A stretch of DNA of 64,000 bases from Bacteroidota bacterium (GTDB lineage Bacteria; Bacteroidota; Bacteroidia; Chitinophagales; Chitinophagaceae), in contig JABDAV010000001.1 of the NCBI GenBank assembly GCA_013289015.1, positions 1-64,000 of the forward strand, read 5' to 3'. This document shows positions 1-64,000 of this stretch, piece after piece. A program made the position numbers and the translations under genes. Under the pieces are notes generated by a model. That model was not told the DNA's origin, did no database searches, and saw only the letters and a program-made list of their open reading frames with translations. Every line of letters begins with the position of its first letter. The first letter of the stretch is position 1.

Positions 1-229
1 TAACTCACGCAGGATTGAGACAATAAAAATTACAAATCTGCTAACCTTACAGAGACCTCATAGACAAGTTATCCGCTATCATAACGCAGGTTAAGGGCAC
101 TTTAAAGGCTGCGAAACACCGGAATCCTTACTTTAACCGCTAAGTTTTCCGTTTATATAAAATTTACAAGGCTTAAAATATGCTTTCTGTTATTTTTGCT
201 CCGCTTTTAAGAAAATACTGTAGCACAAC

Positions 230-1657
230 ATGAGAAAAAAAATCATACAAGGCTTTTTACTTTTAATTCTTTGCCTTTCTCTTAATAAAATAAATGCACA
301 GGATGATACATGGGACCTTCGCCGTTGTGTGGATTATGCTATGGCGCATAATATTACGGTGTTGCAGGCAGATGTGCAGGCCAGGCAGGCTATATTGCAA
401 ACCAAACTTTCAAAAGGGCAGTCAATGCCAACGCTTGGCTTTAATACGCAGGCAGGCTTTCAATTCGGACGTAGTATTGACCCCACTACAAACCTGTTTA
501 CCAACCAGACAACCTTTTTCCAGAGTTCCAGTTTGCAGGCAGGAATAACGCTGTTCAATTTTTTCAGCATACAAAATAATATACGTGCTTCTGCTAATGA
601 CGAAGAAGCATATAAACTTGGTGTGGGTAAAGCGAGAAATGATATTGCGCTGAATGTTGCAGCAGCTTATTTGCAAACACTGCTTTCTATTGAACAGGCA
701 AATATTGCAAAAGTTCAGATTGACCAGACAACAGCACAATTAGACAATACAAAAAAATTAGTGCAGGCCGGAAGTATGCCTGAATTAAATGCCGCGCAAC
801 TGGAAGCGCAACTGGCAACAGACAGCAGCAATTATATATCAGCAGAAGGAACAGCCGATCAAAACAGGCTGCAGTTAATTGCATATTTAAACCTGGATGA
901 AGCAGCATCTTTTAAAGTTGCAACTCCCGATGTTGATAAAATTCCTATCCCGCCGTTATCTGAACTGGAGCCCGCGTATGTTTATCAGCTCGCCCTGGGC
1001 ACCCAGCCTTTACAACTATCAGACAGCATGCATATTATTGCGGGTGAATACGCCGTAAAAAGTGCAAGAGGGGCTATGTATCCCACATTAAGTGTATTTG
1101 GGCAGATAGGCAGTAATTATGGCAGTAACTATCTTGAACAAACCGGGTATCGGCCTTTTAATGATACTACTTTCACACATGGCGGAGATTATATTGTACA
1201 GAGTGCCAGCATTCCTACGTTTTCCAAGGTGGGTTATTTCAAACAAATCGGCAATATAAATCGCAGCCAGGCGGTTGGCCTGCAATTAAATGTTCCTATT
1301 TTAAACGGCAGGCAGTTAAAAACAAATTATGAAAGATCAAAATTGAATCTTGAGAATTTAAGGCTGCAGCTTCGTGCAGATAATCTTACACTGCAACAAA
1401 ATATTTATACAGCGTACAGCAATTCCGTTTCTGCGATAGCTAAGTATAATTCATCAACAAAAGCAGTAGAAACCCAGCAATATGCCTATGACCTTGCAAC
1501 GAAGCGGTACGAAATAGGCATTCTTTCCACTATTGATTATATCACCATACAAACGAATTTATTCACTGCCAAAATAAACCAGGTATCAGCCAAATATGAT
1601 TACATCTTTAAAGTGAAAGTGCTTGAGTTTTATAAGGGCCAGGGCGTTCAGTTTTAA
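230..1657 (+). CDS. TolC family outer membrane efflux protein
   Basis: 475-aa ORF with signal peptide; TolC-like repeats, e.g. 'TKRYEIGILSTIDYITIQTNLFTAKINQVSAKYDYIFKVKVLEFYKG'; followed by an HlyD-type adaptor gene. Confidence 0.92.
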   Translation: MRKKIIQGFLLLILCLSLNKINAQDDTWDLRRCVDYAMAHNITVLQADVQARQAILQTKLSKGQSMPTLGFNTQAGFQFGRSIDPTTNLFTNQTTFFQSSSLQAGITLFNFFSIQNNIRASANDEEAYKLGVGKARNDIALNVAAAYLQTLLSIEQANIAKVQIDQTTAQLDNTKKLVQAGSMPELNAAQLEAQLATDSSNYISAEGTADQNRLQLIAYLNLDEAASFKVATPDVDKIPIPPLSELEPAYVYQLALGTQPLQLSDSMHIIAGEYAVKSARGAMYPTLSVFGQIGSNYGSNYLEQTGYRPFNDTTFTHGGDYIVQSASIPTFSKVGYFKQIGNINRSQAVGLQLNVPILNGRQLKTNYERSKLNLENLRLQLRADNLTLQQNIYTAYSNSVSAIAKYNSSTKAVETQQYAYDLATKRYEIGILSTIDYITIQTNLFTAKINQVSAKYDYIFKVKVLEFYKGQGVQF

Positions 1658-1681
1658 GATGAATAAATAAACTTCTACATT

Positions 1682-3040
1682 ATGAGCAAAAAATTAAAAT
1701 GGATCATCGGCATACTATTACTATTGATTGTATTGCTTGTTGTATTAAGCAAAGCAGGTGTTTTAGGTAAAGATGAAGGAATACAGGTTACAACTGAGAA
1801 AGCAGCAACGCGAAACATTACGGAAACAGTTACCGCAACCGGAAAAGTTTTTCCTGAAGTGGAAGTAAAGATCACTCCTGATATCTCCGGCCAGATAGTA
1901 GACCTTGAAGTGCAGGAAGGAGATACAGTGCACAAAGGCCAGGTGCTTGCAAAAATTTATGCTGATATATATTCATCTCAAAGAGACCAGGCAGCAGCAG
2001 TTGTAGCACAATCACAGGCGCAGGTTGTAAACTCACAGGCCCAACTGGGTGCATTAAAAGCAACACTTGATCAAACGCAGGCTGCTTATAATCGTCAGAA
2101 AACTTTGCTGGATCAAAAAGTAATTTCTCAGGCAGAGTTCGAAACGGCGCAACAGGCTTATGAATCAGCAAAGGCAAATTATCTCGCTGCGCAAAGTAGT
2201 ATTAAAGCAAATGAGGCAAGCGTGCAAAATGCCACGGCCGGTTTAACGAGCGCCAATAAAGATCTGGAAAAGGCAACGCTAACTGCACCAATGGATGGTG
2301 TAGTTAGTTTATTAAGCGTGAAGAAAGGCGAACGTGTTGCGGGTAATAGTTTTAATGTGGGTACTGAACTTATGCGCGTAGCAGATCTGAGCAATATGGA
2401 AGTGCAGGTTGATGTTGGTGAAAACGATATTCCGAAAGTTAAGCTGGGTGATACAGCACTTGTTGAAGTAGATGCATTCAACAACCGCAAGTTCAAAGGC
2501 ATTGTATATAAAATCGCAAATCCTGAATCAGCCAGCTCACTAACAGGATCCTCATCTTCTTCAACTTCAGTTACCAATTACACCGTACATATACATTTAT
2601 TTCTTTCAAGCTACCAGGATCTTATAATAAAAAACCAGCCTTTTCCTTTTCGCCCGAACATGACTGCAAGTGCAGATATTCAAACACAAACGCATACCAG
2701 TGTTTTATCAGTTCCGCTAAATGCAGTAGCAACAAGAACCTGGAGTGATGTTCATAGTGCAGACAGTACAATAAACAAGAAATCAGTTGTAGCTGATAAT
2801 TCAGGCGACAGCGATCTTATTGAAGTTGTATTTACCGTACAGCCCGACAGTAAAGTGAAAATGATACCTGTAAAAACTTCTATCCAGGACATTAATAATA
2901 TTGAAATTGTAAACGGCCTTAAGGCAGATGCACAGGTAATTACAGGTCCTTATGATGTTGTAAGCAAAACATTAAAAAACGGCGACAAGGTAAAGGTTAC
3001 AACTAAAGATCAACTCGTTCAAAGCTTTGCAAAAAAATAG
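1682..3040 (+). CDS. HlyD/RND-type efflux periplasmic adaptor subunit
   Basis: N-terminal TM, biotinyl-lipoyl-like 'VTATGKVFPEVEVKITPDISGQIVDLEVQEGDTVHKGQVLAKI', coiled coil, 'LTAPMDGVVSLLSVKKGERV'. Confidence 0.93.
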   Translation: MSKKLKWIIGILLLLIVLLVVLSKAGVLGKDEGIQVTTEKAATRNITETVTATGKVFPEVEVKITPDISGQIVDLEVQEGDTVHKGQVLAKIYADIYSSQRDQAAAVVAQSQAQVVNSQAQLGALKATLDQTQAAYNRQKTLLDQKVISQAEFETAQQAYESAKANYLAAQSSIKANEASVQNATAGLTSANKDLEKATLTAPMDGVVSLLSVKKGERVAGNSFNVGTELMRVADLSNMEVQVDVGENDIPKVKLGDTALVEVDAFNNRKFKGIVYKIANPESASSLTGSSSSSTSVTNYTVHIHLFLSSYQDLIIKNQPFPFRPNMTASADIQTQTHTSVLSVPLNAVATRTWSDVHSADSTINKKSVVADNSGDSDLIEVVFTVQPDSKVKMIPVKTSIQDINNIEIVNGLKADAQVITGPYDVVSKTLKNGDKVKVTTKDQLVQSFAKK

Positions 3041-3125
3041 TTGATCAGTACTTTAATAAGGCTATCTTATCCGGCATACACCTGCAGCTAAGCAATAGCT
3101 TATCTTTACGGCCTAACAATATTGC

Positions 3126-4124
3126 ATGCAATTCGGAGTTCTCGGCAGCGGAAGCTGGGCTACAGCGCTCGCAAAAATTTTAACTACTAATGGACAAACT
3201 ATTCATTGGTATGTACGCACAGCAGATACAATAAATCAGCTTACGCAGCGAAGGCATAATCCACATTATTTAAGAAATACTTTTTTTGATACAAAGCAGC
3301 TTTTGCTCAGTGATAATATCAATTATGTAATTGAATCCTGTGATGCGTTAGTCATAGCCATTCCTTCAGCTTATGTGCATCAATCGTTAAGCGCCCTGAA
3401 TAAAGATGCTTTCGGCGATAGAAAAATAATATCTGCCATAAAAGGCATTCTTCCTGAAAAAAATCAACTGCTTAATGAATACCTCGAAGAGAATTTTAAT
3501 GTAGATCTGAAAGATTATTTTACAGTACTCGGCCCTTGCCATGCAGAAGAAGTAGCCGCAGAAAAATTATCTTATCTTACTTTTTCCGGCCTTGATACCG
3601 GTTCGGTAAAAAAAATTGCTGCATGCTTCAACACAGAATTTATAAGAACGGAGATCAACCACGATATAATCGGCGTTCAATATGCAGCTATTCTTAAAAA
3701 CATTTATGCATTAGGCGCAGGCATTGCTCATGGACTTGAGTACGGTGATAATTTCTTAAGCGTATACATTGCGAATGCTGCCAATGAAATGGTGCGTTTT
3801 TTAAAAGAAGCAAAGCACGAAGATTCAGGTGATAATTTGAATTATGCTGCATCTGTTTATTTGGGAGACTTGCTGGTAACCTGTTATTCTTTGTACAGCC
3901 GTAACCGTACACTCGGCAACATGATTGGTAAAGGTTATTCTGTAAAATCTGCGCAGCTTGAGTTAGGAATGGTGGCTGAAGGTTATAATGCAGGTAAATG
4001 TATTCATATAACCAATGAAACACTGAAAGTGAATATACCCATTGCTGATATTATTTATAAAATATTGTGGCAGCAATTACCACCGGATGAGGGCTTTAAA
4101 TCAATTGAAGAAATACTGGTATAG
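3126..4124 (+). CDS. gpsA: NAD(P)H-dependent glycerol-3-phosphate dehydrogenase
   Basis: Rossmann 'GVLGSGSWATALAKIL'; 'VLGPCHAEEVA'; 'LKNIYALGAGIAHGLEYGDN'; 'RNRTLGNMIGKGYSVKSAQLELGMVAEGYNA'. Confidence 0.93.
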   Translation: MQFGVLGSGSWATALAKILTTNGQTIHWYVRTADTINQLTQRRHNPHYLRNTFFDTKQLLLSDNINYVIESCDALVIAIPSAYVHQSLSALNKDAFGDRKIISAIKGILPEKNQLLNEYLEENFNVDLKDYFTVLGPCHAEEVAAEKLSYLTFSGLDTGSVKKIAACFNTEFIRTEINHDIIGVQYAAILKNIYALGAGIAHGLEYGDNFLSVYIANAANEMVRFLKEAKHEDSGDNLNYAASVYLGDLLVTCYSLYSRNRTLGNMIGKGYSVKSAQLELGMVAEGYNAGKCIHITNETLKVNIPIADIIYKILWQQLPPDEGFKSIEEILV

Positions 4125-4129
4125 ATCGG

Positions 4130-5659
4130 TCATTTAATTTCAGGATCGCATTCCGTAAAAGCGATATTGAATTGTTTTAGTTCCTGCAGCACGGGCTCAT
4201 ATATCTCCGGCGAAACGGGTATATGCAAGCCGGATACTTTTATCTTTTCTTCCAGAATTAACCTGGCAGCAATGCCTAAAGGCAAGCCAACCGTTTTTGC
4301 CATTGCAGTACGTACACTGTCCAGGCCTTTTACCACAAGCGAAGACTTTACTGACGATCTTTTATTATTCAATTCATATTCAATTTCATGCAGCATAACG
4401 ATCATGTCTTTATCATGCGGTTGCAAAGCGAGTTTTTTTTCTGCTACAAATTGCAATACATCAGCAGCGCTGCACAGGCCTTTATTAATGAGCATTTCAT
4501 CATTAAGGCCTAAAAAAAATAATTGTTTTAAAGTTAGATTGGCTTCATGCATCTGAACCGCCACGCTTTCTGCAGCGCGTGTTTTAACTTCATCTACATT
4601 CAACGTGGTAAGATTCCCTTTTTCATCGATCATCATAAAATCATCGTCGGGCGAATCACCTTCATTGATCACTTCCTGCTCTGCTTTCATCAGGTCCATT
4701 AGTTGTTCCATCATGCTTTTGGCATATTCCAGGCGCGAGCTCAATAATTTGGTGAGCCATTCGCTGAAACCATGCTCTTCAAAATGAAGTTTGAAAAATT
4801 GCGATAAGCTCATGCCATCTGTTTCATACAATTTTTCTTCATCGGTTAATTTAAGGTCAACAATATTCTTCCACCCGAAACAAAAATCAGGATGCCTTAA
4901 AGTGGTGCGCATAAAAGTAGCTGTATCATCAAGTTCATATAATTTTAAATAGCTCAACGAGTCGCGGTTCAGATAATAGGCGTACCATCCTAACCCGGGA
5001 ACATCTGCGCCATGACCTGCAGAGAACAACTGCTCATATTTAACTGAAATTTCCTCGCCGTTTTCTTTATATAAAGCGCCTGCTTTGCCTGCCATGATGA
5101 TGTTGCGCGGGTTCCAGCTTATTTTATAATGCCAGGGATTATCATCACTTTCAGGGGCGATCAAACCGCCGCAATGTGATTTAAAGGAAACAATGTGCGC
5201 GCCGGTTTTTTTTATTGAATGAATTAGCTGCATTGCACTCATATGATCAATACCAGGATCAAGTCCCATTTCATACAGGAACAAAATATCGTTGTCTTTT
5301 ATTTGTGTTGAGAGCTTCTGTATATCTTCATCAATGTACGAAGCGGTAAGCAAATGTTTTTTTTGTTCAATACAATCTACAGCGATAAGATAATGCAGTT
5401 GCGGTGGCATTAAAGAAATAACAAGATCTGCTGTGCTGATGTATTTTTTTCGTTCTTCATTATTCAAAACATCAACGCCTGCCGCATGCACATTTGAATG
5501 TTCGCCAACTTTTTGCTGCACTGCTTTAATATTGCTGTCTGCAACGGTTACCTGCCAGTTTTTTTCTGAACAGAGTTGCTTTAAGTAATCTATGAGTACG
5601 GTGGCAGACTTACCTGCGCCAAATAAAAGAATATGTTTAGTAATTGTTTCAACAGGCAT
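4130..5659 (-). CDS. Saccharopine dehydrogenase family protein (lysine-ketoglutarate reductase-like)
   Basis: 'ILLFGAGKSATVLIDYL', 'ADLVISLMPPQLHYLIAVDCIEQKKHLLTASY', 'YEMGLDPGIDHMSAMQLI' typical of the saccharopine dehydrogenase fold. Confidence 0.88.
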   Translation of the reverse strand: MPVETITKHILLFGAGKSATVLIDYLKQLCSEKNWQVTVADSNIKAVQQKVGEHSNVHAAGVDVLNNEERKKYISTADLVISLMPPQLHYLIAVDCIEQKKHLLTASYIDEDIQKLSTQIKDNDILFLYEMGLDPGIDHMSAMQLIHSIKKTGAHIVSFKSHCGGLIAPESDDNPWHYKISWNPRNIIMAGKAGALYKENGEEISVKYEQLFSAGHGADVPGLGWYAYYLNRDSLSYLKLYELDDTATFMRTTLRHPDFCFGWKNIVDLKLTDEEKLYETDGMSLSQFFKLHFEEHGFSEWLTKLLSSRLEYAKSMMEQLMDLMKAEQEVINEGDSPDDDFMMIDEKGNLTTLNVDEVKTRAAESVAVQMHEANLTLKQLFFLGLNDEMLINKGLCSAADVLQFVAEKKLALQPHDKDMIVMLHEIEYELNNKRSSVKSSLVVKGLDSVRTAMAKTVGLPLGIAARLILEEKIKVSGLHIPVSPEIYEPVLQELKQFNIAFTECDPEIK

Positions 5660-5700
5660 TATAAAGAATTATGAGCAAATTTAAGTTTGAAAAATAAAAA

Positions 5701-7158
5701 TCAGTTATCGCCTACAACATATACTTTTTCTGCATCCGCACTTACGAGCGATACATTGGAAACTGCATAAGCCGATGTATCATCTTTAGGCGTTCTGATA
5801 ATAACGTTTTTGCCCGCTTTCAAATTATGCAGGTATAAGGTTTCGCCTTTATGATATGTTCCTGAAGCAGTGAAATATTGAACATTAACAACTACCAGGT
5901 CAAGATTGATATCACTCACATTTTGAATATTGATTGCGCCGGTTCCATCATTCATTGTAATGTACGACGGAACAGATATATAATCATCTGTTGTTTTTGT
6001 ACGCGTATTGGCAGGGAAGGTATTATTGGGTGCGGATGTATTTGTAATGGAATTATTTTTTGAAACATTATTTATCGTATCAACAACTTTTGGAGAAGCA
6101 TTAGTATTCGTTGTATTGTTTGCATTATTGCTAACAGCAGTTTTATTTACTGATTTTTCAATAGTTTGTTGAGAATCCCCCGTTGCAGGAATTGATGAAC
6201 TATTTTGTTGTTTAACTGCCTCTTCATGCTGAACAGGAATTTTTGTATTTGAAAGATCAGGATTGCGGTCTGTTGCCTGATCGTTATTAGTTAAAGAATT
6301 TTGAGAAGACTCGTTTTCTTGTTTTGCTATTAATGTTGACGGAGCATTATGAATATTGTTATTTGGGCGAACAGCAGATTCAGGTTGATGTAGCAGCGAA
6401 GAAGTAGTTGTTTTCTGAACAATATTTGTATTATGCAATAACCAAAAACCAACACTGAAAATAATGATAAGGGCTGCCGCAGGCAATATAAATTCTGAAG
6501 TATTGCTTTGAGCGGATGATCTTTTTGTTCCTGATTTCTGCTGAACAGGATTATCAATATACTTTTCTTTCGGAAGGCCAGGCGATTCTGCATATTTAAT
6601 TTCCGGTTGTGGTGCATTGCGGGCAACTATTTTTTTTGATTGGGTCGCATTTATTTTTTTATCTGTAATTGGTTTTACAGCAAATTCATCGAAATCTTTT
6701 TCTTTTTCCCAGTCAAGCCATGCTTCTTCCCAGCTTAAAGATTTTGATTCCGCCACAGAACCCTGATTGAGCGCGCTGGCTTTTATCATCGGCTCTTTTA
6801 TTTTAGGTATGTTTTCATTTGTTAATACAGGAGAAGGTGCAGTTTGAATTTTTGTCCATGCTGCTGAAACTTTATAACGGGGTTTTTGCGGAGCAACCGG
6901 AACAATATTATTGTTCATTGCCATTGCTGCCTGTACAGAAGCGCTCACAGCAGTAAACCGTTGCCTGTTGTTTTCTTCATGTGGGAGTGGTGCATATTTT
7001 TTAAATTCAGGTAATTCTCCGGGATAATTCCATGCAGCGCTGCGCCCGTCAATCCAGATAAGATCATAGGTCTTTAACTGTTTACCGATTAGCTCTTCAG
7101 CAGTTAACGGGCCTTCTTCTTTATTATTACGCAGCAGGCGATAGATGCTCACACTCAT
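5701..7158 (-). CDS. GYF_2/DUF4339-like N-terminal domain protein with low-complexity linker and one TM segment
   Basis: N-terminal 'YRLLRNNKEEGPLTAEELIGKQLKTYDLIWIDGRSAAWNYPGEL'; hydrophobic 'FILPAAALIIIFSVGFWLL'; Asn/Thr/Ser-rich linker. Confidence 0.65.
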   Translation of the reverse strand: MSVSIYRLLRNNKEEGPLTAEELIGKQLKTYDLIWIDGRSAAWNYPGELPEFKKYAPLPHEENNRQRFTAVSASVQAAMAMNNNIVPVAPQKPRYKVSAAWTKIQTAPSPVLTNENIPKIKEPMIKASALNQGSVAESKSLSWEEAWLDWEKEKDFDEFAVKPITDKKINATQSKKIVARNAPQPEIKYAESPGLPKEKYIDNPVQQKSGTKRSSAQSNTSEFILPAAALIIIFSVGFWLLHNTNIVQKTTTSSLLHQPESAVRPNNNIHNAPSTLIAKQENESSQNSLTNNDQATDRNPDLSNTKIPVQHEEAVKQQNSSSIPATGDSQQTIEKSVNKTAVSNNANNTTNTNASPKVVDTINNVSKNNSITNTSAPNNTFPANTRTKTTDDYISVPSYITMNDGTGAINIQNVSDINLDLVVVNVQYFTASGTYHKGETLYLHNLKAGKNVIIRTPKDDTSAYAVSNVSLVSADAEKVYVVGDN

Positions 7159-7312
7159 TGGATAATGCTGATAATTATTATAAATGCAAAATGCTTGTAC
7201 TTATTGCAAAGGCTATGATAAAATTTTATCGCAGAGGTTTAAAAGATTGAGATAAGCGGTATGTTATTATTGAATGAAATATAAAAGGGGAAAAGAAAAA
7301 ATTATATCATAG

Positions 7313-9145
7313 TTATTTTCCAAACATCTTCATCAATTGCTCATCGGTAAATTCAACAAATACAGGATTACCATTCGGTGAAACGGAAGGAATTCCGCAG
7401 GTAATTAATTCGCTTAGCAAGGCTTTCATTTCTTTATCTGTTAATGACTGCCCGGCCTTAATAGATTGTTGCCTCGCCATACAATGAATAAGTTTTTGCC
7501 GCTGGCTGAAATTCAGTTCATTGCTGAAATGTTTGAACTGCTCTATCAATAATTCCACAGAATGTTTTTCATTTCCCTGCAGCACATCAGCAGGTACGCC
7601 TTGTATAATAAAACTATGTTTACCGAATGCTTCAATTTTATAACCCAATAATTCCAGATCGGGCAAAAGCTCCTGCAGCAAAGCGCCATCCTGCGGAGAA
7701 AGATCAAGTGTTACAGGGAATAAATTTTGTTGCGTAGCCGATTGTTTATTTTGAATGCCGGTTAAATATTTTTCAAACAAAATTCTTTCATGTGCATGTT
7801 GCTGATGCACGATGAGAAAACCATTTTCCAAAGGAGCAACAATATAAGTTTTATGCAATTGATAAAAAGGCATATCCGTTACAAGCTGCATACTTTCATT
7901 GCTGGTTTGCTGAAAACCGAATACAGGTGGTTGAATGGTTTCTGTAATCTGAACGGTATCTGTATAAAAATCTTTCCAGTGCTTTAATTCGCTTTTCATG
8001 CCCGGCTCAATAAAATGTGCCTGGTTCTTCTGCGAGAATCTTCTGTACAATTCTGACGCAGTAACCATTTCTTTTTTCTCCTGGGTGAAAGGTTGGGAAA
8101 TAGCTTCCGTTTGCATAATATCAGCATTCAGCGTAAAATCGATCGATGGTGCAACACTGAATTGCGCCAAAGCATGTTTTATAGCTGCCTGCACAAAAGC
8201 GTATACAATTTTCTCATCTTCAAATTTTATCTCCTGTTTTGTAGGATGCACATTAATATCAACCTGAGAGGGATCAAGGTCAATGTATAAAGCATACACC
8301 GGAAAACTGTCTTTTGGCAACAAAGCATCAAATGCAGAAACAACTGCATGATTTAAATAAGCGCTTTTAATAAAACGGTTGTTTACAAAAAAATATTGAT
8401 CACCTCTTGTTTTTTTTGCCGCCTCAGGTTTGGCAACAAAGCCGCTTATATTCAGGTAATCGGTTATTTCTTTAACAGCAACAAGTTTAGTGTTGTATTG
8501 ATTGCCCAGCAATTGAAGAAATCTTTGCTTATGACTTCCGGCTTCCAGGTGAAACACCTGTTGGTTATTGCTGGTTAAAGAAAAGAATATATTTGGAAAA
8601 GCCAGCGCCACATGAATAAATTCATCAATAATGTGACGCATTTCAGCCGCATTGCTTTTTAAAAAATTTCTTCGCGCAGGCACATTAAAGAAGAGGTTTT
8701 TCATGCTGATATTTGTACCAACAGGGCAGGCGCAAGGCTCCTGTTTTCTAACTATGCTATTGTCAATTTCAAGCAATGTTCCCAGCTCATCTTCATCTCT
8801 TTTTGTTTTTAATTCAACTTGTGCAACGGCGGCAATAGAGGCGAGTGCCTCACCACGAAAGCCCATCGTGTGTATACGAAAAAGGTCTTCAATATTCCTG
8901 ATCTTGCTGGTCGCATGGCGCTCAAAGCTCATACGGGCGTCGGTTTCACTCATTCCTTTGCCGTTATCTATTACCTGTATTAAATTTTTGCCGGCATCTG
9001 TCAGGTTTAATTGAATAGAAGCGGCATCTGCATCAACAGCGTTTTCCAGTAACTCTTTTACAGCACTTGCCGGGCGCTGTATCACTTCTCCCGCAGCAAT
9101 CTGGTTAGCGATATTATCTGGTAGTAAAGTAATGATATCAATCAC
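7313..9145 (-). CDS. mutL: DNA mismatch repair endonuclease/ATPase MutL
   Basis: 'IANQIAAGEVIQRPASAVKELLENAVDA', 'DNGKGM', 'RHATSKI', 'TMGFRGEALASI' GHKL ATPase motifs. Confidence 0.96.
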   Translation of the reverse strand: MIDIITLLPDNIANQIAAGEVIQRPASAVKELLENAVDADAASIQLNLTDAGKNLIQVIDNGKGMSETDARMSFERHATSKIRNIEDLFRIHTMGFRGEALASIAAVAQVELKTKRDEDELGTLLEIDNSIVRKQEPCACPVGTNISMKNLFFNVPARRNFLKSNAAEMRHIIDEFIHVALAFPNIFFSLTSNNQQVFHLEAGSHKQRFLQLLGNQYNTKLVAVKEITDYLNISGFVAKPEAAKKTRGDQYFFVNNRFIKSAYLNHAVVSAFDALLPKDSFPVYALYIDLDPSQVDINVHPTKQEIKFEDEKIVYAFVQAAIKHALAQFSVAPSIDFTLNADIMQTEAISQPFTQEKKEMVTASELYRRFSQKNQAHFIEPGMKSELKHWKDFYTDTVQITETIQPPVFGFQQTSNESMQLVTDMPFYQLHKTYIVAPLENGFLIVHQQHAHERILFEKYLTGIQNKQSATQQNLFPVTLDLSPQDGALLQELLPDLELLGYKIEAFGKHSFIIQGVPADVLQGNEKHSVELLIEQFKHFSNELNFSQRQKLIHCMARQQSIKAGQSLTDKEMKALLSELITCGIPSVSPNGNPVFVEFTDEQLMKMFGK

Positions 9146-9591
9146 AAAAATCTCCTCTTCGTTTATGTAAAAATAGAATTATTGAAGCAATGCATTAAAG
9201 CTTTCTGATTTGTTACCTTTTGATCAGAAAGAACGATTAACCGCTGCACAATTAATCCAATGTATGACTGGTAAAAACGAAAAGAAAACCCTGCATAACA
9301 AATTCCCGGGAAAGTTGAGTGACACGGATTCTAAAAATGCTTTTGCAAAGAAAAATTTTTCCCATCCCGCAGATGAAAAAGGCGAACAGTCTATTGAAAA
9401 AAAAGATGAAATAAAAAGCCGCATCATTGATTATTATACGCAGCTATATTTCCTGAGTTAAGCCAACTCTTGTTGAAGATATATACTTTGCGAACACTTC
9501 AGCCTATCCCTTTCTTCAAACGAAGTATATTCTTAATTACACCTGAACCACTCCTTATTATTTCAAATAAATAATTATTTGTTTAAACTGG

Positions 9592-9618
9592 TTTGCAATT
9601 CAATTAGAAATAAATTTG
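9592..9618 (+). promoter_or_regulatory. Possible Bacteroidota-type promoter (-33 TTTG, -7 TAAATTTG) upstream of the T9SS protein gene
   Basis: TTTG at 9592-9595 and TAAATTTG at 9611-9618 (matches TAnnTTTG), 15-nt spacer, slightly short; ATG at 9645. Confidence 0.35.
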
Positions 9619-9644
9619 TTTATTCGTAACTAAATTTAAAAACT

Positions 9645-11264
9645 ATGAAAAAAACAACTCTGCTGCTATTTCTTTTTTTTCTAACGATTGAATTGCAAGC
9701 ACAAAGCTTTGGATTAAGGCAACGTATTTATGGATCTGCCGGCCAGGCGTATCTCAGGGACATGAAAATAACTGCCGACAGTGATTATATCATGTGCGGT
9801 TATGCTGATGGATCCGGGTATCAAAAAACAAATCCCGGTTATGGCGCTAATGATTACTGGGTTGTAAAAACCGGTCCTTCCGGCCTCGTTAAATGGAATG
9901 TAACATTGGGTGGAACCGGTGAAGATGAAGCTTACTCTATTACGCCGGCGCCTGGTGGAAACGGCTATCTTGTTGCCGGCACATCTACTTCATCCCCGTC
10001 AGGTAATAAAACAACGCCTGCTTACGGCGGAATGGATATCTGGGTGGTAAAGCTTGATAATGCAGGAAATATTGAATGGCAAAAAACATATGGAGGTTAT
10101 GGCGATGATGGCTATTATGTAACAGTTGATACAACGCTTGATGGCGGGTATGTTGTTGGTGCTTCAACCTCCAGCTCTATTGGCGGCACCAAAACAAGCG
10201 CTCTCTATGGCACTTCTAATTTTGATGCATGGCTGCTGAAATTAGATGCCGGTGGTAATGTTATATGGGACAAGGATTATGGTGGTACCGACTATGATTT
10301 CTTTGCCCAGGCAAAACATACCAGGGATAGTGGTTTTATTATCGGAACGAGCTCCAGCTCGGGTATTTCAGGTTGCAAAACAGAAGCAAACCGTGGAACA
10401 AGATCAAACGAAGAAGGCTCTAAACAGGATTACTGGATAATTAAAGTTGATAAGAACGGAAACCAGCTTTGGGATAGAACCCTTGGTACAACAGATCCTG
10501 ATGATAACCTTTTTTCTATAATACAAACTTCAGATGGCGGTTACGTTGCAAATGGCACTGTTGAAACAGGTATTTCCGGCGATAAAACTTCTCCGGAAAT
10601 TGGTTTAAGAGATTACTGGGCCGTGAAAGTAGATGTAAACGGAAACAAAGTTTGGGATAAAACGATTGGTGGAACTGATGTGGAAGACCTTGGATTTTTA
10701 GAGCCTACAGCAGATGGCGGTTTGGTAATTGGCGGCACATCATCGTCTAATATTTCAGGAACTAAAACAGAAAACAGCCGCGGGTATGAAGATTACTGGC
10801 TGGTTAAGCTTGATAAAAATGGTAACCAGCAATGGGATAAAACAATTGGTGGCGACAATTTTGAAGAATGCTGGGCTGTATGTGTTGCCGGCAAAAATCA
10901 ATATATTGTAGGAGGTTGGTCATGGTCTGGCATTTCAGGAGATAAAACTTTGCCGGCAGAAGGTTTCGGCCATTACTGGATAGTTGGCGTTAATTATCGC
11001 CCGGATGGTGTTGTAAACGCTAACGTTATAACAGATAATAAAATAAATAAAATTTCGGTATATCCGAATCCTGCAAATGGTTTTATTAATGTGCAATCAC
11101 CTGTAAAAGCAACAATTATGCTTACCAGCCAAAACGGCCGGGTGATTCTTTCAAAAACTATTTCAGGCACAGGCCAGATAAACACATCCAGTTTGCCTGA
11201 AGGTGTTTATTACATAAAGGATAATTTGCAATCGGAACCTGTTAAGGTAATCATCAGTCATTAA
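9645..11264 (+). CDS. Secreted beta-propeller-like repeat protein with T9SS type A sorting domain
   Basis: Signal peptide; repeated '(W)DKTIGGTxxE...DGGxVIGGTSSSxISGxKTxxxxGxxDYWLVKLDxNGN'; C-terminal 'ISVYPNPANGFINV...LPEGVYYIKD' T9SS signature. Confidence 0.88.
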   Translation: MKKTTLLLFLFFLTIELQAQSFGLRQRIYGSAGQAYLRDMKITADSDYIMCGYADGSGYQKTNPGYGANDYWVVKTGPSGLVKWNVTLGGTGEDEAYSITPAPGGNGYLVAGTSTSSPSGNKTTPAYGGMDIWVVKLDNAGNIEWQKTYGGYGDDGYYVTVDTTLDGGYVVGASTSSSIGGTKTSALYGTSNFDAWLLKLDAGGNVIWDKDYGGTDYDFFAQAKHTRDSGFIIGTSSSSGISGCKTEANRGTRSNEEGSKQDYWIIKVDKNGNQLWDRTLGTTDPDDNLFSIIQTSDGGYVANGTVETGISGDKTSPEIGLRDYWAVKVDVNGNKVWDKTIGGTDVEDLGFLEPTADGGLVIGGTSSSNISGTKTENSRGYEDYWLVKLDKNGNQQWDKTIGGDNFEECWAVCVAGKNQYIVGGWSWSGISGDKTLPAEGFGHYWIVGVNYRPDGVVNANVITDNKINKISVYPNPANGFINVQSPVKATIMLTSQNGRVILSKTISGTGQINTSSLPEGVYYIKDNLQSEPVKVIISH

Positions 11265-11471
11265 TCATAACGGAGTTCGGGTTAAGCCTGAAAGGCTTTA
11301 ATATAAATAGCCTTCGATGTAACCGGAGGATAATATCGTGATTAATCAAGTGAACCCTTGCAGGGTTCAATGTTGTTCATCCATTTTTTACCCCGCAATC
11401 CTTGCAGGGTTATTCAAATTAAATCCTTCCAGGATTACTTTATGCTTAACCCGAACGCACGTTAATCATAA
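11261..11471. mobile_element. MITE/REP-like intergenic element with 13-bp perfect terminal inverted repeats and 10-bp flanking direct repeats
   Basis: gttcgggttaagc (11275-11287) vs gcttaacccgaac (11444-11456); ttaatcataa at 11261-11270 and 11462-11471; internal palindromes aacccttgcagggtt (11353-11367), aatccttgcagggtt (11397-11411), aaatccttccaggatt (11421-11436). Confidence 0.6.
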
Positions 11472-11503
11472 GGTTGTAATCTTTGATCATATAAACATAA
11501 AAC

Positions 11504-11535
11504 AAAAGAGGTTGAACAATTGTCAACCTCTTTTT
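11504..11535. terminator. Bidirectional intrinsic terminator-like hairpin
   Basis: Perfect 12-bp stem aaaagaggttga (11504-11515) / tcaacctctttt (11523-11534), flanked by A-rich and T-rich runs, between convergent genes. Confidence 0.75.
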
Positions 11536-11556
11536 AATTTCTTTATTTGAAAACTT

Positions 11557-12882
11557 TTATCCTTCCCAAATAGTCTCTTTTCCTTCAAGCCAAAGTTTAA
11601 CCGCTTCGGTGGTTACAGATTTCGGTCTTTCTAACGGAAAGCCCAGGACCCTGTCCCAGCAAAGGCTTGCGAGCACGCCCAAAGCACGGCTTACGGCAAA
11701 TAACACGGTATAAAATTCATATTCAACCAGGCCATAGTGTACCAATAAAGCACCGCTGTGTGCATCAACGTTGGGCCAGGGATTTTTTATTTTTCCAAGG
11801 CTTTGTAATATCGATGGTACCGTATCATAAATGTTCCAGACAGTTTGTACCAGCGGATCATCGGCCATATGTTTTTTACTGAATTCCATTTGAGCAGTAA
11901 ACCTCGGATCTGTTTTGCGCAAAACCGCATGGCCATAACCAGGAACCACTTTTCCCTCTTTAAGCGTTTGCCTTACATATTTTGCGATCTGTTCTTTGGT
12001 TGGATTTTTTGTATCCAGTTCTTCCTGCATATCAAATATCCATTTTATCACTTCCTGGTTTGCCAGTCCATGTAATGGTCCGGCGAGACCCATCATTCCC
12101 GCAGCATAAGATAAATACGGATCACTTAAGGCGGAGCCAACAAGATGTGTAGTATGTGCAGAAACATTACCGCCCTCATGGTCTGAATGTATAACCATAT
12201 AGAGCCGCATCAATTCTTTAAAACCATCGTCTTCAAAACCTAACATATGAGCAAGATTGCCGGCCCAGTCGAGCAAACCATTCGGATTGATGTGCTGGTT
12301 GTTTTTATATTTTCTGCGATACACATAAGCAGCAATGCGGGGCAGACGGGCGATCAGATCCATTGTGTCATCAAATACCGCTGACCAATGATCTTTTTTA
12401 TTCATGCCTTCTGCATATTGCTTTGCAAAATTGCTTTCTGTCTGCAGCGCAATAATGCCCGTGGTAAACATCGTCATCGGGTGGGCCGACAAAGGCAAGG
12501 CATCAATGGTTGCAAAAACATGATTGGGCACATGGCTGCGGCGTTGCCAGTTGGATGTTATATAATTTACTTCTTCTTCATTGGGTATATCACCAATAAG
12601 CAGCAAATGAAACAGGCCTTCGGGTAAGGGTTCAGTGCCTCCATTGGCTTTGGGAAGTTTTTCTCTCAGGTCGGGTATGGTATAACCGCGAAAGCGAATG
12701 CCTTCCTGGGCATCCAGTAAACTTGTTTCGGTTACCAGGCCTGTAATGCCTCTCATTCCCTGGTATATCTGCGAAAGCTTAACTTCTCCTATAGTTGTGT
12801 TGCCGTGCTTGCTCAATATATATTTTATTTCCGTGTTCTGCGCATCGGCTCTCTCCTTAAACGTTTCCTTTAATATTGCCAT
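11557..12882 (-). CDS. gltA: Citrate synthase
   Basis: 'GLVTETSLLDAQEGIRFRGYTIPDL', 'DHEGGNVSAHTTHLVGSALSDPYLSYAAGMMGLAGPLHGLANQEV', 'PGYGHAVLRKTDPR'. Confidence 0.95.
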   Translation of the reverse strand: MAILKETFKERADAQNTEIKYILSKHGNTTIGEVKLSQIYQGMRGITGLVTETSLLDAQEGIRFRGYTIPDLREKLPKANGGTEPLPEGLFHLLLIGDIPNEEEVNYITSNWQRRSHVPNHVFATIDALPLSAHPMTMFTTGIIALQTESNFAKQYAEGMNKKDHWSAVFDDTMDLIARLPRIAAYVYRRKYKNNQHINPNGLLDWAGNLAHMLGFEDDGFKELMRLYMVIHSDHEGGNVSAHTTHLVGSALSDPYLSYAAGMMGLAGPLHGLANQEVIKWIFDMQEELDTKNPTKEQIAKYVRQTLKEGKVVPGYGHAVLRKTDPRFTAQMEFSKKHMADDPLVQTVWNIYDTVPSILQSLGKIKNPWPNVDAHSGALLVHYGLVEYEFYTVLFAVSRALGVLASLCWDRVLGFPLERPKSVTTEAVKLWLEGKETIWEG

Positions 12883-13078
12883 AAATCGATTAATTTATAC
12901 AGCTGAAAATTATTGCAATCATTGAGCGACAAGCTTCACTGATCATGACTGCATTTATCAACTACACTTGCAAAATGACAGAACACTTAACGCTAAAAAT
13001 GCAGGCGGCTAAAGATACCAACTTCGCGCTTTATAAAACTTATTTCAATTAATTTAAGATGAAATTTATTCTTTGTTA

Positions 13079-14173
13079 TTACTTAGGTGTTTTGCGGTAA
13101 AAGTAAATAGCCACAAACGAGAAGACGATGTTCGGAGTCCATGCTGCGATCAGCGGAGGAAAATTTCCTTTCACCGAAAACATGGTTGAAAACCTGTCCA
13201 TCAAAATAAAAACGGCGCCGGCAACAAACCCAATGGCAATATGAGCGCCGCTTCCGCCTCTTACTTTTCTGCTGGCAATAACTGCACCCATCAGCGTAAG
13301 CAATAGCACAGATACAGGTGTGGCAAAACGCCGGTATTCTTCTTCCTGCAATGTATTCAGCCCTTCTGTGCCACGCAGTTCCTGGTCTGCAATAAACTCC
13401 TGCAATTGAGGCGTGCTTAGTTTGTCTTTTGCATACGCATCCCTGTTCAGATCAGATGGCTTAAAATTAAAGTTGAGCAATAAAGATGGTTTTGCGTTCA
13501 CACTTTCCTGCAAGCCATTAATATTGCGTTCAACCACGTTTTGCAGTTTCCATTTTTTAGCTGAAGTATCCCATGATACTGTTTGCGCACGCATATTATA
13601 CACAAGCTGGTTATCTTTTACGCGCTGCATAAAAAAAGGCCCGCCCAGTTTAGAGGTTGTATCATAATTGCGTATGCCCGCATAAGTGAATGAATCGATG
13701 CGAAAATAAATGCTGTGCTGATTATTGGCAACCAACGGATCGTAACTGGAATTTACGTTTACATATTTAGCCTGGAAGCCGGTATATTTTACATTGGCAA
13801 CAGGTATTACAAACGCGAGTGAATACATCAGCAGCAATGAAAGAAGACTTCCGCCGATTATATATGGCAAAAGAAACCTGTTATATGATGTGCCACTGGC
13901 AAGAATAGCAATGATCTCGCTGCGGCCTGCCATTTTAGAGGTGAAGAAAATAACAGCAAGGAATACGAATAAAGGAAACAACAGCGCATCAATGAACGGG
14001 ATAAATCCAAGATAGTATTGGGTGAATACCTGACCCGCGCTTAAACCGGATTTCGCAAAGTCATCTGTTTTCTCGCTGATGTCTATCACAACGGCGATGA
14101 CGGTAAACAGGAATATGCAAAAGAAAAAAGTAACGAGAAATTTTTTAAGTATATACCAGTCGATTTTTTTCAA
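13079..14173 (-). CDS. LptF/LptG family permease (YjgP/YjgQ)
   Basis: 'MKKIDWYILKKFLVTFFFCIFLFTVIAVVIDISEKTDDF', multiple TMs, 'TSYNRFLLPYIIGG', 'EYRRFATPVSVLLLTLMGAVIASRKVRGG'. Confidence 0.9.
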   Translation of the reverse strand: MKKIDWYILKKFLVTFFFCIFLFTVIAVVIDISEKTDDFAKSGLSAGQVFTQYYLGFIPFIDALLFPLFVFLAVIFFTSKMAGRSEIIAILASGTSYNRFLLPYIIGGSLLSLLLMYSLAFVIPVANVKYTGFQAKYVNVNSSYDPLVANNQHSIYFRIDSFTYAGIRNYDTTSKLGGPFFMQRVKDNQLVYNMRAQTVSWDTSAKKWKLQNVVERNINGLQESVNAKPSLLLNFNFKPSDLNRDAYAKDKLSTPQLQEFIADQELRGTEGLNTLQEEEYRRFATPVSVLLLTLMGAVIASRKVRGGSGAHIAIGFVAGAVFILMDRFSTMFSVKGNFPPLIAAWTPNIVFSFVAIYFYRKTPK

Positions 14174-14598
14174 AACAGTTTATTTATACTGAAAGCGACA
14201 AAAGTAAATATAAGTTGATGTTGATTAGTTAACAACTTGGTAAGGTAAAGTTGAGTTGGTAAAAGCGATAAATAAGACAGGCTGTGCATTAGGCTCATTT
14301 GTTCGGTCGTTGTTCGCTTCATAGGACCGAAGAAATGGCGTAGAAACGGCGGTTATATTCGGAGAAAATATATAGGATGCTTTACAATTTTACAGATATA
14401 GATAGTGTTGAAAACCGGGAAATTATTTATTCAGCAGTCTGCAATGCAGGGTTTCATGCTACGCAGATTGACTATGCAACGAAGACCCTGTTACAACAAA
14501 GAACATTATGAAAGAATAATATTTAATGTATCTTACTGCGCAATCATACTAACTGATTTATAAAAACTTTTCATTCATCTTTTCAAAAAAAATTAATC

Positions 14599-15132
14599 AT
14601 GAAAAAATTGACTTTATTTTTTCTGTGTGGGATCGTGTTTGCCTGTAATAACGAAAGCACAACTTCAACAAACACAACCAGCGATTCTGCAAGTGCAGAC
14701 ACTTCAACTGCGGCAATGAATTATCCATACACTATTGATCATCCTGATTATTGGCAAATAGGAAGCAGCGCCAATACTATGACTATTTTAAGTGCACTAA
14801 AAGCCTGGGAGCAAGGCAATATGAACGAGACAGTAAAATATTTTGCAGATTCAGTATTGATTGAATTTGACGGGCCGGCCGCAAAAATATCCAACGACAG
14901 TCTGAAGGCAATGTTTAATGCCGGAAAAAGCAGTATGAAAAGTGTGAAAATAGATATGAAGGATTGGGAATCTGTTATTTCAAAAGATAAAAAAGAAGAA
15001 TGGGTAACCATTTGGTATACGCAGCATGAAGAAACAAATGATGGGAAAGTTGATTCAGCTGCCATTATTAACGACGCCGAGTTGAAAGACGGAAAAATCA
15101 TGCGGCTGGCTGAATACAGGCGCAAGTTGTAA
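14599..15132 (+). CDS. Predicted lipoprotein, NTF2/SnoaL-like
   Basis: Signal with lipobox 'FFLCGIVFAC'; 'ALKAWEQGNMNETVKYFADSVLIEFDGP' resembles NTF2-like folds. Confidence 0.6.
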   Translation: MKKLTLFFLCGIVFACNNESTTSTNTTSDSASADTSTAAMNYPYTIDHPDYWQIGSSANTMTILSALKAWEQGNMNETVKYFADSVLIEFDGPAAKISNDSLKAMFNAGKSSMKSVKIDMKDWESVISKDKKEEWVTIWYTQHEETNDGKVDSAAIINDAELKDGKIMRLAEYRRKL

Positions 15133-15155
15133 AAATAAACAGGTATTTCTTTAGC

Positions 15156-15197
15156 AGGGTTGTGGTTAATTGCTTTGGGCAAGCAACGGCGACCCTG
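15156..15197. other. Compound stem-loop, possible terminator downstream of the lipoprotein gene
   Basis: cagggt (15155-15160)/accctg (15192-15197) enclosing ttgctt (15170-15175)/aagcaa (15181-15186), followed by tggtatttttaattt. Confidence 0.4.
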
Positions 15198-15407
15198 TGG
15201 TATTTTTAATTTATACTGAAGGGAAATAAAATATTTGTTTTGGTGTAAGTAATAAAGTGTGCACAAAGGGCGGTAAACGTACCGGAACTCATGTTTGGTA
15301 AGGCTTGGGATAAAAAGGATGGAAAAGGCAGTTGGCAAGTATAGGGCTGAATTTGCATTTAAGCTATTTTCAGCGCCTCGCTGCCTTCAGGGTGGGCTTA
15401 GGATGGG

Positions 15408-15500
15408 AGAAGGAACAAGAAACAAGGATCAGGAAACAGGAAACAGGAAACAAGGAGCAAGAAACAACAAGGAACAAGATGTAAGGACAAAGAATGAATG
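15408..15500. repeat. Purine-rich low-complexity degenerate repeat (ggaaacaagg/aacaggaa units)
   Basis: 'ggaacaagaaacaaggatcaggaaacaggaaacaggaaacaaggagcaagaaacaacaaggaacaag'. Confidence 0.7.
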
Positions 15501-15587
15501 GGGAAAAGTTTTTTGGATTGATTTCAATGGGCGAAAAACCGGCGGAAGACCGACTACTAAATATTTTAGTTAATTTAGTTGTAGTGA

Positions 15588-15803
15588 ATGATCAATTATA
15601 TTAATAGACTTGTTATGAATACTACGACTGAAACAATTGTAAGGGCTTATACGGTAAAAGAACTTGCCGGACTGTATGGCATCAGTGAAAAAACATTTAA
15701 GAGCTGGCTGCAACCACATGCTGATGTTATTGGTAAAAAGAAGGGCCGGTATTTTAATACGCTGCAGGTGCGTATTATTTTTTCAAAACCCGGGGAGCCA
15801 TGA
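15588..15803 (+). CDS. Small helix-turn-helix-like DNA-binding protein
   Basis: 71 aa (effective start probably 15615, MNTTTE...): 'AYTVKELAGLYGISEKTFKSWLQPHADVIGKKKGRYFNTLQVRIIFSKPG'; MerR-like HTH. Confidence 0.55.
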   Translation: MINYINRLVMNTTTETIVRAYTVKELAGLYGISEKTFKSWLQPHADVIGKKKGRYFNTLQVRIIFSKPGEP

Positions 15804-16011
15804 GCTAATATGCCGTTTTATGCCTTTAATCTTCCTGCCTGCATCAAATCCTTCATCCTGGCTGCTTACCAACGAGGCTTTATTGATTGTGCATCTATAA
15901 TCTCAATAAGCCAGTTAGAAGATGCGAAGTGTTCGGGTGTCTCGGCGAAGTTTGTAACTTTTTTCAGCCTTCATCAATACAATAAAAGAAGTTTAAAACT
16001 CCAGAATAAAA

Positions 16012-16036
16012 CAAGCGAAGTTGCAAACTTCGCTTG
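16012..16036. other. Perfect 11-bp stem, 3-nt loop hairpin
   Basis: caagcgaagtt-gca-aacttcgcttg. Confidence 0.7.
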
Positions 16037-16122
16037 GTATGAGATTTTCACTTTCATGGAAATGACGACAGCCAGGGTTATTAATTCCTGGCAGATTCAT
16101 GTGTTAAGTCTCTGACTTATTA

Positions 16123-17799
16123 TCACACACCAATCTTCTCATTTACGATGCTCAATATTTCTGCTTCCAACGCAATGGTTTTGTTTTCTATTTCTTTTCC
16201 TCTTGCAATAATATCGTCAACAAAATTTTTATCATCATAGCCCGATGCATTGATGCGCACATTCATAAATGCGCCCATAACCGCACCGCGTGCACACAAA
16301 GCGCCAACACCTGCATCTGAAACAGAATTAGGGTTTCCTGTTTCAGCCATTGCTTTAATAACGCTCATACTATCATGCGCTAACTGCATTACTTTAAACG
16401 GAACTTCAATTGCAAATTTTGTGGCTTCCTGTATGGCTTGCTTACGAACTTTTTTTTCTTCTTCATTTGACTTTGACAAATTCATTGCAGCCATAATCCG
16501 GTTAAACGCTTTTGTATCTGCATCTACCAGTTTCAATAATTCATTTTTATACTGCTGGCCTTTATCAGCCCAATCGCTGAATGCTGCCCAGCGTTCATCC
16601 CAACCTTTTTTATGCGATGAAAGGTTCGCAACCATTGTTGCCAGAGAAATTCCCAACGCACCAACATAAGCTGAAATAGAACCACCACCCGGAGCAGGAC
16701 TTTCACTCGCTGTTTCATCTGCAAAATCAATAAGTGTTGTACTGATGAGTTTACTGTCTGATTTATCTTTCAACAAATATTCAATAATTCGTTCTTCCGG
16801 TTTGAACGGCGAAAGTTCATCCAATCCCATTGACTTAATTGCAATGCGCACCAGTTCTTTTTCCGAAACACCTGTTGAACGTTTTTGTTTCTCTAAAAAA
16901 TATTTTCCCGCATCGATCATTGATTGCAGCGGAACCAAACCAACCAGTTCACTTCCTGTAACACGAATGCCACGCGCATCTGCTTTCTTGCACACTTCAT
17001 CAAACGCAATGTGCAGGGGTGTTGCACCAATATTGGTTAAGTTCATTGAAATTTGTGCAATGCCATATTCTTCAATAAACCAACCAATGGCTTTTACGCT
17101 TTTTAAACTTCCGGGAATATTTATTGGCTTTCCATCCTCATCCAAAACAGGTTTGCCATTTTCTGTTTTTGTCCTGCCTGCTTCACGCACATCAAATGCA
17201 ATAGCATTGGCTCGCCGAGCTGAAGTCGTATTAAGATTTACATTATAAGCAATTAAAAAATCTCTTGCACCTATAACTGTTGCGCCGCGTTTTGCATCAA
17301 ATTCCTGCGGACCAAAATCAGGTTTCCATTCAGGCAATTTTATCTTCTTGAAAAATCCTTCATATTCCCCTGCACGGATGATAGATAAATTGCTGCGCAA
17401 TTTATTTTTTTGTGCATACTCATATAAATAAACAGGTATCTGCAACTCTTCTCCAACAAGCTTTGCCAGTTGCTGTGCATATGTTGCTGTTTCTTCCATT
17501 GTAATATTTGCAACAGGAATCAGAGGACAAACATCGGTTGCACCCATGCGCGGATGTTCGCCTTTGTGTTTGCTCATATCAATTACTTCGCCTGCTTTTT
17601 TAATGGCTTTAAAAGCGGCCTGTACAATAGCTTTTGGCTCACCAACAAAAGTTACTACTGTTCTGTTCGTGGCTTTGCCGGGATCAACATTCAGCAAACG
17701 CACACCTTCAACGCTTTCAATTTCATCTGTAATTTGTTTGATGATATGTAGGTCTTTTCCTTCACTGAAATTGGGAACACATTCAATAATCTGTTGCAT
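16123..17799 (-). CDS. ftcD: Glutamate formimidoyltransferase / formimidoyltetrahydrofolate cyclodeaminase (bifunctional)
   Basis: 'IIECVPNFSEGKDLHIIKQI', 'HPRMGATDVCPLIPV', C-terminal cyclodeaminase 'SPAPGGGSISAYVGALG'. Confidence 0.93.
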   Translation of the reverse strand: MQQIIECVPNFSEGKDLHIIKQITDEIESVEGVRLLNVDPGKATNRTVVTFVGEPKAIVQAAFKAIKKAGEVIDMSKHKGEHPRMGATDVCPLIPVANITMEETATYAQQLAKLVGEELQIPVYLYEYAQKNKLRSNLSIIRAGEYEGFFKKIKLPEWKPDFGPQEFDAKRGATVIGARDFLIAYNVNLNTTSARRANAIAFDVREAGRTKTENGKPVLDEDGKPINIPGSLKSVKAIGWFIEEYGIAQISMNLTNIGATPLHIAFDEVCKKADARGIRVTGSELVGLVPLQSMIDAGKYFLEKQKRSTGVSEKELVRIAIKSMGLDELSPFKPEERIIEYLLKDKSDSKLISTTLIDFADETASESPAPGGGSISAYVGALGISLATMVANLSSHKKGWDERWAAFSDWADKGQQYKNELLKLVDADTKAFNRIMAAMNLSKSNEEEKKVRKQAIQEATKFAIEVPFKVMQLAHDSMSVIKAMAETGNPNSVSDAGVGALCARGAVMGAFMNVRINASGYDDKNFVDDIIARGKEIENKTIALEAEILSIVNEKIGV

Positions 17800-17840
17800 G
17801 AATTTGTTTTAAAAAGCTAAGGTATTGTTTGTGCAAATAA

Positions 17841-20800
17841 TTATTGCTTTATCAATACACCGCTGTAATAAGTACTATTATTAATTATGATTTTTATAAA
17901 ATAATTACCGCTCAATATGCCTGGTGACAAATTGATTTCTTTTTGTAACCGATGATCGCTTAAAGTTGCTGTTACAGTTAGTAAACATTCACCGCGCATA
18001 TTTACAAACAATATTGTTGCCGGTGAATTATTTTCTTTAATGTTATTCAACTCAACATAGAATTTATTCGTTATTGGATTTGGATAAACCTTAAGTTCTT
18101 TTGAAGCATTGTTATTTACAACAGCGTTATTGATATTACTGATCTTTAACTGCTGGCCGGTTGATTTATACTGAGCTACAAAAAGATTCAAAGACTCCGT
18201 GGTTGGTTGCAGGTAAATTTTTTTCTTTCCTGTACTAAAGTTCAATTTAGTGTCAGCATAACCTGTATAATTTATGTTTCCATTATCATCAATCATAACT
18301 GCCACACTTTGATTATATCCGATTGCACTATCGCCATCAAAATCGTAACTATAAATGTAATTGCCAAGGCTGTCGTATTTACAAATAAATAGATCTGTAT
18401 TACTATTATTACTTCCATCGTAATGCCCGTTTACAAGTATTGCTGAATCAGGGCCGGGATCGCAATCAATATCTATCGAACTAAATTCTCCTGCTACATA
18501 AATATTATTATTCTTATCAAGACATATGCTGTTTATATAATTCTGTTCCTGCACAGATGAGGTATGCTCAGCAATACCTTTTAAAAACCTAAGTTTTCCA
18601 TCAGTGGTGTAAGAAACGAAGAACATGCCTTGAGGTGATGGTAAGAATGCAGTTTCATCGGTTGGATCAAAATCAACATTTCCATAACTTTTGCCTGCTA
18701 TATAAATGTTATCATTCTTATCTATAACAAGCGATTTTATTTCTGTGCCACTATAATCTTTTCCGGAATCAATTATAGGAAAAACATTAATAAACTGACC
18801 ATTACTTTTATACTTGCCGATAAAAGCAGATGTGCTGTACAAACCTTTGCTTTCATGTAAATAACGGGTTCCAGGCCCCGGATCAACATCCAGCGTGCCA
18901 TAAAAATCTCCTGTAATAATTATGTTTCCTTTACTATTTAGTTTAAGGTCATACACTCTTCCTCCGGAATTTTCATTTCCCAATCTATAAGCAAAAATGT
19001 AATTGCCTGAAGAATCATATTTAGCATAAAATATGCTGCCTCCATATCCATTTAAAATATGTGTGTTTATACCGGGGTCAAAGTCTAAATTATATGGAAA
19101 GCTTCCTGATAGATAAATATTTTTATCATCATCCAGGGCTATTGCATTAAAATTAAGTTCATAGTCATAATTATTCCTGTTATTTCCTGCGCCTTTTACA
19201 AAAACCAAATTGCCTTCGGATGAATATTTTGCAAAGAAAAATTTATAGTTGCCACGCACAGCAGATGTATCACCACCGTCATCAATGTATTGTATGGAAT
19301 CAGATGGATCGAAATCTGTATTATTAAAAGCAGCACCGGTAAGATAAATATTCTCATTTTTATCTACAGCAATATCATTAAACTGAGATTCTGTTATAAT
19401 TGCTTTTGCGAAAACAAAATCGCCGGCAGATGTATACTTTGCAAAGAACATGCTGCTCCTGTAATCAGCCAGGGACTCAAGCATATAAATACCTGGTCCG
19501 GGATCAAAATCAAAGCGGCCATTAAATGTTCCGCATACGTATATATTTCCTTTGGCATCAGTTGCGGATGCAGTTAATGCGGTGCTGGAGTTGTAATAAA
19601 AAACATACGTTTCAGCACTTATTGAAGAAAGATAGTTGCCACTTCTCATATCGTATTTGCTTATATAAGAAGTTGTGCTGGCTGATTTTATTACAGTGCT
19701 GTCTTTCCCGGGATCAACATCCAATGAATGATTATAGTATCCTGTAACAATAATTTGCTTGCCGTTAATTTTTAAACAATTGATTTCTGAATTCGTATTG
19801 GTGTAATAATTGTAATTTCCTATTGCTTCTGCAAACAACAAATTCCCGGTGTTGTCATATTTCGTTATATAGTCATGATTGGCCCCCGCTCTTTTTATAA
19901 AAAAACTGTCAGGCCCGGGATCAAAATCAACATTGTTACCGGAAAAATTACCTATTGTAAAAATATTACCGGTACTATCGCAGGCAAGATCAGTTCCTGA
20001 ACTGGAGCCATCAGGCTTACTGGCAATAGAAAACGCAAAAACACAATTGCCCCCAGCGTCATATTTTGAAATGAAAGCATCTTTGGTGGTGCTTAATGAA
20101 GTTAGCAAATGTGTGCTGTCATTGCCCGGATCAAAATCAACCAGCTTGCCTGTAAAGGAACCTGTGATCACAAAATCATTATCATTACTGATTGCCAATC
20201 CTGCTGCATTATCTGATTTTATTTTGCCCACATTTTTTGCAAACACATAATTTCCAAGGCTGTCATATTTTGCGAAGAACAAATCTGTTTTCCCTTTAAG
20301 CGTTAGCACATGTTCACCTGCATTCGGGTCAAAATCAATTGTTGAAGAAGAGAAGTTCCCGCAGATCAAAATATTGCCATTATTATCAACAGCAATTTTG
20401 CTTGCATATTCATCATCGAAACCACCAATAGTTTTCACCAATACAAGATTGCCCGATGAATCATACTTTGAAAAAAATATATCCTTGCCTTGCGATGTTT
20501 TCAGCACACTGCCCGGGCCAGGATCAAAATCAACTTTTGCGCCCATAAAATCACCCGCTACATAAACATTTCCTTTTTTATCTGCCACTAAAGAATAGGC
20601 GTCGCTATACTTTCTATTCCCGTCAACATGCGTTATATTTTCTGCAAACTTTAGTTTACCGTTTTTATCATAACAAGCTAAAAAATTGTCACGGCAATCT
20701 GATGCAGATCTTAATATAACAGGCTGTGTATTTGATTTAAAACGGATGCTTCCGCTGAAGCTGCCGGCTATATAAATATTATCGTTACCATCCACTGCTA

Positions 20801-21239
20801 AAGCCTTTGCATCAGCAACCGAAAATTCACTGCTGTCTTCTGTATTGATCGCAAAAATCAAGTCACCTTTTTTTGAATATTTGGCTACGAAAGCATCATG
20901 GGTATCGACAGAGGAAACAAACCTTGTGGATAACATAAATGTATCAGGCCCCGGATCAAAATCTGCTGAACCTGTAAGTATGCCGGATGCTACAACTGAG
21001 CCATCAGAGCATGCCGCAATACTTTCCATAGTAAGCCATCCGCCATTGTAATAAAGCTGCGCACTGTTTAACCAGCTTAACTGTATGGGTTGTTTTTGTG
21101 CCGTTGCAGAAATGTAAGTAAGCATAAAAAACAAAAAGTAAATTTTTTTCATAGAAGCGGTTTGAATTTTTAAACAAAAAAATAAGTTATGAATTTTTCT
21201 CACAAAACATGTTGTGTTGATGCAGCATTTAGTTATCAA
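17841..21239 (-). CDS. Large secreted SBBP/beta-propeller-like repeat protein with T9SS sorting domain
   Basis: At least 12 'DFDPGPDS'-type repeats alternating with 'FFAKYDSxGNxVFAK' and 'IAVDxNGNIYIxGxFSG'; C-terminal 'LKVYPNPITNKFYVEL...SGNYFIKI'. True start probably internal (MKKIYFLFFMLTYISATAQ). Confidence 0.88.
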   Translation of the reverse strand: MITKCCINTTCFVRKIHNLFFCLKIQTASMKKIYFLFFMLTYISATAQKQPIQLSWLNSAQLYYNGGWLTMESIAACSDGSVVASGILTGSADFDPGPDTFMLSTRFVSSVDTHDAFVAKYSKKGDLIFAINTEDSSEFSVADAKALAVDGNDNIYIAGSFSGSIRFKSNTQPVILRSASDCRDNFLACYDKNGKLKFAENITHVDGNRKYSDAYSLVADKKGNVYVAGDFMGAKVDFDPGPGSVLKTSQGKDIFFSKYDSSGNLVLVKTIGGFDDEYASKIAVDNNGNILICGNFSSSTIDFDPNAGEHVLTLKGKTDLFFAKYDSLGNYVFAKNVGKIKSDNAAGLAISNDNDFVITGSFTGKLVDFDPGNDSTHLLTSLSTTKDAFISKYDAGGNCVFAFSIASKPDGSSSGTDLACDSTGNIFTIGNFSGNNVDFDPGPDSFFIKRAGANHDYITKYDNTGNLLFAEAIGNYNYYTNTNSEINCLKINGKQIIVTGYYNHSLDVDPGKDSTVIKSASTTSYISKYDMRSGNYLSSISAETYVFYYNSSTALTASATDAKGNIYVCGTFNGRFDFDPGPGIYMLESLADYRSSMFFAKYTSAGDFVFAKAIITESQFNDIAVDKNENIYLTGAAFNNTDFDPSDSIQYIDDGGDTSAVRGNYKFFFAKYSSEGNLVFVKGAGNNRNNYDYELNFNAIALDDDKNIYLSGSFPYNLDFDPGINTHILNGYGGSIFYAKYDSSGNYIFAYRLGNENSGGRVYDLKLNSKGNIIITGDFYGTLDVDPGPGTRYLHESKGLYSTSAFIGKYKSNGQFINVFPIIDSGKDYSGTEIKSLVIDKNDNIYIAGKSYGNVDFDPTDETAFLPSPQGMFFVSYTTDGKLRFLKGIAEHTSSVQEQNYINSICLDKNNNIYVAGEFSSIDIDCDPGPDSAILVNGHYDGSNNSNTDLFICKYDSLGNYIYSYDFDGDSAIGYNQSVAVMIDDNGNINYTGYADTKLNFSTGKKKIYLQPTTESLNLFVAQYKSTGQQLKISNINNAVVNNNASKELKVYPNPITNKFYVELNNIKENNSPATILFVNMRGECLLTVTATLSDHRLQKEINLSPGILSGNYFIKIIINNSTYYSGVLIKQ

Positions 21240-22456
21240 GTAATTGTTCTTCTACAATATCTCTCTCTTTTTTGCGGTAAAATATCATTCCCATCATCAT
21301 TATCAAACCGGTTACGATCACTACAAAAAATAAAATGCCACCCTGTAATTTTTCAGGATGATAGGAGGCAGGTATTTTATAGAACAGCAGAACTGTTATC
21401 AACCCACGCGGAATAAAAAATACTTCGGGATACACCCTTTCTTTTAAAAGAAAGCGCAGGTATAAAAAGCGAACGATAAATAATATAATTACTACAAGGC
21501 TTCCAACGGTAATGATGTCGGAAGAAAATATTGCATGGAGGTTAATGGAATAACCAAACATCAAAAAAGAAAAATGTGCGTATCAAAAAAGAACTTTCGG
21601 CAGTGATTGAATGCAGTAAATGCGTGGCTTTATTAACCTGTTCTTCTTTAAACTGTATGCGCAGTTTTGATTTGCGTACGATATTTTGAACAAGCTTCCA
21701 GTTATTCATCAGTAAACCAAAAACAAGAATGATGATGAGTGATGGAAGATCCAGCAATTTGCCGCCTTCATACAAAATGATCAGCAACGCAAAAACAAGA
21801 AAGAACCTGATGTTCATTTTTGAACGCGTAAGAATGATAAAAAGCAATACGGAAAAAATTGCAGAAAGTACTAACGCAATAATGATATTGAAAAAGAACG
21901 AGCCGATAGCATGCGCAGAAACAATTTCTTCACCGGTAAAATAGTTGAATAATAAAATGCCGAGAATATCAGAGAACGAAGCTTCATATACCAGGAATTC
22001 TTTTTTGTTGTCTGATAAATGATGCAGGCTTGGTATAACAATAGAACTGCTCATAATGGAAAGCGGTATCGCATATACGATACAATCGCGCACGGGTTGA
22101 TGCAATAAAAAATACAAAGCCGCGCTTACACCGGTTACAGAAAGTATGAGTATAAAAAAAGCTGCAAGGAACGAACGGCTTATCAATGGTATTTTATTGC
22201 GGCCGAGCGTAAGATCAAGGCCTGCTTCCAGAACGATCATTACCAAACCAATGCTACCAAGATATTCAACAGTGTGATCGGGTATCGGGATACTCCAATC
22301 ATTCTTCATTGCAATTTCACGCAGTACAATACCGGCAGCCAGCAGTAATAATACTGAAGGCACTCTTATATAATTTGAAATAATGGAGAACAGGTACGAT
22401 ACAACAATTACGCTGCTTAGTATTATCAATATCCATTCTGTTGAGTGATTTGCCAT
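21229..22456 (-). pseudogene. Cation:proton antiporter (NhaP/Kef-type), split by an apparent +1 frameshift in a T-rich tract
   Basis: ORF 21542..22456 has the N-terminal antiporter ('GSIGLVMIVLEAGLDLTLGRNKIPL'); ORF 21229..21564 continues the family ('MFGYSINLHAIFSSDIITVG...VFFIPRGLITVLLFYKIP'); removing one T from the minus-strand tttttcttttttgatg joins them. Confidence 0.75.
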
Positions 22457-22691
22457 ACAGGATGTTTGCTTGTGTATTATATTGAATTGATTCCAATGCG
22501 CGTCTCGCCCGGCTAAAATTTTTTCATGAAGGTTAAATTACAGCAAGTATACTTTATTTAAACGGTTAAAATTTTTAATAGCCCGGTAGCTTTAAAACTA
22601 TATTTACATAATAGTTTCCTAAATTGCCTGACGTTGTAAATCAGGGAATGGTAAATGCAGATATTTGCTACCCCAAAAATAAAATATTATC

Positions 22692-24392
22692 ATGCGGTTT
22701 TTTAAAGTTCTTGCCCTATCTGTTGTCTTAAGTATTTTTTTTACTTCGGTTAATGCTCAATCAAGTATCAATACAAAAAATTGGTACCTGATGGATTCTG
22801 CGACTGATAAAGTGGATGGTATTAGTCTCGATAAAGCGTATGATTTTCTGAAAGGAAAAAAGTCAGTGCCGGTAATTGTTGCCGTAATTGATTCAGGTGT
22901 TGATACTACACATGAAGATTTGAAAAAAGTTTTGTGGACAAACAAAAAAGAAATTCCAGGCAATGGTATTGATGATGATCACAACGGTTATGTTGATGAC
23001 GTGCACGGATGGAATTTTCTTGGCAATAAGAATGGTGATGACCTTGAAAAAGCCGCTGATGAAAGATCAAGAGTTTATTACAGGTATAAAGATGAGTTTG
23101 ACGGGAAGACGATTGATACAACTGCTTTATCTGCTGACGAAAAATGGGCATACAGAGAGTGGACAAAAGCTGCTGCAGATATGACCATTTCAAGTGATGA
23201 GCAAATGGAAGTAATGATGCTTGATGCATTGGATAAAACTTTACGCAAACAGGATGCAGTATTACAACAGGAGTTGGGTAAAACCGAGTATTCATTAAGC
23301 GACCTGGAACACACTGAAAATCTTTCACCCCGTGGAAAACAGGCCAAAACAAGTTTCCTGAATATTTTAAAAATTGAGGAAGTTGACAGTTCAACTACCA
23401 ACACTGCCGTGCTTTCTGACCTCGAAGAATATCTCGACAGCAAGCGCAGCACACTGGAAAATAAAACCAACGCACCACCCGATTACCGCGCTCAAATTAT
23501 AAAAGATAATTATTTTGACATCAACGATAAATATTATGGCAACAACGATATCATGGGGCCTGATGCAGATCACGGCACGCATGTATCGGGTATAATTGCA
23601 GCGCAGCGTGATAATAATATTGGTATTGATGGCATTGCTGATAATGTACAGATCATGATGATCCGTGCTGTGCCTGATGGCGATGAATATGATAAAGACA
23701 TAGCGCTTGCTATAAAATATGCGGTGGATAATGGCGCCAAAGTGATCAATATGAGTTTCGGCAAGGGTTTTTCTCCTGAAAAGAAATGGGTTGATGAAGC
23801 AGTGAAGTATGCGGAAGACCACGATGTTTTATTGGTGCATGCTGCAGGCAATGAATCGAACAATATTGATTCCACAGATAATTTTCCTAATCCGGATTTT
23901 CTTTATATAAAAGACATTCCGAAAAATTTTATTACCGTTGGCGCTTATGGCGATCCGCAGGTGAATGATGGAAAGCTCATTGCCTACTTCAGCAATTATG
24001 GAAAGAATTCAGTAGATGTATTTGCGCCGGGTGTAAAAATATATTCAACCGTACCGCACAGCTATGCATATCATGACGGTACCAGTATGGCTTCTCCGGT
24101 TGTAACAGGCATTGCGGCATTGATACGTTCTTATTTTCCGCAGTTAAGTGCAGACCAGGTAAAGTATGCAATTGCAAATTCAGGAAGTCATTTCGATACT
24201 GTTGTGAATAAGCCTGTTCGTGATGATAATACAACCCTTATTCAGGTTCCGCTCAGTGACCTTGGAATAAATCCTGGTTTTGTAAATGCAGCAGGGGCGG
24301 TTGAATTAGCAGCTACTTTAAAGCCTGAAACAAAAAAACAGAACGAAAAAAATAACGCTAAAAATTTGCAGAACAATCTCGAAAAAAATTAA
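22692..24392 (+). CDS. S8 family serine peptidase (subtilisin-like)
   Basis: Asp 'VIAVIDSGVDTTHEDLK', His 'DADHGTHVSGIIAA', Ser 'HDGTSMASPVVTGIAALIRSYFP'. Confidence 0.95.
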   Translation: MRFFKVLALSVVLSIFFTSVNAQSSINTKNWYLMDSATDKVDGISLDKAYDFLKGKKSVPVIVAVIDSGVDTTHEDLKKVLWTNKKEIPGNGIDDDHNGYVDDVHGWNFLGNKNGDDLEKAADERSRVYYRYKDEFDGKTIDTTALSADEKWAYREWTKAAADMTISSDEQMEVMMLDALDKTLRKQDAVLQQELGKTEYSLSDLEHTENLSPRGKQAKTSFLNILKIEEVDSSTTNTAVLSDLEEYLDSKRSTLENKTNAPPDYRAQIIKDNYFDINDKYYGNNDIMGPDADHGTHVSGIIAAQRDNNIGIDGIADNVQIMMIRAVPDGDEYDKDIALAIKYAVDNGAKVINMSFGKGFSPEKKWVDEAVKYAEDHDVLLVHAAGNESNNIDSTDNFPNPDFLYIKDIPKNFITVGAYGDPQVNDGKLIAYFSNYGKNSVDVFAPGVKIYSTVPHSYAYHDGTSMASPVVTGIAALIRSYFPQLSADQVKYAIANSGSHFDTVVNKPVRDDNTTLIQVPLSDLGINPGFVNAAGAVELAATLKPETKKQNEKNNAKNLQNNLEKN

Positions 24393-24394
24393 TA

Positions 24395-24907
24395 ATGGCA
24401 AGGCCGCAACCTGACGAATCAGCCTCTTTTTATCATAAATATATTGCACTGGCGCAAGGCGATACAGTTACCGAAGTAGTACGTAATTATGCATTTGACC
24501 TGCAGGAATTTTATAACAGCCTGCCGGATGAGTTGGCAGATTATGCGTATGATGATAACAAGTGGACGATCAAACAGGTTTTACAACATGTAACAGATGC
24601 CGAACGCATTTTTGCATATCGTGTTTTACGCATCAGCCGGAATGATCAAACGCCTTTGGCTTCATTTGATGAGAATGCATATGTTGAAAATGGTTTTGCT
24701 TCAGCACGCGCATTATCAGCTTTAAAGCAGGAGTTCAATGCAGTGCGTGCTGCAACAGATATGTTCCTGCTTTCATTGAATGATGAGCAAACAAAACGCA
24801 TGGGCACTGCATCTAATAACCCAATCAGCGTTAATGCCCTTGCATACATTATCTACGGGCATTTACTGCATCACAAAAATATTTTGCAGGAACGTTATGG
24901 TGTGTGA
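24395..24907 (+). CDS. DinB family protein
   Basis: 'DDNKWTIKQVLQHVTDAERIFAYRVLRISRNDQTPLASFDENAYV...YIIYGHLLHHKNILQERY'. Confidence 0.88.
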   Translation: MARPQPDESASFYHKYIALAQGDTVTEVVRNYAFDLQEFYNSLPDELADYAYDDNKWTIKQVLQHVTDAERIFAYRVLRISRNDQTPLASFDENAYVENGFASARALSALKQEFNAVRAATDMFLLSLNDEQTKRMGTASNNPISVNALAYIIYGHLLHHKNILQERYGV

Positions 24908-24916
24908 TCTATGATG

Positions 24917-26905
24917 CTATCGCAACACGATCGCACCCAACGCAGGTAAATTAATGGTAAGCTTATAAGCTTTGGTTCCCTCATCCATCAGCTCAGATTT
25001 TATTTCAGGATTGTATACATCGCCTGTGCCCCAAAACTCTTTACCGTTACTGTTGAAGATTTCTTTCCAGTCACATTTATCATGCACATATAATTCCCAG
25101 TTATGATGCACCAGTGGTGTCATATTTAATATAACAAGTATATCATCTTTGCGATCCTTACCTATGCGTTTGTATGCAATAACAGCCTGGCTTCCTTTTG
25201 TAAGATCACCCCATTCAAAACCAGCTGGCTCAAATTGTTTCTCATATAAAGCAGGTTCACTGCGGTATAGCTCATTTAATTTTTGTACACAGAATTTCAT
25301 CCCCGTATGACTTGGAAATTGCAGCAGGTCCCACTGCAGTTCGCTTTTATAATTCCATTCACTTGTAGCTGCAAATTCGTTCCCCATGAATAATAATTTA
25401 GCACCCGGATGCGTGAACATGTACGTGTATAATAAACGAAGGTTGGCAAACTTCTGCCAATCATCGCCGGGCATTTTATATATCATCGGGCTTTTGCCAT
25501 GTACTACTTCATCATGGCTTAAAGGCAGCATAAAATTTTCATCATAGAAATACATCATACTGAACGTAAACTTGTTTTGCAGCAAATGGCGCAACATCGG
25601 TTCCATCTTAAAATAATCAAGTGTATCGTGCATCCAGCCCATCATCCATTTCATTCCAAAGCCCAAACCGTCATCGAATGTAGGACGGCTTACTTTTGGC
25701 CAGTTAGTTGATTCTTCGGCAATGGTTATAACATCAGGAAAATCGCGGTACAGGGTTTCGTTCATGTCTTTAATAAAAGCAATGGCTTCAATATTTCCGT
25801 TGCCGCCATATTCATTCGGCTCCCATTGTCCTGCTGAACGGCTATAATCTAATTTCAGCAATGAACTTACTGCATCCACACGCAAACCATCCGCATGAAA
25901 ACGATCGCACCAGAAACGTGCATTGCTTATTAAAAAACTTTTTACTTCACCGCGTTTATAATTGAATACATAAGAATTCCAGTCGGGATGATAGCCTTTG
26001 CGCATGTCAGCGTATTCGTACGTATGTGTTCCGTCAAACATGAATAAGCCATGTGAGTCATACGGAAAATGTGAAGGGACCCAATCAAGCAAAACACCAA
26101 TGCCCTCATTATGAAATGCATCAACCATTGCGGCAAAATCCTGTGGGCTTCCAAAGCGTGAAGTGGGAGCGTAGTAGCCTGTGCCCTGGTAACCCCAGCT
26201 TCCATCAAAAGGATGTTCCATTACCGGCATAAATTCCACATGGGTAAATCCCATTTCTTTTACGTAAGGAACGAGGCGTTCTGTAATCTGCGTATAAGTG
26301 TTATAAATTTCTTCATCATATTTATCAGGCCGCATCCAGCTTGGGAGATGCACTTCATACACAGAAAACGGCGCATCAAGCGAATTGTTTTTTTTGCGAT
26401 GCTTCATCCATTTTTTATCTGTCCATTCATAATAAGTGCCCCATGTTATAGATGCCGTTAAAGGCCGCTTCTCCCACAAATGTGAATACGGATCACCTTT
26501 GTCTAATTGCGTTCCGCCAAAACCGTGAATATGATATTTATAACTTTCGCCACTCCATACATCGGGAATAAATCCTTCCCAAATTCCGCTTTTGTCTAAG
26601 CGCACGTAAAGTTTATGCGCGTCATTGTTCCAATGATTAAAATTTCCTATAACGCTTACCTGTGTTGCGTTTGGCGCCCATACGGCAAAGTAAGTTCCTT
26701 TGGTATTTAATACTTCGAGCTGTTTATTCCCGAACAACTCATACAGGCGGTAATGTGTTCCGTTTTGAAAATTGGTAACGTCATCATCAGTAAATAAAGA
26801 ATAGTTCCATACGGGCTTCGTGCTATCCACAAAATGTATGTCTTCATATTTCTTCTCTTCTTCTGAATAATGCAGTGCATCATCCGCATCGCTACTTTTT
26901 TTCAT
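24917..26905 (-). CDS. glgB: 1,4-alpha-glucan branching enzyme
   Basis: 'FAVWAPNATQVSVIGNFNHWN', 'YEVHLPSWMR', 'VLLDWVPSHFPYDSHGLFMFDGTHTYEY', 'FHADGLRVDAVSSLLKLDY', 'LPLSHDEVVHGK', 'LLFMGNEFA'. Confidence 0.96.
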   Translation of the reverse strand: MKKSSDADDALHYSEEEKKYEDIHFVDSTKPVWNYSLFTDDDVTNFQNGTHYRLYELFGNKQLEVLNTKGTYFAVWAPNATQVSVIGNFNHWNNDAHKLYVRLDKSGIWEGFIPDVWSGESYKYHIHGFGGTQLDKGDPYSHLWEKRPLTASITWGTYYEWTDKKWMKHRKKNNSLDAPFSVYEVHLPSWMRPDKYDEEIYNTYTQITERLVPYVKEMGFTHVEFMPVMEHPFDGSWGYQGTGYYAPTSRFGSPQDFAAMVDAFHNEGIGVLLDWVPSHFPYDSHGLFMFDGTHTYEYADMRKGYHPDWNSYVFNYKRGEVKSFLISNARFWCDRFHADGLRVDAVSSLLKLDYSRSAGQWEPNEYGGNGNIEAIAFIKDMNETLYRDFPDVITIAEESTNWPKVSRPTFDDGLGFGMKWMMGWMHDTLDYFKMEPMLRHLLQNKFTFSMMYFYDENFMLPLSHDEVVHGKSPMIYKMPGDDWQKFANLRLLYTYMFTHPGAKLLFMGNEFAATSEWNYKSELQWDLLQFPSHTGMKFCVQKLNELYRSEPALYEKQFEPAGFEWGDLTKGSQAVIAYKRIGKDRKDDILVILNMTPLVHHNWELYVHDKCDWKEIFNSNGKEFWGTGDVYNPEIKSELMDEGTKAYKLTINLPALGAIVLR

Positions 26906-26928
26906 CTTAATTATTTTTCAAAAACATT

Positions 26929-27510
26929 TTATGGCTGGGCGTCATACGATCTTAAGACCTTAAACGAAAGGTGCCCATTATCCTGCATAACTTTATACTG
27001 TACTGTGCGAATGCCACCGGTTGGCTTATCAGGCGCATCTCCCTGTAAATATATCGGAAACTTTCGCAGTAATGTTCCGGTGAGATCAGAAAACACATCA
27101 TGGCCTTTATAACCATCTCTAAGCTTTGCATCGAGATAAACATCAGGAAAATAAATAGGCTCTAATGTTTTATCAGCATTATAAGCTATTCCAATAATCG
27201 TCCCTATTTCGCCATTATCGCCGCTGTATACACAAATAATTAGATCAGGGCGGCCATCATCATTAAAATCATCAGTAAAAGTTTTTGTGATTTTTCCATA
27301 CACCATAAAAGATGGATTGGTGCCTTCGAATTTTAAATTTACCGGCGTAACAGTAACCTCGTTTTTGTCAGCGTTCTTATTGTTGCTTACAACACGATAA
27401 CCCTCGTCACCTATCTTTACGGTTGTATCAAATTTTTTTGATTGGGCATCACTGGTCGCAGCAGAAAAACAGCACACGGATAAACAAATAAAAAAAAGAT
27501 TAAGCTTCAT
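26929..27510 (-). CDS. Secreted hypothetical protein, VCBS/FG-GAP-like
   Basis: Signal peptide; 'FTDDFNDDGRPDLIICVYSGDNGEIGTIIGI'. Confidence 0.6.
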   Translation of the reverse strand: MKLNLFFICLSVCCFSAATSDAQSKKFDTTVKIGDEGYRVVSNNKNADKNEVTVTPVNLKFEGTNPSFMVYGKITKTFTDDFNDDGRPDLIICVYSGDNGEIGTIIGIAYNADKTLEPIYFPDVYLDAKLRDGYKGHDVFSDLTGTLLRKFPIYLQGDAPDKPTGGIRTVQYKVMQDNGHLSFKVLRSYDAQP

Positions 27511-27710
27511 GTTGTTTAATTACAAAAGATTTAAAAATTAGTGCTCAAAGTAAAATGTATTATTATACTATAAGCGTTATTGTAAAAAAAATTCAGATTA
27601 AAGATTTGAAACCGTTCAAATTTTTAGCAAGCCTTTAATATAAAATTAGCATTCATTAACTTCTTATCTGTAATATTTTTTTTCAATTTGAGAAAGATAA
27701 CCCTGCGCTT

Positions 27711-30503
27711 ATGCATAAAAACTTTACGCTGTTTTTTTGCTCTTTATTGTTGTTTATAGTAACCGCTTCAGCACAAAAGGCAACTCTTAAAGGCATTATT
27801 GAAGATACATCGGCCCATGTACAATTGGTAAATACTACCATCAGCCTTTTAAGAAGCAAAGATTCTACGCTATATAAATTTACACGCAGTAAAGAAGGCG
27901 GCTTGTTTGAAATGAACGGGCTTGATACCGGCAAATATGTGCTGATGATAAATCACAGCAGGTATGCCGATTATTTTGACACATTAAGTTTGCAGCTAAA
28001 TGAAACAAAAGATATTGGCAAAGTGATGATGACACTTGAAGCAAATCTTTTGGCAGATGTTACGGTGCGTACACAGATCGCGGCTATGCGCATGAAAGGC
28101 GACACGCTTGAATATGCTGCCGATAGTTTTCACGTGCGCCAAGGAGCAACCGTTGAAGACCTGCTGAAAAATTTGCCCGGTATCCAGGTTGATAAGAACG
28201 GGCACATCACTGCACAGGGCGAAGAGGTAAAAAAAGTATTGGTTGACGGAGAAGAATTCTTTAGCGATGACCCTACAGTTGCAACGCAGAATCTGCAGGC
28301 GGATGCTGTAAAATCTGTGCAGGTATTTGATAAAAAAAGTGACCAGTCAGAATTCACGGGTATTGATGACGGCACCAAAACCAAGACCATTAATCTTAAA
28401 CTGAAAGACGATAAGAAGAATGGTCATTTTGGAAAAGTTGATGCCGGCGGCGGCAATGATGACAGTTGGAATAATACTGCCATGATGAATGATTTTCATG
28501 GTAAGAAAAAAGTTTCGGGTTATGGCATTATGAGCAGTAGCGGCAAAACAGGATTGGGCTGGGACGAACAAAGCAACTATGGTTCCGGCGATAATGGCAC
28601 TGAAATGAGTGATGATTTTGGTGGCGTGGTTTTTTTTGGTGATGGCGGCGGCGATGAGTTTTCAAACGGTAATTATTATGGGCAGGGCATTCCTAAAGCA
28701 TGGGCTGCAGGCTTAAACTTCGCTAACAAGTATAATGATGATAAACAAAGTTTAAACGGCAGCTATCGCTTTAATAAAATATCTTCTGTTACAGACGGAA
28801 GCATTATTTCACAATCTATTTTACCCGATAGTTTATTTTATAATACCGAAACCTCAAATACTTTTAGCAGCAGGTGGCGTCATTCGCTCAACGGAATTTA
28901 TGAACAGCAGTTCGATAGCAGCTTCTCTTTAAAACTTACTGCAAAAGGTTATCTTGGTCATACATCGGGTTACAGCGATTATAACAACCAATCGCTTGAT
29001 GCAGATCATGCACTTGTAAACCAGAGCCTGCGTAATACAAGTTCAAACGGAGATAATTCTAATCTTAACGCAAATCTTTTATTACGTAAAAAATTTAAAA
29101 AGCAGGGAAGAACGCTTGCGTTGAACATCAGCAATATCTACAATGGTTACAATACAGACGGGTTTTTATACTCGCTGAATTCTTTTTATTCCAAAGGCAG
29201 TTTGCTTTACCAGGATACGACTGACCAGGAGAAAAAAAATGATGCAGCTGTAAATATGCTTAATGCGAAGATTACTTACACAGAGCCGGTTGTAAAAAAT
29301 TTATTTGCAGAAATCAATTATGCATATCGCCTCAGTACAAGTAATTCAGAACAGCTTTCTTACAATAAAACTGCTGATGAAAAATACACTGAATTAGATA
29401 CTTTGTTCAGTACACGTTACAAGTTTGATGTTACAACAAATACCGGCGGCGTTGCTTTAAAATATAACAGCAAGAAAATGACCTTTGGTGCAGGTACAGA
29501 TATTGCTTCAACCAATTTTGATCAGAAGGATAATTTGAGAGATACTTTGTTTCAGCGTGACTATATCAATTTTTTTCCACGTGCAAACTTTGCTTATAAA
29601 TTCAATCAGACTACAAGAGTATCTTTTTCTTATAACGGAAGCACGCAGCAACCTTCCATTACACAGATATCTCCTGTTGCAGATAATACAAACCCGCTGA
29701 TCATTACAATTGGAAATCCTCTTTTAAAGCAGCAGTTCTCACACAACATAAACATTAGCGCAAACAGCTTTAAGGTACTTAAACAACGTGGATTTTTTCT
29801 TTGGGGAAGCCTGAACGTAACTGACAACGCAATTGTTACAAACCAATACACAACAACCAACGGCATTACAACATACACTTATGTAAATGCAAATGGAAAC
29901 TATAACGCGTATGCAAATTTGAATTACTTTATGAAATTCAGTAAGGCAGATTTTAACCTTAACTGGGGATTAGGTTACAACAGCAGTCAGTATAGCAATT
30001 TTGTAAACAAGGAAAGGAACGAAACAAAAAATTATGCACCCGGCATCCAACTGGGATTTAATAAAGCAAAAGAGAAAAAATATAGTATTAATTATTACGG
30101 AAACATTAATTACAATATATCAACTTCATCAATCAATGAAGAGCTGCAAACAAAATACTGGAGCCAGTCGCACAATCTTGATTTTACCGTTTATTTAATG
30201 AAGAAATATGAATTAAATAATTCAGTGAATGCGAGCTTAACGCAAAAGACTGCAACATTTAATACCGATAATAATATTGTTATCTGGAATGCATACATAG
30301 GCAGAAAACTTTTAAAGAATGATAAAGGCCTGCTGAAATTTTCAGTGAATGATATTCTTAACCAAAACAAAGGTTACAGCCGCAGTATTCAAACCAACGT
30401 TATTACAGAAACAAATTATAATACCATCAAGCGTTATTTCATGCTGAGCTTTGTATGGAATTTTTCAAAAACAGCAGCAGGAATGCCAGCGCCTGGTCAA
30501 TGA
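27711..30503 (+). CDS. Outer membrane beta-barrel protein (TonB-dependent receptor-like, carboxypeptidase-regulatory N-term)
   Basis: 'ATLKGIIEDTSAHVQLVNTTISLL', plug-like 'GATVEDLLKNLPGIQVDKNGHITAQGEEVKKVLVDGEEFFSDDPTVATQNLQADAVKSVQVFDKKSD', long beta-barrel. Confidence 0.9.
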   Translation: MHKNFTLFFCSLLLFIVTASAQKATLKGIIEDTSAHVQLVNTTISLLRSKDSTLYKFTRSKEGGLFEMNGLDTGKYVLMINHSRYADYFDTLSLQLNETKDIGKVMMTLEANLLADVTVRTQIAAMRMKGDTLEYAADSFHVRQGATVEDLLKNLPGIQVDKNGHITAQGEEVKKVLVDGEEFFSDDPTVATQNLQADAVKSVQVFDKKSDQSEFTGIDDGTKTKTINLKLKDDKKNGHFGKVDAGGGNDDSWNNTAMMNDFHGKKKVSGYGIMSSSGKTGLGWDEQSNYGSGDNGTEMSDDFGGVVFFGDGGGDEFSNGNYYGQGIPKAWAAGLNFANKYNDDKQSLNGSYRFNKISSVTDGSIISQSILPDSLFYNTETSNTFSSRWRHSLNGIYEQQFDSSFSLKLTAKGYLGHTSGYSDYNNQSLDADHALVNQSLRNTSSNGDNSNLNANLLLRKKFKKQGRTLALNISNIYNGYNTDGFLYSLNSFYSKGSLLYQDTTDQEKKNDAAVNMLNAKITYTEPVVKNLFAEINYAYRLSTSNSEQLSYNKTADEKYTELDTLFSTRYKFDVTTNTGGVALKYNSKKMTFGAGTDIASTNFDQKDNLRDTLFQRDYINFFPRANFAYKFNQTTRVSFSYNGSTQQPSITQISPVADNTNPLIITIGNPLLKQQFSHNINISANSFKVLKQRGFFLWGSLNVTDNAIVTNQYTTTNGITTYTYVNANGNYNAYANLNYFMKFSKADFNLNWGLGYNSSQYSNFVNKERNETKNYAPGIQLGFNKAKEKKYSINYYGNINYNISTSSINEELQTKYWSQSHNLDFTVYLMKKYELNNSVNASLTQKTATFNTDNNIVIWNAYIGRKLLKNDKGLLKFSVNDILNQNKGYSRSIQTNVITETNYNTIKRYFMLSFVWNFSKTAAGMPAPGQ

Positions 30504-30548
30504 TAATTTAATCATTTACATGCTTACAGTTTGAAAGTAAAATCATTT

Positions 30549-31316
30549 ATGAAAAAATATATTATTCTTTTTTTCTGCTCACTGTTTACAGTTTGCAGTT
30601 CACTGTTATCGCAGGATATTTTTATTTCAAAAGGGAAAATAGAATTTGAAAAAAGAGTAAATATTTACCGCAATCTTGAAGATGAACAAAACAGTGAAGA
30701 CGGAGGGTTTGATTGGATAACCGAATTAAAAAAACAATTGCCTGAATGGAATACTACTTACTTCAATTTATCTTTTGATGGTGATAAAACTTTATACCAG
30801 CCCGGGCGTGAATCAACGCAACCGCAAAAAGTTCCTTTATGGTATCAAGGTCCTGCAGAAGATAATATTGTGTATTGTGATTTAAATGCTGATAAAACCA
30901 TCTCGCAAAAAACAGTGTATGAATCTACTTTTTTAATACAGGATAGCTTGCGCAAAGCAAAATGGAAGATCACCAATGATACGCGTGAGATTGCAGGTTT
31001 TAAGTGCCGCAAAGCAACAACTATTATTAATGACTCTGTTTTTGTGGTTGCATTTTATACTGATCAAATCACTACGAATGGCGGCCCTGAATCATTTAAT
31101 GAATTACCCGGAATGATATTAGGTCTTGTTGTGCCTCGCTTGCATACAACATGGTATGCTACTAAAGTTGAGTTAACAGAACCTGTACCTGCAGAACTTG
31201 CACCACCTGCAAAAGGTAAAAAAGCAAACAATGAACAACTGGTAGAAAAATTAAAATCAAGCATGAAAGATTGGGGCAAGTATGGCCAGCGTGCGCAATG
31301 GGGAATAATGTTATAA
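30549..31316 (+). CDS. GLPGLI family protein
   Basis: 'KWKITNDTREIAGFKCRKATTII', 'ESFNELPGMILGL'; immediately downstream of the OM barrel protein, a typical arrangement; ORF extends to a TTG at 30531. Confidence 0.85.
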   Translation: MKKYIILFFCSLFTVCSSLLSQDIFISKGKIEFEKRVNIYRNLEDEQNSEDGGFDWITELKKQLPEWNTTYFNLSFDGDKTLYQPGRESTQPQKVPLWYQGPAEDNIVYCDLNADKTISQKTVYESTFLIQDSLRKAKWKITNDTREIAGFKCRKATTIINDSVFVVAFYTDQITTNGGPESFNELPGMILGLVVPRLHTTWYATKVELTEPVPAELAPPAKGKKANNEQLVEKLKSSMKDWGKYGQRAQWGIML

Positions 31317-31456
31317 ATATTTCTGCAATCACACTGATGAATATTTTTTATTATAACAGTTATAAAAAATCTTCTGCTGCATTATAGTTAATACAAACTT
31401 TCCAAAAGGCGCAAGCTATATAGTTTTTACATTGTTACTTTGCTGAAAAAGATTGC

Positions 31457-32593
31457 ATGCGAATAGGTATTGTTTGTTATCCCACTTATGGTGGCAGCGG
31501 TGTTTTAGCTACAGAATTGGGAAAGGCTCTTGCAGATAAAGGTCACCAGGTTCATTTTATTACTTATCAGCAGCCTGTACGGTTAGATGTTTTTAGTGCA
31601 AATATTTTTTATCATGAAGTAAGTGTGCCTTCTTATCCTTTGTTTGATTATCCTCCGTATGAACTCGCATTGGCAAGTACAATGGTTGATGTGATACTGA
31701 ACCATGATCTGGATCTTTTGCATGTGCATTATGCTATTCCGCATGCATCAGCAGCATATATGGCAAAACAGATCTTATTAAAGAAAGGACGAAGCATTCC
31801 TGTTATAACAACCTTGCACGGAACCGACATTACATTAGTGGGGAGGGATAAGACCTATGAACCTGTTGTAACTTTTTCCATTAATGAGAGCGATGCAATA
31901 ACCGCTGTGTCGCAAAACTTAAAAGAAGAAACATACCGTTCATTTGCCATCGAAAAAGATATACAGGTTATTGAGAACTTTGTTGATAATTCACGCTATA
32001 ATAAAAAACCAATTGATGCATTCAGAAAAGTAATTGCACCCAACAATGAAAAGATATTAATTCATGCTTCCAACTTCAGAAAAATAAAAAGGGTAGGAGA
32101 TGTAATAAAAATATTTACGAATGTGCGTGAACAAATGCCTGCAAGATTATTGCTTGTGGGCGATGGGCCTGAAAGACGCAGTATGGAAGATCTTGCACGT
32201 AAATTACAAGTGCAGGATGACGTTCGTTTTTTGGGCAAACAGGAACAGATAGAAGAAATATTATTGGTGTCTGATCTTTTTATTTTACCGAGCGAATATG
32301 AAAGCTTCGGTCTTGCGGCAATGGAAGCAATGGCTGCCAATGTTCCTGTAATAAGTTCTGATGCAGGTGGTTTGCCTGAAATAAACATTAATGGTAAAAC
32401 CGGTTATATGGCTCCTGTCGGCGATGTTAAAACTATGAGTGAGCAAGCCATTCATATTTTATCCGATGATAATTTATTGCAGCAATTCAGGGTAAATGCA
32501 AAAGAACAGGCAATGAAATTTGATCTGCACAATATTGTTCCTGAATACGAAAAATTATACAGCCGTTTTTGCAGAATGGTTTGCGAAGTGTAG
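31457..32593 (+). CDS. bshA: N-acetyl-alpha-D-glucosaminyl L-malate synthase BshA (GT4)
   Basis: 'MRIGIVCYPTYGGSGVLATELGKALADKGHQVHFITYQQPVRL', 'HVHYAIPHASAAYMAKQIL', 'TLHGTDITLVG', 'PSEYESFGLAAMEAMA'. Confidence 0.95.
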   Translation: MRIGIVCYPTYGGSGVLATELGKALADKGHQVHFITYQQPVRLDVFSANIFYHEVSVPSYPLFDYPPYELALASTMVDVILNHDLDLLHVHYAIPHASAAYMAKQILLKKGRSIPVITTLHGTDITLVGRDKTYEPVVTFSINESDAITAVSQNLKEETYRSFAIEKDIQVIENFVDNSRYNKKPIDAFRKVIAPNNEKILIHASNFRKIKRVGDVIKIFTNVREQMPARLLLVGDGPERRSMEDLARKLQVQDDVRFLGKQEQIEEILLVSDLFILPSEYESFGLAAMEAMAANVPVISSDAGGLPEININGKTGYMAPVGDVKTMSEQAIHILSDDNLLQQFRVNAKEQAMKFDLHNIVPEYEKLYSRFCRMVCEV

Positions 32594-32692
32594 TAAATTT
32601 TTGGTGACCAGCAGTTGTAAAGATGGCATCGTTCCTTGCGTCGCAACACTGCATCTTCAACAAGGCTATTCGGCAGTAATTTATAAACGCTT

Positions 32693-33826
32693 CTATTTAT
32701 TCATTATCTCTTCTGCAAGGCCAAAACTCAACGTCATTCCTGCACCGCCAATTCCGTTAACGATCGTTACTCCTTGTTGCGGATGATGAATGAATTCGGT
32801 TGCAGCATTAGTCATTTTCGGGTAAATGCCATGCCAGCTTTGTATCATCTGCCAATTCTTAAACAACGCGAATTTTTTAAGATAATCGATTATCAATTGA
32901 TTGATGAATTGTTTATCGAAAGGATCAAACACCAAACCATATTCATGGCTGTCGCCGATGGTTAATTCGCCTGTTTCATTTTGTGAGACCATTACATGAA
33001 TGCCCCATTTTAAATAATCAGGCATTGTTTCGCTGTACAATTTCTTTAGTGCAGGCAATGATGATGCTACTTCAAAAGATTTATAATGTGTAAGTGATAA
33101 CCCGCCGCACAATGCAGGCCCGATGCGGAAATCATTTTCCTGCGCCACCAAACGCATCATTTGCAGTTTACATTTTGTAAAATTGTTTGCTGCAAATATT
33201 TCAGGATATAAAGTTTCAAAATCAGCGCCGCTGCAAACATATATCTCATCAGCCTGCCAGCTTTGTTCACCGCTGCTTACATGCGGATGATCAATAAAAT
33301 TGATGGCCGTATTGAACTTAAATTCAACACCATACTTTTCTGTGAGATAAACAGGAAGTTTTTCAATAGCGACACGCGCTTCAACAATCATATCATCTTT
33401 GCTATATAAAGAGCCTAAAAGATCTTTCTGGTTTGCTGCCTGAGTTTTTTTCAGCGTTTCATCTTTGGTCAGAATTTTTACAGGCCTGCTATTTTTATTC
33501 ACTTCGGCAAACTCCCGCATCACGTTAAGTTCAGCATTGCTGTAAGCAAGATGCAAGCTTCCAACTTCATCAAACCATAGACCTGCATCTTTACACACTT
33601 CTTTCCATATTGATTTTGAACGAAGTGCCCTTTCATACAACAAACCATTTGGCTGACCAACAGGCCATATCATTCCAAAATTTCTTATTGATGCACCCAC
33701 ACATTTTTCATTTCTTTCAAATACTGTTACCTTATAACCACGAACGGCAAGGCTTCTTGCTGTTGACAGTCCTAAAATTCCTGCACCGATTACAATTGCG
33801 TTTTTATGCGGCATGAGTGGTAACAT
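32693..33826 (-). CDS. FAD-dependent oxidoreductase, TIGR03364-like (phosphonate-associated)
   Basis: 'IVIGAGILGLSTARSLAVRGYKVTVFERNEKCVGASIRNFGMIWPVGQPNG...RALRSKSIWKEV'; adjacent to PhnX-like and PhnZ-like genes. Start may be 33814 (MPHKN). Confidence 0.85.
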   Translation of the reverse strand: MLPLMPHKNAIVIGAGILGLSTARSLAVRGYKVTVFERNEKCVGASIRNFGMIWPVGQPNGLLYERALRSKSIWKEVCKDAGLWFDEVGSLHLAYSNAELNVMREFAEVNKNSRPVKILTKDETLKKTQAANQKDLLGSLYSKDDMIVEARVAIEKLPVYLTEKYGVEFKFNTAINFIDHPHVSSGEQSWQADEIYVCSGADFETLYPEIFAANNFTKCKLQMMRLVAQENDFRIGPALCGGLSLTHYKSFEVASSLPALKKLYSETMPDYLKWGIHVMVSQNETGELTIGDSHEYGLVFDPFDKQFINQLIIDYLKKFALFKNWQMIQSWHGIYPKMTNAATEFIHHPQQGVTIVNGIGGAGMTLSFGLAEEIMNK

Positions 33827-35123
33827 TTAAGGATGGTGATAATCCAAAAAGCGCTTTATGTTTTCTTTGAAAATAAATGGCAGATATAACAGTGCCTGCA
33901 ATACCGATTATTGTTACAGTAAAAACTGCACGAATAAAAAATTCTGTCCAGGATAATTGCACACCAGCGAATTCTTTTATAAATAAGATGAGCACGCTGC
34001 CTAAATAACCAAACGCATCAGAGATATACATTATAAAACCAACATTGCTTTGTACTTTATATGTTGCGATCATGCGTTCGAAGTACAATGCATTGAATGG
34101 AACATAACTTATATACAAACCTGTTCCGATCAATATCATCCACCAGACCGGGTTAATTATTTTGTTTATAAAAAGCAATGTTGCAATGAGCGCAATTACA
34201 TAACCACTTATTATAATAATGTGATTCAACATAAAAGCACGCAGATTATTTTTTACAATAATCAGCAGGCTCATACATAAAAGCACCATAACAGAAACAG
34301 GCGTTTCTGTTATGGTGAAAATATCAGGATTATTGCCATAACCTAATTCAGTATATAATTCATTTGAAAAATTATCGCGAAAATCTCTGAGTATTGTCAG
34401 CAATACATAAGTGGTTACAATTACAATAATACCGGGTAAAAAAAGGCTGATAAAATTTTTACGTTCTTCTTTTGTCATGGGCTTTCTTATGTTCCGGTGC
34501 TGTATGTCTTTTTCCGTTGGAGGAGGCATTTGATTTAACAACCACGTAAACAAAAACAAGGGAATTAAAAAAAATGAGCCGGTAACAAAAGGCATCCAAA
34601 ACTGGTTCACATGATCATTCACTATCAAATTTTTACCGATCGTTTTTACAGCGCCGGAAGAAAAAATAAAACTTACCGATAGTACTGCGCCCATGAATTC
34701 TGTTGCTCTTCTTCCTTCAAGATAACTGAACACCAGGCCCCATATCATGCCTAACGGAAATCCGTTCAGCAATAAAAAAATAATATTATAAGGTGATGGT
34801 GTTATTGCAAAAAAGAAAAGTGTTATCCATGCAAAAACTATCAATACAATAATAGTGTTTGCTCTTTTATTTAATTGCATGCCAGCTATAAAACGAATGC
34901 CATAAAATTTACTCAGCATATATCCAAGGAGCTGAGCTGAAACAAGCCAGACCTTGTAATCTATTTTTAAAAAATATATTCCTTCAAAACCAACAGCAGT
35001 AAAAGGTTTTCGAAAAGCATACATGCAGAAATACACACAAAAAGAACACACTGCCGCATAGATGCTGATGAACCATGCAGGCATTTGTTCCAGCTTATTC
35101 TTCCATGTTTTTGAAATGAACAT
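33804..35123 (-). CDS. DUF5690-like / MFS-type transporter
   Basis: ~12 hydrophobic segments, 'SFCVYFCMYAFRKPFTAVGFEG', 'NGFPLGMIWGLVFSYLEGRRATEFMGAVLSVSFI'. Confidence 0.8.
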   Translation of the reverse strand: MFISKTWKNKLEQMPAWFISIYAAVCSFCVYFCMYAFRKPFTAVGFEGIYFLKIDYKVWLVSAQLLGYMLSKFYGIRFIAGMQLNKRANTIIVLIVFAWITLFFFAITPSPYNIIFLLLNGFPLGMIWGLVFSYLEGRRATEFMGAVLSVSFIFSSGAVKTIGKNLIVNDHVNQFWMPFVTGSFFLIPLFLFTWLLNQMPPPTEKDIQHRNIRKPMTKEERKNFISLFLPGIIVIVTTYVLLTILRDFRDNFSNELYTELGYGNNPDIFTITETPVSVMVLLCMSLLIIVKNNLRAFMLNHIIIISGYVIALIATLLFINKIINPVWWMILIGTGLYISYVPFNALYFERMIATYKVQSNVGFIMYISDAFGYLGSVLILFIKEFAGVQLSWTEFFIRAVFTVTIIGIAGTVISAIYFQRKHKALFGLSPSLNVTTHAA

Positions 35124-35141
35124 TTAGTGAATGTTAAGATT

Positions 35142-35201
35142 GGAATTAGGAATTAGGAATTTGTCTGCATAGAACCGGAGTATTTACCAATTCCTAATTC
35201 C
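35142..35201. repeat. Intra-operon inverted repeat
   Basis: ggaattaggaatt (35142-35154) and aattcctaattcc (35189-35201), perfect 13-bp inverted pair; left arm is itself tandem (ggaattaggaattagg). Confidence 0.7.
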
Positions 35202-35211
35202 AAATTCCCGG

Positions 35212-35901
35212 TTACAATAAGCCAGGCAATTCTTTCAAACTATCAATAATATAATCCGGACGATATAATTCCAGTTGTTCTTTTGTATAAGATTTGCCGG
35301 TTGTAACCGCAATTGTAAGTAAACATTCCGCATTTCTTCCTTCTTTAATATCCACTTCTGTATCGCCAATTTTTATTACTTTTTTTGGATCAGTAACGTT
35401 TGTGCGCCGCATTAATTCCTGTATCATAAAAGGATGTGGCCTTCCTTCAGCTACTTCATCGCTGCTGATAACAAAATCAACCAAACCATTTTTCATCCAA
35501 CCTAAATGTTCAATGATCACATTGGTGATATTGCTGAAAAAACCTGTATCCAAACCGATCTTTATATTGTTGTTTCTTAAAAATGAAAAGGTCTCTTCCG
35601 CATAAGGCATTGCTTCAAGTTCGCCTGAATTTTTATAATAGCTGATCATGTTATCAATAAAAAATTCATGCATTTGATTGATGTAATCTTCTGTGATAAC
35701 AGATTTATCAGGCGCAAATTCTTCGAGCAACGTGCGGATCGCATCTGTCTTTTTATAGCCCATAACAGTTGCAATTTTTTCAGAAGGCACGATATAATTC
35801 TTCTCGCTAAAAGTTTGCGCGAAGGCTTGTGTAATTTCTCCTTTGTCTTTTACAGTAGTGCCCGAGACATCAAATATGGCAAGTTCAATTGTATGCTTCA
35901 T
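35212..35901 (-). CDS. Phosphonatase-like HAD hydrolase (TIGR03351/PhnX-like)
   Basis: 'IFDVSGTTVKD' (DxSGTT, not DxDxT), cap 'VMGYKKTDAIRTLLEE' (aligns with the PhnX Schiff-base Lys region), 'EGRPHPFMIQELMRR', 'KIGDTEVDIKEG'. Confidence 0.85.
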   Translation of the reverse strand: MKHTIELAIFDVSGTTVKDKGEITQAFAQTFSEKNYIVPSEKIATVMGYKKTDAIRTLLEEFAPDKSVITEDYINQMHEFFIDNMISYYKNSGELEAMPYAEETFSFLRNNNIKIGLDTGFFSNITNVIIEHLGWMKNGLVDFVISSDEVAEGRPHPFMIQELMRRTNVTDPKKVIKIGDTEVDIKEGRNAECLLTIAVTTGKSYTKEQLELYRPDYIIDSLKELPGLL

Positions 35902-36479
35902 TTATAGCTTTCTTTTAAATGTTCTTTTATCAGTGTTTTAAAATGCAAAAGTGGCAACAGCACTGCATCACGTTGTTTTGCCTTTTCATCCCAAAGCCGC
36001 ACTTTAATAATATCGTCAAAAAAAGGATGTTGTTCAAACATCAGTATTTCTGATGCATGCATTGGGCCACCCTGCCATTGCAACGTCTGTAAACTTGCTT
36101 CTGATAATTTTGACTGGTATGTTTCATCAACAGCAACGAGATAACGTTTGGCATTTACATGATTTTCCACCATTGCGCAAATACGTTTTGAAAAACCTTT
36201 CTCTTTCAGGTATTGCGCGCCAAGGCCTTCATGGTTTATCACGCCATACTTACCCATTTCTTCTGTATGTTCAATATGTTTGAGTAAATGCCCGATGTCA
36301 TGCAGGAATGAACCCAGCACCAGCTCTTCATCTTCGCCTTGTGCCATTGCTTCCATAGCGCATTGTATCATATGCGATGTTTGCGAAACAGGTTCGCCAT
36401 CATAATCTTCATCACCATATTTTTCAAACAGTTCTATTATTTCATTGGTGACTTGTTTGTTCGATCTTTCAATATTCAT
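35898..36479 (-). CDS. PhnZ-like HD-domain phosphonate oxygenase family protein (TIGR03276-like)
   Basis: 'YDGEPVSQTSHMIQCAMEAMAQGEDEELVLGSFLHDIGHLL...GVINHEGLGAQYLKEKGF...VENHVNAKRYL'. Confidence 0.85.
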   Translation of the reverse strand: MNIERSNKQVTNEIIELFEKYGDEDYDGEPVSQTSHMIQCAMEAMAQGEDEELVLGSFLHDIGHLLKHIEHTEEMGKYGVINHEGLGAQYLKEKGFSKRICAMVENHVNAKRYLVAVDETYQSKLSEASLQTLQWQGGPMHASEILMFEQHPFFDDIIKVRLWDEKAKQRDAVLLPLLHFKTLIKEHLKESYK

Positions 36480-36484
36480 AAAAA

Positions 36485-37558
36485 TTATTTAGTTATAATT
36501 TGTGCTAAAGGCTGCATTGCCGGATGATCAGGCTTAAAATCAAAACCCAATAAGGCAGCAAAAGTTGATGCAAGTTGTGCCTGGTATAAAGTATTACAAT
36601 CAACTGCTTCACCAATATGCTTTGTGTCCGGGCCAATCGCTGCTATCCATATTTGTCCGGAACCCGGAGTGGTATTCCCATGGGTTGTCCATTTATTATT
36701 AACTCCTCTTCCGTGATCACAGGTTACGATCAACGTTGTTTTGTTTTTATATTCCGGCATACTTTGTAGCATTTTCCATAGATCAGCTATCATATTATCT
36801 TCTGCATGCGCACTTTTTAAATATTGATCGTACAAACCTTCGTGTGCATAATCATCTGTTTCATCAAAAGCGATGTACAATACCCGTGGCTTGTATGCTT
36901 TCAAATATTCACGCGCAGCAAAATAAGTAAGCAGGTCAGGCCGCAGATCAAGCGGCTGGGGAGAAAGCGCTTGTACATCATTCAGAAGTTGCAATTGCGG
37001 ATTATTGAATTGCAATGCATCGTTATTTGAATTTACATAGATGCCACTGCGCCATTTATTCAATATATAAGGAAAACAATCCCATGATGTAAACGCAGCT
37101 ACTTTTCCTTCATAGCCTTTTTGTTTGTTGATGAATTCAAGCACGTTTACGTTTTTATTCCTGATAGTATCGTTTGAATTAACTGCAGAATCAGGATAAC
37201 CCGTAAATATTTCGTTATAACCGGGATAAGAAAACCAGTATGGGTTTGCATTATTTACCGAACAACCTTTTGTTCTGTTGCCATAAAGCTGCCCGTGGCT
37301 TTCGATGGTTGTCCATAAAAAAGAAAAGAGTTTTTTCCTGCGTTCATTAATATCATCACTCCAGAACTTTTTTACGATCGCATCAGAATCCCTCGTAAAT
37401 TTTTTATTAACTATGATGGCAGAATCAACTCCTTTAAACACCTCCTGCCAACGCATTCCATCTAATGTAACAATTACGAGATTTTCAGTTTTATGCTGGG
37501 CAGAGACTGTTTGAATGATCCATAAAAAAACCAAAACTGTTAAGCTTGTTTTTTTCAT
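36485..37558 (-). CDS. Alkaline phosphatase superfamily phosphodiesterase/phosphohydrolase, secreted
   Basis: Signal peptide; 'LVIVTLDGMRWQEVFKGVD', 'NPYWFSYPGYNEIFTGY', 'YIAFDETDDYAHEGLYDQY', 'TLIVTCDHGRG'. Confidence 0.85.
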   Translation of the reverse strand: MKKTSLTVLVFLWIIQTVSAQHKTENLVIVTLDGMRWQEVFKGVDSAIIVNKKFTRDSDAIVKKFWSDDINERRKKLFSFLWTTIESHGQLYGNRTKGCSVNNANPYWFSYPGYNEIFTGYPDSAVNSNDTIRNKNVNVLEFINKQKGYEGKVAAFTSWDCFPYILNKWRSGIYVNSNNDALQFNNPQLQLLNDVQALSPQPLDLRPDLLTYFAAREYLKAYKPRVLYIAFDETDDYAHEGLYDQYLKSAHAEDNMIADLWKMLQSMPEYKNKTTLIVTCDHGRGVNNKWTTHGNTTPGSGQIWIAAIGPDTKHIGEAVDCNTLYQAQLASTFAALLGFDFKPDHPAMQPLAQIITK

Positions 37559-37634
37559 TCTTTAGAATTTTAAACAAGCAATGCATAAACATGCATTGCT
37601 TTGCTTGTTGTATGAGAAATGCCGATATAAAAGA

Positions 37635-39212
37635 TTATTTAAGCAACCACATAGCTCCGTTAATATCATCGTTGCCACTATACTGCGATTGCAATGCGGC
37701 AGTATAATTGGTTGCATTTGCTGTTTTTTCGTTTGAAGGATATTGAAAGCGCAGCGGAATTCTTCCGCTGTTGCCAGTACCGGTTCCGGTTGTAAATGTT
37801 GGCACACCGGTTCTTCTGTTTTGATAATATGCTTCCAAACCGGAATGACGAAACATAGCCAGATATTTCTGCTGTAAAATCTGCGTTAGCCCTGTTGTGC
37901 TGCCGGCATATTTTACAAGTGGCTGTGCATAATAAGTATCAAAGTTTATACTTACAGTTACGGCATTATAAAGCGCTGTTGAGCCGGGGCTTCCCGATTT
38001 AAGAAAATAAGCAGTGTATGGGCCATTTTCAGGAATACCATAAGAAGCCATTGAGGCTTTAATACCGGCCATGTAATAAGCTTCTGCGTTGCCTGACGGG
38101 CCCGAAGGAATCCATCCACGGTTAATGGCTTCTGCGATGTTGAAACACATCTCAGGATAACCAACCTGTATACTTGGCTCGCCGGTGTAGGTTTCATAAT
38201 AACGATGGCGGTTGATTAAAGAATATTGCCCTGAATTTGTTTTTTGATACATTGTTCCCAAATCTTCGCCCGGATCAGCACCTACAAAAACGCTAAAGTC
38301 TGTTGAGTCTTTACCCGTTACCAATGCAGTTGCAGGTTCAGTAGTTGCATATACCCGTGGGTCTTTTAACTGCGTTAATAATCCTACATACGTTGCCGAA
38401 GTATTATACCGTAATGCATCGAACCCAAAATTGCCGGGATTCATTGGATATTCATTAGTAGGATAAAGAAATGTATATTGAAGATTATCCGCGTCGCTTT
38501 GCATTACCGGGTATTTTGTTGGATTATTTAAGATTGAAGGAAACTGCGATTTAATATTAAGGTCAGCATCATCTGCCTGTTTGCTTAATTCGATCATCAA
38601 ACGTAACCTGTATGTATTTACAGCCTTTTGCCATCTGGTGAGATCGTTATTAAAATAAATATCACCTTTCATGGTATTATCCTGTATTGCAATAAGTGCT
38701 GCCAATTCTGTGTTGGCACTATCCAGCCAAATAAAAGCCTGTTGAAAAACTTTTTTCTGGGGATCGTAGGTAGGCGTAAGTTCAGTTGTTCCCTGCAAAG
38801 CATCGGTCATAGGAATATCACCCATTTCCAAACTCATCTTGGTAAATAAATAAGCTTTGAAAAAATATGCCATTGCATTGTATACATTACCTGCGGGCAA
38901 ACCAACAACAGTGGCCTCTTCATCCATCTTTACAACATTGGTAAGTGTTGCATAATAATCATCACCCGGGCCAAAATCGTAACGGTTATTGCCATAATAG
39001 TCGTAATCACAACAATAGTATTGTCCCCATCTTTCCTTCATCGTATAAGGTGCTTCAAAAACACTGTTTTCAACTCCGTTCAGCAATAATGATGATGGTA
39101 CGGTTACGGGCTTGTTTTCATTTATTGATAAGCTATCAAAACTTTTTTTACAGCTTGCTGATACCACTAAGATAGCCAGGCAAGGCGTCAATATTCTAAT
39201 CAGACTTTTCAT
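37635..39212 (-). CDS. SusD/RagB family nutrient-binding lipoprotein
   Basis: Lipobox 'CLAILVVSASC'; SusD-like 'KAYLFTKMSLEMGDIPMTDAL', 'YPEMCFNIAEAINRGW'; follows SusC. The ORF track extends to 39242. Confidence 0.9.
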   Translation of the reverse strand: MKSLIRILTPCLAILVVSASCKKSFDSLSINENKPVTVPSSLLLNGVENSVFEAPYTMKERWGQYYCCDYDYYGNNRYDFGPGDDYYATLTNVVKMDEEATVVGLPAGNVYNAMAYFFKAYLFTKMSLEMGDIPMTDALQGTTELTPTYDPQKKVFQQAFIWLDSANTELAALIAIQDNTMKGDIYFNNDLTRWQKAVNTYRLRLMIELSKQADDADLNIKSQFPSILNNPTKYPVMQSDADNLQYTFLYPTNEYPMNPGNFGFDALRYNTSATYVGLLTQLKDPRVYATTEPATALVTGKDSTDFSVFVGADPGEDLGTMYQKTNSGQYSLINRHRYYETYTGEPSIQVGYPEMCFNIAEAINRGWIPSGPSGNAEAYYMAGIKASMASYGIPENGPYTAYFLKSGSPGSTALYNAVTVSINFDTYYAQPLVKYAGSTTGLTQILQQKYLAMFRHSGLEAYYQNRRTGVPTFTTGTGTGNSGRIPLRFQYPSNEKTANATNYTAALQSQYSGNDDINGAMWLLK

Positions 39213-39231
39213 AACGATTGATATTTTTATT

Positions 39232-42200
39232 TTAGAATACAATATTTAAGTTTATGCCATACCTGCGTGTGGTTGGTGTTTGTAATACCGTTGAAGTTGT
39301 TGCGTAGTTATATTGGTTTATGTCAACATCTTTAAAACGCGGGTCTTTATAGAAGTAGAGCAGGTTGCGCCCCACCAGTGTAATATCAAGTTTGCTGATA
39401 AAACTATTTTTTAATACTGACTGCGGCAAACTATAACCGATGGTTACTTCACGCAATGCTGCATAGGTTTTGCTCATTAAATTTGATTCACTTGTGTTAT
39501 AATAATCGCTTACGTATTGTTGTACGAGTGTAGTGGAGGTGTTCGGTGCAAATTTCAAATCACCATAATTCAAAATAGCACCTGTTTGTGAATCAAAATT
39601 TATGGGCACTCCATTAGAAACTACAACGCCTTTACCCACATAAGACCCATGCCATGAAGTATCTCCGGCATGTGCATTATCATCTGCTCTTGATACACCA
39701 AAAGCACCTTCTACCGTTTCAATATTTCTACCACCGCGCATTGTTTTTAAATGCATATAATCTGTTGTAACACCACCTACGCTTCCATCAAACTGAACAC
39801 CCAGTGTAAATTGTTTATAGCTGAACTTATTGTAAATGCTCCATTGAAAATCTGCATTAAGATTTCCAAGAAATTGTGGAACCGGATTATAAAGCGGGTA
39901 ACCTGAAGCATCATATATAATTTGTCCATCAGTAGTTTTTACAAAAGCGCTTCCATAAAATTTATCTACACGGTCACCAACTTTTGCGTTTGCATTAGCA
40001 AGCGATCCATCAACATAAGAAGCGTAAGTAGTTTGCCCCGGAGGTAACTCATCATATACTTCTTTAAATGTGCTCCAGTTAACCAATACGTCCCATTTAA
40101 AATCTCTTTTTTGTATAGGCGTACCTGTTAATGAAAGCTCATAACCTGTTTTCTTTGTTTTTAATGCATTGATATAATAATAGCTGAAACCTGATGCCGT
40201 GGAAATAGGATTCTGTAAGATCTGCGGGCCATCAATATACTGGAAAGCAGTAGCGCTTAAGCCCAGCCTGTTTTTCAGGAAATTGATATCGACACCTCCT
40301 TCATAGTTAACACGATTGAATGTTTTAATATTCGGATCGTACAAATTACTCGTGTAATAAGCAGCCGTTTGGTTATTATAAGGTTTGCTTGTTGAGTAAA
40401 CAGACGAAAGCGAATAATCAGGACCGCCATAAGGTGATGCATAATTATCTCCGTAACCCAGCGGGTAATCAAATAACGATGTACCGGATGGATTTTCACC
40501 AAAAGCGGTTATTGTATTAAAAGGTGCTGCGCCAATAGTTGCAGATGTTGCATCGCCATGCACGGTTGCATAAGAAGCTCTTAGTTTTAAGAATGAAATT
40601 ATGTTGGGAAGAATCTTTAAATAATCTGAAAGAGGAGCAGCAACAGAAACGCTCGGATAAAAATAGCTATCGTGTGCCGCAGGTAATGCCGAAGATTTAT
40701 CAACACGCCCTGTAAAAGATAAAGTTGCATACTTGCTGAATGTTGCATCTAATGAGTAGTATGCACTAAACACCCGCATTGAAGAACTGAAACTGCTTGA
40801 TTGGATCGGGTTCAATGAATTGCTGAATGTGTACAATTCAGGAATGGTTAAATAGTCTGTGGAAGTCCAGCTTGAATTGTATTCAAAAATTCGTGCGCTT
40901 CCGCCAACCAATCCTGAAAGATTAACAAACTTTGCTACCTCGTAATTATAGTTTAACTGAATGTCTGTATTGCTTTCAAAAAGATCACGCCTGTCTTCGC
41001 GGTAATCACCCATATTGCCTTCTCTTCCGTAAGGATGCGCAGAATAAGGCATTTTTTCTGTGCGCAAAAGATTATAGGTTGTTATTTGTGTGCGCGGGGT
41101 TATGTTCAAATGTTCATTGATCTTGTAGTTTGCAGATATGTAGCCGTTGATATCTGTTTTATAGTGGCCGCGTAACCAGTCATCTACCATAAACCATGGA
41201 TTATGATAGCGCTGGTATTCTGCAAATATGGATTGTGTTCCCACTTCACCAGGCTGCCAGATACCTTTAATTAAAGGTGAGTTTACGTCCCAGTCGGCGC
41301 CTGTCCAAATTGCTACATTATAAATTAAACTGTTTGGACCATAATCAACATCAGGAAAATTTGGTGAGTATTGGCGATTGAAATTAATGTTTGCATTCAC
41401 TGTTAAACGGCTGTTTAATTTATAGGAACCGTACACACTAAAGTTGGTTATGTTCAGCTCATTGTTTGGTATAATGCTTTGCTGGTAAGATTGCGACAGA
41501 GAAAAGCGAAGTGTATAATTATCACCTGTTGCATTCAACGCAATATTATTGGTGGTTTGAAAACCAGTTCTCAAAAAGTTTGAAAGATTATTTACACCAC
41601 GTGCTATATAAGGTGTTGGTTCAATATGACCGGTATAAGTATAGCCTGGAAATTTTGTAGTAAAGGTTTGATTAGGATCATACGTTCCATCCCATTGTGG
41701 TATTGGCTGACCATCAAATTTTGGCCCCCAAACATCATAATCATTATCATTCAGGCCCCCGCCTTTGCCATCACCAAAAGCATAGAGCTCATTTTCTCCC
41801 GGCCCGTATTCGTTCTGTAACCTGGGAAAAGCCAGGAAGCCTTTATCCCATGAGTTGGTTGAGTTAAACTCTATATCAAAACCTTTATTCCTTAATCCCT
41901 TTTTGGTAGTGATAAGAATAGCGCCATATTGTGCACGGCTTCCATACAATGCTGCTGCAGTAGGTCCTTTTAATACGGTAAATGTTTCAACATCATCGGG
42001 ATTGATATTCCATGTGTCTGAATTGATGGGAACACCATCAATAACATACAGCGTAATTTCATTGCCACGCAATAAAACGGTGGGCTTACGCAGCAATTCT
42101 GCAGAAGGCCCCACAGATAAGCCTGCTACTTTTCCCTGTAAACCTGTTATCGGGTTCTGGTCTCTGGCCTTTACCAGGTCTTCACCCTTTACCTGCTGTA

Positions 42201-42576
42201 CTGCATAACCCACACGCTTTGCTTCTTTCTTTACACCCAATGCTGTTACTACAACATCACTTAATTGTTCTGTTGAAGGTGAGATACTGATGGTAATAAA
42301 GCCATTATCCGCAACTGCAACTGTTTGCGGATTGTACCCGATAAAGCTTGCAGTTAATTTCTGGCCAACGCTGGCATTAATGGTAAAATTTCCCTGCGCA
42401 TCAGAAAGTACATTTTGTTTGCCTGCTGAAACCGTTGCACTTACTACAGGCACCTGTGTTGCAGAATCAACAATTTTGCCATGCAGTTGCAGGGTTTGTG
42501 CATTGGTGTTTAAGAAGAAAAAAAGTACGAATAAACAACCTGAAATAGACTTAATTTTTTGTAATGGTCGCTTCAT
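39232..42576 (-). CDS. SusC/RagA family TonB-linked outer membrane protein
   Basis: CarboxypepD_reg-like 'GKIVDSATQVPVVSATVSAGKQNVLSDAQGNFTI', plug 'LYVIDGVPINSDTWNINPDDVETFTVLKGPTAAALYGSRAQYGAILITTKKG'. Confidence 0.95.
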   Translation of the reverse strand: MKRPLQKIKSISGCLFVLFFFLNTNAQTLQLHGKIVDSATQVPVVSATVSAGKQNVLSDAQGNFTINASVGQKLTASFIGYNPQTVAVADNGFITISISPSTEQLSDVVVTALGVKKEAKRVGYAVQQVKGEDLVKARDQNPITGLQGKVAGLSVGPSAELLRKPTVLLRGNEITLYVIDGVPINSDTWNINPDDVETFTVLKGPTAAALYGSRAQYGAILITTKKGLRNKGFDIEFNSTNSWDKGFLAFPRLQNEYGPGENELYAFGDGKGGGLNDNDYDVWGPKFDGQPIPQWDGTYDPNQTFTTKFPGYTYTGHIEPTPYIARGVNNLSNFLRTGFQTTNNIALNATGDNYTLRFSLSQSYQQSIIPNNELNITNFSVYGSYKLNSRLTVNANINFNRQYSPNFPDVDYGPNSLIYNVAIWTGADWDVNSPLIKGIWQPGEVGTQSIFAEYQRYHNPWFMVDDWLRGHYKTDINGYISANYKINEHLNITPRTQITTYNLLRTEKMPYSAHPYGREGNMGDYREDRRDLFESNTDIQLNYNYEVAKFVNLSGLVGGSARIFEYNSSWTSTDYLTIPELYTFSNSLNPIQSSSFSSSMRVFSAYYSLDATFSKYATLSFTGRVDKSSALPAAHDSYFYPSVSVAAPLSDYLKILPNIISFLKLRASYATVHGDATSATIGAAPFNTITAFGENPSGTSLFDYPLGYGDNYASPYGGPDYSLSSVYSTSKPYNNQTAAYYTSNLYDPNIKTFNRVNYEGGVDINFLKNRLGLSATAFQYIDGPQILQNPISTASGFSYYYINALKTKKTGYELSLTGTPIQKRDFKWDVLVNWSTFKEVYDELPPGQTTYASYVDGSLANANAKVGDRVDKFYGSAFVKTTDGQIIYDASGYPLYNPVPQFLGNLNADFQWSIYNKFSYKQFTLGVQFDGSVGGVTTDYMHLKTMRGGRNIETVEGAFGVSRADDNAHAGDTSWHGSYVGKGVVVSNGVPINFDSQTGAILNYGDLKFAPNTSTTLVQQYVSDYYNTSESNLMSKTYAALREVTIGYSLPQSVLKNSFISKLDITLVGRNLLYFYKDPRFKDVDINQYNYATTSTVLQTPTTRRYGINLNIVF

Positions 42577-42601
42577 AACATTTAGTTTTAGAATGAAGCG
42601 G

Positions 42602-42609
42602 CAAATCTA
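42602..42609 (-). promoter_or_regulatory. Possible -7 box (TAGATTTG) for the susC operon
   Basis: Minus-strand TAGATTTG matches TAnnTTTG about 26 nt upstream of the susC ATG; no well-spaced -33 TTG found. Confidence 0.3.
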
Positions 42610-43070
42610 TTTTGGCGTTACCCAAGCGCCCTTAACGAGAGGTTAACAAATGATGAATGAATTATTAAATTTCTTGCCGTAACAAAAACATAATTCAGGC
42701 TTAATGCAGGGGTTATATTTTTTGCTTAAATGGCAAATGCTTTAAGTATATAATACGGCCATTTGAATGAATAAAAAGGTTGCAGGGACATTTAAGCAGC
42801 TTCACCAGGCATAGGAAGGTTTTTAAATTTTTGTAAATGAGGAATAGTGTTCCAGGTTAACAATCTCGGTTGAACTATAAATTGTGACAAATACCTTTAT
42901 TGTTAACATCAGGAACCATTAAACCTGCGCTTTGCTATGCGTTACTACTATGCCTGTATATGCAAACCAGCCTGTTTTATCATTACAGGCCATAAATTCT
43001 TTTCCGTATAAACTTTGATACAAGGTTTATATTATTTATTTATGAAGTTTGTATTCAAAACAGGAATAAC

Positions 43071-44171
43071 GTGAACTGGTACCAGGTTAAAGAAATAGAA
43101 ACAATTGACTCTCCTGCATTGATCGTATATAAAGAACGCGTGCAGCAAAACATCAATTCAATTATAGCAATGAAAGATGTTGCACAGTTACGACCGCATA
43201 TAAAAACAAATAAGATAGCTGAAGTATGTGCAATGATGTTGGCTAAAGGCATTACAAAATTTAAATGCGCAACTATTGCTGAAGCAGAAATGTTGGGAAT
43301 GATAAAAGCGCCGGATGTTTTATTGGCTTACCAGCCAACGCCAACAAAAGCAAAACGGTTCGTACAGCTTGTTCAGCAATATCCTGCAACGCATTTTTCC
43401 TGTTTGATAGACGATGCGGTGAATGCTTACAATATATCAACTGTGTTTTCAGAAAATAAATTTTGTATTGATGTTTATATTGATTTAAATGATGGCATGA
43501 ACAGAACAGGCATTCAGCCGGCAAATGCTTTTGATCTTTTTGATGAATGTGAAAATTTTAAAGGAATAAACATCATCGGCCTGCATGTGTACGACGGGCA
43601 TATACGCGATACTGATATTGAGGAACGCAGGCGAAGAACGGATGAAGCCTTTACAACCGTAATTGATCTGGCCGGTAAAATTGAAGCAGCAACAGGAAAG
43701 CAGCCGAAAATAGTTGCCGGTGGCTCACCCACATTTCCTGTTCACGCGTTGAGAAGTAATGTTGAATGCAGCCCGGGCACATTTGTGTTTTGGGATCATG
43801 GGTATAAAACGCAATTGCCTGATGAACCTTTTGAATATGCTGCGCTTGTAATAACAAGAGTAATTTCTATTATTGATGAATATACTATTTGCGTTGATCT
43901 TGGGCATAAATCTGTTGCCGCGGAAAATGTTATTGAAAGGCGTATTCATTTTTTGAATGCAGAAAATGTGCAGCCGGTTGGTCAAAGTGAAGAGCACCTG
44001 GTTTTAAAAGTGGATGACGCTTCCGTATATAATATTGGCGATGTTTTTTACGGCGTACCTTATCATATTTGCCCTACTGTTGCTTTGTATGAAAGAGCCG
44101 TTGTTGTTGAAAAAAATGAAGCAGTTGATGAATGGAAAATAATTGCAAGAAACAGGAAAATAAATGTGTAA
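43071..44171 (+). CDS. D-TA (D-threonine aldolase-like) family PLP-dependent enzyme
   Basis: 'DSPALIVYKERVQQNINSIIAM', PLP Lys 'LRPHIKTNKIAEV', 'IDLNDGMNRTGI', 'VAGGSPTFP', 'ECSPGTFVFWDHGY'; GTG start. Confidence 0.88.
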   Translation: MNWYQVKEIETIDSPALIVYKERVQQNINSIIAMKDVAQLRPHIKTNKIAEVCAMMLAKGITKFKCATIAEAEMLGMIKAPDVLLAYQPTPTKAKRFVQLVQQYPATHFSCLIDDAVNAYNISTVFSENKFCIDVYIDLNDGMNRTGIQPANAFDLFDECENFKGINIIGLHVYDGHIRDTDIEERRRRTDEAFTTVIDLAGKIEAATGKQPKIVAGGSPTFPVHALRSNVECSPGTFVFWDHGYKTQLPDEPFEYAALVITRVISIIDEYTICVDLGHKSVAAENVIERRIHFLNAENVQPVGQSEEHLVLKVDDASVYNIGDVFYGVPYHICPTVALYERAVVVEKNEAVDEWKIIARNRKINV

Positions 44172-44638
44172 ACCCCCGCTTTACGGTGCAGGCCGGATTT
44201 GAGAGGATTGAATGGATTTGAACGATTATAGTTTTTAAATAGAGCAGCAGCATAAGAGCAGATTTTATATTTCGTGTCTTAAAAGGTGAATAGAGTTCCT
44301 AATGTACAAGTGTTGCGATCCTAAATCAAGTGCGGGACAGGCTGCACCGTGATGCCATGACACGCCGCAGCTTGCAAACAAAAAATACTTGCGGCGTTCA
44401 TTGAGACCTTTGAAAAAACATAATGAACGAGATAAATACTAAAATTGATAACCCTAAAAATACTTTAAACATAGATTTTGAATGAACTGATGAATTGTGC
44501 CCAGGCTTTTTATAAATTGCGGGAATAATTTAATAAACCACGGCTGCTTTTTAATTTAAACTAACATTAGTCCGGCTCATAAAAATATCAATTACAAAAC
44601 TGTTGCGTAAAAATTATGCAATACCAAAATATAAACTG

Positions 44639-44743
44639 ATGAAGAAAAGAAGTTTAAAAGAATGGATAATCCGCCTGTTGATATATGCAACGATAGGCTT
44701 TGCTATTGCTTATTTCTGGCAGCAGATGAAAAATAACCGCTAA
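44639..44743 (+). CDS. Unannotated 34-aa predicted small membrane protein
   Basis: MKKRSLKEWIIRLLIYATIGFAIAYFWQQMKNNR*: basic N-term plus one TM; stop overlaps the next ATG (taATG at 44741-44745). Confidence 0.55.
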   Translation: MKKRSLKEWIIRLLIYATIGFAIAYFWQQMKNNR

Positions 44744-45657
44744 TGAGTGAAAGCCAAAACATACCGCAGGAAAATTTCAAAGAACAAGTTCCAAACAGCA
44801 AAGAAGTAGTGAATGAAAATGTTTCACCGGAACAAATTATTACATCGGCTGAGTTTTCAAATGAGACATTAGAAATCCCAAAATCAGAAATCGAAAACAT
44901 GGAAGTGCATCATCACCCTCACGTGGATTCCCATTTGCATGGGAAGAAAAAGTTCAAAGAATATTTTTTGGAGTTCTTAATGATATTTTTAGCAGTAACA
45001 CTTGGCTTTTTTGCTGAGCAGATGCGTGAAAACGTTGCTGATCACAGCAGGGAAAAAGAATTCATGAAATCAATGGTGGAAGACCTGAAAACAGATACAG
45101 CAAACATGAACACTTTTTATACCCACTCAAATTTGGTTATCAGCCAAATAGATTCACTCATGTATTTAATAAGAAATCCGGACCGCAATCATTACGGGCA
45201 AAGCATGTATTATTTCGCAAGAGTTATAACCACAGGGCTAGGGAGATTTGAATTGAGTGACAGAAGCTATGAAGAAATGAAAAGTTCCGGTTCATTGCGG
45301 CTTGTTAATGATGATGTGCTTTCAGATTCCATATCAAAATACTATTCATCGCAAACTAATTTTAAAGAGCAGGCAGAATTGCAACTTACCAAAATGGCTG
45401 CTTATACTGATATTGCCACCAGGCTTTTTGATGGTAACGTGTTTCAGCAAATGCTGCAAAGATTTCCTTACAAAGTAATTCCGCCACAAGGAAACCCGCA
45501 ATTGCTTACGAATGATGCAGCTATCATAAATCAATACGTTGGTACGCTGCATTATTATAGTGCAATCATCATAATTAATTCAAGCAGGGCAAAACTGGAA
45601 AGCAACTCTTCAATTAATCTTATTAAAATGATCCAGGAGAAATACAACCTTCATTAA
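44743..45657 (+). CDS. Array paralog P1: His-rich single-pass membrane protein with N-terminal acidic extension
   Basis: 'NMEVHHHPHVDSHLHGKKKFKEYFLEFLMIFLAVTLGFFAEQMREN'; central 'YEEMKSSGSLRLVNDDVLSDSISKYY'. Confidence 0.85.
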   Translation: MSESQNIPQENFKEQVPNSKEVVNENVSPEQIITSAEFSNETLEIPKSEIENMEVHHHPHVDSHLHGKKKFKEYFLEFLMIFLAVTLGFFAEQMRENVADHSREKEFMKSMVEDLKTDTANMNTFYTHSNLVISQIDSLMYLIRNPDRNHYGQSMYYFARVITTGLGRFELSDRSYEEMKSSGSLRLVNDDVLSDSISKYYSSQTNFKEQAELQLTKMAAYTDIATRLFDGNVFQQMLQRFPYKVIPPQGNPQLLTNDAAIINQYVGTLHYYSAIIIINSSRAKLESNSSINLIKMIQEKYNLH

Positions 45658-45770
45658 CTGATTGTAAGAATAAAAGAAATAACAATCAAATCAAAATAAC
45701 GGAGTACAACATTATCCAAAGTAGAAAGCAAAATTTCAAACAATACTCTATCAGTCACTAAAAATATATC

Positions 45771-47324
45771 ATGAAAACAAAAACAATTTTACTCAACCTC
45801 TCCGCATTAATTTTTTTAAGTTGTACACTTCATGCACAAACGCAAAAAGAAACCACTACTATAAAAGTTGATATTAAACAAGACAGTATAATTAATTACA
45901 AGAAGTCTCAAAAATCAGTAACGCATGGCTCGGTAACTGTTGAAGGCAATAAGATAAATTACGAAGCAGTAGCCGGAACGCTTATTCTTAAAAACAGCCT
46001 GGACACGCCCACGCTCAGCATGTCTTATATTGCTTATTTTAAAGAGGAAGGAGATGCAGCGCAACGTCCGCTTACTTTTATTTATAATGGCGGTCCCGGA
46101 AGCGCTACTATCTGGCTGCACATGGGTGCATGGGGCCCGCAGCGTGTTTACCTGGACGATACTTCACGCACCAAAGCACCTTATAAAACTGTGAACAACG
46201 ATTACAGTTTGCTTGATGCCAGCGACCTGGTTTTTATTGATGCGCCGGGTACAGGGTTTGGCGAAGTGATTACCAAAGAAAAGGGTGGTGCAGGAAAGCC
46301 TGAAGATTTTTTTGGTATTGACCAGGATGCACATGCATTCGCCAATTTTATTACACAATTCCTTTCTGATTTTAACCGGTGGAATTCACCTAAATATTTA
46401 TTTGGAGAAAGTTATGGCACGTTTCGCTCGGCTGTTGTTTCCAACATTTTGCAAAGCCAGGAGAATGTTGGTTTGAATGGAGTGATATTGCTTTCTCAAT
46501 TATTAACATATGGTAACATGACGGATGCTGCAAAAGAAAATCCCGGTGATGATCAGTCGTACCAGCTTGCCTTACCATCGTACGCTGCAACTGCATGGTA
46601 TCATCATAAATTGCCTAATCAGCCTGAAAACTTAGAATCACTGTTGAAAGAAGTAGAGCATTTTGCAATGAATGAATATGCGCAGGCACTTAACCAGGGT
46701 TCGATGCTTGATTCAACTGCTTTTAATAATATCGCAGAGAAATTGCACAATTATACCGGGCTGCCTGTGGCTTATATAAAGAAAGCAAACCTGCGTATAA
46801 CCGGACCGCAATTTGAACAAAGTTTACTTAGTGATGAAAGTAAAATCACCGGGCGTTTAGATGCACGGTTTAGTGGTGCTGCCATTGATCCATTGGGTGA
46901 ATATGCAGATTACGATCCGATGGATTCTTATATTGATGCAGCTTTTGCAGCAACATTCAATAACTATGTACGTACAGACCTTGGGTTTGGAAAAGGCATG
47001 AAGTATAAAGTTTTTGGTGATATACACTCATGGGATTTTAAACGTCAGCAGGGATTTGGAATTTTTCCAAATGTTATGAATGATCTCGCGCAGGCGATGA
47101 TCTACAACCCTGATCTGAAAGTAATGCTGAATATGGGTTATTTTGATTTAGGCACGCCTTATTTTGAAGGTATGTATGAAATGCATCACCTGCCTGTTCC
47201 TAATGAACTGCAAAAAAATATTGAATTTCATACTTATTATTCCGGGCATATGGTGTACCTGCATCCCGAATCACTAAAACAACTGCATGATAATGTAGCA
47301 AAGTTTATTAACGATACACATTAA
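45771..47324 (+). CDS. S10 family serine carboxypeptidase-like protein
   Basis: Signal peptide; 'FIYNGGPGSATIWLHMGAWGPQRV', 'LFGESYGTFRSAVVSNIL', C-terminal 'YYSGHMVYLHPESL'. Confidence 0.92.
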   Translation: MKTKTILLNLSALIFLSCTLHAQTQKETTTIKVDIKQDSIINYKKSQKSVTHGSVTVEGNKINYEAVAGTLILKNSLDTPTLSMSYIAYFKEEGDAAQRPLTFIYNGGPGSATIWLHMGAWGPQRVYLDDTSRTKAPYKTVNNDYSLLDASDLVFIDAPGTGFGEVITKEKGGAGKPEDFFGIDQDAHAFANFITQFLSDFNRWNSPKYLFGESYGTFRSAVVSNILQSQENVGLNGVILLSQLLTYGNMTDAAKENPGDDQSYQLALPSYAATAWYHHKLPNQPENLESLLKEVEHFAMNEYAQALNQGSMLDSTAFNNIAEKLHNYTGLPVAYIKKANLRITGPQFEQSLLSDESKITGRLDARFSGAAIDPLGEYADYDPMDSYIDAAFAATFNNYVRTDLGFGKGMKYKVFGDIHSWDFKRQQGFGIFPNVMNDLAQAMIYNPDLKVMLNMGYFDLGTPYFEGMYEMHHLPVPNELQKNIEFHTYYSGHMVYLHPESLKQLHDNVAKFINDTH

Positions 47325-47343
47325 GTAAACAAGAGTTTGAATA

Positions 47344-48285
47344 ATGCCTGAAGAACAAAACATAGAACAAAGTCCGGAAGACGGAAAGACCGAAAGACCG
47401 GAAGAAGTGAATTCAACTATTTCACAGGAGCAGATTATTGCATCAGCTGAGTTTTCAAATCAAACATCAGAAATCCTCAAATCAGACATACCAAACATGG
47501 AAGTACATCATCATCCCGACCTGCATCACAAGAAGAAAAATTTCAAAGAATATTTTTTGGAATTCTTAATGATATTTCTTGCGGTAACACTTGGCTTTTT
47601 TGCAGAAACAATCAGGGAAAATATCTCAGAAAATAAACAAGCCGGTGAATTAGCAAAAAGCCTTTACCAGGAAGTGTTTGTTGATTCAATAAACGCACAG
47701 AATATAATTAAGCAGCGGCTGCAAAAAGAAGAAAGCCTTAAGTTATTTGGAAAGATTGTAAACGATAGTGATCTCACAAATCCCCCAAAACAATTTTATA
47801 CTGCATTTGCATGGTCATTCTTTATTACAACTGCTATAACGTTTGAGCCAAATGATGGTGTGTTAAGCCAATTAAGAAACTCTGGTACGCTGCGTTATTT
47901 TCATAATATGAATGTACAAAGTAAAATAGGTGAGCTTAGTGTTGATATTACAAAGATCAGAGAACGGCAACAACAAGAATACAATTTTGCTTCTGCCAAT
48001 GTAAGACCATTCGTTTTAAAATATTTTGATTTTAAATTACTTGATTCTGTTCTTAATGAAGGCAATCTGTCAATGGTAGAAACGTTGCTGCAGGATAGTT
48101 CAAAGCTTTCTGTAAGTGAGAAGATCAGAAACTTTGATGACTTCAATAAAGCAGATGCGGTAAATCTTGCCTACTATTATGGCATCATGCTAAGATCATC
48201 AAGACAGACGCAATTTGCACAATATGTAAAAGCAAATCACGAATTGCTGCAGTTATTACGCAGCGAATATCCGGTAAGCAAATAA
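47344..48285 (+). CDS. Array paralog P2 (with N-terminal extension)
   Basis: 'NMEVHHHPDLHHKKKNFKEYFLEFLMIFLAVTLGFFAETIREN'; 'LSQLRNSGTLRYFHN'. Confidence 0.85.
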   Translation: MPEEQNIEQSPEDGKTERPEEVNSTISQEQIIASAEFSNQTSEILKSDIPNMEVHHHPDLHHKKKNFKEYFLEFLMIFLAVTLGFFAETIRENISENKQAGELAKSLYQEVFVDSINAQNIIKQRLQKEESLKLFGKIVNDSDLTNPPKQFYTAFAWSFFITTAITFEPNDGVLSQLRNSGTLRYFHNMNVQSKIGELSVDITKIRERQQQEYNFASANVRPFVLKYFDFKLLDSVLNEGNLSMVETLLQDSSKLSVSEKIRNFDDFNKADAVNLAYYYGIMLRSSRQTQFAQYVKANHELLQLLRSEYPVSK

Positions 48286-48345
48286 TGTTTAGAATACTAA
48301 AAACAAATGCAGCCAATAATTATTAATTAATTAACCGATAACACT

Positions 48346-49125
48346 ATGGAAGTACATCATCATCCCAAAGTAGAAAAGAAAAATTTCAAAGAATATTTTT
48401 TGGAATTCTTAATGATATTTCTTGCGGTAACACTTGGCTTTTTTGCAGAAAGTTTAAGAGAGCACGTAAATGATAATTCAAAAGAAAGCGAATATATAAC
48501 CGCACTTTCTAAAGACCTTATGGGTGACACAACGAATATTCATACGTGGATAGAAGCATTTAATTCCCGCATTAATGAATATGATTCGGTAATTAATATG
48601 CTGCGTGCTCCTGAAAAAATAACTAATGGTGCAAAACTGTATTATATGTCAAGAATAACAACCAGGGGCACTGTGTTTGAGGACAATAATAATACAATGA
48701 TCCAATTAAATATTTCAGGCAATTTCAGGCTTATACGAAATAAACAGCTGGCAGAAAAGATAGTAGCTTATCAGAATGATATCGACAACTATAAAAGAAT
48801 AAACGAATACGATTCTTACGAAGCACGTGCTTTATATGAACCACAGTCTAAACTTTTTAATGCTTTCGTTTTTAATGACATGAGCAAGCCGATAACCGAT
48901 TCAACTGTTACCAGCAGCAATACATTGTTAGGTGGATTTAGAAATGTTTTCAAAGAGCCTTCAGGAAACCCGCAATTAATTACACAGGATGCAGAAAAAA
49001 TAAATGACTTCGTGTATTACCTGCATCAACGGAGATCAACATTTGCTGCCGAAATACTTATTCTTTATAAGCAGGAACAAGATGCGGTTGCACTAATAAA
49101 TCTTATCAAAGAATATAATTCATAG
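48346..49125 (+). CDS. Array paralog P3 (short form)
   Basis: Starts MEVHHHPKVEKKNFKEYFLEFLMIFLAVTLGFFAESLREH; 'IQLNISGNFRLIRNKQLAEKIVAYQ'. Confidence 0.85.
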   Translation: MEVHHHPKVEKKNFKEYFLEFLMIFLAVTLGFFAESLREHVNDNSKESEYITALSKDLMGDTTNIHTWIEAFNSRINEYDSVINMLRAPEKITNGAKLYYMSRITTRGTVFEDNNNTMIQLNISGNFRLIRNKQLAEKIVAYQNDIDNYKRINEYDSYEARALYEPQSKLFNAFVFNDMSKPITDSTVTSSNTLLGGFRNVFKEPSGNPQLITQDAEKINDFVYYLHQRRSTFAAEILILYKQEQDAVALINLIKEYNS

Positions 49126-49130
49126 AATAC

Positions 49131-49886
49131 ATGGAAGTACATCATCACCCCAAAGTAGAAAAGAAAAATTTTAAAGAATATTTTCTGGAATTCTTAATGA
49201 TATTTCTGGCTGTAACACTCGGCTTTTTTGCTGAAGGCTTAAGAGAACACATAAGTGATAATGAAAAAAGAGATCAATATATTGAATCCCTTGTTGAGGA
49301 TCTTGAATCTGATTCATTAAGAATACAAAACATTCTGCATTTTGATGACGCCAAAATAGCAGGATTAAGCGGGATGTATCAATGCTATGATACAGTTACA
49401 AATGATCTTAAAGCAACATCCTGCATGGGTGCATTAATAAAATATTCAAAAGTAAACAGGGCCTTCCAATTAAATGACCGCACACTTGCGCAACTCGCCA
49501 ACGCTGGTGGATTCAGGCTTTTAGAAAAGCAGGATGCTGACAGTATTCTTACGTACGAAAGATCTTACAGAGCCTACCATGATTTTGAAGGTACCATATA
49601 CCAGGAAGCACAGGATAATGTTCGCAATACATTGAATGAACTGGCCGATTTCAAAGCGATTGCACCATTACAGGTAGTTTCATCTGCCATAGGACTTGAT
49701 ACCGGCAGCAGCACACTAACCAGGCCTTTATTATTTTCTGATGACCGTATTTTGGTTAATAAATGGTTCAATCAATTGTTATTGTACCTAAGAGTTATAA
49801 AAGCACAACGGCTTTTGCTTTACAACCTGCAAGTGCAGGAAAGCAATCTTATCAGGTTTTATAAAAAAAAGCATCATATTAAATAG
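49131..49886 (+). CDS. Array paralog P4 (short form)
   Basis: Starts MEVHHHPKVEKKNFKEYFLEFLMIFLAVTLGFFAEGLREH; 'LAQLANAGGFRLLEKQDADSILTYE'. Confidence 0.85.
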   Translation: MEVHHHPKVEKKNFKEYFLEFLMIFLAVTLGFFAEGLREHISDNEKRDQYIESLVEDLESDSLRIQNILHFDDAKIAGLSGMYQCYDTVTNDLKATSCMGALIKYSKVNRAFQLNDRTLAQLANAGGFRLLEKQDADSILTYERSYRAYHDFEGTIYQEAQDNVRNTLNELADFKAIAPLQVVSSAIGLDTGSSTLTRPLLFSDDRILVNKWFNQLLLYLRVIKAQRLLLYNLQVQESNLIRFYKKKHHIK

Positions 49887-49888
49887 AT

Positions 49889-50635
49889 ATGGAAGTACAT
49901 CATCACCCACACGTAGAAAAGAAAAATTTCAAGGAATATTCCCTGGAGTTCATTATGATATTTCTTGCTGTAACGCTCGGCTTTTTTGCAGAAGGCCTTA
50001 GAGAAAGCATAACAGACCATGCAAAAGAAAATGAATACATCATCTCCATGGTTGAAGATGCAGCAACAGATACTGCCAACATTCATATAGCCATTAGACA
50101 AAATGATAAAAGAGTTGCTTCTTTAGATACGCTGGCAACATATTGCTTTAACTATACCGGATCGCAGGCAGATGATGAGGCAATTTACAGGTTGTACAAA
50201 AGAGCACTTGTTCATCCCGACATGGTAAGCCCTACCGAGCGCACTCTATTGCAATTAAAAAATTCCGGCGGTATGCGGCTGATAACAAAAAAAGCTGCAG
50301 TAGATAGTATTATTGCTTATGATGATATGGCAAAAAAACTGGCTGACCAGTTGGTTTATTATGAAAGATATCAGAATGAGTCTGTGAATTCGTCTTTTGA
50401 ACTTTTGAATTTTAAATATTACCAGTCAGGCCTTAACAGTAAAAATGCAGCACAGGATTATACTTCGGCCGTTTTGTTAAGCCACGACAAAATAAAACTG
50501 GTAGAGTTTGGCAACAGGATATCAATATATAAAGGCGTAGTGGCTTTTTATGTTTCAAGATTAAATGAAATGAATGATCACGCTATTGGCCTGATTAAAA
50601 CTTTGAAAGAACAATACCATTTGAAAGATGAGTGA
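49889..50635 (+). CDS. Array paralog P5 (short form)
   Basis: Starts MEVHHHPHVEKKNFKEYSLEFIMIFLAVTLGFFAEGLRES; 'LLQLKNSGGMRLITKKAAVDSIIAYD'. Confidence 0.85.
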   Translation: MEVHHHPHVEKKNFKEYSLEFIMIFLAVTLGFFAEGLRESITDHAKENEYIISMVEDAATDTANIHIAIRQNDKRVASLDTLATYCFNYTGSQADDEAIYRLYKRALVHPDMVSPTERTLLQLKNSGGMRLITKKAAVDSIIAYDDMAKKLADQLVYYERYQNESVNSSFELLNFKYYQSGLNSKNAAQDYTSAVLLSHDKIKLVEFGNRISIYKGVVAFYVSRLNEMNDHAIGLIKTLKEQYHLKDE

Positions 50636-51569
50636 AGAAGAAAAGATAAAACAAAGTCTGGAAGACGGAAAGTCCGAAAGACCGGAAGAAGTGAATGAAA
50701 ATATTTCACAGCAAGAAACAGTTGAACAAAGTGAAGCGCCAATCGAAACATCAGACATCACCATATCAGACATACCAAACATGGAAGTACATCATCACCC
50801 GCATGTAGAAAAGAAAAACTTTAAAGAATATTTTTTAGAATTCTTAATGATATTTCTTGCGGTAACAATGGGCTTTATTGCAGAGAATATAAGAGAAGGT
50901 ATCAGCGATACCAGCAAAGAAAAAGAATATGTGCGATCACTTTATGACGATATGCAGCGCGATAGTATAAACATAGGCACAACCGTTTATTTCGCTGGTC
51001 GCCAGATAAACAAAATTGACTCGTTAATATATATAATTAATCAACCTTTGCCCGACAGTAATGAAATAAATGCAGCTTACTTTTGTTCAAGAATTGCTAC
51101 CAGGGCAATACCTTTTGAACAAGCTGACCGTACCATACAGCAATTAAATAACTCCGGCAATTTCAGGCTTATAAAAAATGTTGCACTGGCAGACAGCATT
51201 ATAGAATATGAAAAAAACATTGCTGCATACAGGGAAAATCATGCAGTGGGCATGGAAGAGCGTCAACTTTTGTATCCTTTCATTTCTATCATTTTTGATG
51301 CAAATGTTTTTCAAACTATGGTTGACAGTACCAATCACATTCAAAGAACTTCAGGCCTTCATTCAATAAATAATGGAGATAAAAAATTAAACAACCAGTT
51401 TATTTATTATTTGCACCAGATAAAATCAACCATAGCTGCTGAAAAGATTAACCTGCTTAGTATCTCCCGGCAAACATCTGCTATACGGGAAATTATAATA
51501 GAAGATTATAAAACTATAAACCAAAATATGGAAGCATCATCACCACAAAGTGGGAAAGACAAATTTTAA
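50628..51569 (+). CDS. Array paralog P6 (with N-terminal extension)
   Basis: 'NMEVHHHPHVEKKNFKEYFLEFLMIFLAVTMGFIAENIREG'; 'IQQLNNSGNFRLIKNVALADSIIEYEKNI'; overlaps P5 by 8 nt. Confidence 0.85.
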   Translation: MSEEEKIKQSLEDGKSERPEEVNENISQQETVEQSEAPIETSDITISDIPNMEVHHHPHVEKKNFKEYFLEFLMIFLAVTMGFIAENIREGISDTSKEKEYVRSLYDDMQRDSINIGTTVYFAGRQINKIDSLIYIINQPLPDSNEINAAYFCSRIATRAIPFEQADRTIQQLNNSGNFRLIKNVALADSIIEYEKNIAAYRENHAVGMEERQLLYPFISIIFDANVFQTMVDSTNHIQRTSGLHSINNGDKKLNNQFIYYLHQIKSTIAAEKINLLSISRQTSAIREIIIEDYKTINQNMEASSPQSGKDKF

Positions 51570-52293
51570 AGAATATTTTCTCGAGTTTGTTATGATATTT
51601 CTTGCTGTTACAATGGGTTTTATTGCTGAAAATATTCGTGAAGATATTACTGAACACCAGCGCGCAAAAACATTTGCGGCAACTATGATACAGGATCTTA
51701 AAGCCGACACTGTTCAACTGGCCGCCTATAACAGATATTATTCGAGGGCAGCAAATAACATAGACACATTTATGCAACTGCTTACTGCAAATGATCCACA
51801 AAATATTCCGTCCGGGAAATTATACTGGTATGGTTTATGGGGCGGAGCGCGTAACAATTTTGTTTCAAATGATGCTACGTTTCAACAAATGAAAAGCTCA
51901 GGTTCGCTGTCTTTTTTTAAACCTGTTATTGCAACTGACGTAACAAAATACGACAGGTTTTGCCGCTTGTTACAAGCCACAGACGAAATGAACCGCGATG
52001 TTTATACTGAAGTAAGAAAGACCAGGTCGATGATATTTGAATTTAAATACAACGAGATTGCAAACCAGATTGCACAAAGAAGCAGGATTGCATTCAGCCA
52101 GGCAAGTATAGATTCTTTCATCGCAACAAACCCTCCTTTGTTAAGTTATGATAAAACACTGTTTAATGAATATGTTGAACTGGTGCGTTCAAGATTTATA
52201 CGAAATTATAATGTGGCTTATTCAGATTCGTTGATCAAACAAGCGAACATTGTGTTAAATGAACTACACAAAGAATATAATTTTGATGAGTAA
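51550..52293 (+). CDS. Array paralog P7 (short form; GTG start, ancestral ATG out of frame)
   Basis: '(M/V)GKTNFKEYFLEFVMIFLAVTMGFIAENIRED'; 'FQQMKSSGSLSFFKP'; overlaps P6 by 20 nt. Confidence 0.75.
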   Translation: MGKTNFKEYFLEFVMIFLAVTMGFIAENIREDITEHQRAKTFAATMIQDLKADTVQLAAYNRYYSRAANNIDTFMQLLTANDPQNIPSGKLYWYGLWGGARNNFVSNDATFQQMKSSGSLSFFKPVIATDVTKYDRFCRLLQATDEMNRDVYTEVRKTRSMIFEFKYNEIANQIAQRSRIAFSQASIDSFIATNPPLLSYDKTLFNEYVELVRSRFIRNYNVAYSDSLIKQANIVLNELHKEYNFDE

Positions 52294-52306
52294 TTAACAA
52301 AAAAAA

Positions 52307-53020
52307 ATGGCTTTAAATTATCAACCAAAAGTGAATAGGAAAGCGGTGAAAATATATTTCCTGGAATTTATAATGACAACGCTTGCAATAACATTAGGGT
52401 TTTTTGCAGAGAACGTTCGTGAGTCTTCTATTGATAAAAAAGTTACAACCCAATATTTGGAAACTTTTCAACTCGAGCTTCTCAATAATAAGATTGTATT
52501 CAACAATTATGACAGCATTTATAACAGCATTATGCCGGCAGAAGACAGCATAGTAAATATCTTTTATGAAAAGACGGAAAACAAAAACCTGTATACTATT
52601 GGCAGGCTGCTTGCCAGAACAAGAAGATTTATAATACCTCCTATAAGTATTTCAGCGTACCAGCAAATGGTTAATTCAGGCGGCTTGAAAAATATATACA
52701 ATCTTGCACTTAAAGATTCAATGGCTGTTTATTCTGAGCTGATACAACAGATCGAAAACTATAACGCATATATTTTTGATCTGCGCAGTGCCAACTCTCC
52801 TCAAATAGGTATGCTTGAAGATTTTCACGATTTTGCAGGGCCGGATCATATCCCTTCTATAGATAGTTATCCTGCTTTAACCGCACGCGAAAGAAGATTT
52901 ATTATTTATTATTACAGAACGCTCTTCATGCGGTCTTTGTCAGATAAAAGCCTGCTGGAAAGATTAATGCTTACCAATGATCATTTGTTGTCGACGATAA
53001 ACCAGGAGTTAAAAAAATAA
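52307..53020 (+). CDS. Array paralog P8 (most diverged, no HHH motif)
   Basis: 'MALNYQPKVNRKAVKIYFLEFIMTTLAITLGFFAENVRESS'; 'YQQMVNSGGLKNIYNLALKDSMAVYSEL'. Confidence 0.8.
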   Translation: MALNYQPKVNRKAVKIYFLEFIMTTLAITLGFFAENVRESSIDKKVTTQYLETFQLELLNNKIVFNNYDSIYNSIMPAEDSIVNIFYEKTENKNLYTIGRLLARTRRFIIPPISISAYQQMVNSGGLKNIYNLALKDSMAVYSELIQQIENYNAYIFDLRSANSPQIGMLEDFHDFAGPDHIPSIDSYPALTARERRFIIYYYRTLFMRSLSDKSLLERLMLTNDHLLSTINQELKK

Positions 53021-53082
53021 ACCGGTAACATGAACATGATTTGATGAATGATTATCCGATCAGAATAATAAGCTTTTCAATT

Positions 53083-54150
53083 ATGTTTACAATAGATGCA
53101 CATCTTGATCTTAGCATGAACGCAATGGAATGGAATCGTGATTTGCGTAAATCTGTGTTTGAACTGCGTGAAAGTGAAGCTGGTTTGCATGATAAACCTG
53201 ATCGTGCAAAGGGAACTGTTGCATTTCCTGAACTAAGAAAGGGTAATGTTGGATTGGTAGTAGCAACACAAATTGCGAGATATGTTTCCCCCGGAAATCC
53301 TTTGCCGGGCTGGCATTCACCAGAACAGGCATGGGCGCAAACACAGTCCCAGCTTGTATGGTATAAAGAAATGGAAGCCTGCAATGAAATGAAAATGATC
53401 ACCAATATTCATGAATTGAATAAACATGTTGAGTTATGGATGAATGATAACAACATGCAAAAACCTATCGGTTATATTTTAAGTTTGGAAGGAGCTGATT
53501 CAATTGTTTCAGTTGATTATCTGCAGCGCGCATATGATTATGGTTTGCGTGCTGTTGGTCCTGCGCATTATGGCCCTGGCCGTTATGCAAACGGAACAGA
53601 TGCAACAGGACATTTGAATACGGATGGCAAGGCCTTATTAAAAGAAATGGAACGTTTAAATATTATTCTGGATGCAACACATTTGTGCGATGATGCATTT
53701 TGGGACGCTATGAATTTGTTTCATGGTAATGTTTGGGCAAGCCATAATAACTGCAGGAAATTTGTAAATCATAATCGTCAATACAGCGATGAACAAATAA
53801 AAGTTTTAATAGAACGCGATGCTGTTATTGGCGCTTCCTTTGATGCGTGGATGCTTGTACCTAACTGGAAGCGGGGTACACCAACACCTGAAAATATGGG
53901 ATGCGATCTTAAAAAAGTGATAGATAACATTGATCATATTTGCCAGCTTTCAGGAAATAGTTTACATGCTGGTATAGGTTCTGATCTTGATGGCGCTTTT
54001 GGTAAAGAACAATGCCCTTATGATCTTGAAACAATTGCCCATCTCAACAAAGTTCCCGCATTATTAAAGCAACACGGTTATTCAGGCAACGACGTTGAAA
54101 ATATTATGCATGGAAACTGGCTCAGGTTTTTAAGAAATGCATGGAAATAA
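53083..54150 (+). CDS. M19 family membrane dipeptidase (renal dipeptidase-like)
   Basis: 'FTIDAHLDLSMNAMEWNRDL', 'SLEGADSI', 'DATHLCDDAFWDAM', 'ASHNNCRKFVNHNRQYSDEQIKVL', 'AGIGSDLDGAFG'; the ORF track extends to a TTG at 53041. Confidence 0.92.
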   Translation: MFTIDAHLDLSMNAMEWNRDLRKSVFELRESEAGLHDKPDRAKGTVAFPELRKGNVGLVVATQIARYVSPGNPLPGWHSPEQAWAQTQSQLVWYKEMEACNEMKMITNIHELNKHVELWMNDNNMQKPIGYILSLEGADSIVSVDYLQRAYDYGLRAVGPAHYGPGRYANGTDATGHLNTDGKALLKEMERLNIILDATHLCDDAFWDAMNLFHGNVWASHNNCRKFVNHNRQYSDEQIKVLIERDAVIGASFDAWMLVPNWKRGTPTPENMGCDLKKVIDNIDHICQLSGNSLHAGIGSDLDGAFGKEQCPYDLETIAHLNKVPALLKQHGYSGNDVENIMHGNWLRFLRNAWK

Positions 54151-54257
54151 AAAATAATTTTTTCACTTTAATTCTGCTTTAAAATTGTTTCTTGCAAAAA
54201 TGTTCTGAAATTGTTATTCCTCATTTAATAAAATAAGCGCTCATTTATTTTTACTTC

Positions 54258-56120
54258 ATGAAATTAATTATTACTATTACCTGCATTGCTTTTTTTTGTC
54301 TTCAGTTAACTGCACAAACATTGCCTGTGGCCCTGAATTACCAAAATGCTTATGATAAACAGACCCGTTCAATGGATGGGAAGCCCGGAAAAAATTACTG
54401 GCAAAATACAGCCGCATACAACATTGCTGTAAGCTTTGATCCTGCATCAAGAGTTGTTTCAGGTACAGAAACTATAGTGTATTCAAATAATAGTCCTGAT
54501 ACATTAAATACTATCGGCTTCAAGTTGTATCCGAACTTGTATCAGAAAGGAGCAGAGCGTGATCAGCCAATTAAAAGTGCTGATGTAAGCGATGGCGTGC
54601 AGATACGGGACTTTGCGGTAGGTGGAGCTCACCTGTCTCCGGATTCATTGGATATAGAGGCAACCAATATGTATGTGCCGGTATCCGGTTTATTACCCGG
54701 CGGACAGATGCAATTCAATATTTCATTTTCATATGTGCTGAACAAAACTTCACACCTGAGAACAGGCATGGTAGATGATAGCTCAGCATTCATTGCATAT
54801 TTCTTTCCGCGCATTGCCGTGTATGATGATATTGATGGCTGGAATAAAATTCCTTATACAGGAACGCCTGAAATGTATAATGATTTTTGTTCGTTTAATA
54901 TTGCCGTAACTGTTCCCAAAAATTATATTGTTTGTGCAACCGGTAACCTGCTGAATGCAGCCGAAGTGTATGCCCCTTCCATCGTACAACGCATCGGCGA
55001 AGCAGAAAAAAATGATGGCATTACAAAAGTGATCGATACATCAGACCTGCAGCAAGGAAACATAACTGCTCAAAATCTAACCAATACATGGAAGTTCAGT
55101 GCAGACAGCGTTACAGACTTTGTGTTTGCAACAAGCAATCATTATATATGGTATTCAAGCAGCCTTGTAGTTGATCCTTCAACACAAAGAAGAACAAGGG
55201 TAGATGCTGTTTTTAATCCGCAACATGCAGATTATTTCAAAGTTATTAATCAGGCAAGAAAAACAGTTGAATTGATGAGTTATACGCTTCCTGCATGGCC
55301 TTATCCTTATCCTCATGAAACAGTGTTTGATGGCCTTGACCAGATGGAATATCCTATGATGGTAAATGACAATCCTGTTGAAGATAATGCGGATGGAATA
55401 GAGTTAACCGACCATGAAATATTTCATACAATGTTTCCATTTTATATGGGCATTAATGAAACAAAATACGGATGGATGGATGAAGGCTGGGCAACGTTAG
55501 GAGAGTGGCTGCTTTCACCCATGATAGATTCAACCATTGAACCGGATGATTATGGCATGGATGCTTATGATAACAGCGCTGACCACGATTTTGACGTACC
55601 CATTACTACACTAAGCACCCAGCAAAACGAAGAGAGTTATTTCCTCAATTCATATCCCAAACCCGGCATGGGTTATCTGTATATAAAAGATATGCTGGGC
55701 GATAAATTGTTTACAACTGCATTGCATTATTATATTCAGCAATGGCACGGCAAACACCCGATGCCACTTGATTTTTTCAATTGCATGAATACCGGCAGCG
55801 GAAAAGATATGAATTGGTTCTGGAAGAAATGGTTTTATGAAAACGGTTATCCTGATCTCGCCATAACAAACGTAAAACAAAGCGGTACACAGGTTACTGT
55901 AACAGTTGAGATGAAAGGCAGTAAACCTGTTCCCGTTGATATTACGGTTTATTATAAAAACGGTTCAACGAAAACATTGCATCAAAGCATTGCAGTATGG
56001 GAAAACAGTGTTACAACCTCATTAAGCTTTACAGCAACCGGTTCAATTAAAAAAATTGTTTTAGGTGATGTTCATGATGCAGACAGCTATCCCTCTAATA
56101 ACGTATGGAAGATGAAATAG
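54258..56120 (+). CDS. M1 family metallopeptidase
   Basis: Signal peptide; Zn motif 'DHEIFHTMFPFYMG...DEGWATLGEW' (HExxH-E); 'FDGLDQMEYPMMV'. Confidence 0.9.
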   Translation: MKLIITITCIAFFCLQLTAQTLPVALNYQNAYDKQTRSMDGKPGKNYWQNTAAYNIAVSFDPASRVVSGTETIVYSNNSPDTLNTIGFKLYPNLYQKGAERDQPIKSADVSDGVQIRDFAVGGAHLSPDSLDIEATNMYVPVSGLLPGGQMQFNISFSYVLNKTSHLRTGMVDDSSAFIAYFFPRIAVYDDIDGWNKIPYTGTPEMYNDFCSFNIAVTVPKNYIVCATGNLLNAAEVYAPSIVQRIGEAEKNDGITKVIDTSDLQQGNITAQNLTNTWKFSADSVTDFVFATSNHYIWYSSSLVVDPSTQRRTRVDAVFNPQHADYFKVINQARKTVELMSYTLPAWPYPYPHETVFDGLDQMEYPMMVNDNPVEDNADGIELTDHEIFHTMFPFYMGINETKYGWMDEGWATLGEWLLSPMIDSTIEPDDYGMDAYDNSADHDFDVPITTLSTQQNEESYFLNSYPKPGMGYLYIKDMLGDKLFTTALHYYIQQWHGKHPMPLDFFNCMNTGSGKDMNWFWKKWFYENGYPDLAITNVKQSGTQVTVTVEMKGSKPVPVDITVYYKNGSTKTLHQSIAVWENSVTTSLSFTATGSIKKIVLGDVHDADSYPSNNVWKMK

Positions 56121-56178
56121 AGTTAATATGAAAGCGCAAAGCGATATGCCCTGCGCTTAAACATTTAACCGTTCAGGT

Positions 56179-57399
56179 CTAAGATATTTTGGTGAACTCA
56201 ACTCTGCGGTTCATGGCTTTGCCTTCAGGTGTATCATTGCTTCCTATGGGTTTGCTTTCTCCAAAACCTTTTGTGGTAAGCCTTGAAGCATCAATACCAC
56301 TGGCAACAATAGCTGCTTTTACTGCATCTGAACGTTGTTGCGACAAGGTTAAGTTGGCTGCATCACTTCCATCGCCGTCTGTATGACCATCAATTTCAAG
56401 TTTTAATGAAGGATTAGCCTGCATGTATTTTACAATGTCGTTTATTATACCCATGCTTTCAGGTTTTAAGGTTGATTTATTTACATCGAAGTTAATGCCA
56501 TGGGTAACAAATTTTCCTTCAGTCATTAACTTATCAAGCATGTTCATGATTGCGTCGTCTGCAACTTTAAAATCTTTAAAGATGATTGGGTCATCCTGGT
56601 TGCCAATGCCTTCGCAATCTAATTTTACCGGTGTAAAATCACAATGAGGTACCGTAAGCACCCTGTATTGATCCACATATACTTTTAGCTGATCGTTTTT
56701 ATAAACGATTGCAATATGGTGCCATTTATTCAAATAATTTTCGCCCTCTATAGACGAAGGGAAGCTACCTGAAAAACTTTTTTCCCCGGTAAATATTGCC
56801 TCGGCTGAAGTTGTTTGCACATTTATGGTATTGCCATCAGCATTATAGAAATATACAAGCATTCCGTACGCGCCACCTGTCATGTATGTATCATATTCAA
56901 CTGAAAAATTACTAGTGAGATAACTTTCTGTTTTCATTCGTGGTGCAACTTCGCAATAATTGCCATCAGTCAACTTAAAAACAGGCACGCCTGAAAAATT
57001 ATTTACCACAGCCTGGCCTTTATTCAAATCCCAATGTGCAGGAAATTCTCCGTCCTGGTCTGTTGCAAAATTGTCTGCGAAAATTATTTTATCGCCGGCA
57101 CGGAAATCATAATTCTGGTACGCGGTTACAGAGGGAGGAGTGGAAGAAGATGCATCGGTGGTGCTATTGTTTGTTGAACTATCAGTGCCAGGTTGACCGG
57201 CGCTATTTGAACTATTTCCCGATTGATCAACTGTTTTATCAACAGTATTATTTGCCTTATCAGTTGTTTTTTCTTTAGCATGTTGAATAATATTTTTCAA
57301 TTGAGCATTGGAAAAATTAAACACCAATAATAATACGGTTACTGTAATAATTTTGCAAAGCAGTCTTTTCATAAAATTTTGATTAATTAGTAAAAGCAA
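56179..57399 (-). CDS. OmpA family protein with N-terminal LamG-like region
   Basis: C-terminal 'LKLEIDGHTDGDGSDAANLTLSQQRSDAVKAAIVASGIDASRLTTKGFGESKPIGSNDTPEGKAMNRRVEF'. Confidence 0.92.
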   Translation of the reverse strand: MLLLINQNFMKRLLCKIITVTVLLLVFNFSNAQLKNIIQHAKEKTTDKANNTVDKTVDQSGNSSNSAGQPGTDSSTNNSTTDASSSTPPSVTAYQNYDFRAGDKIIFADNFATDQDGEFPAHWDLNKGQAVVNNFSGVPVFKLTDGNYCEVAPRMKTESYLTSNFSVEYDTYMTGGAYGMLVYFYNADGNTINVQTTSAEAIFTGEKSFSGSFPSSIEGENYLNKWHHIAIVYKNDQLKVYVDQYRVLTVPHCDFTPVKLDCEGIGNQDDPIIFKDFKVADDAIMNMLDKLMTEGKFVTHGINFDVNKSTLKPESMGIINDIVKYMQANPSLKLEIDGHTDGDGSDAANLTLSQQRSDAVKAAIVASGIDASRLTTKGFGESKPIGSNDTPEGKAMNRRVEFTKIS

Positions 57400-57461
57400 A
57401 AATAAATTTTAAATCGTACCTGGCTTCTTCGTATAAAAAATATGATTTTTTAAAGTTTGTA

Positions 57462-58562
57462 TTATTCTTCAGGAGATTCTTCAATGGCTTCATCTGTGGC
57501 ATTTGCAATAATCATATTACTCATTTTTCGTAAAGGGTTACTATGGTTCTCATCGTAAGCAGCACGTTGTTTAATAATATCGACGCATTCAAAAATCGCT
57601 GCTAAAAAAGAAGACGGATCAGCCTTGCCTTTACCGGCAATATCGAATGCAGTGCCATGATCAGGGCTTGTTCTTACAACAGGCATTCCTGCTGTAAAAT
57701 TTACACCATCACCAATAGCTAAAGATTTAAAAGGTATTAATCCTTGATCATGATACATGGCCAGTACTGCATCAACATCTGTATAACCGGCCCTTGCAAA
57801 AAATGCATCTGCACTAAATGGACCGAATGCGAATATGCCTTTGTCTTTCGCTTCTTTAATAGCAGGTTTAATAATGATTTGTTCTTCATCACCTACCAAA
57901 CCTTCATCGCCGGCATGCGGATTTAAACCCAACACAGCGATTTTAGGTTTATCTATACCAAAATCACGTTTAAGACTTTCGTTTAATACCTGCAGCTTGC
58001 TTAAAATATTTTCCCTTGTAATGTGCGAAGCGATATCTTTTACAGGAACATGCTCTGTAACCAATGCTACACGCAGGTTTGACGCGACCATCAACATAAC
58101 CACATCTTTTAAATCAAATGCATGTTGCAGGTAAGGTGTGTGGCCGGTGAAATTAAAATCTTGCGATTGTATATTTTTTTTGTGTAAAGGCGCAGTAACA
58201 AGGCCATTAATTTGCCCTTGTTTTAAAGCGTCTGTTGCATATTGCAAAGAAAGCCTTGCATACTTTCCACCGATTTCATTTAACTGCCCTGCGTTAATGG
58301 CAACTTCTTCATCCCAGCAATTAAAAACATTCAGTTGTTTGGTGTTGATCTTCGTAAAATCTTTTATGCTTTGATAGGTGAAATTTATATCAGGCAAAGA
58401 TTTCCTGTAAAAGTTTATGCTTTTATTGCTCGCAAAAATTATGGGCGAACATTGATCAAGTATGCGGCTGTCACTCAACGTTTTTATAATAAGCTCAATG
58501 CCGATGCCGTTCAAATCACCGCAGGTAAATCCAATCAATGGCTTTGACTGTTCTGTATTCAT
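57462..58562 (-). CDS. pdxA: 4-hydroxythreonine-4-phosphate dehydrogenase
   Basis: 'IGFTCGDLNGIGIELI', 'LVTAPLHKKNI', 'GHTPYLQ', 'LNPHAGDEGLVGDEE', 'MYHDQGLIPFKSLAIGDGVNFTAGMPVVRTSPDHGTAFDIAGKG'. Confidence 0.95.
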   Translation of the reverse strand: MNTEQSKPLIGFTCGDLNGIGIELIIKTLSDSRILDQCSPIIFASNKSINFYRKSLPDINFTYQSIKDFTKINTKQLNVFNCWDEEVAINAGQLNEIGGKYARLSLQYATDALKQGQINGLVTAPLHKKNIQSQDFNFTGHTPYLQHAFDLKDVVMLMVASNLRVALVTEHVPVKDIASHITRENILSKLQVLNESLKRDFGIDKPKIAVLGLNPHAGDEGLVGDEEQIIIKPAIKEAKDKGIFAFGPFSADAFFARAGYTDVDAVLAMYHDQGLIPFKSLAIGDGVNFTAGMPVVRTSPDHGTAFDIAGKGKADPSSFLAAIFECVDIIKQRAAYDENHSNPLRKMSNMIIANATDEAIEESPEE

Positions 58563-58615
58563 TCAAAATTCTTTGCGGTAAAAGTAAATGAAACTTATAA
58601 TATGAGATCATCTCT

Positions 58616-59320
58616 TCAATGCTGAGATTTTATCGCCGCCTTACTGCTTTTCTTTGAAGATTTCTTCGCCGCCTTTTTGATAGATTTTTTAGCTGCCGGT
58701 TTTACTGTTTGCGCGCGATTGCTCTTCCAGATTTTATTACTCGTTTTTTCAACCTGCGCTATTGTTTTTTTTGAGATCACCGATTTATCTTTTTCGGTAA
58801 CATCCTCCTGCGATGCATATGTATCGTTGTGTTTTATCAGCAGCCAGCTATTTTCACCCTGGTAACTTGTCTTTACCAATGCAAATTCACCTTTTAATTT
58901 TTTGCCATGCATTACAAATTTCAGGCTGCCTGCACCTAATTGCTTCAGCAAATTTTTTTCATTTTCTTTTTTGTTGGCTGAAACATTTTCCAATGGTTCA
59001 TATGTGCCTTCATCCCAAACAATCACAGTGCCCGCGCCATAATTTCCTTCGGGAATAATGCCTTCAAAACTCCTGTAATCAAACGGATGATCTTCTACCA
59101 TCATTGCCAGTCTTTTTACAGAAGGATCAAGCGAAGGACCTTTCGGAACAGCCCAGCTTTTCAACACACCATCCATTTCCAACCTGAAATCATAATGCAA
59201 ACGCGATGCATCATGTTTTTGCACCACAAAAACCAGTTTGTTTTTTACAGTTGATTTTCCGCCTGCAGGCTCGGGCGTATTGGTAAAGCTGCGTTTCTTT
59301 TTATATAATGAAAGGCTCAT
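58616..59320 (-). CDS. Stand-alone LigD 3'-phosphoesterase-domain protein
   Basis: 'LVFVVQKHDASRLHYDFRLEMDGVLKSWAVPKGPSLDPSVKRLAMMVEDHPFDYRSFEGIIPEGNYGAGTVIVWDEGTYEP'; Lys/Ser/Ala-rich C-terminal tail. Confidence 0.92.
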   Translation of the reverse strand: MSLSLYKKKRSFTNTPEPAGGKSTVKNKLVFVVQKHDASRLHYDFRLEMDGVLKSWAVPKGPSLDPSVKRLAMMVEDHPFDYRSFEGIIPEGNYGAGTVIVWDEGTYEPLENVSANKKENEKNLLKQLGAGSLKFVMHGKKLKGEFALVKTSYQGENSWLLIKHNDTYASQEDVTEKDKSVISKKTIAQVEKTSNKIWKSNRAQTVKPAAKKSIKKAAKKSSKKSSKAAIKSQH

Positions 59321-59609
59321 TGAAATTGTTTTGAAAAGAATTGCAAATAATCAGCCAATAAAATGATGCACTGTTTGAAGTAACTATTAAAAACATTTAA
59401 CAGGAACCCAAAGCTGTATAATAATATACAGTACAATTACTGCGACGCAATCATGCTCAACCGGAGTTCTTAGCCGGTAACCAAAATAAATAATTCATAA
59501 TCGCTAAAAGATGATGTCCTCATTATCCTCATATTATGCACGCATGTTTAATTTGTATAAAGCATACAAAATTTGATTGACGTATTTTTGCGTAACCAGT
59601 ATTAAATTA

Positions 59610-60500
59610 ATGCAGATACCAACAGGAAAACTAATTGCAATCGGCGGCGCCGAAGACAAAGGAACGGAAGTAGAAAAAGGAGAAATTCATAAGAACAATC
59701 TCAACTTTTTTGAATTGGGAATTTTACGCAGAATTGTTGAAGAAAGCGGCGGCATTAAAAAAAGAATTGAAGTTGTTACAACAGCATCCATGATACCATT
59801 CCAGGTAGGTGAAAACTACCTGAATGCTTTTGGTAAAATCGGCTGTGTGAATGTAGACCTGATGCATATACGCACCCGTGAAGACCTTACGCATCCTGAA
59901 TACCTTGAACGGTTGAAAGCATGCGACTGTATTATGTTCAGCGGCGGCAATCAAATGCGTTTAACGGCAACATTGGGCGGAACAAATTTTTTAAAAACTT
60001 TGTGTGAGAGATATTGGAATGAACAGATTGTTGTGGCGGGAACATCTGCAGGTGCAATGGCTATGAGCAATACAATGATCTATGAAGGCAATGCCGTCAG
60101 GGCGCATTTAAAAGGTGAAGTAAAGATCACTACAGGTTTGCGTTTGATCGATAACATTATCATAGATTCTCATTTTGAAAAACGCGGACGTTTTGTACGG
60201 CTTGCACAAGCCGTTGCCGGCAATCCTGCATGCATTGGAATCGGGTTGGGTGAAGATACCGGCATGATCATCACCGAAGGCAATAAGATGGAAGCAATCG
60301 GCAGTGGATTGATCGTAATAATTGATGGCCACGAAGTAATGCATACAAATATTGCAGACATTCCTGAAGGCAATCCCATGAGCATTGAAAACCTGCACGT
60401 ACATTTTTGTGCAAGAGGCAATGGCTTTATAATTGATGAAAGAAAATTTATTGAGAAAATGGGAAAAGAAACTACGCCAATAATGAAAGATGTTGTTTAG
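59610..60500 (+). CDS. cphB: Cyanophycinase
   Basis: 'GKLIAIGGAEDKG', nucleophile elbow 'VVAGTSAGAMAMSNTMIYEG', 'DNIIIDSHFEKRGRFVRLAQAVAGNPACIGIGLGEDTGMII'; the ORF track extends to 59577. Confidence 0.93.
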   Translation: MQIPTGKLIAIGGAEDKGTEVEKGEIHKNNLNFFELGILRRIVEESGGIKKRIEVVTTASMIPFQVGENYLNAFGKIGCVNVDLMHIRTREDLTHPEYLERLKACDCIMFSGGNQMRLTATLGGTNFLKTLCERYWNEQIVVAGTSAGAMAMSNTMIYEGNAVRAHLKGEVKITTGLRLIDNIIIDSHFEKRGRFVRLAQAVAGNPACIGIGLGEDTGMIITEGNKMEAIGSGLIVIIDGHEVMHTNIADIPEGNPMSIENLHVHFCARGNGFIIDERKFIEKMGKETTPIMKDVV

Positions 60501-61203
60501 TTATTTTGCTTATGTAAGCATTTCCAATAGCCTTATCTGGATATTTCTTCTTGTCGCTATTGTCATGATCATTTCTTTTTTGAAAGACAAAAGACCTGGA
60601 ACAAAAAAAGTAATTTTTTTCGGAGATTCATTAACGCAGTTCGGCCTTGACCGGGATGGTTATATTACAGTTATGAAAAAAAAGCTGAAGCAGGAAGGCA
60701 TAACAGATTACGATTTATTCGGCGCAGGAGTGAGTGGCAATAAGGTTTCTGATCTGTATGCAAGATTGATCAGAGATGTAATTACACAATCGACGCATAT
60801 CGCTGTTATATGGATCGGCGTAAATGATGTGTGGCATAAATATTCCCGCGGTGAAGGAACGGATGCAACTGTTTTTGAGAAAACCTACCGCGATATGGTT
60901 AAGCAATTACTGGAAGATAAAATAAAACTTTTGTTGGTAACGCCTGCTGTGATCGGTGAAAGAAATGATCATACAAATTATGCTGATGATGAGCTTGATG
61001 CTTATGCAGCTATTATAAAAAATATTGCAACTGATAACGAACTTTCGCTTTGCGATATGCGCGCTTTATTTCAACGCTATCAAATAAATAATAACCCGCT
61101 TAATGCAGATAGCGGCATTCTTACAACAGACGGCGTTCATCTGAATAATACAGGCAATAAATTTGTTGCTGAAGAATTGTGGAAAGTGTTGAAAGAGGTG
61201 TAA
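60490..61203 (+). CDS. SGNH/GDSL-type lipase/esterase
   Basis: 'KVIFFGDSLTQFGLDRDGY', 'GAGVSGNKVSDLYARL', 'VIWIGVNDVWHK', 'TTDGVHLNNTGNKFVAEELWKVL'; overlaps the cyanophycinase end by 11 nt. Confidence 0.9.
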   Translation: MLFSYFAYVSISNSLIWIFLLVAIVMIISFLKDKRPGTKKVIFFGDSLTQFGLDRDGYITVMKKKLKQEGITDYDLFGAGVSGNKVSDLYARLIRDVITQSTHIAVIWIGVNDVWHKYSRGEGTDATVFEKTYRDMVKQLLEDKIKLLLVTPAVIGERNDHTNYADDELDAYAAIIKNIATDNELSLCDMRALFQRYQINNNPLNADSGILTTDGVHLNNTGNKFVAEELWKVLKEV

Positions 61204-61428
61204 ACTGCAGGATGGGTTCCCCGTATCTCCTTCATACTGCCTCCATACCTGCTCTATACCTGTACCGTATTTACTGCGTGGTCTTTGTATCTTTTCATAC
61301 CCGCTGCGGCATAAACTGAACGACAAAAACAATAATCGAAGTATACAGATCAATTGCAAAGAAGGCAATATAAACATTTATAGGCTGTGCCGCTATATGG
61401 CTCAATAAATATCCAAAAATTCCTTAAA

Positions 61429-62331
61429 TTATTTTTTAAATGCAGGATGAAAGCTTTGCAATGTTTCCCTTAAATAATCCCTGTCTAAATGCGTATAGAT
61501 CTCAGTGGTGGTAATGCTTTCATGGCCAAGCATTTCCTGCACTGCCCGCAGGTCTGCACCGCCTTCAACCAAATGCGTTGCGAATGAATGGCGGAATGTA
61601 TGCGGCGATATATTCTTTATAATGCCTGCTTTTTTTGCAAGGTCTTTAATAATATAAAAGATCATCACGCGCGAAAGGCTTTTTCCAAACTTGCTCAGGA
61701 ATAAAAAATCTTCAAAATTTTTCTGCACAGTGATGTGATTGCGCACATGCTCTTTATAAATTTTAATGTGTTTAATGGCATCTCTTCCTATCGGCACTAA
61801 TCTTTCTTTATCGCCTTTACCGGTAATGCGTACAAAATCAATATCAAGATAAAGGCAACTGATCTTTAAATTCACAGTTTCACTTACCCGCAAACCACAG
61901 CTGTACATAGTTTCAAGAATAGCTTTGTTGCGCGCGCCATCAGGAGTGCTTAAATCTATCTTTGAAATAATTGCCTCTATTTCTTCAAAGCTTAAAATAT
62001 CCGGCAATGCGCGCTTTAATCTCGGCGCTTCCAGCAAAACAGAAGGATCTTTTGTAATAATGTTTTCAATCAGGCAATACTTAAAAAAACTTTTCAATCC
62101 GGAAATAATTCTTGCCTGCGATGCTGCATTGATACCAAGCTTTGCTATTGACTGAACGAATTGCTGCAGATCTTTTAAGTTTATTTCCGCCGGTGTTTTT
62201 AGATCTTTTATCGTTTGTAAATACTGCGTTAGCTTTTCCAGGTCACGCAGGTATGCTTCAACAGAGTTATTGCTTAAAGATTTTTCAAGCTGCAGGTATG
62301 CTTTGTAACTTTTTTTATAAGGTTCCCACAT
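61429..62331 (-). CDS. xerD: Site-specific tyrosine recombinase XerD-like
   Basis: 'ETMYSCGLRVSETVNL', 'VRITGKGDKERLVPIG', 'SPHTFRHSFATHLVEGGADLRAVQEMLGHESITTTEIYTHLD'. Confidence 0.92.
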   Translation of the reverse strand: MWEPYKKSYKAYLQLEKSLSNNSVEAYLRDLEKLTQYLQTIKDLKTPAEINLKDLQQFVQSIAKLGINAASQARIISGLKSFFKYCLIENIITKDPSVLLEAPRLKRALPDILSFEEIEAIISKIDLSTPDGARNKAILETMYSCGLRVSETVNLKISCLYLDIDFVRITGKGDKERLVPIGRDAIKHIKIYKEHVRNHITVQKNFEDFLFLSKFGKSLSRVMIFYIIKDLAKKAGIIKNISPHTFRHSFATHLVEGGADLRAVQEMLGHESITTTEIYTHLDRDYLRETLQSFHPAFKK

Positions 62332-62428
62332 TTGTGAATTTCTGACCTGATTTTTAGATCTTTTTGTTTGAAGATAAACTTACATTCGTCCGGTAAATCA
62401 ATTTGCAATCTACAATCTTCAGTAAATA

Positions 62429-62935
62429 ATGCAGCCGGTTAGCCTGTTTTCATTCAGAAAAAAAGTAAGTCTCTATAAAAAGGCTTTTAAAAAATATTTG
62501 GGACGCATTGAAAAATTAAAACCAAAAGAACTTGACGATGTTGCTGAAAAAATTAATGCCGAAGTATGGCAGGAAATTGATTGTTTAACCTGCGCTAATT
62601 GCTGCAAAAGAATGACGCCGACTTTCACCCATAAAGATATACGACGCATTTCAAAACATTTGGATATGCGGCCTAAAGATTTTAAAGAACGCTGGCTTAG
62701 GTATGAAAAGAAAGATAAAGATTGGGTGAATATAAATCAGCCTTGCCAGTTTCTTGATCTTTCTACCAATATGTGTTCTGTTTATGAAGTACGCCCGGCC
62801 GATTGCGCCGGTTTTCCGCATCTTACCAAAAAGAAAATGGTTGATTACGTACATGTACATCAGCAGAATATTGAATATTGCCCTGCAACTTATAAGATGG
62901 TGGAGAAGATGATGGAGAAAATTAAGATTGGTTAA
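62429..62935 (+). CDS. YkgJ family cysteine cluster protein
   Basis: 'DCLTCANCCKRMTPTFTHKDI', 'PCQFLDLSTNMCSVYEVRPADCAGFPH'. Confidence 0.9.
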   Translation: MQPVSLFSFRKKVSLYKKAFKKYLGRIEKLKPKELDDVAEKINAEVWQEIDCLTCANCCKRMTPTFTHKDIRRISKHLDMRPKDFKERWLRYEKKDKDWVNINQPCQFLDLSTNMCSVYEVRPADCAGFPHLTKKKMVDYVHVHQQNIEYCPATYKMVEKMMEKIKIG

Positions 62936-62959
62936 TAGTTGATGGGTGATAGGTTATGG

Positions 62960-63313
62960 TCAGCTCAGGCTGTCGCGAAATTTTGTTATCATCTTACATA
63001 AAATTTCATACTCATCGTACAAAACCCTGAATTGATTTTCGTTTAAATATTTTCTTTCTTTTGCTGCCATTAAGCAAGCCCCTACTTCCACTGCGCTTCT
63101 CAATGCAATATTTAAAAATCTTTTGAACTCAGGTTTTGTTTGGCCTGTACTGCCTTCTGCAATATTCAAAGCAACTGAATCAGCTGCACGTTTTACTTGA
63201 GATGCAAGACTGAACAATTCTCTTTTAGGAAAGGATTGTGCAAGTAAATCAATTTCATTACAAAGCTTAAAAGCTTTTTGCCAAATCGTTAATCCTTCAA
63301 ACCTAAAGGCCAT
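62960..63313 (-). CDS. Four helix bundle protein (S23/TIGR02436-like)
   Basis: 'FEGLTIWQKAFKLCNEIDLLAQSFPKRELFSLASQVKRAADSVALNIAEGSTGQTKPEFKRFLNIALRSAVEV'. Confidence 0.92.
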   Translation of the reverse strand: MAFRFEGLTIWQKAFKLCNEIDLLAQSFPKRELFSLASQVKRAADSVALNIAEGSTGQTKPEFKRFLNIALRSAVEVGACLMAAKERKYLNENQFRVLYDEYEILCKMITKFRDSLS

Positions 63314-63371
63314 AATTTTTTGTTTAGAGTTAAAAATGAATTGCCATGAACCACGATCTATACGCCATTAA

Positions 63372-63731
63372 CTAAAAATACACATCCTCAATTAAAAAAT
63401 ATTCTGTTGGCACGCCGTGTATAATTGTAATCGCCAATACATCAAACTGCAAATATTTCCATTGCATATTTTTGTATTGATATTCTTCCGCAGCTATTTT
63501 AAGCATGTTCATTTTTTTATAACTCATGCTTTCTTCAGGCTTACCATATTTATCACTTGTTCTTGTTTTGATCTCAAAAAAATGCAGGCGGTTATTTTTC
63601 GACGCGATGATATCAACTTCTGCATGGCGAAAGCGCCAGTTGCGTTCAATAATGGTATAGCCCTTTTGTGAAAGATAATTTGCAGCAAGTTCTTCTCCTT
63701 TGTTTCCGGTAGTTTTGTTCCAGTTGTCCAT
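63372..63731 (-). CDS. YraN family (UPF0102) endonuclease-like protein
   Basis: 'GNKGEELAANYLSQKGYTIIERNWRFRHAEVDIIASKNNRLHFFEIKTRTSDKYGKPEESMSYKKMNML'. Confidence 0.92.
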   Translation of the reverse strand: MDNWNKTTGNKGEELAANYLSQKGYTIIERNWRFRHAEVDIIASKNNRLHFFEIKTRTSDKYGKPEESMSYKKMNMLKIAAEEYQYKNMQWKYLQFDVLAITIIHGVPTEYFLIEDVYF

Positions 63732-63748
63732 AAAATTTAAGGTTGATT

Positions 63749-64000
63749 ATGATACAAGATAAAATATTTAAGTTGAAAGGAAAAGTACAACATTATGCAT
63801 GGGGCGGAACTGCATTTATTCCGCAATGGCTTGGAATTGATAACCCGGAAAATAAACCCTTTGCAGAATACTGGATGGGCGCGCATCCGTCTGCATCATC
63901 CACCATAAGTATTCATAACGAAGAAAAAAGTTTATACGAATTGATTAAGCATGATCCTGATTTTTTTATTGGCGAAAAAACAAATGAAACATTTGGGGAG
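63749..64000 (+). CDS. manA: Mannose-6-phosphate isomerase, class I (partial, runs off window)
   Basis: 'MIQDKIFKLKGKVQHYAWGGTAFIPQWLGIDNPENKPFAEYWMGAHPSASSTI'; open to the window end. Confidence 0.88.
   Translation, partial: MIQDKIFKLKGKVQHYAWGGTAFIPQWLGIDNPENKPFAEYWMGAHPSASSTISIHNEEKSLYELIKHDPDFFIGEKTNETFGE

Follow-up and report, generated by a model that had tools for sequence, protein, structure and literature searches.

The window analysed here, 64,000 nt of DNA from a soil-type Bacteroidota bacterium, contains eight related membrane-anchored paralog genes (P1–P8), all on one strand. The locus raises the question of what family these proteins belong to, how so many versions of one gene came to stand together, and what the versions might be for.

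Organisation of the array

All eight open reading frames were located and an alignment of them extended from end to end, in agreement with a first-pass annotation that had described eight same-strand paralogs with one architecture. That annotation had also given position 44639 as the beginning of the tandem row. The eight genes are there, but a serine-carboxypeptidase-like gene separates P1 from P2, and position 44639 is the start not of the array proper but of a separate 34-codon ORF that ends where P1 begins. The genes of the region are:

44639..44743, + strand: microprotein ORF, 34 codons, single-TM, MKKRSLKEWIIRLLIYATIGFAIAYFWQQMKNNR; its stop overlaps the P1 start (TAATG)
44743..45657, + strand: P1, 304 aa; 52-aa N-terminal extension, MEVHHH tag at 44899, TM anchor, helical bundle; OG11
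45771..47324, + strand: S10 serine-carboxypeptidase-like gene (PF00450, E 7.7e-13), which separates P1 from P2; associated gene from outside the family
47344..48285, + strand: P2, 313 aa; N-terminal extension as in P1 and P6, tag at 47497; OG3
48346..49125, + strand: P3, 259 aa; OG21; AlphaFold2 pLDDT 91.7
49131..49886, + strand: P4, 251 aa; OG4
49889..50635, + strand: P5, 248 aa; OG8
50628..51569, + strand: P6, 313 aa; N-terminal extension, tag at 50781; OG22
51550..52293, + strand: P7, 247 aa counted from GTG; broken tag near 51528; OG0
52307..53020, + strand: P8, 237 aa; most divergent member, without HHH; AlphaFold2 pLDDT 90.3
53041..54150, + strand: M19 membrane-dipeptidase family gene (PF01244, E 3.3e-46), next downstream of the array; associated
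54258..56120, + strand: M1 peptidase family gene; associated, in synteny with locus L046 (84% DNA identity)

The spacings from P3 to P8 are, in order, 5, 2, -8, -20 and 13 nt, matching the gaps of 13 nt or less, or overlaps, reported before. P1 has a syntenic ortholog in L046, P2 shares 83% amino acid identity with L032:985-1767, OG0 is the most widespread group (16 loci), and the M19 gene adjoins the array in other loci too.

When the genome was searched with a family profile, itself built from P1–P8, each of the eight was recovered with an E value of at most 1e-74; with P3 as single query the other seven were found at E 3e-16 or better, together with one more copy on contig G000:C34. Judged by sequence, the shared pattern is far beyond chance. 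The individual motifs are less uniform than had been proposed. Of the His-rich segment MEVHHHPxVEKK, assigned to most members, the MEVHHH motif is present in P1–P6 only (6/8); P8 begins with MALNYQPKVNRK and lacks the motif. The tag DNA of P7 carries a 2-nt deletion, so that its ATG stays in frame with P6, whose product thereby acquires an odd tail (...NMEASSPQSGKDKF); the final 13 residues of P6 (MEASSPQSGKDKF) derive from this frameshifted tag, the only possible start of P7 is the GTG at 51550, and the overlap of the two genes results from the frameshift. Histidine content is kept in most family members. The supposedly near-invariant membrane segment is 76–97% identical among P1–P7 and 59–66% identical to P8, against only 12–37% mutual identity in the C-terminal parts. 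The common C-terminus LIKEY occurs exactly only in P3, with looser forms elsewhere (for example LIKMIQEKYNLH and LIKTLKEQYHLK).

Family identity and predicted structure

No Pfam, NCBIfam or PDB entry matched P1–P8, as expected from the earlier view that they belong to no recognised characterised family, and PADLOC returned only stray single-member hits, which leaves membership in a defence system unsupported. No immunity family appeared in these searches. Profile comparison with the uncharacterised family DUF6090 (PF19578), in contrast, aligned 229 columns over the full length (hhalign probability 98.6%, P 7e-16; reversed controls 0.1–0.2). The C-terminal part alone gave a probability of 98.9, and hmmsearch in both directions gave E values down to 4.6e-22. 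None of P1–P8 scored above the Pfam curated cut-off for PF19578, which had no match in the window genome at E<=10 and is not among the families listed for 123 family members. These comparisons identify P1–P8 as remote full-length relatives of DUF6090. The family is therefore unnamed but not without relatives, and its description as undescribed stands for curated families only. A literature search found no paper under the name DUF6090.

AlphaFold2 models (pLDDT 90–92) predict a membrane helix that continues unbroken into a long helical bundle, consistent with the single-pass anchor and large exported domain suggested previously. P8 has the same helix order as P3; both models have one TM-containing helix, terminate with the last bundle helix, and show no second TM and no cytoplasmic signalling domain. 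The bundle probably lies on the far (periplasmic) side of the inner membrane, with a weak charge bias: K+R 3.4 before vs 3.2 after the helix, and D+E 2.1 vs 3.4. The N-in topology read earlier from the charges has a positive-inside signal, but a weak one. Sequence and fold searches gave no significant match to four-helix-bundle (4HB_MCP-type) sensors. A D-amino-acid chemoreceptor domain (8bsa) turned up for P3 at E 0.55 and was absent among the P8 matches listed; it was rejected as a resemblance and is not counted as support.

A shared pool of genes exchanged between genomes

The family was found in 54/200 genomes of the same taxonomic family, many of the compared genomes being metagenome-assembled. 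Copy number ranges from 1 to about 29, with 29 copies in G028, 25 in the genome holding L039/45/57/69, and up to 13 members on one contig; many genomes are single-copy, and gene order and composition vary. The survey of related genomes for which the first-pass annotation had called nevertheless found tandem clustering conserved in many, rather than unrelated singletons. The pool comprises about 125 groups, of which arrays are mostly non-redundant samples (of the 25 largest groups, 22 were never present more than once in a locus). For 180/203 array members the nearest relative is in another genome (median identity 63% vs 40%), and every window member is closer to some protein of another genome than to any of its array mates. 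Body dN/dS, where dS is unsaturated, is 0.08–0.22. By these measures the C-terminal bodies are old orthologous groups under purifying selection; the low dN/dS rules out rapid or positive selection on this part, and the 'rapidly diverging' C-terminal regions of the earlier account do not survive. The anchor, the most conserved part of the protein overall, has pS 0.60–0.68 vs pN 0.09–0.14, indicating selection on the protein; its conservation is therefore not due solely to recent gene conversion across the entire anchor. Within-genome homogenisation is partial and confined to the first ~40 and last ~18 codons.

Array genes are more alike between certain genomes than rpoB is. The isolate G479 and G480 share 78.8% DNA identity in rpoB but 93.4, 92.9, 91.8 and 88.7% in array blocks; in a second pair the values are 78.0% vs 91.2 and 87.8%, and in a third 83.3% vs 92.1%. 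Between genera, single array genes reach 88–93% DNA identity where rpoB has 78–83%. The window genome (66% complete) had no rpoB match. Ends of cross-genome DNA blocks fall at tags in 84% of cases at the 5' side and 53% at the 3' side (random points, 24%). Block ends at gene starts follow in part from high tag conservation, and the stronger evidence is the occurrence of anchor/body mosaics: OG7 contains near-identical bodies with three different tags, and in 24/32 recent pairs identity is lower in the membrane segment than in the body. Left-over and fused tags also occur. On this evidence genes pass singly from genus to genus, and recombination joins the 5' tag/anchor segment to differing bodies.

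No tyrosine recombinase lies beside the arrays, or in or beside the G028 island, the nearest XerC/D-like genes being ~8 kb off (window 61432–62331; G046 C1:889645), and no integron integrase was found at the array. Upstream sequences, in which no attC-like site was identified, carry low information apart from an A-rich leader, conservation starting at the ATG. A phage or plasmid origin was rejected, as single protein queries and one motif scan matched nothing among plasmids, phages and viral contigs.

Linked microprotein and neighbouring genes

Homologs of the microprotein (33–34 aa, single-TM) occur in about 25 array loci, with pS 0.71 vs pN 0.29 in the core over 23 sequences. Clear matches were restricted to family-bearing genomes (16/16, p 1.2e-10). 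It is a conserved array-linked microprotein newly recognised here. As only 16/54 family-positive genomes have a clear match, it is ruled out as the sole hub of the system unless matches were missed elsewhere.

Among neighbouring genes, amino-acid permeases (6/67 vs 0/110, p 0.0025), TPR proteins (9/67 vs 3/110, p 0.011) and M19 (3/67 vs 0/110, p 0.053) are modestly enriched, with p values uncorrected for about 80 families; HATPase is not significantly so (6/67 vs 3/110, p 0.08). Peptidase genes recur near arrays, and resistance-type neighbours (rifampin ADP-ribosyltransferase, penicillin amidases, MFS) were also seen. A TPR-membrane protein was discarded as obligatory partner, since the family is present in 7/16 genomes with a strong match to that protein, which is missing from the window genome.

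Possible function of the array

We favour, with slightly less than even confidence, a reading in which the genes encode recognition modules that can be exchanged on a shared anchor for membrane docking, with recombination at the gene junctions doing the shuffling. As members of a large Bacteroidota family, the proteins would each begin with a short tail in the cytoplasm (MEVHHHPxVEKK), followed by a membrane helix under strong constraint and then the long bundle. Each array is a mostly non-redundant set from the shared pool of old orthologous groups. Ordinary homologous recombination may use the conserved junctions (a 3' end plus the next 5' tag) as arms, so that an incoming body is inserted beside, or fused to, a resident anchor. 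Less certainly, the invariant anchor may serve to dock every variant to a single shared membrane partner, the best candidate being the microprotein, and each bundle may recognise its own client or ligand. Our leading guess is that the members are components of extracytoplasmic peptide and amino-acid handling, since genes of that kind are found repeatedly in the neighbourhood. A bolder form of the proposal, an integrase-free single-gene cassette system with >100 exchangeable extracytoplasmic recognition domains, homologous recombination between genera at a coding tag, an invariant His-tailed anchor and one shared membrane partner including the 33-residue microprotein, we put forward only tentatively.

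Four other explanations were weighed against exchangeable modules. Repeated local duplication of a DUF6090-like gene, giving an ordinary tandem expansion within the lineage without exchange between genomes, would suit the tandem arrangement and the occasional recent in-array similarity, as in L083 with its repeated upstream sequence; it is made very improbable by the nearest relatives lying elsewhere, body DNA identity above that of rpoB, and the anchor/body mosaics. The first-pass annotation had suggested that all members are co-expressed as structural subunits of one hetero-oligomeric inner-membrane/periplasmic complex, and the operon-like packing of P3–P8, the common anchor and the co-array microprotein would fit. 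A complex of set composition would call for a constant group of subunits, however, so the variable copy number, order and composition and the many single-copy genomes make this quite unlikely. We also doubt strongly that the members are co-sensors, ligand-binding four-helix bundles reporting to TPR/7TM histidine kinases often encoded alongside. Kinase genes do adjoin several arrays, at L038:11706 a tag and a truncated kinase form a fusion, and 8bsa appeared in the P3 fold search, but the fusion may be a deletion product, the 8bsa match is poor for P3 and missing from those listed for P8, the HATPase enrichment falls short of significance, the family has no signalling domain, and no kinase lies directly beside the window array.

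An orphan immunity-like repertoire, in which every bundle would neutralise its own target among extracytoplasmic toxins, bacteriocins or peptide antibiotics, with gain and loss of members by recombination as in rAID arrays, appears unlikely. Co-oriented genes of 100–300 codons, non-redundant sets, horizontal transfer, gain or loss at one syntenic site (two copies in L046, eight in the window) and resistance-type neighbours all speak for it, and inner-membrane anchoring would fit a periplasmic target. Against it, no toxin, secretion system or known immunity family was seen near arrays, PADLOC gave only the stray hits noted above, no tyrosine recombinase stands beside the arrays, and tail and membrane helix are conserved more strictly than anchoring needs. 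The low body dN/dS also contrasts with rAID immunity genes, which are reported to gather non-synonymous changes at the interface.

DUF6090-like genes abound in Bacteroidota and still lack an explanation, and the window branch, a horizontally traded shared repertoire with a constant anchor, selected body and linked microprotein, now offers a testable system. Cassette-like shuffling seemingly proceeds without a dedicated recombinase because the conserved gene start may double as recombination arm. Were the bodies immunity or resistance factors, the arrays would amount to a large defence repertoire of soil Bacteroidota that has so far gone unread.

Comparison with known systems

Like integron gene-cassette arrays, the window arrays consist of single-gene units shuffled among genomes without conserved order, but they lack an integrase at the array, and the segment that their units have in common codes for the beginning of each protein. 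The recombinase-associated acquired interbacterial defence (rAID) arrays of gut Bacteroidales (PMC12247911) are likewise co-oriented, with genes of 100–300 codons, a repeated conserved junction and horizontal spread; the window arrays have no adjacent tyrosine recombinase or recognised immunity domain, their conserved sequence is coding rather than intergenic, and their bodies are under purifying selection. Four-helix-bundle chemoreceptor ligand-binding domains such as Vc1313/MCP-DRK (8bsa; PMC10390336) share a TM helix running into a periplasmic helical bundle, whereas the window family has no second TM, HAMP or signalling domain and no significant structural match. DUF6090 proteins likewise have ~250 aa, a basic N-terminal segment, a single TM helix that opens with an acidic residue, a C-terminal part of ~200 aa whose core (...L.SG...I.N...) is comparable, and tandem arrays. 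They differ in the tail (FFRKIRQKLL, as opposed to MEVHHHP..EKK), and the microprotein was not seen in DUF6090 loci. In genome G292, DUF6090 and the window-type family occur together in one 15-kb region.

Organisation of the array

The first-pass annotation had placed an eight-member paralog array from position 44639. The eight genes (P1-P8) were confirmed to be co-oriented and alignable over their whole length, with tight packing of P3-P8 (spacings of 5, 2, -8, -20 and 13 nt); the paralogs start at 44743, and 44639 proved to be the start of a 34-codon microprotein ORF. While the observation itself stood, its interpretation was supported only in part.

44639-44743: microprotein ORF, 34 codons, MKKRSLKEWIIRLLIYATIGFAIAYFWQQMKNNR, stop overlapping the P1 start
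Between 44743 and 53020, on one strand: P1-P8, eight paralogs

An S10 peptidase gene sits between P1 and P2, and M19 and then M1 peptidase genes lie downstream of P8. Alignment of P1-P8 over their whole length gave 17 invariant columns, nearly all within the membrane segment, which is 76-97% identical within P1-P7 and 59-66% against P8; the bodies, the parts after this segment, share 12-37% pairwise identity. P1, P2 and P6 carry a homologous extension of ~52 residues ahead of MEVHHH. For the family, a weak charge difference suggests a putative N-in orientation. The P6/P7 overlap and the odd P6 tail result from a 2-nt deletion in the DNA of the P7 tag, the His-rich N-terminal segment (MEVHHHPxVEKK; window ~51528-51569), shifting the tag ATG into the P6 frame; GTG is the sole start available to P7 in this assembly. 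Either a genuine mutation or a fault in the assembly could explain the deletion. A ninth family copy is present on a separate contig of the same genome (L126 (G000:C34):9332-10075). This His-tailed member overlaps a hemL-like gene by 4 nt, and the genes upstream read as hemF and hemB, an apparent haem-synthesis cluster with all neighbours recognised by eye.

The microprotein, which falls below the 80-aa cut-off of the ORF listing, is a conserved single-TM protein of 33-34 aa found in array gaps (consensus K.R.IK.LIY.IVGFA.AFFWHQMKN). Homologs adjoin family genes in about 25 array loci (for example L068:7461, L038:8237, L038:20365, L042:5475 and L069:3415). Matches at E<=1e-6 were found in 16 of 200 genomes, all 16 containing the family (hypergeometric p 1.2e-10); judging from coordinates read by eye, most of these matches have a family gene no more than a few hundred nt away. 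Since pS was 0.71 and pN 0.29 in its core (23 sequences), it is a protein under selection.

Family identity, distribution and predicted structure

That P1-P8 belong to no recognised family held in Pfam and NCBIfam searches, which gave zero family matches. Searching 123 relatives with PADLOC and Pfam returned scattered matches only, to 1-3 members each, and a sequence search found no solved structure for the family. The model for DUF6090 (PF19578, Bacteroidota proteins of unknown function) gave nothing at E<=10 against the window genome. Profile comparison of the family with true DUF6090 members of the class by hhalign gave a probability of 98.6 (P 7e-16, 229 columns), and 98.9 when restricted to the part after the membrane helix; reversed-sequence controls scored 0.1-0.2. 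In one genome (G292), two family genes lie close to a long run of DUF6090 genes. Based on the full-length match, the controls and this co-location, the family is placed in the DUF6090 superfamily, as a divergent, unnamed branch. Neither the name DUF6090 nor the motif MEVHHH occurred in any of the papers searched. DUF6090 genes, too, are organised in long tandem arrays, with hydrolase-like genes in between (L123-L124, G292:C2:135.6-153.5 kb; L127; L128).

Of 200 genomes from the taxonomic family to which the window belongs, 54 contain members, as do named records from Chitinophagaceae, Mucilaginibacter and Chryseolinea. The largest array on a single contig has 13 members; G028 carries 29 copies, the majority inside a 51-kb island, and the genome containing L039, L045, L057 and L069 carries 25. 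Residues M23, A27 and E35 are invariant across the family alignment, and M1, E2, V3, H4, H5, H6, K15, Y17, E20, G31, R38 and E39 are at least 90% conserved.

The AlphaFold2 model of P3 (123 sequences; pLDDT 91.7, pTM 0.81) predicted a single helix (14-86) continuing from the membrane into a bundle. Further helices fall inside 95-129 and 133-179, and the final helix spans 216-258. P8, the most divergent member, was predicted with the same helix order (pLDDT 90.3). Foldseek against PDB and viral models returned nothing at E<0.001, generic helical bundles only.

Age of the bodies and exchange between genomes

The C-terminal regions had been described as rapidly diverging, a view not borne out: closer relatives exist elsewhere than in the same array, and body dN/dS among orthologs was 0.08-0.22, where dS was measurable. 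For each of P1, P2 and P4-P7, a relative at 62-83% identity exists in other genomes (for P3 at 54%, for P8 at 42%), against at most about 46% among the window paralogs in any local alignment. Across all arrays the nearest relative was in another genome for 180 of 203 members. Clustering of 280 sequences at 52% identity gave 125 groups, of which 75 hold a single sequence; among the 25 largest, 22 are never represented more than once per locus. Gene order is not conserved. At the syntenic site L046, where the flanking M1 and M19 genes are 84% DNA-identical to the window, there are two family genes versus eight, P1 alone having an ortholog there. P1-P8 are best described as distant relatives of DUF6090 in arrays that are shuffled in a cassette-like way.

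Genes of this family pass singly from one genus to another. Ginsengibacter hankyongi (an isolate) and a Parafilimonas MAG share 78.8% DNA identity in the rpoB region versus 93.4, 92.9, 91.8 and 88.7% in separate array blocks. Such an excess recurs in other genome pairs; contamination of metagenome bins is possible for some of the pairs compared. Each of the best blocks covers a single gene, from its own tag to the next gene's tag, with different neighbours. In orthologous group OG7, the bodies of L033, L034 and L057 share 92-98% DNA identity and the membrane segments only 82-85%, with differing tails (HVEKKNF, DLHHKKKNF and HVGSDSHRKKNF). Among 32 recent pairs, a set that may hold one or two pairs from one genome present in two collections, 24 had lower identity in the membrane segment than in the body; this runs opposite to the protein-level conservation of that segment. 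Mosaicism of tag/anchor (tag and membrane helix) versus body is the strongest evidence for this movement of genes and recombination of tags. Codon identity within genomes exceeds that between genomes mainly in the first ~40 and last ~18 codons, and homologous recombination with gene junctions as arms may be the mechanism. No recombinase linked to the arrays and no relatives on plasmids or phages were found.

Truncated tags (MEVHHHPxVEKK, then a stop) lie near family-gene ends, often past the last gene of an array, and tags are joined in frame to a truncated histidine kinase, a lipoprotein and SnoaL/DUF4440-like proteins, two of these fusions including the membrane segment.

Truncated tag remnants: L056:627, L057:7479, L058:12278, L069:3276, L076:10807, L083:16479, L090:2706, L047:2757
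In-frame tag fusions: L038:11706-12938; L044:11346-12263; L044:10741; L079:751
183-nt tag-to-tag segment: L038:11545-11725; L004 ~3226-3045 (reverse strand)

The last, in which no gene is intact, shows 95.6% identity across two genomes with differing flanks. The start codons ATG GAA GTA CAT, preceded by an A-rich leader, are near-fixed in DNA (GAA 96%, GTA 83% of 278 family 5' ends), pointing to selection on the start of translation or to exchange at the DNA level. In L083:6749-11039, the ~50 nt upstream of four genes (atatcaattgctattcataactctaaactctgaattctaaactatacc) are almost the same, which indicates that a junction was duplicated recently.

Neighbouring genes and proposed function

The family combines a constant anchor under selection with old, distinct bodies, genes exchanged between genomes and a linked microprotein. 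The anchor might dock onto a common membrane partner, and different bodies would recognise different clients. Our leading guess, a tentative one, is that these clients belong to peptide and amino-acid handling; the main rival, a repertoire of immunity proteins, seems less probable again. Comparing 67 directly adjacent with 110 distant genes on the same contigs (uncorrected p-values), we found amino-acid permeases (6 versus 0, p 0.0025), TPR_12 (9 versus 3, p 0.011), M19 dipeptidases (3 versus 0, p 0.053), histidine-kinase ATPases (6 versus 3, p 0.08) and penicillin amidases (2 versus 0). Certain neighbours turn up repeatedly beside given groups, for example permeases beside F1/F14 and either a TPR-membrane protein or a penicillin acylase beside F5. 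The DUF6090 arrays L127 and L128 keep similar company, namely gamma-glutamyltransferase-like, penicillin-acylase-like and peptidase-like genes, as read by eye from unscanned neighbours.
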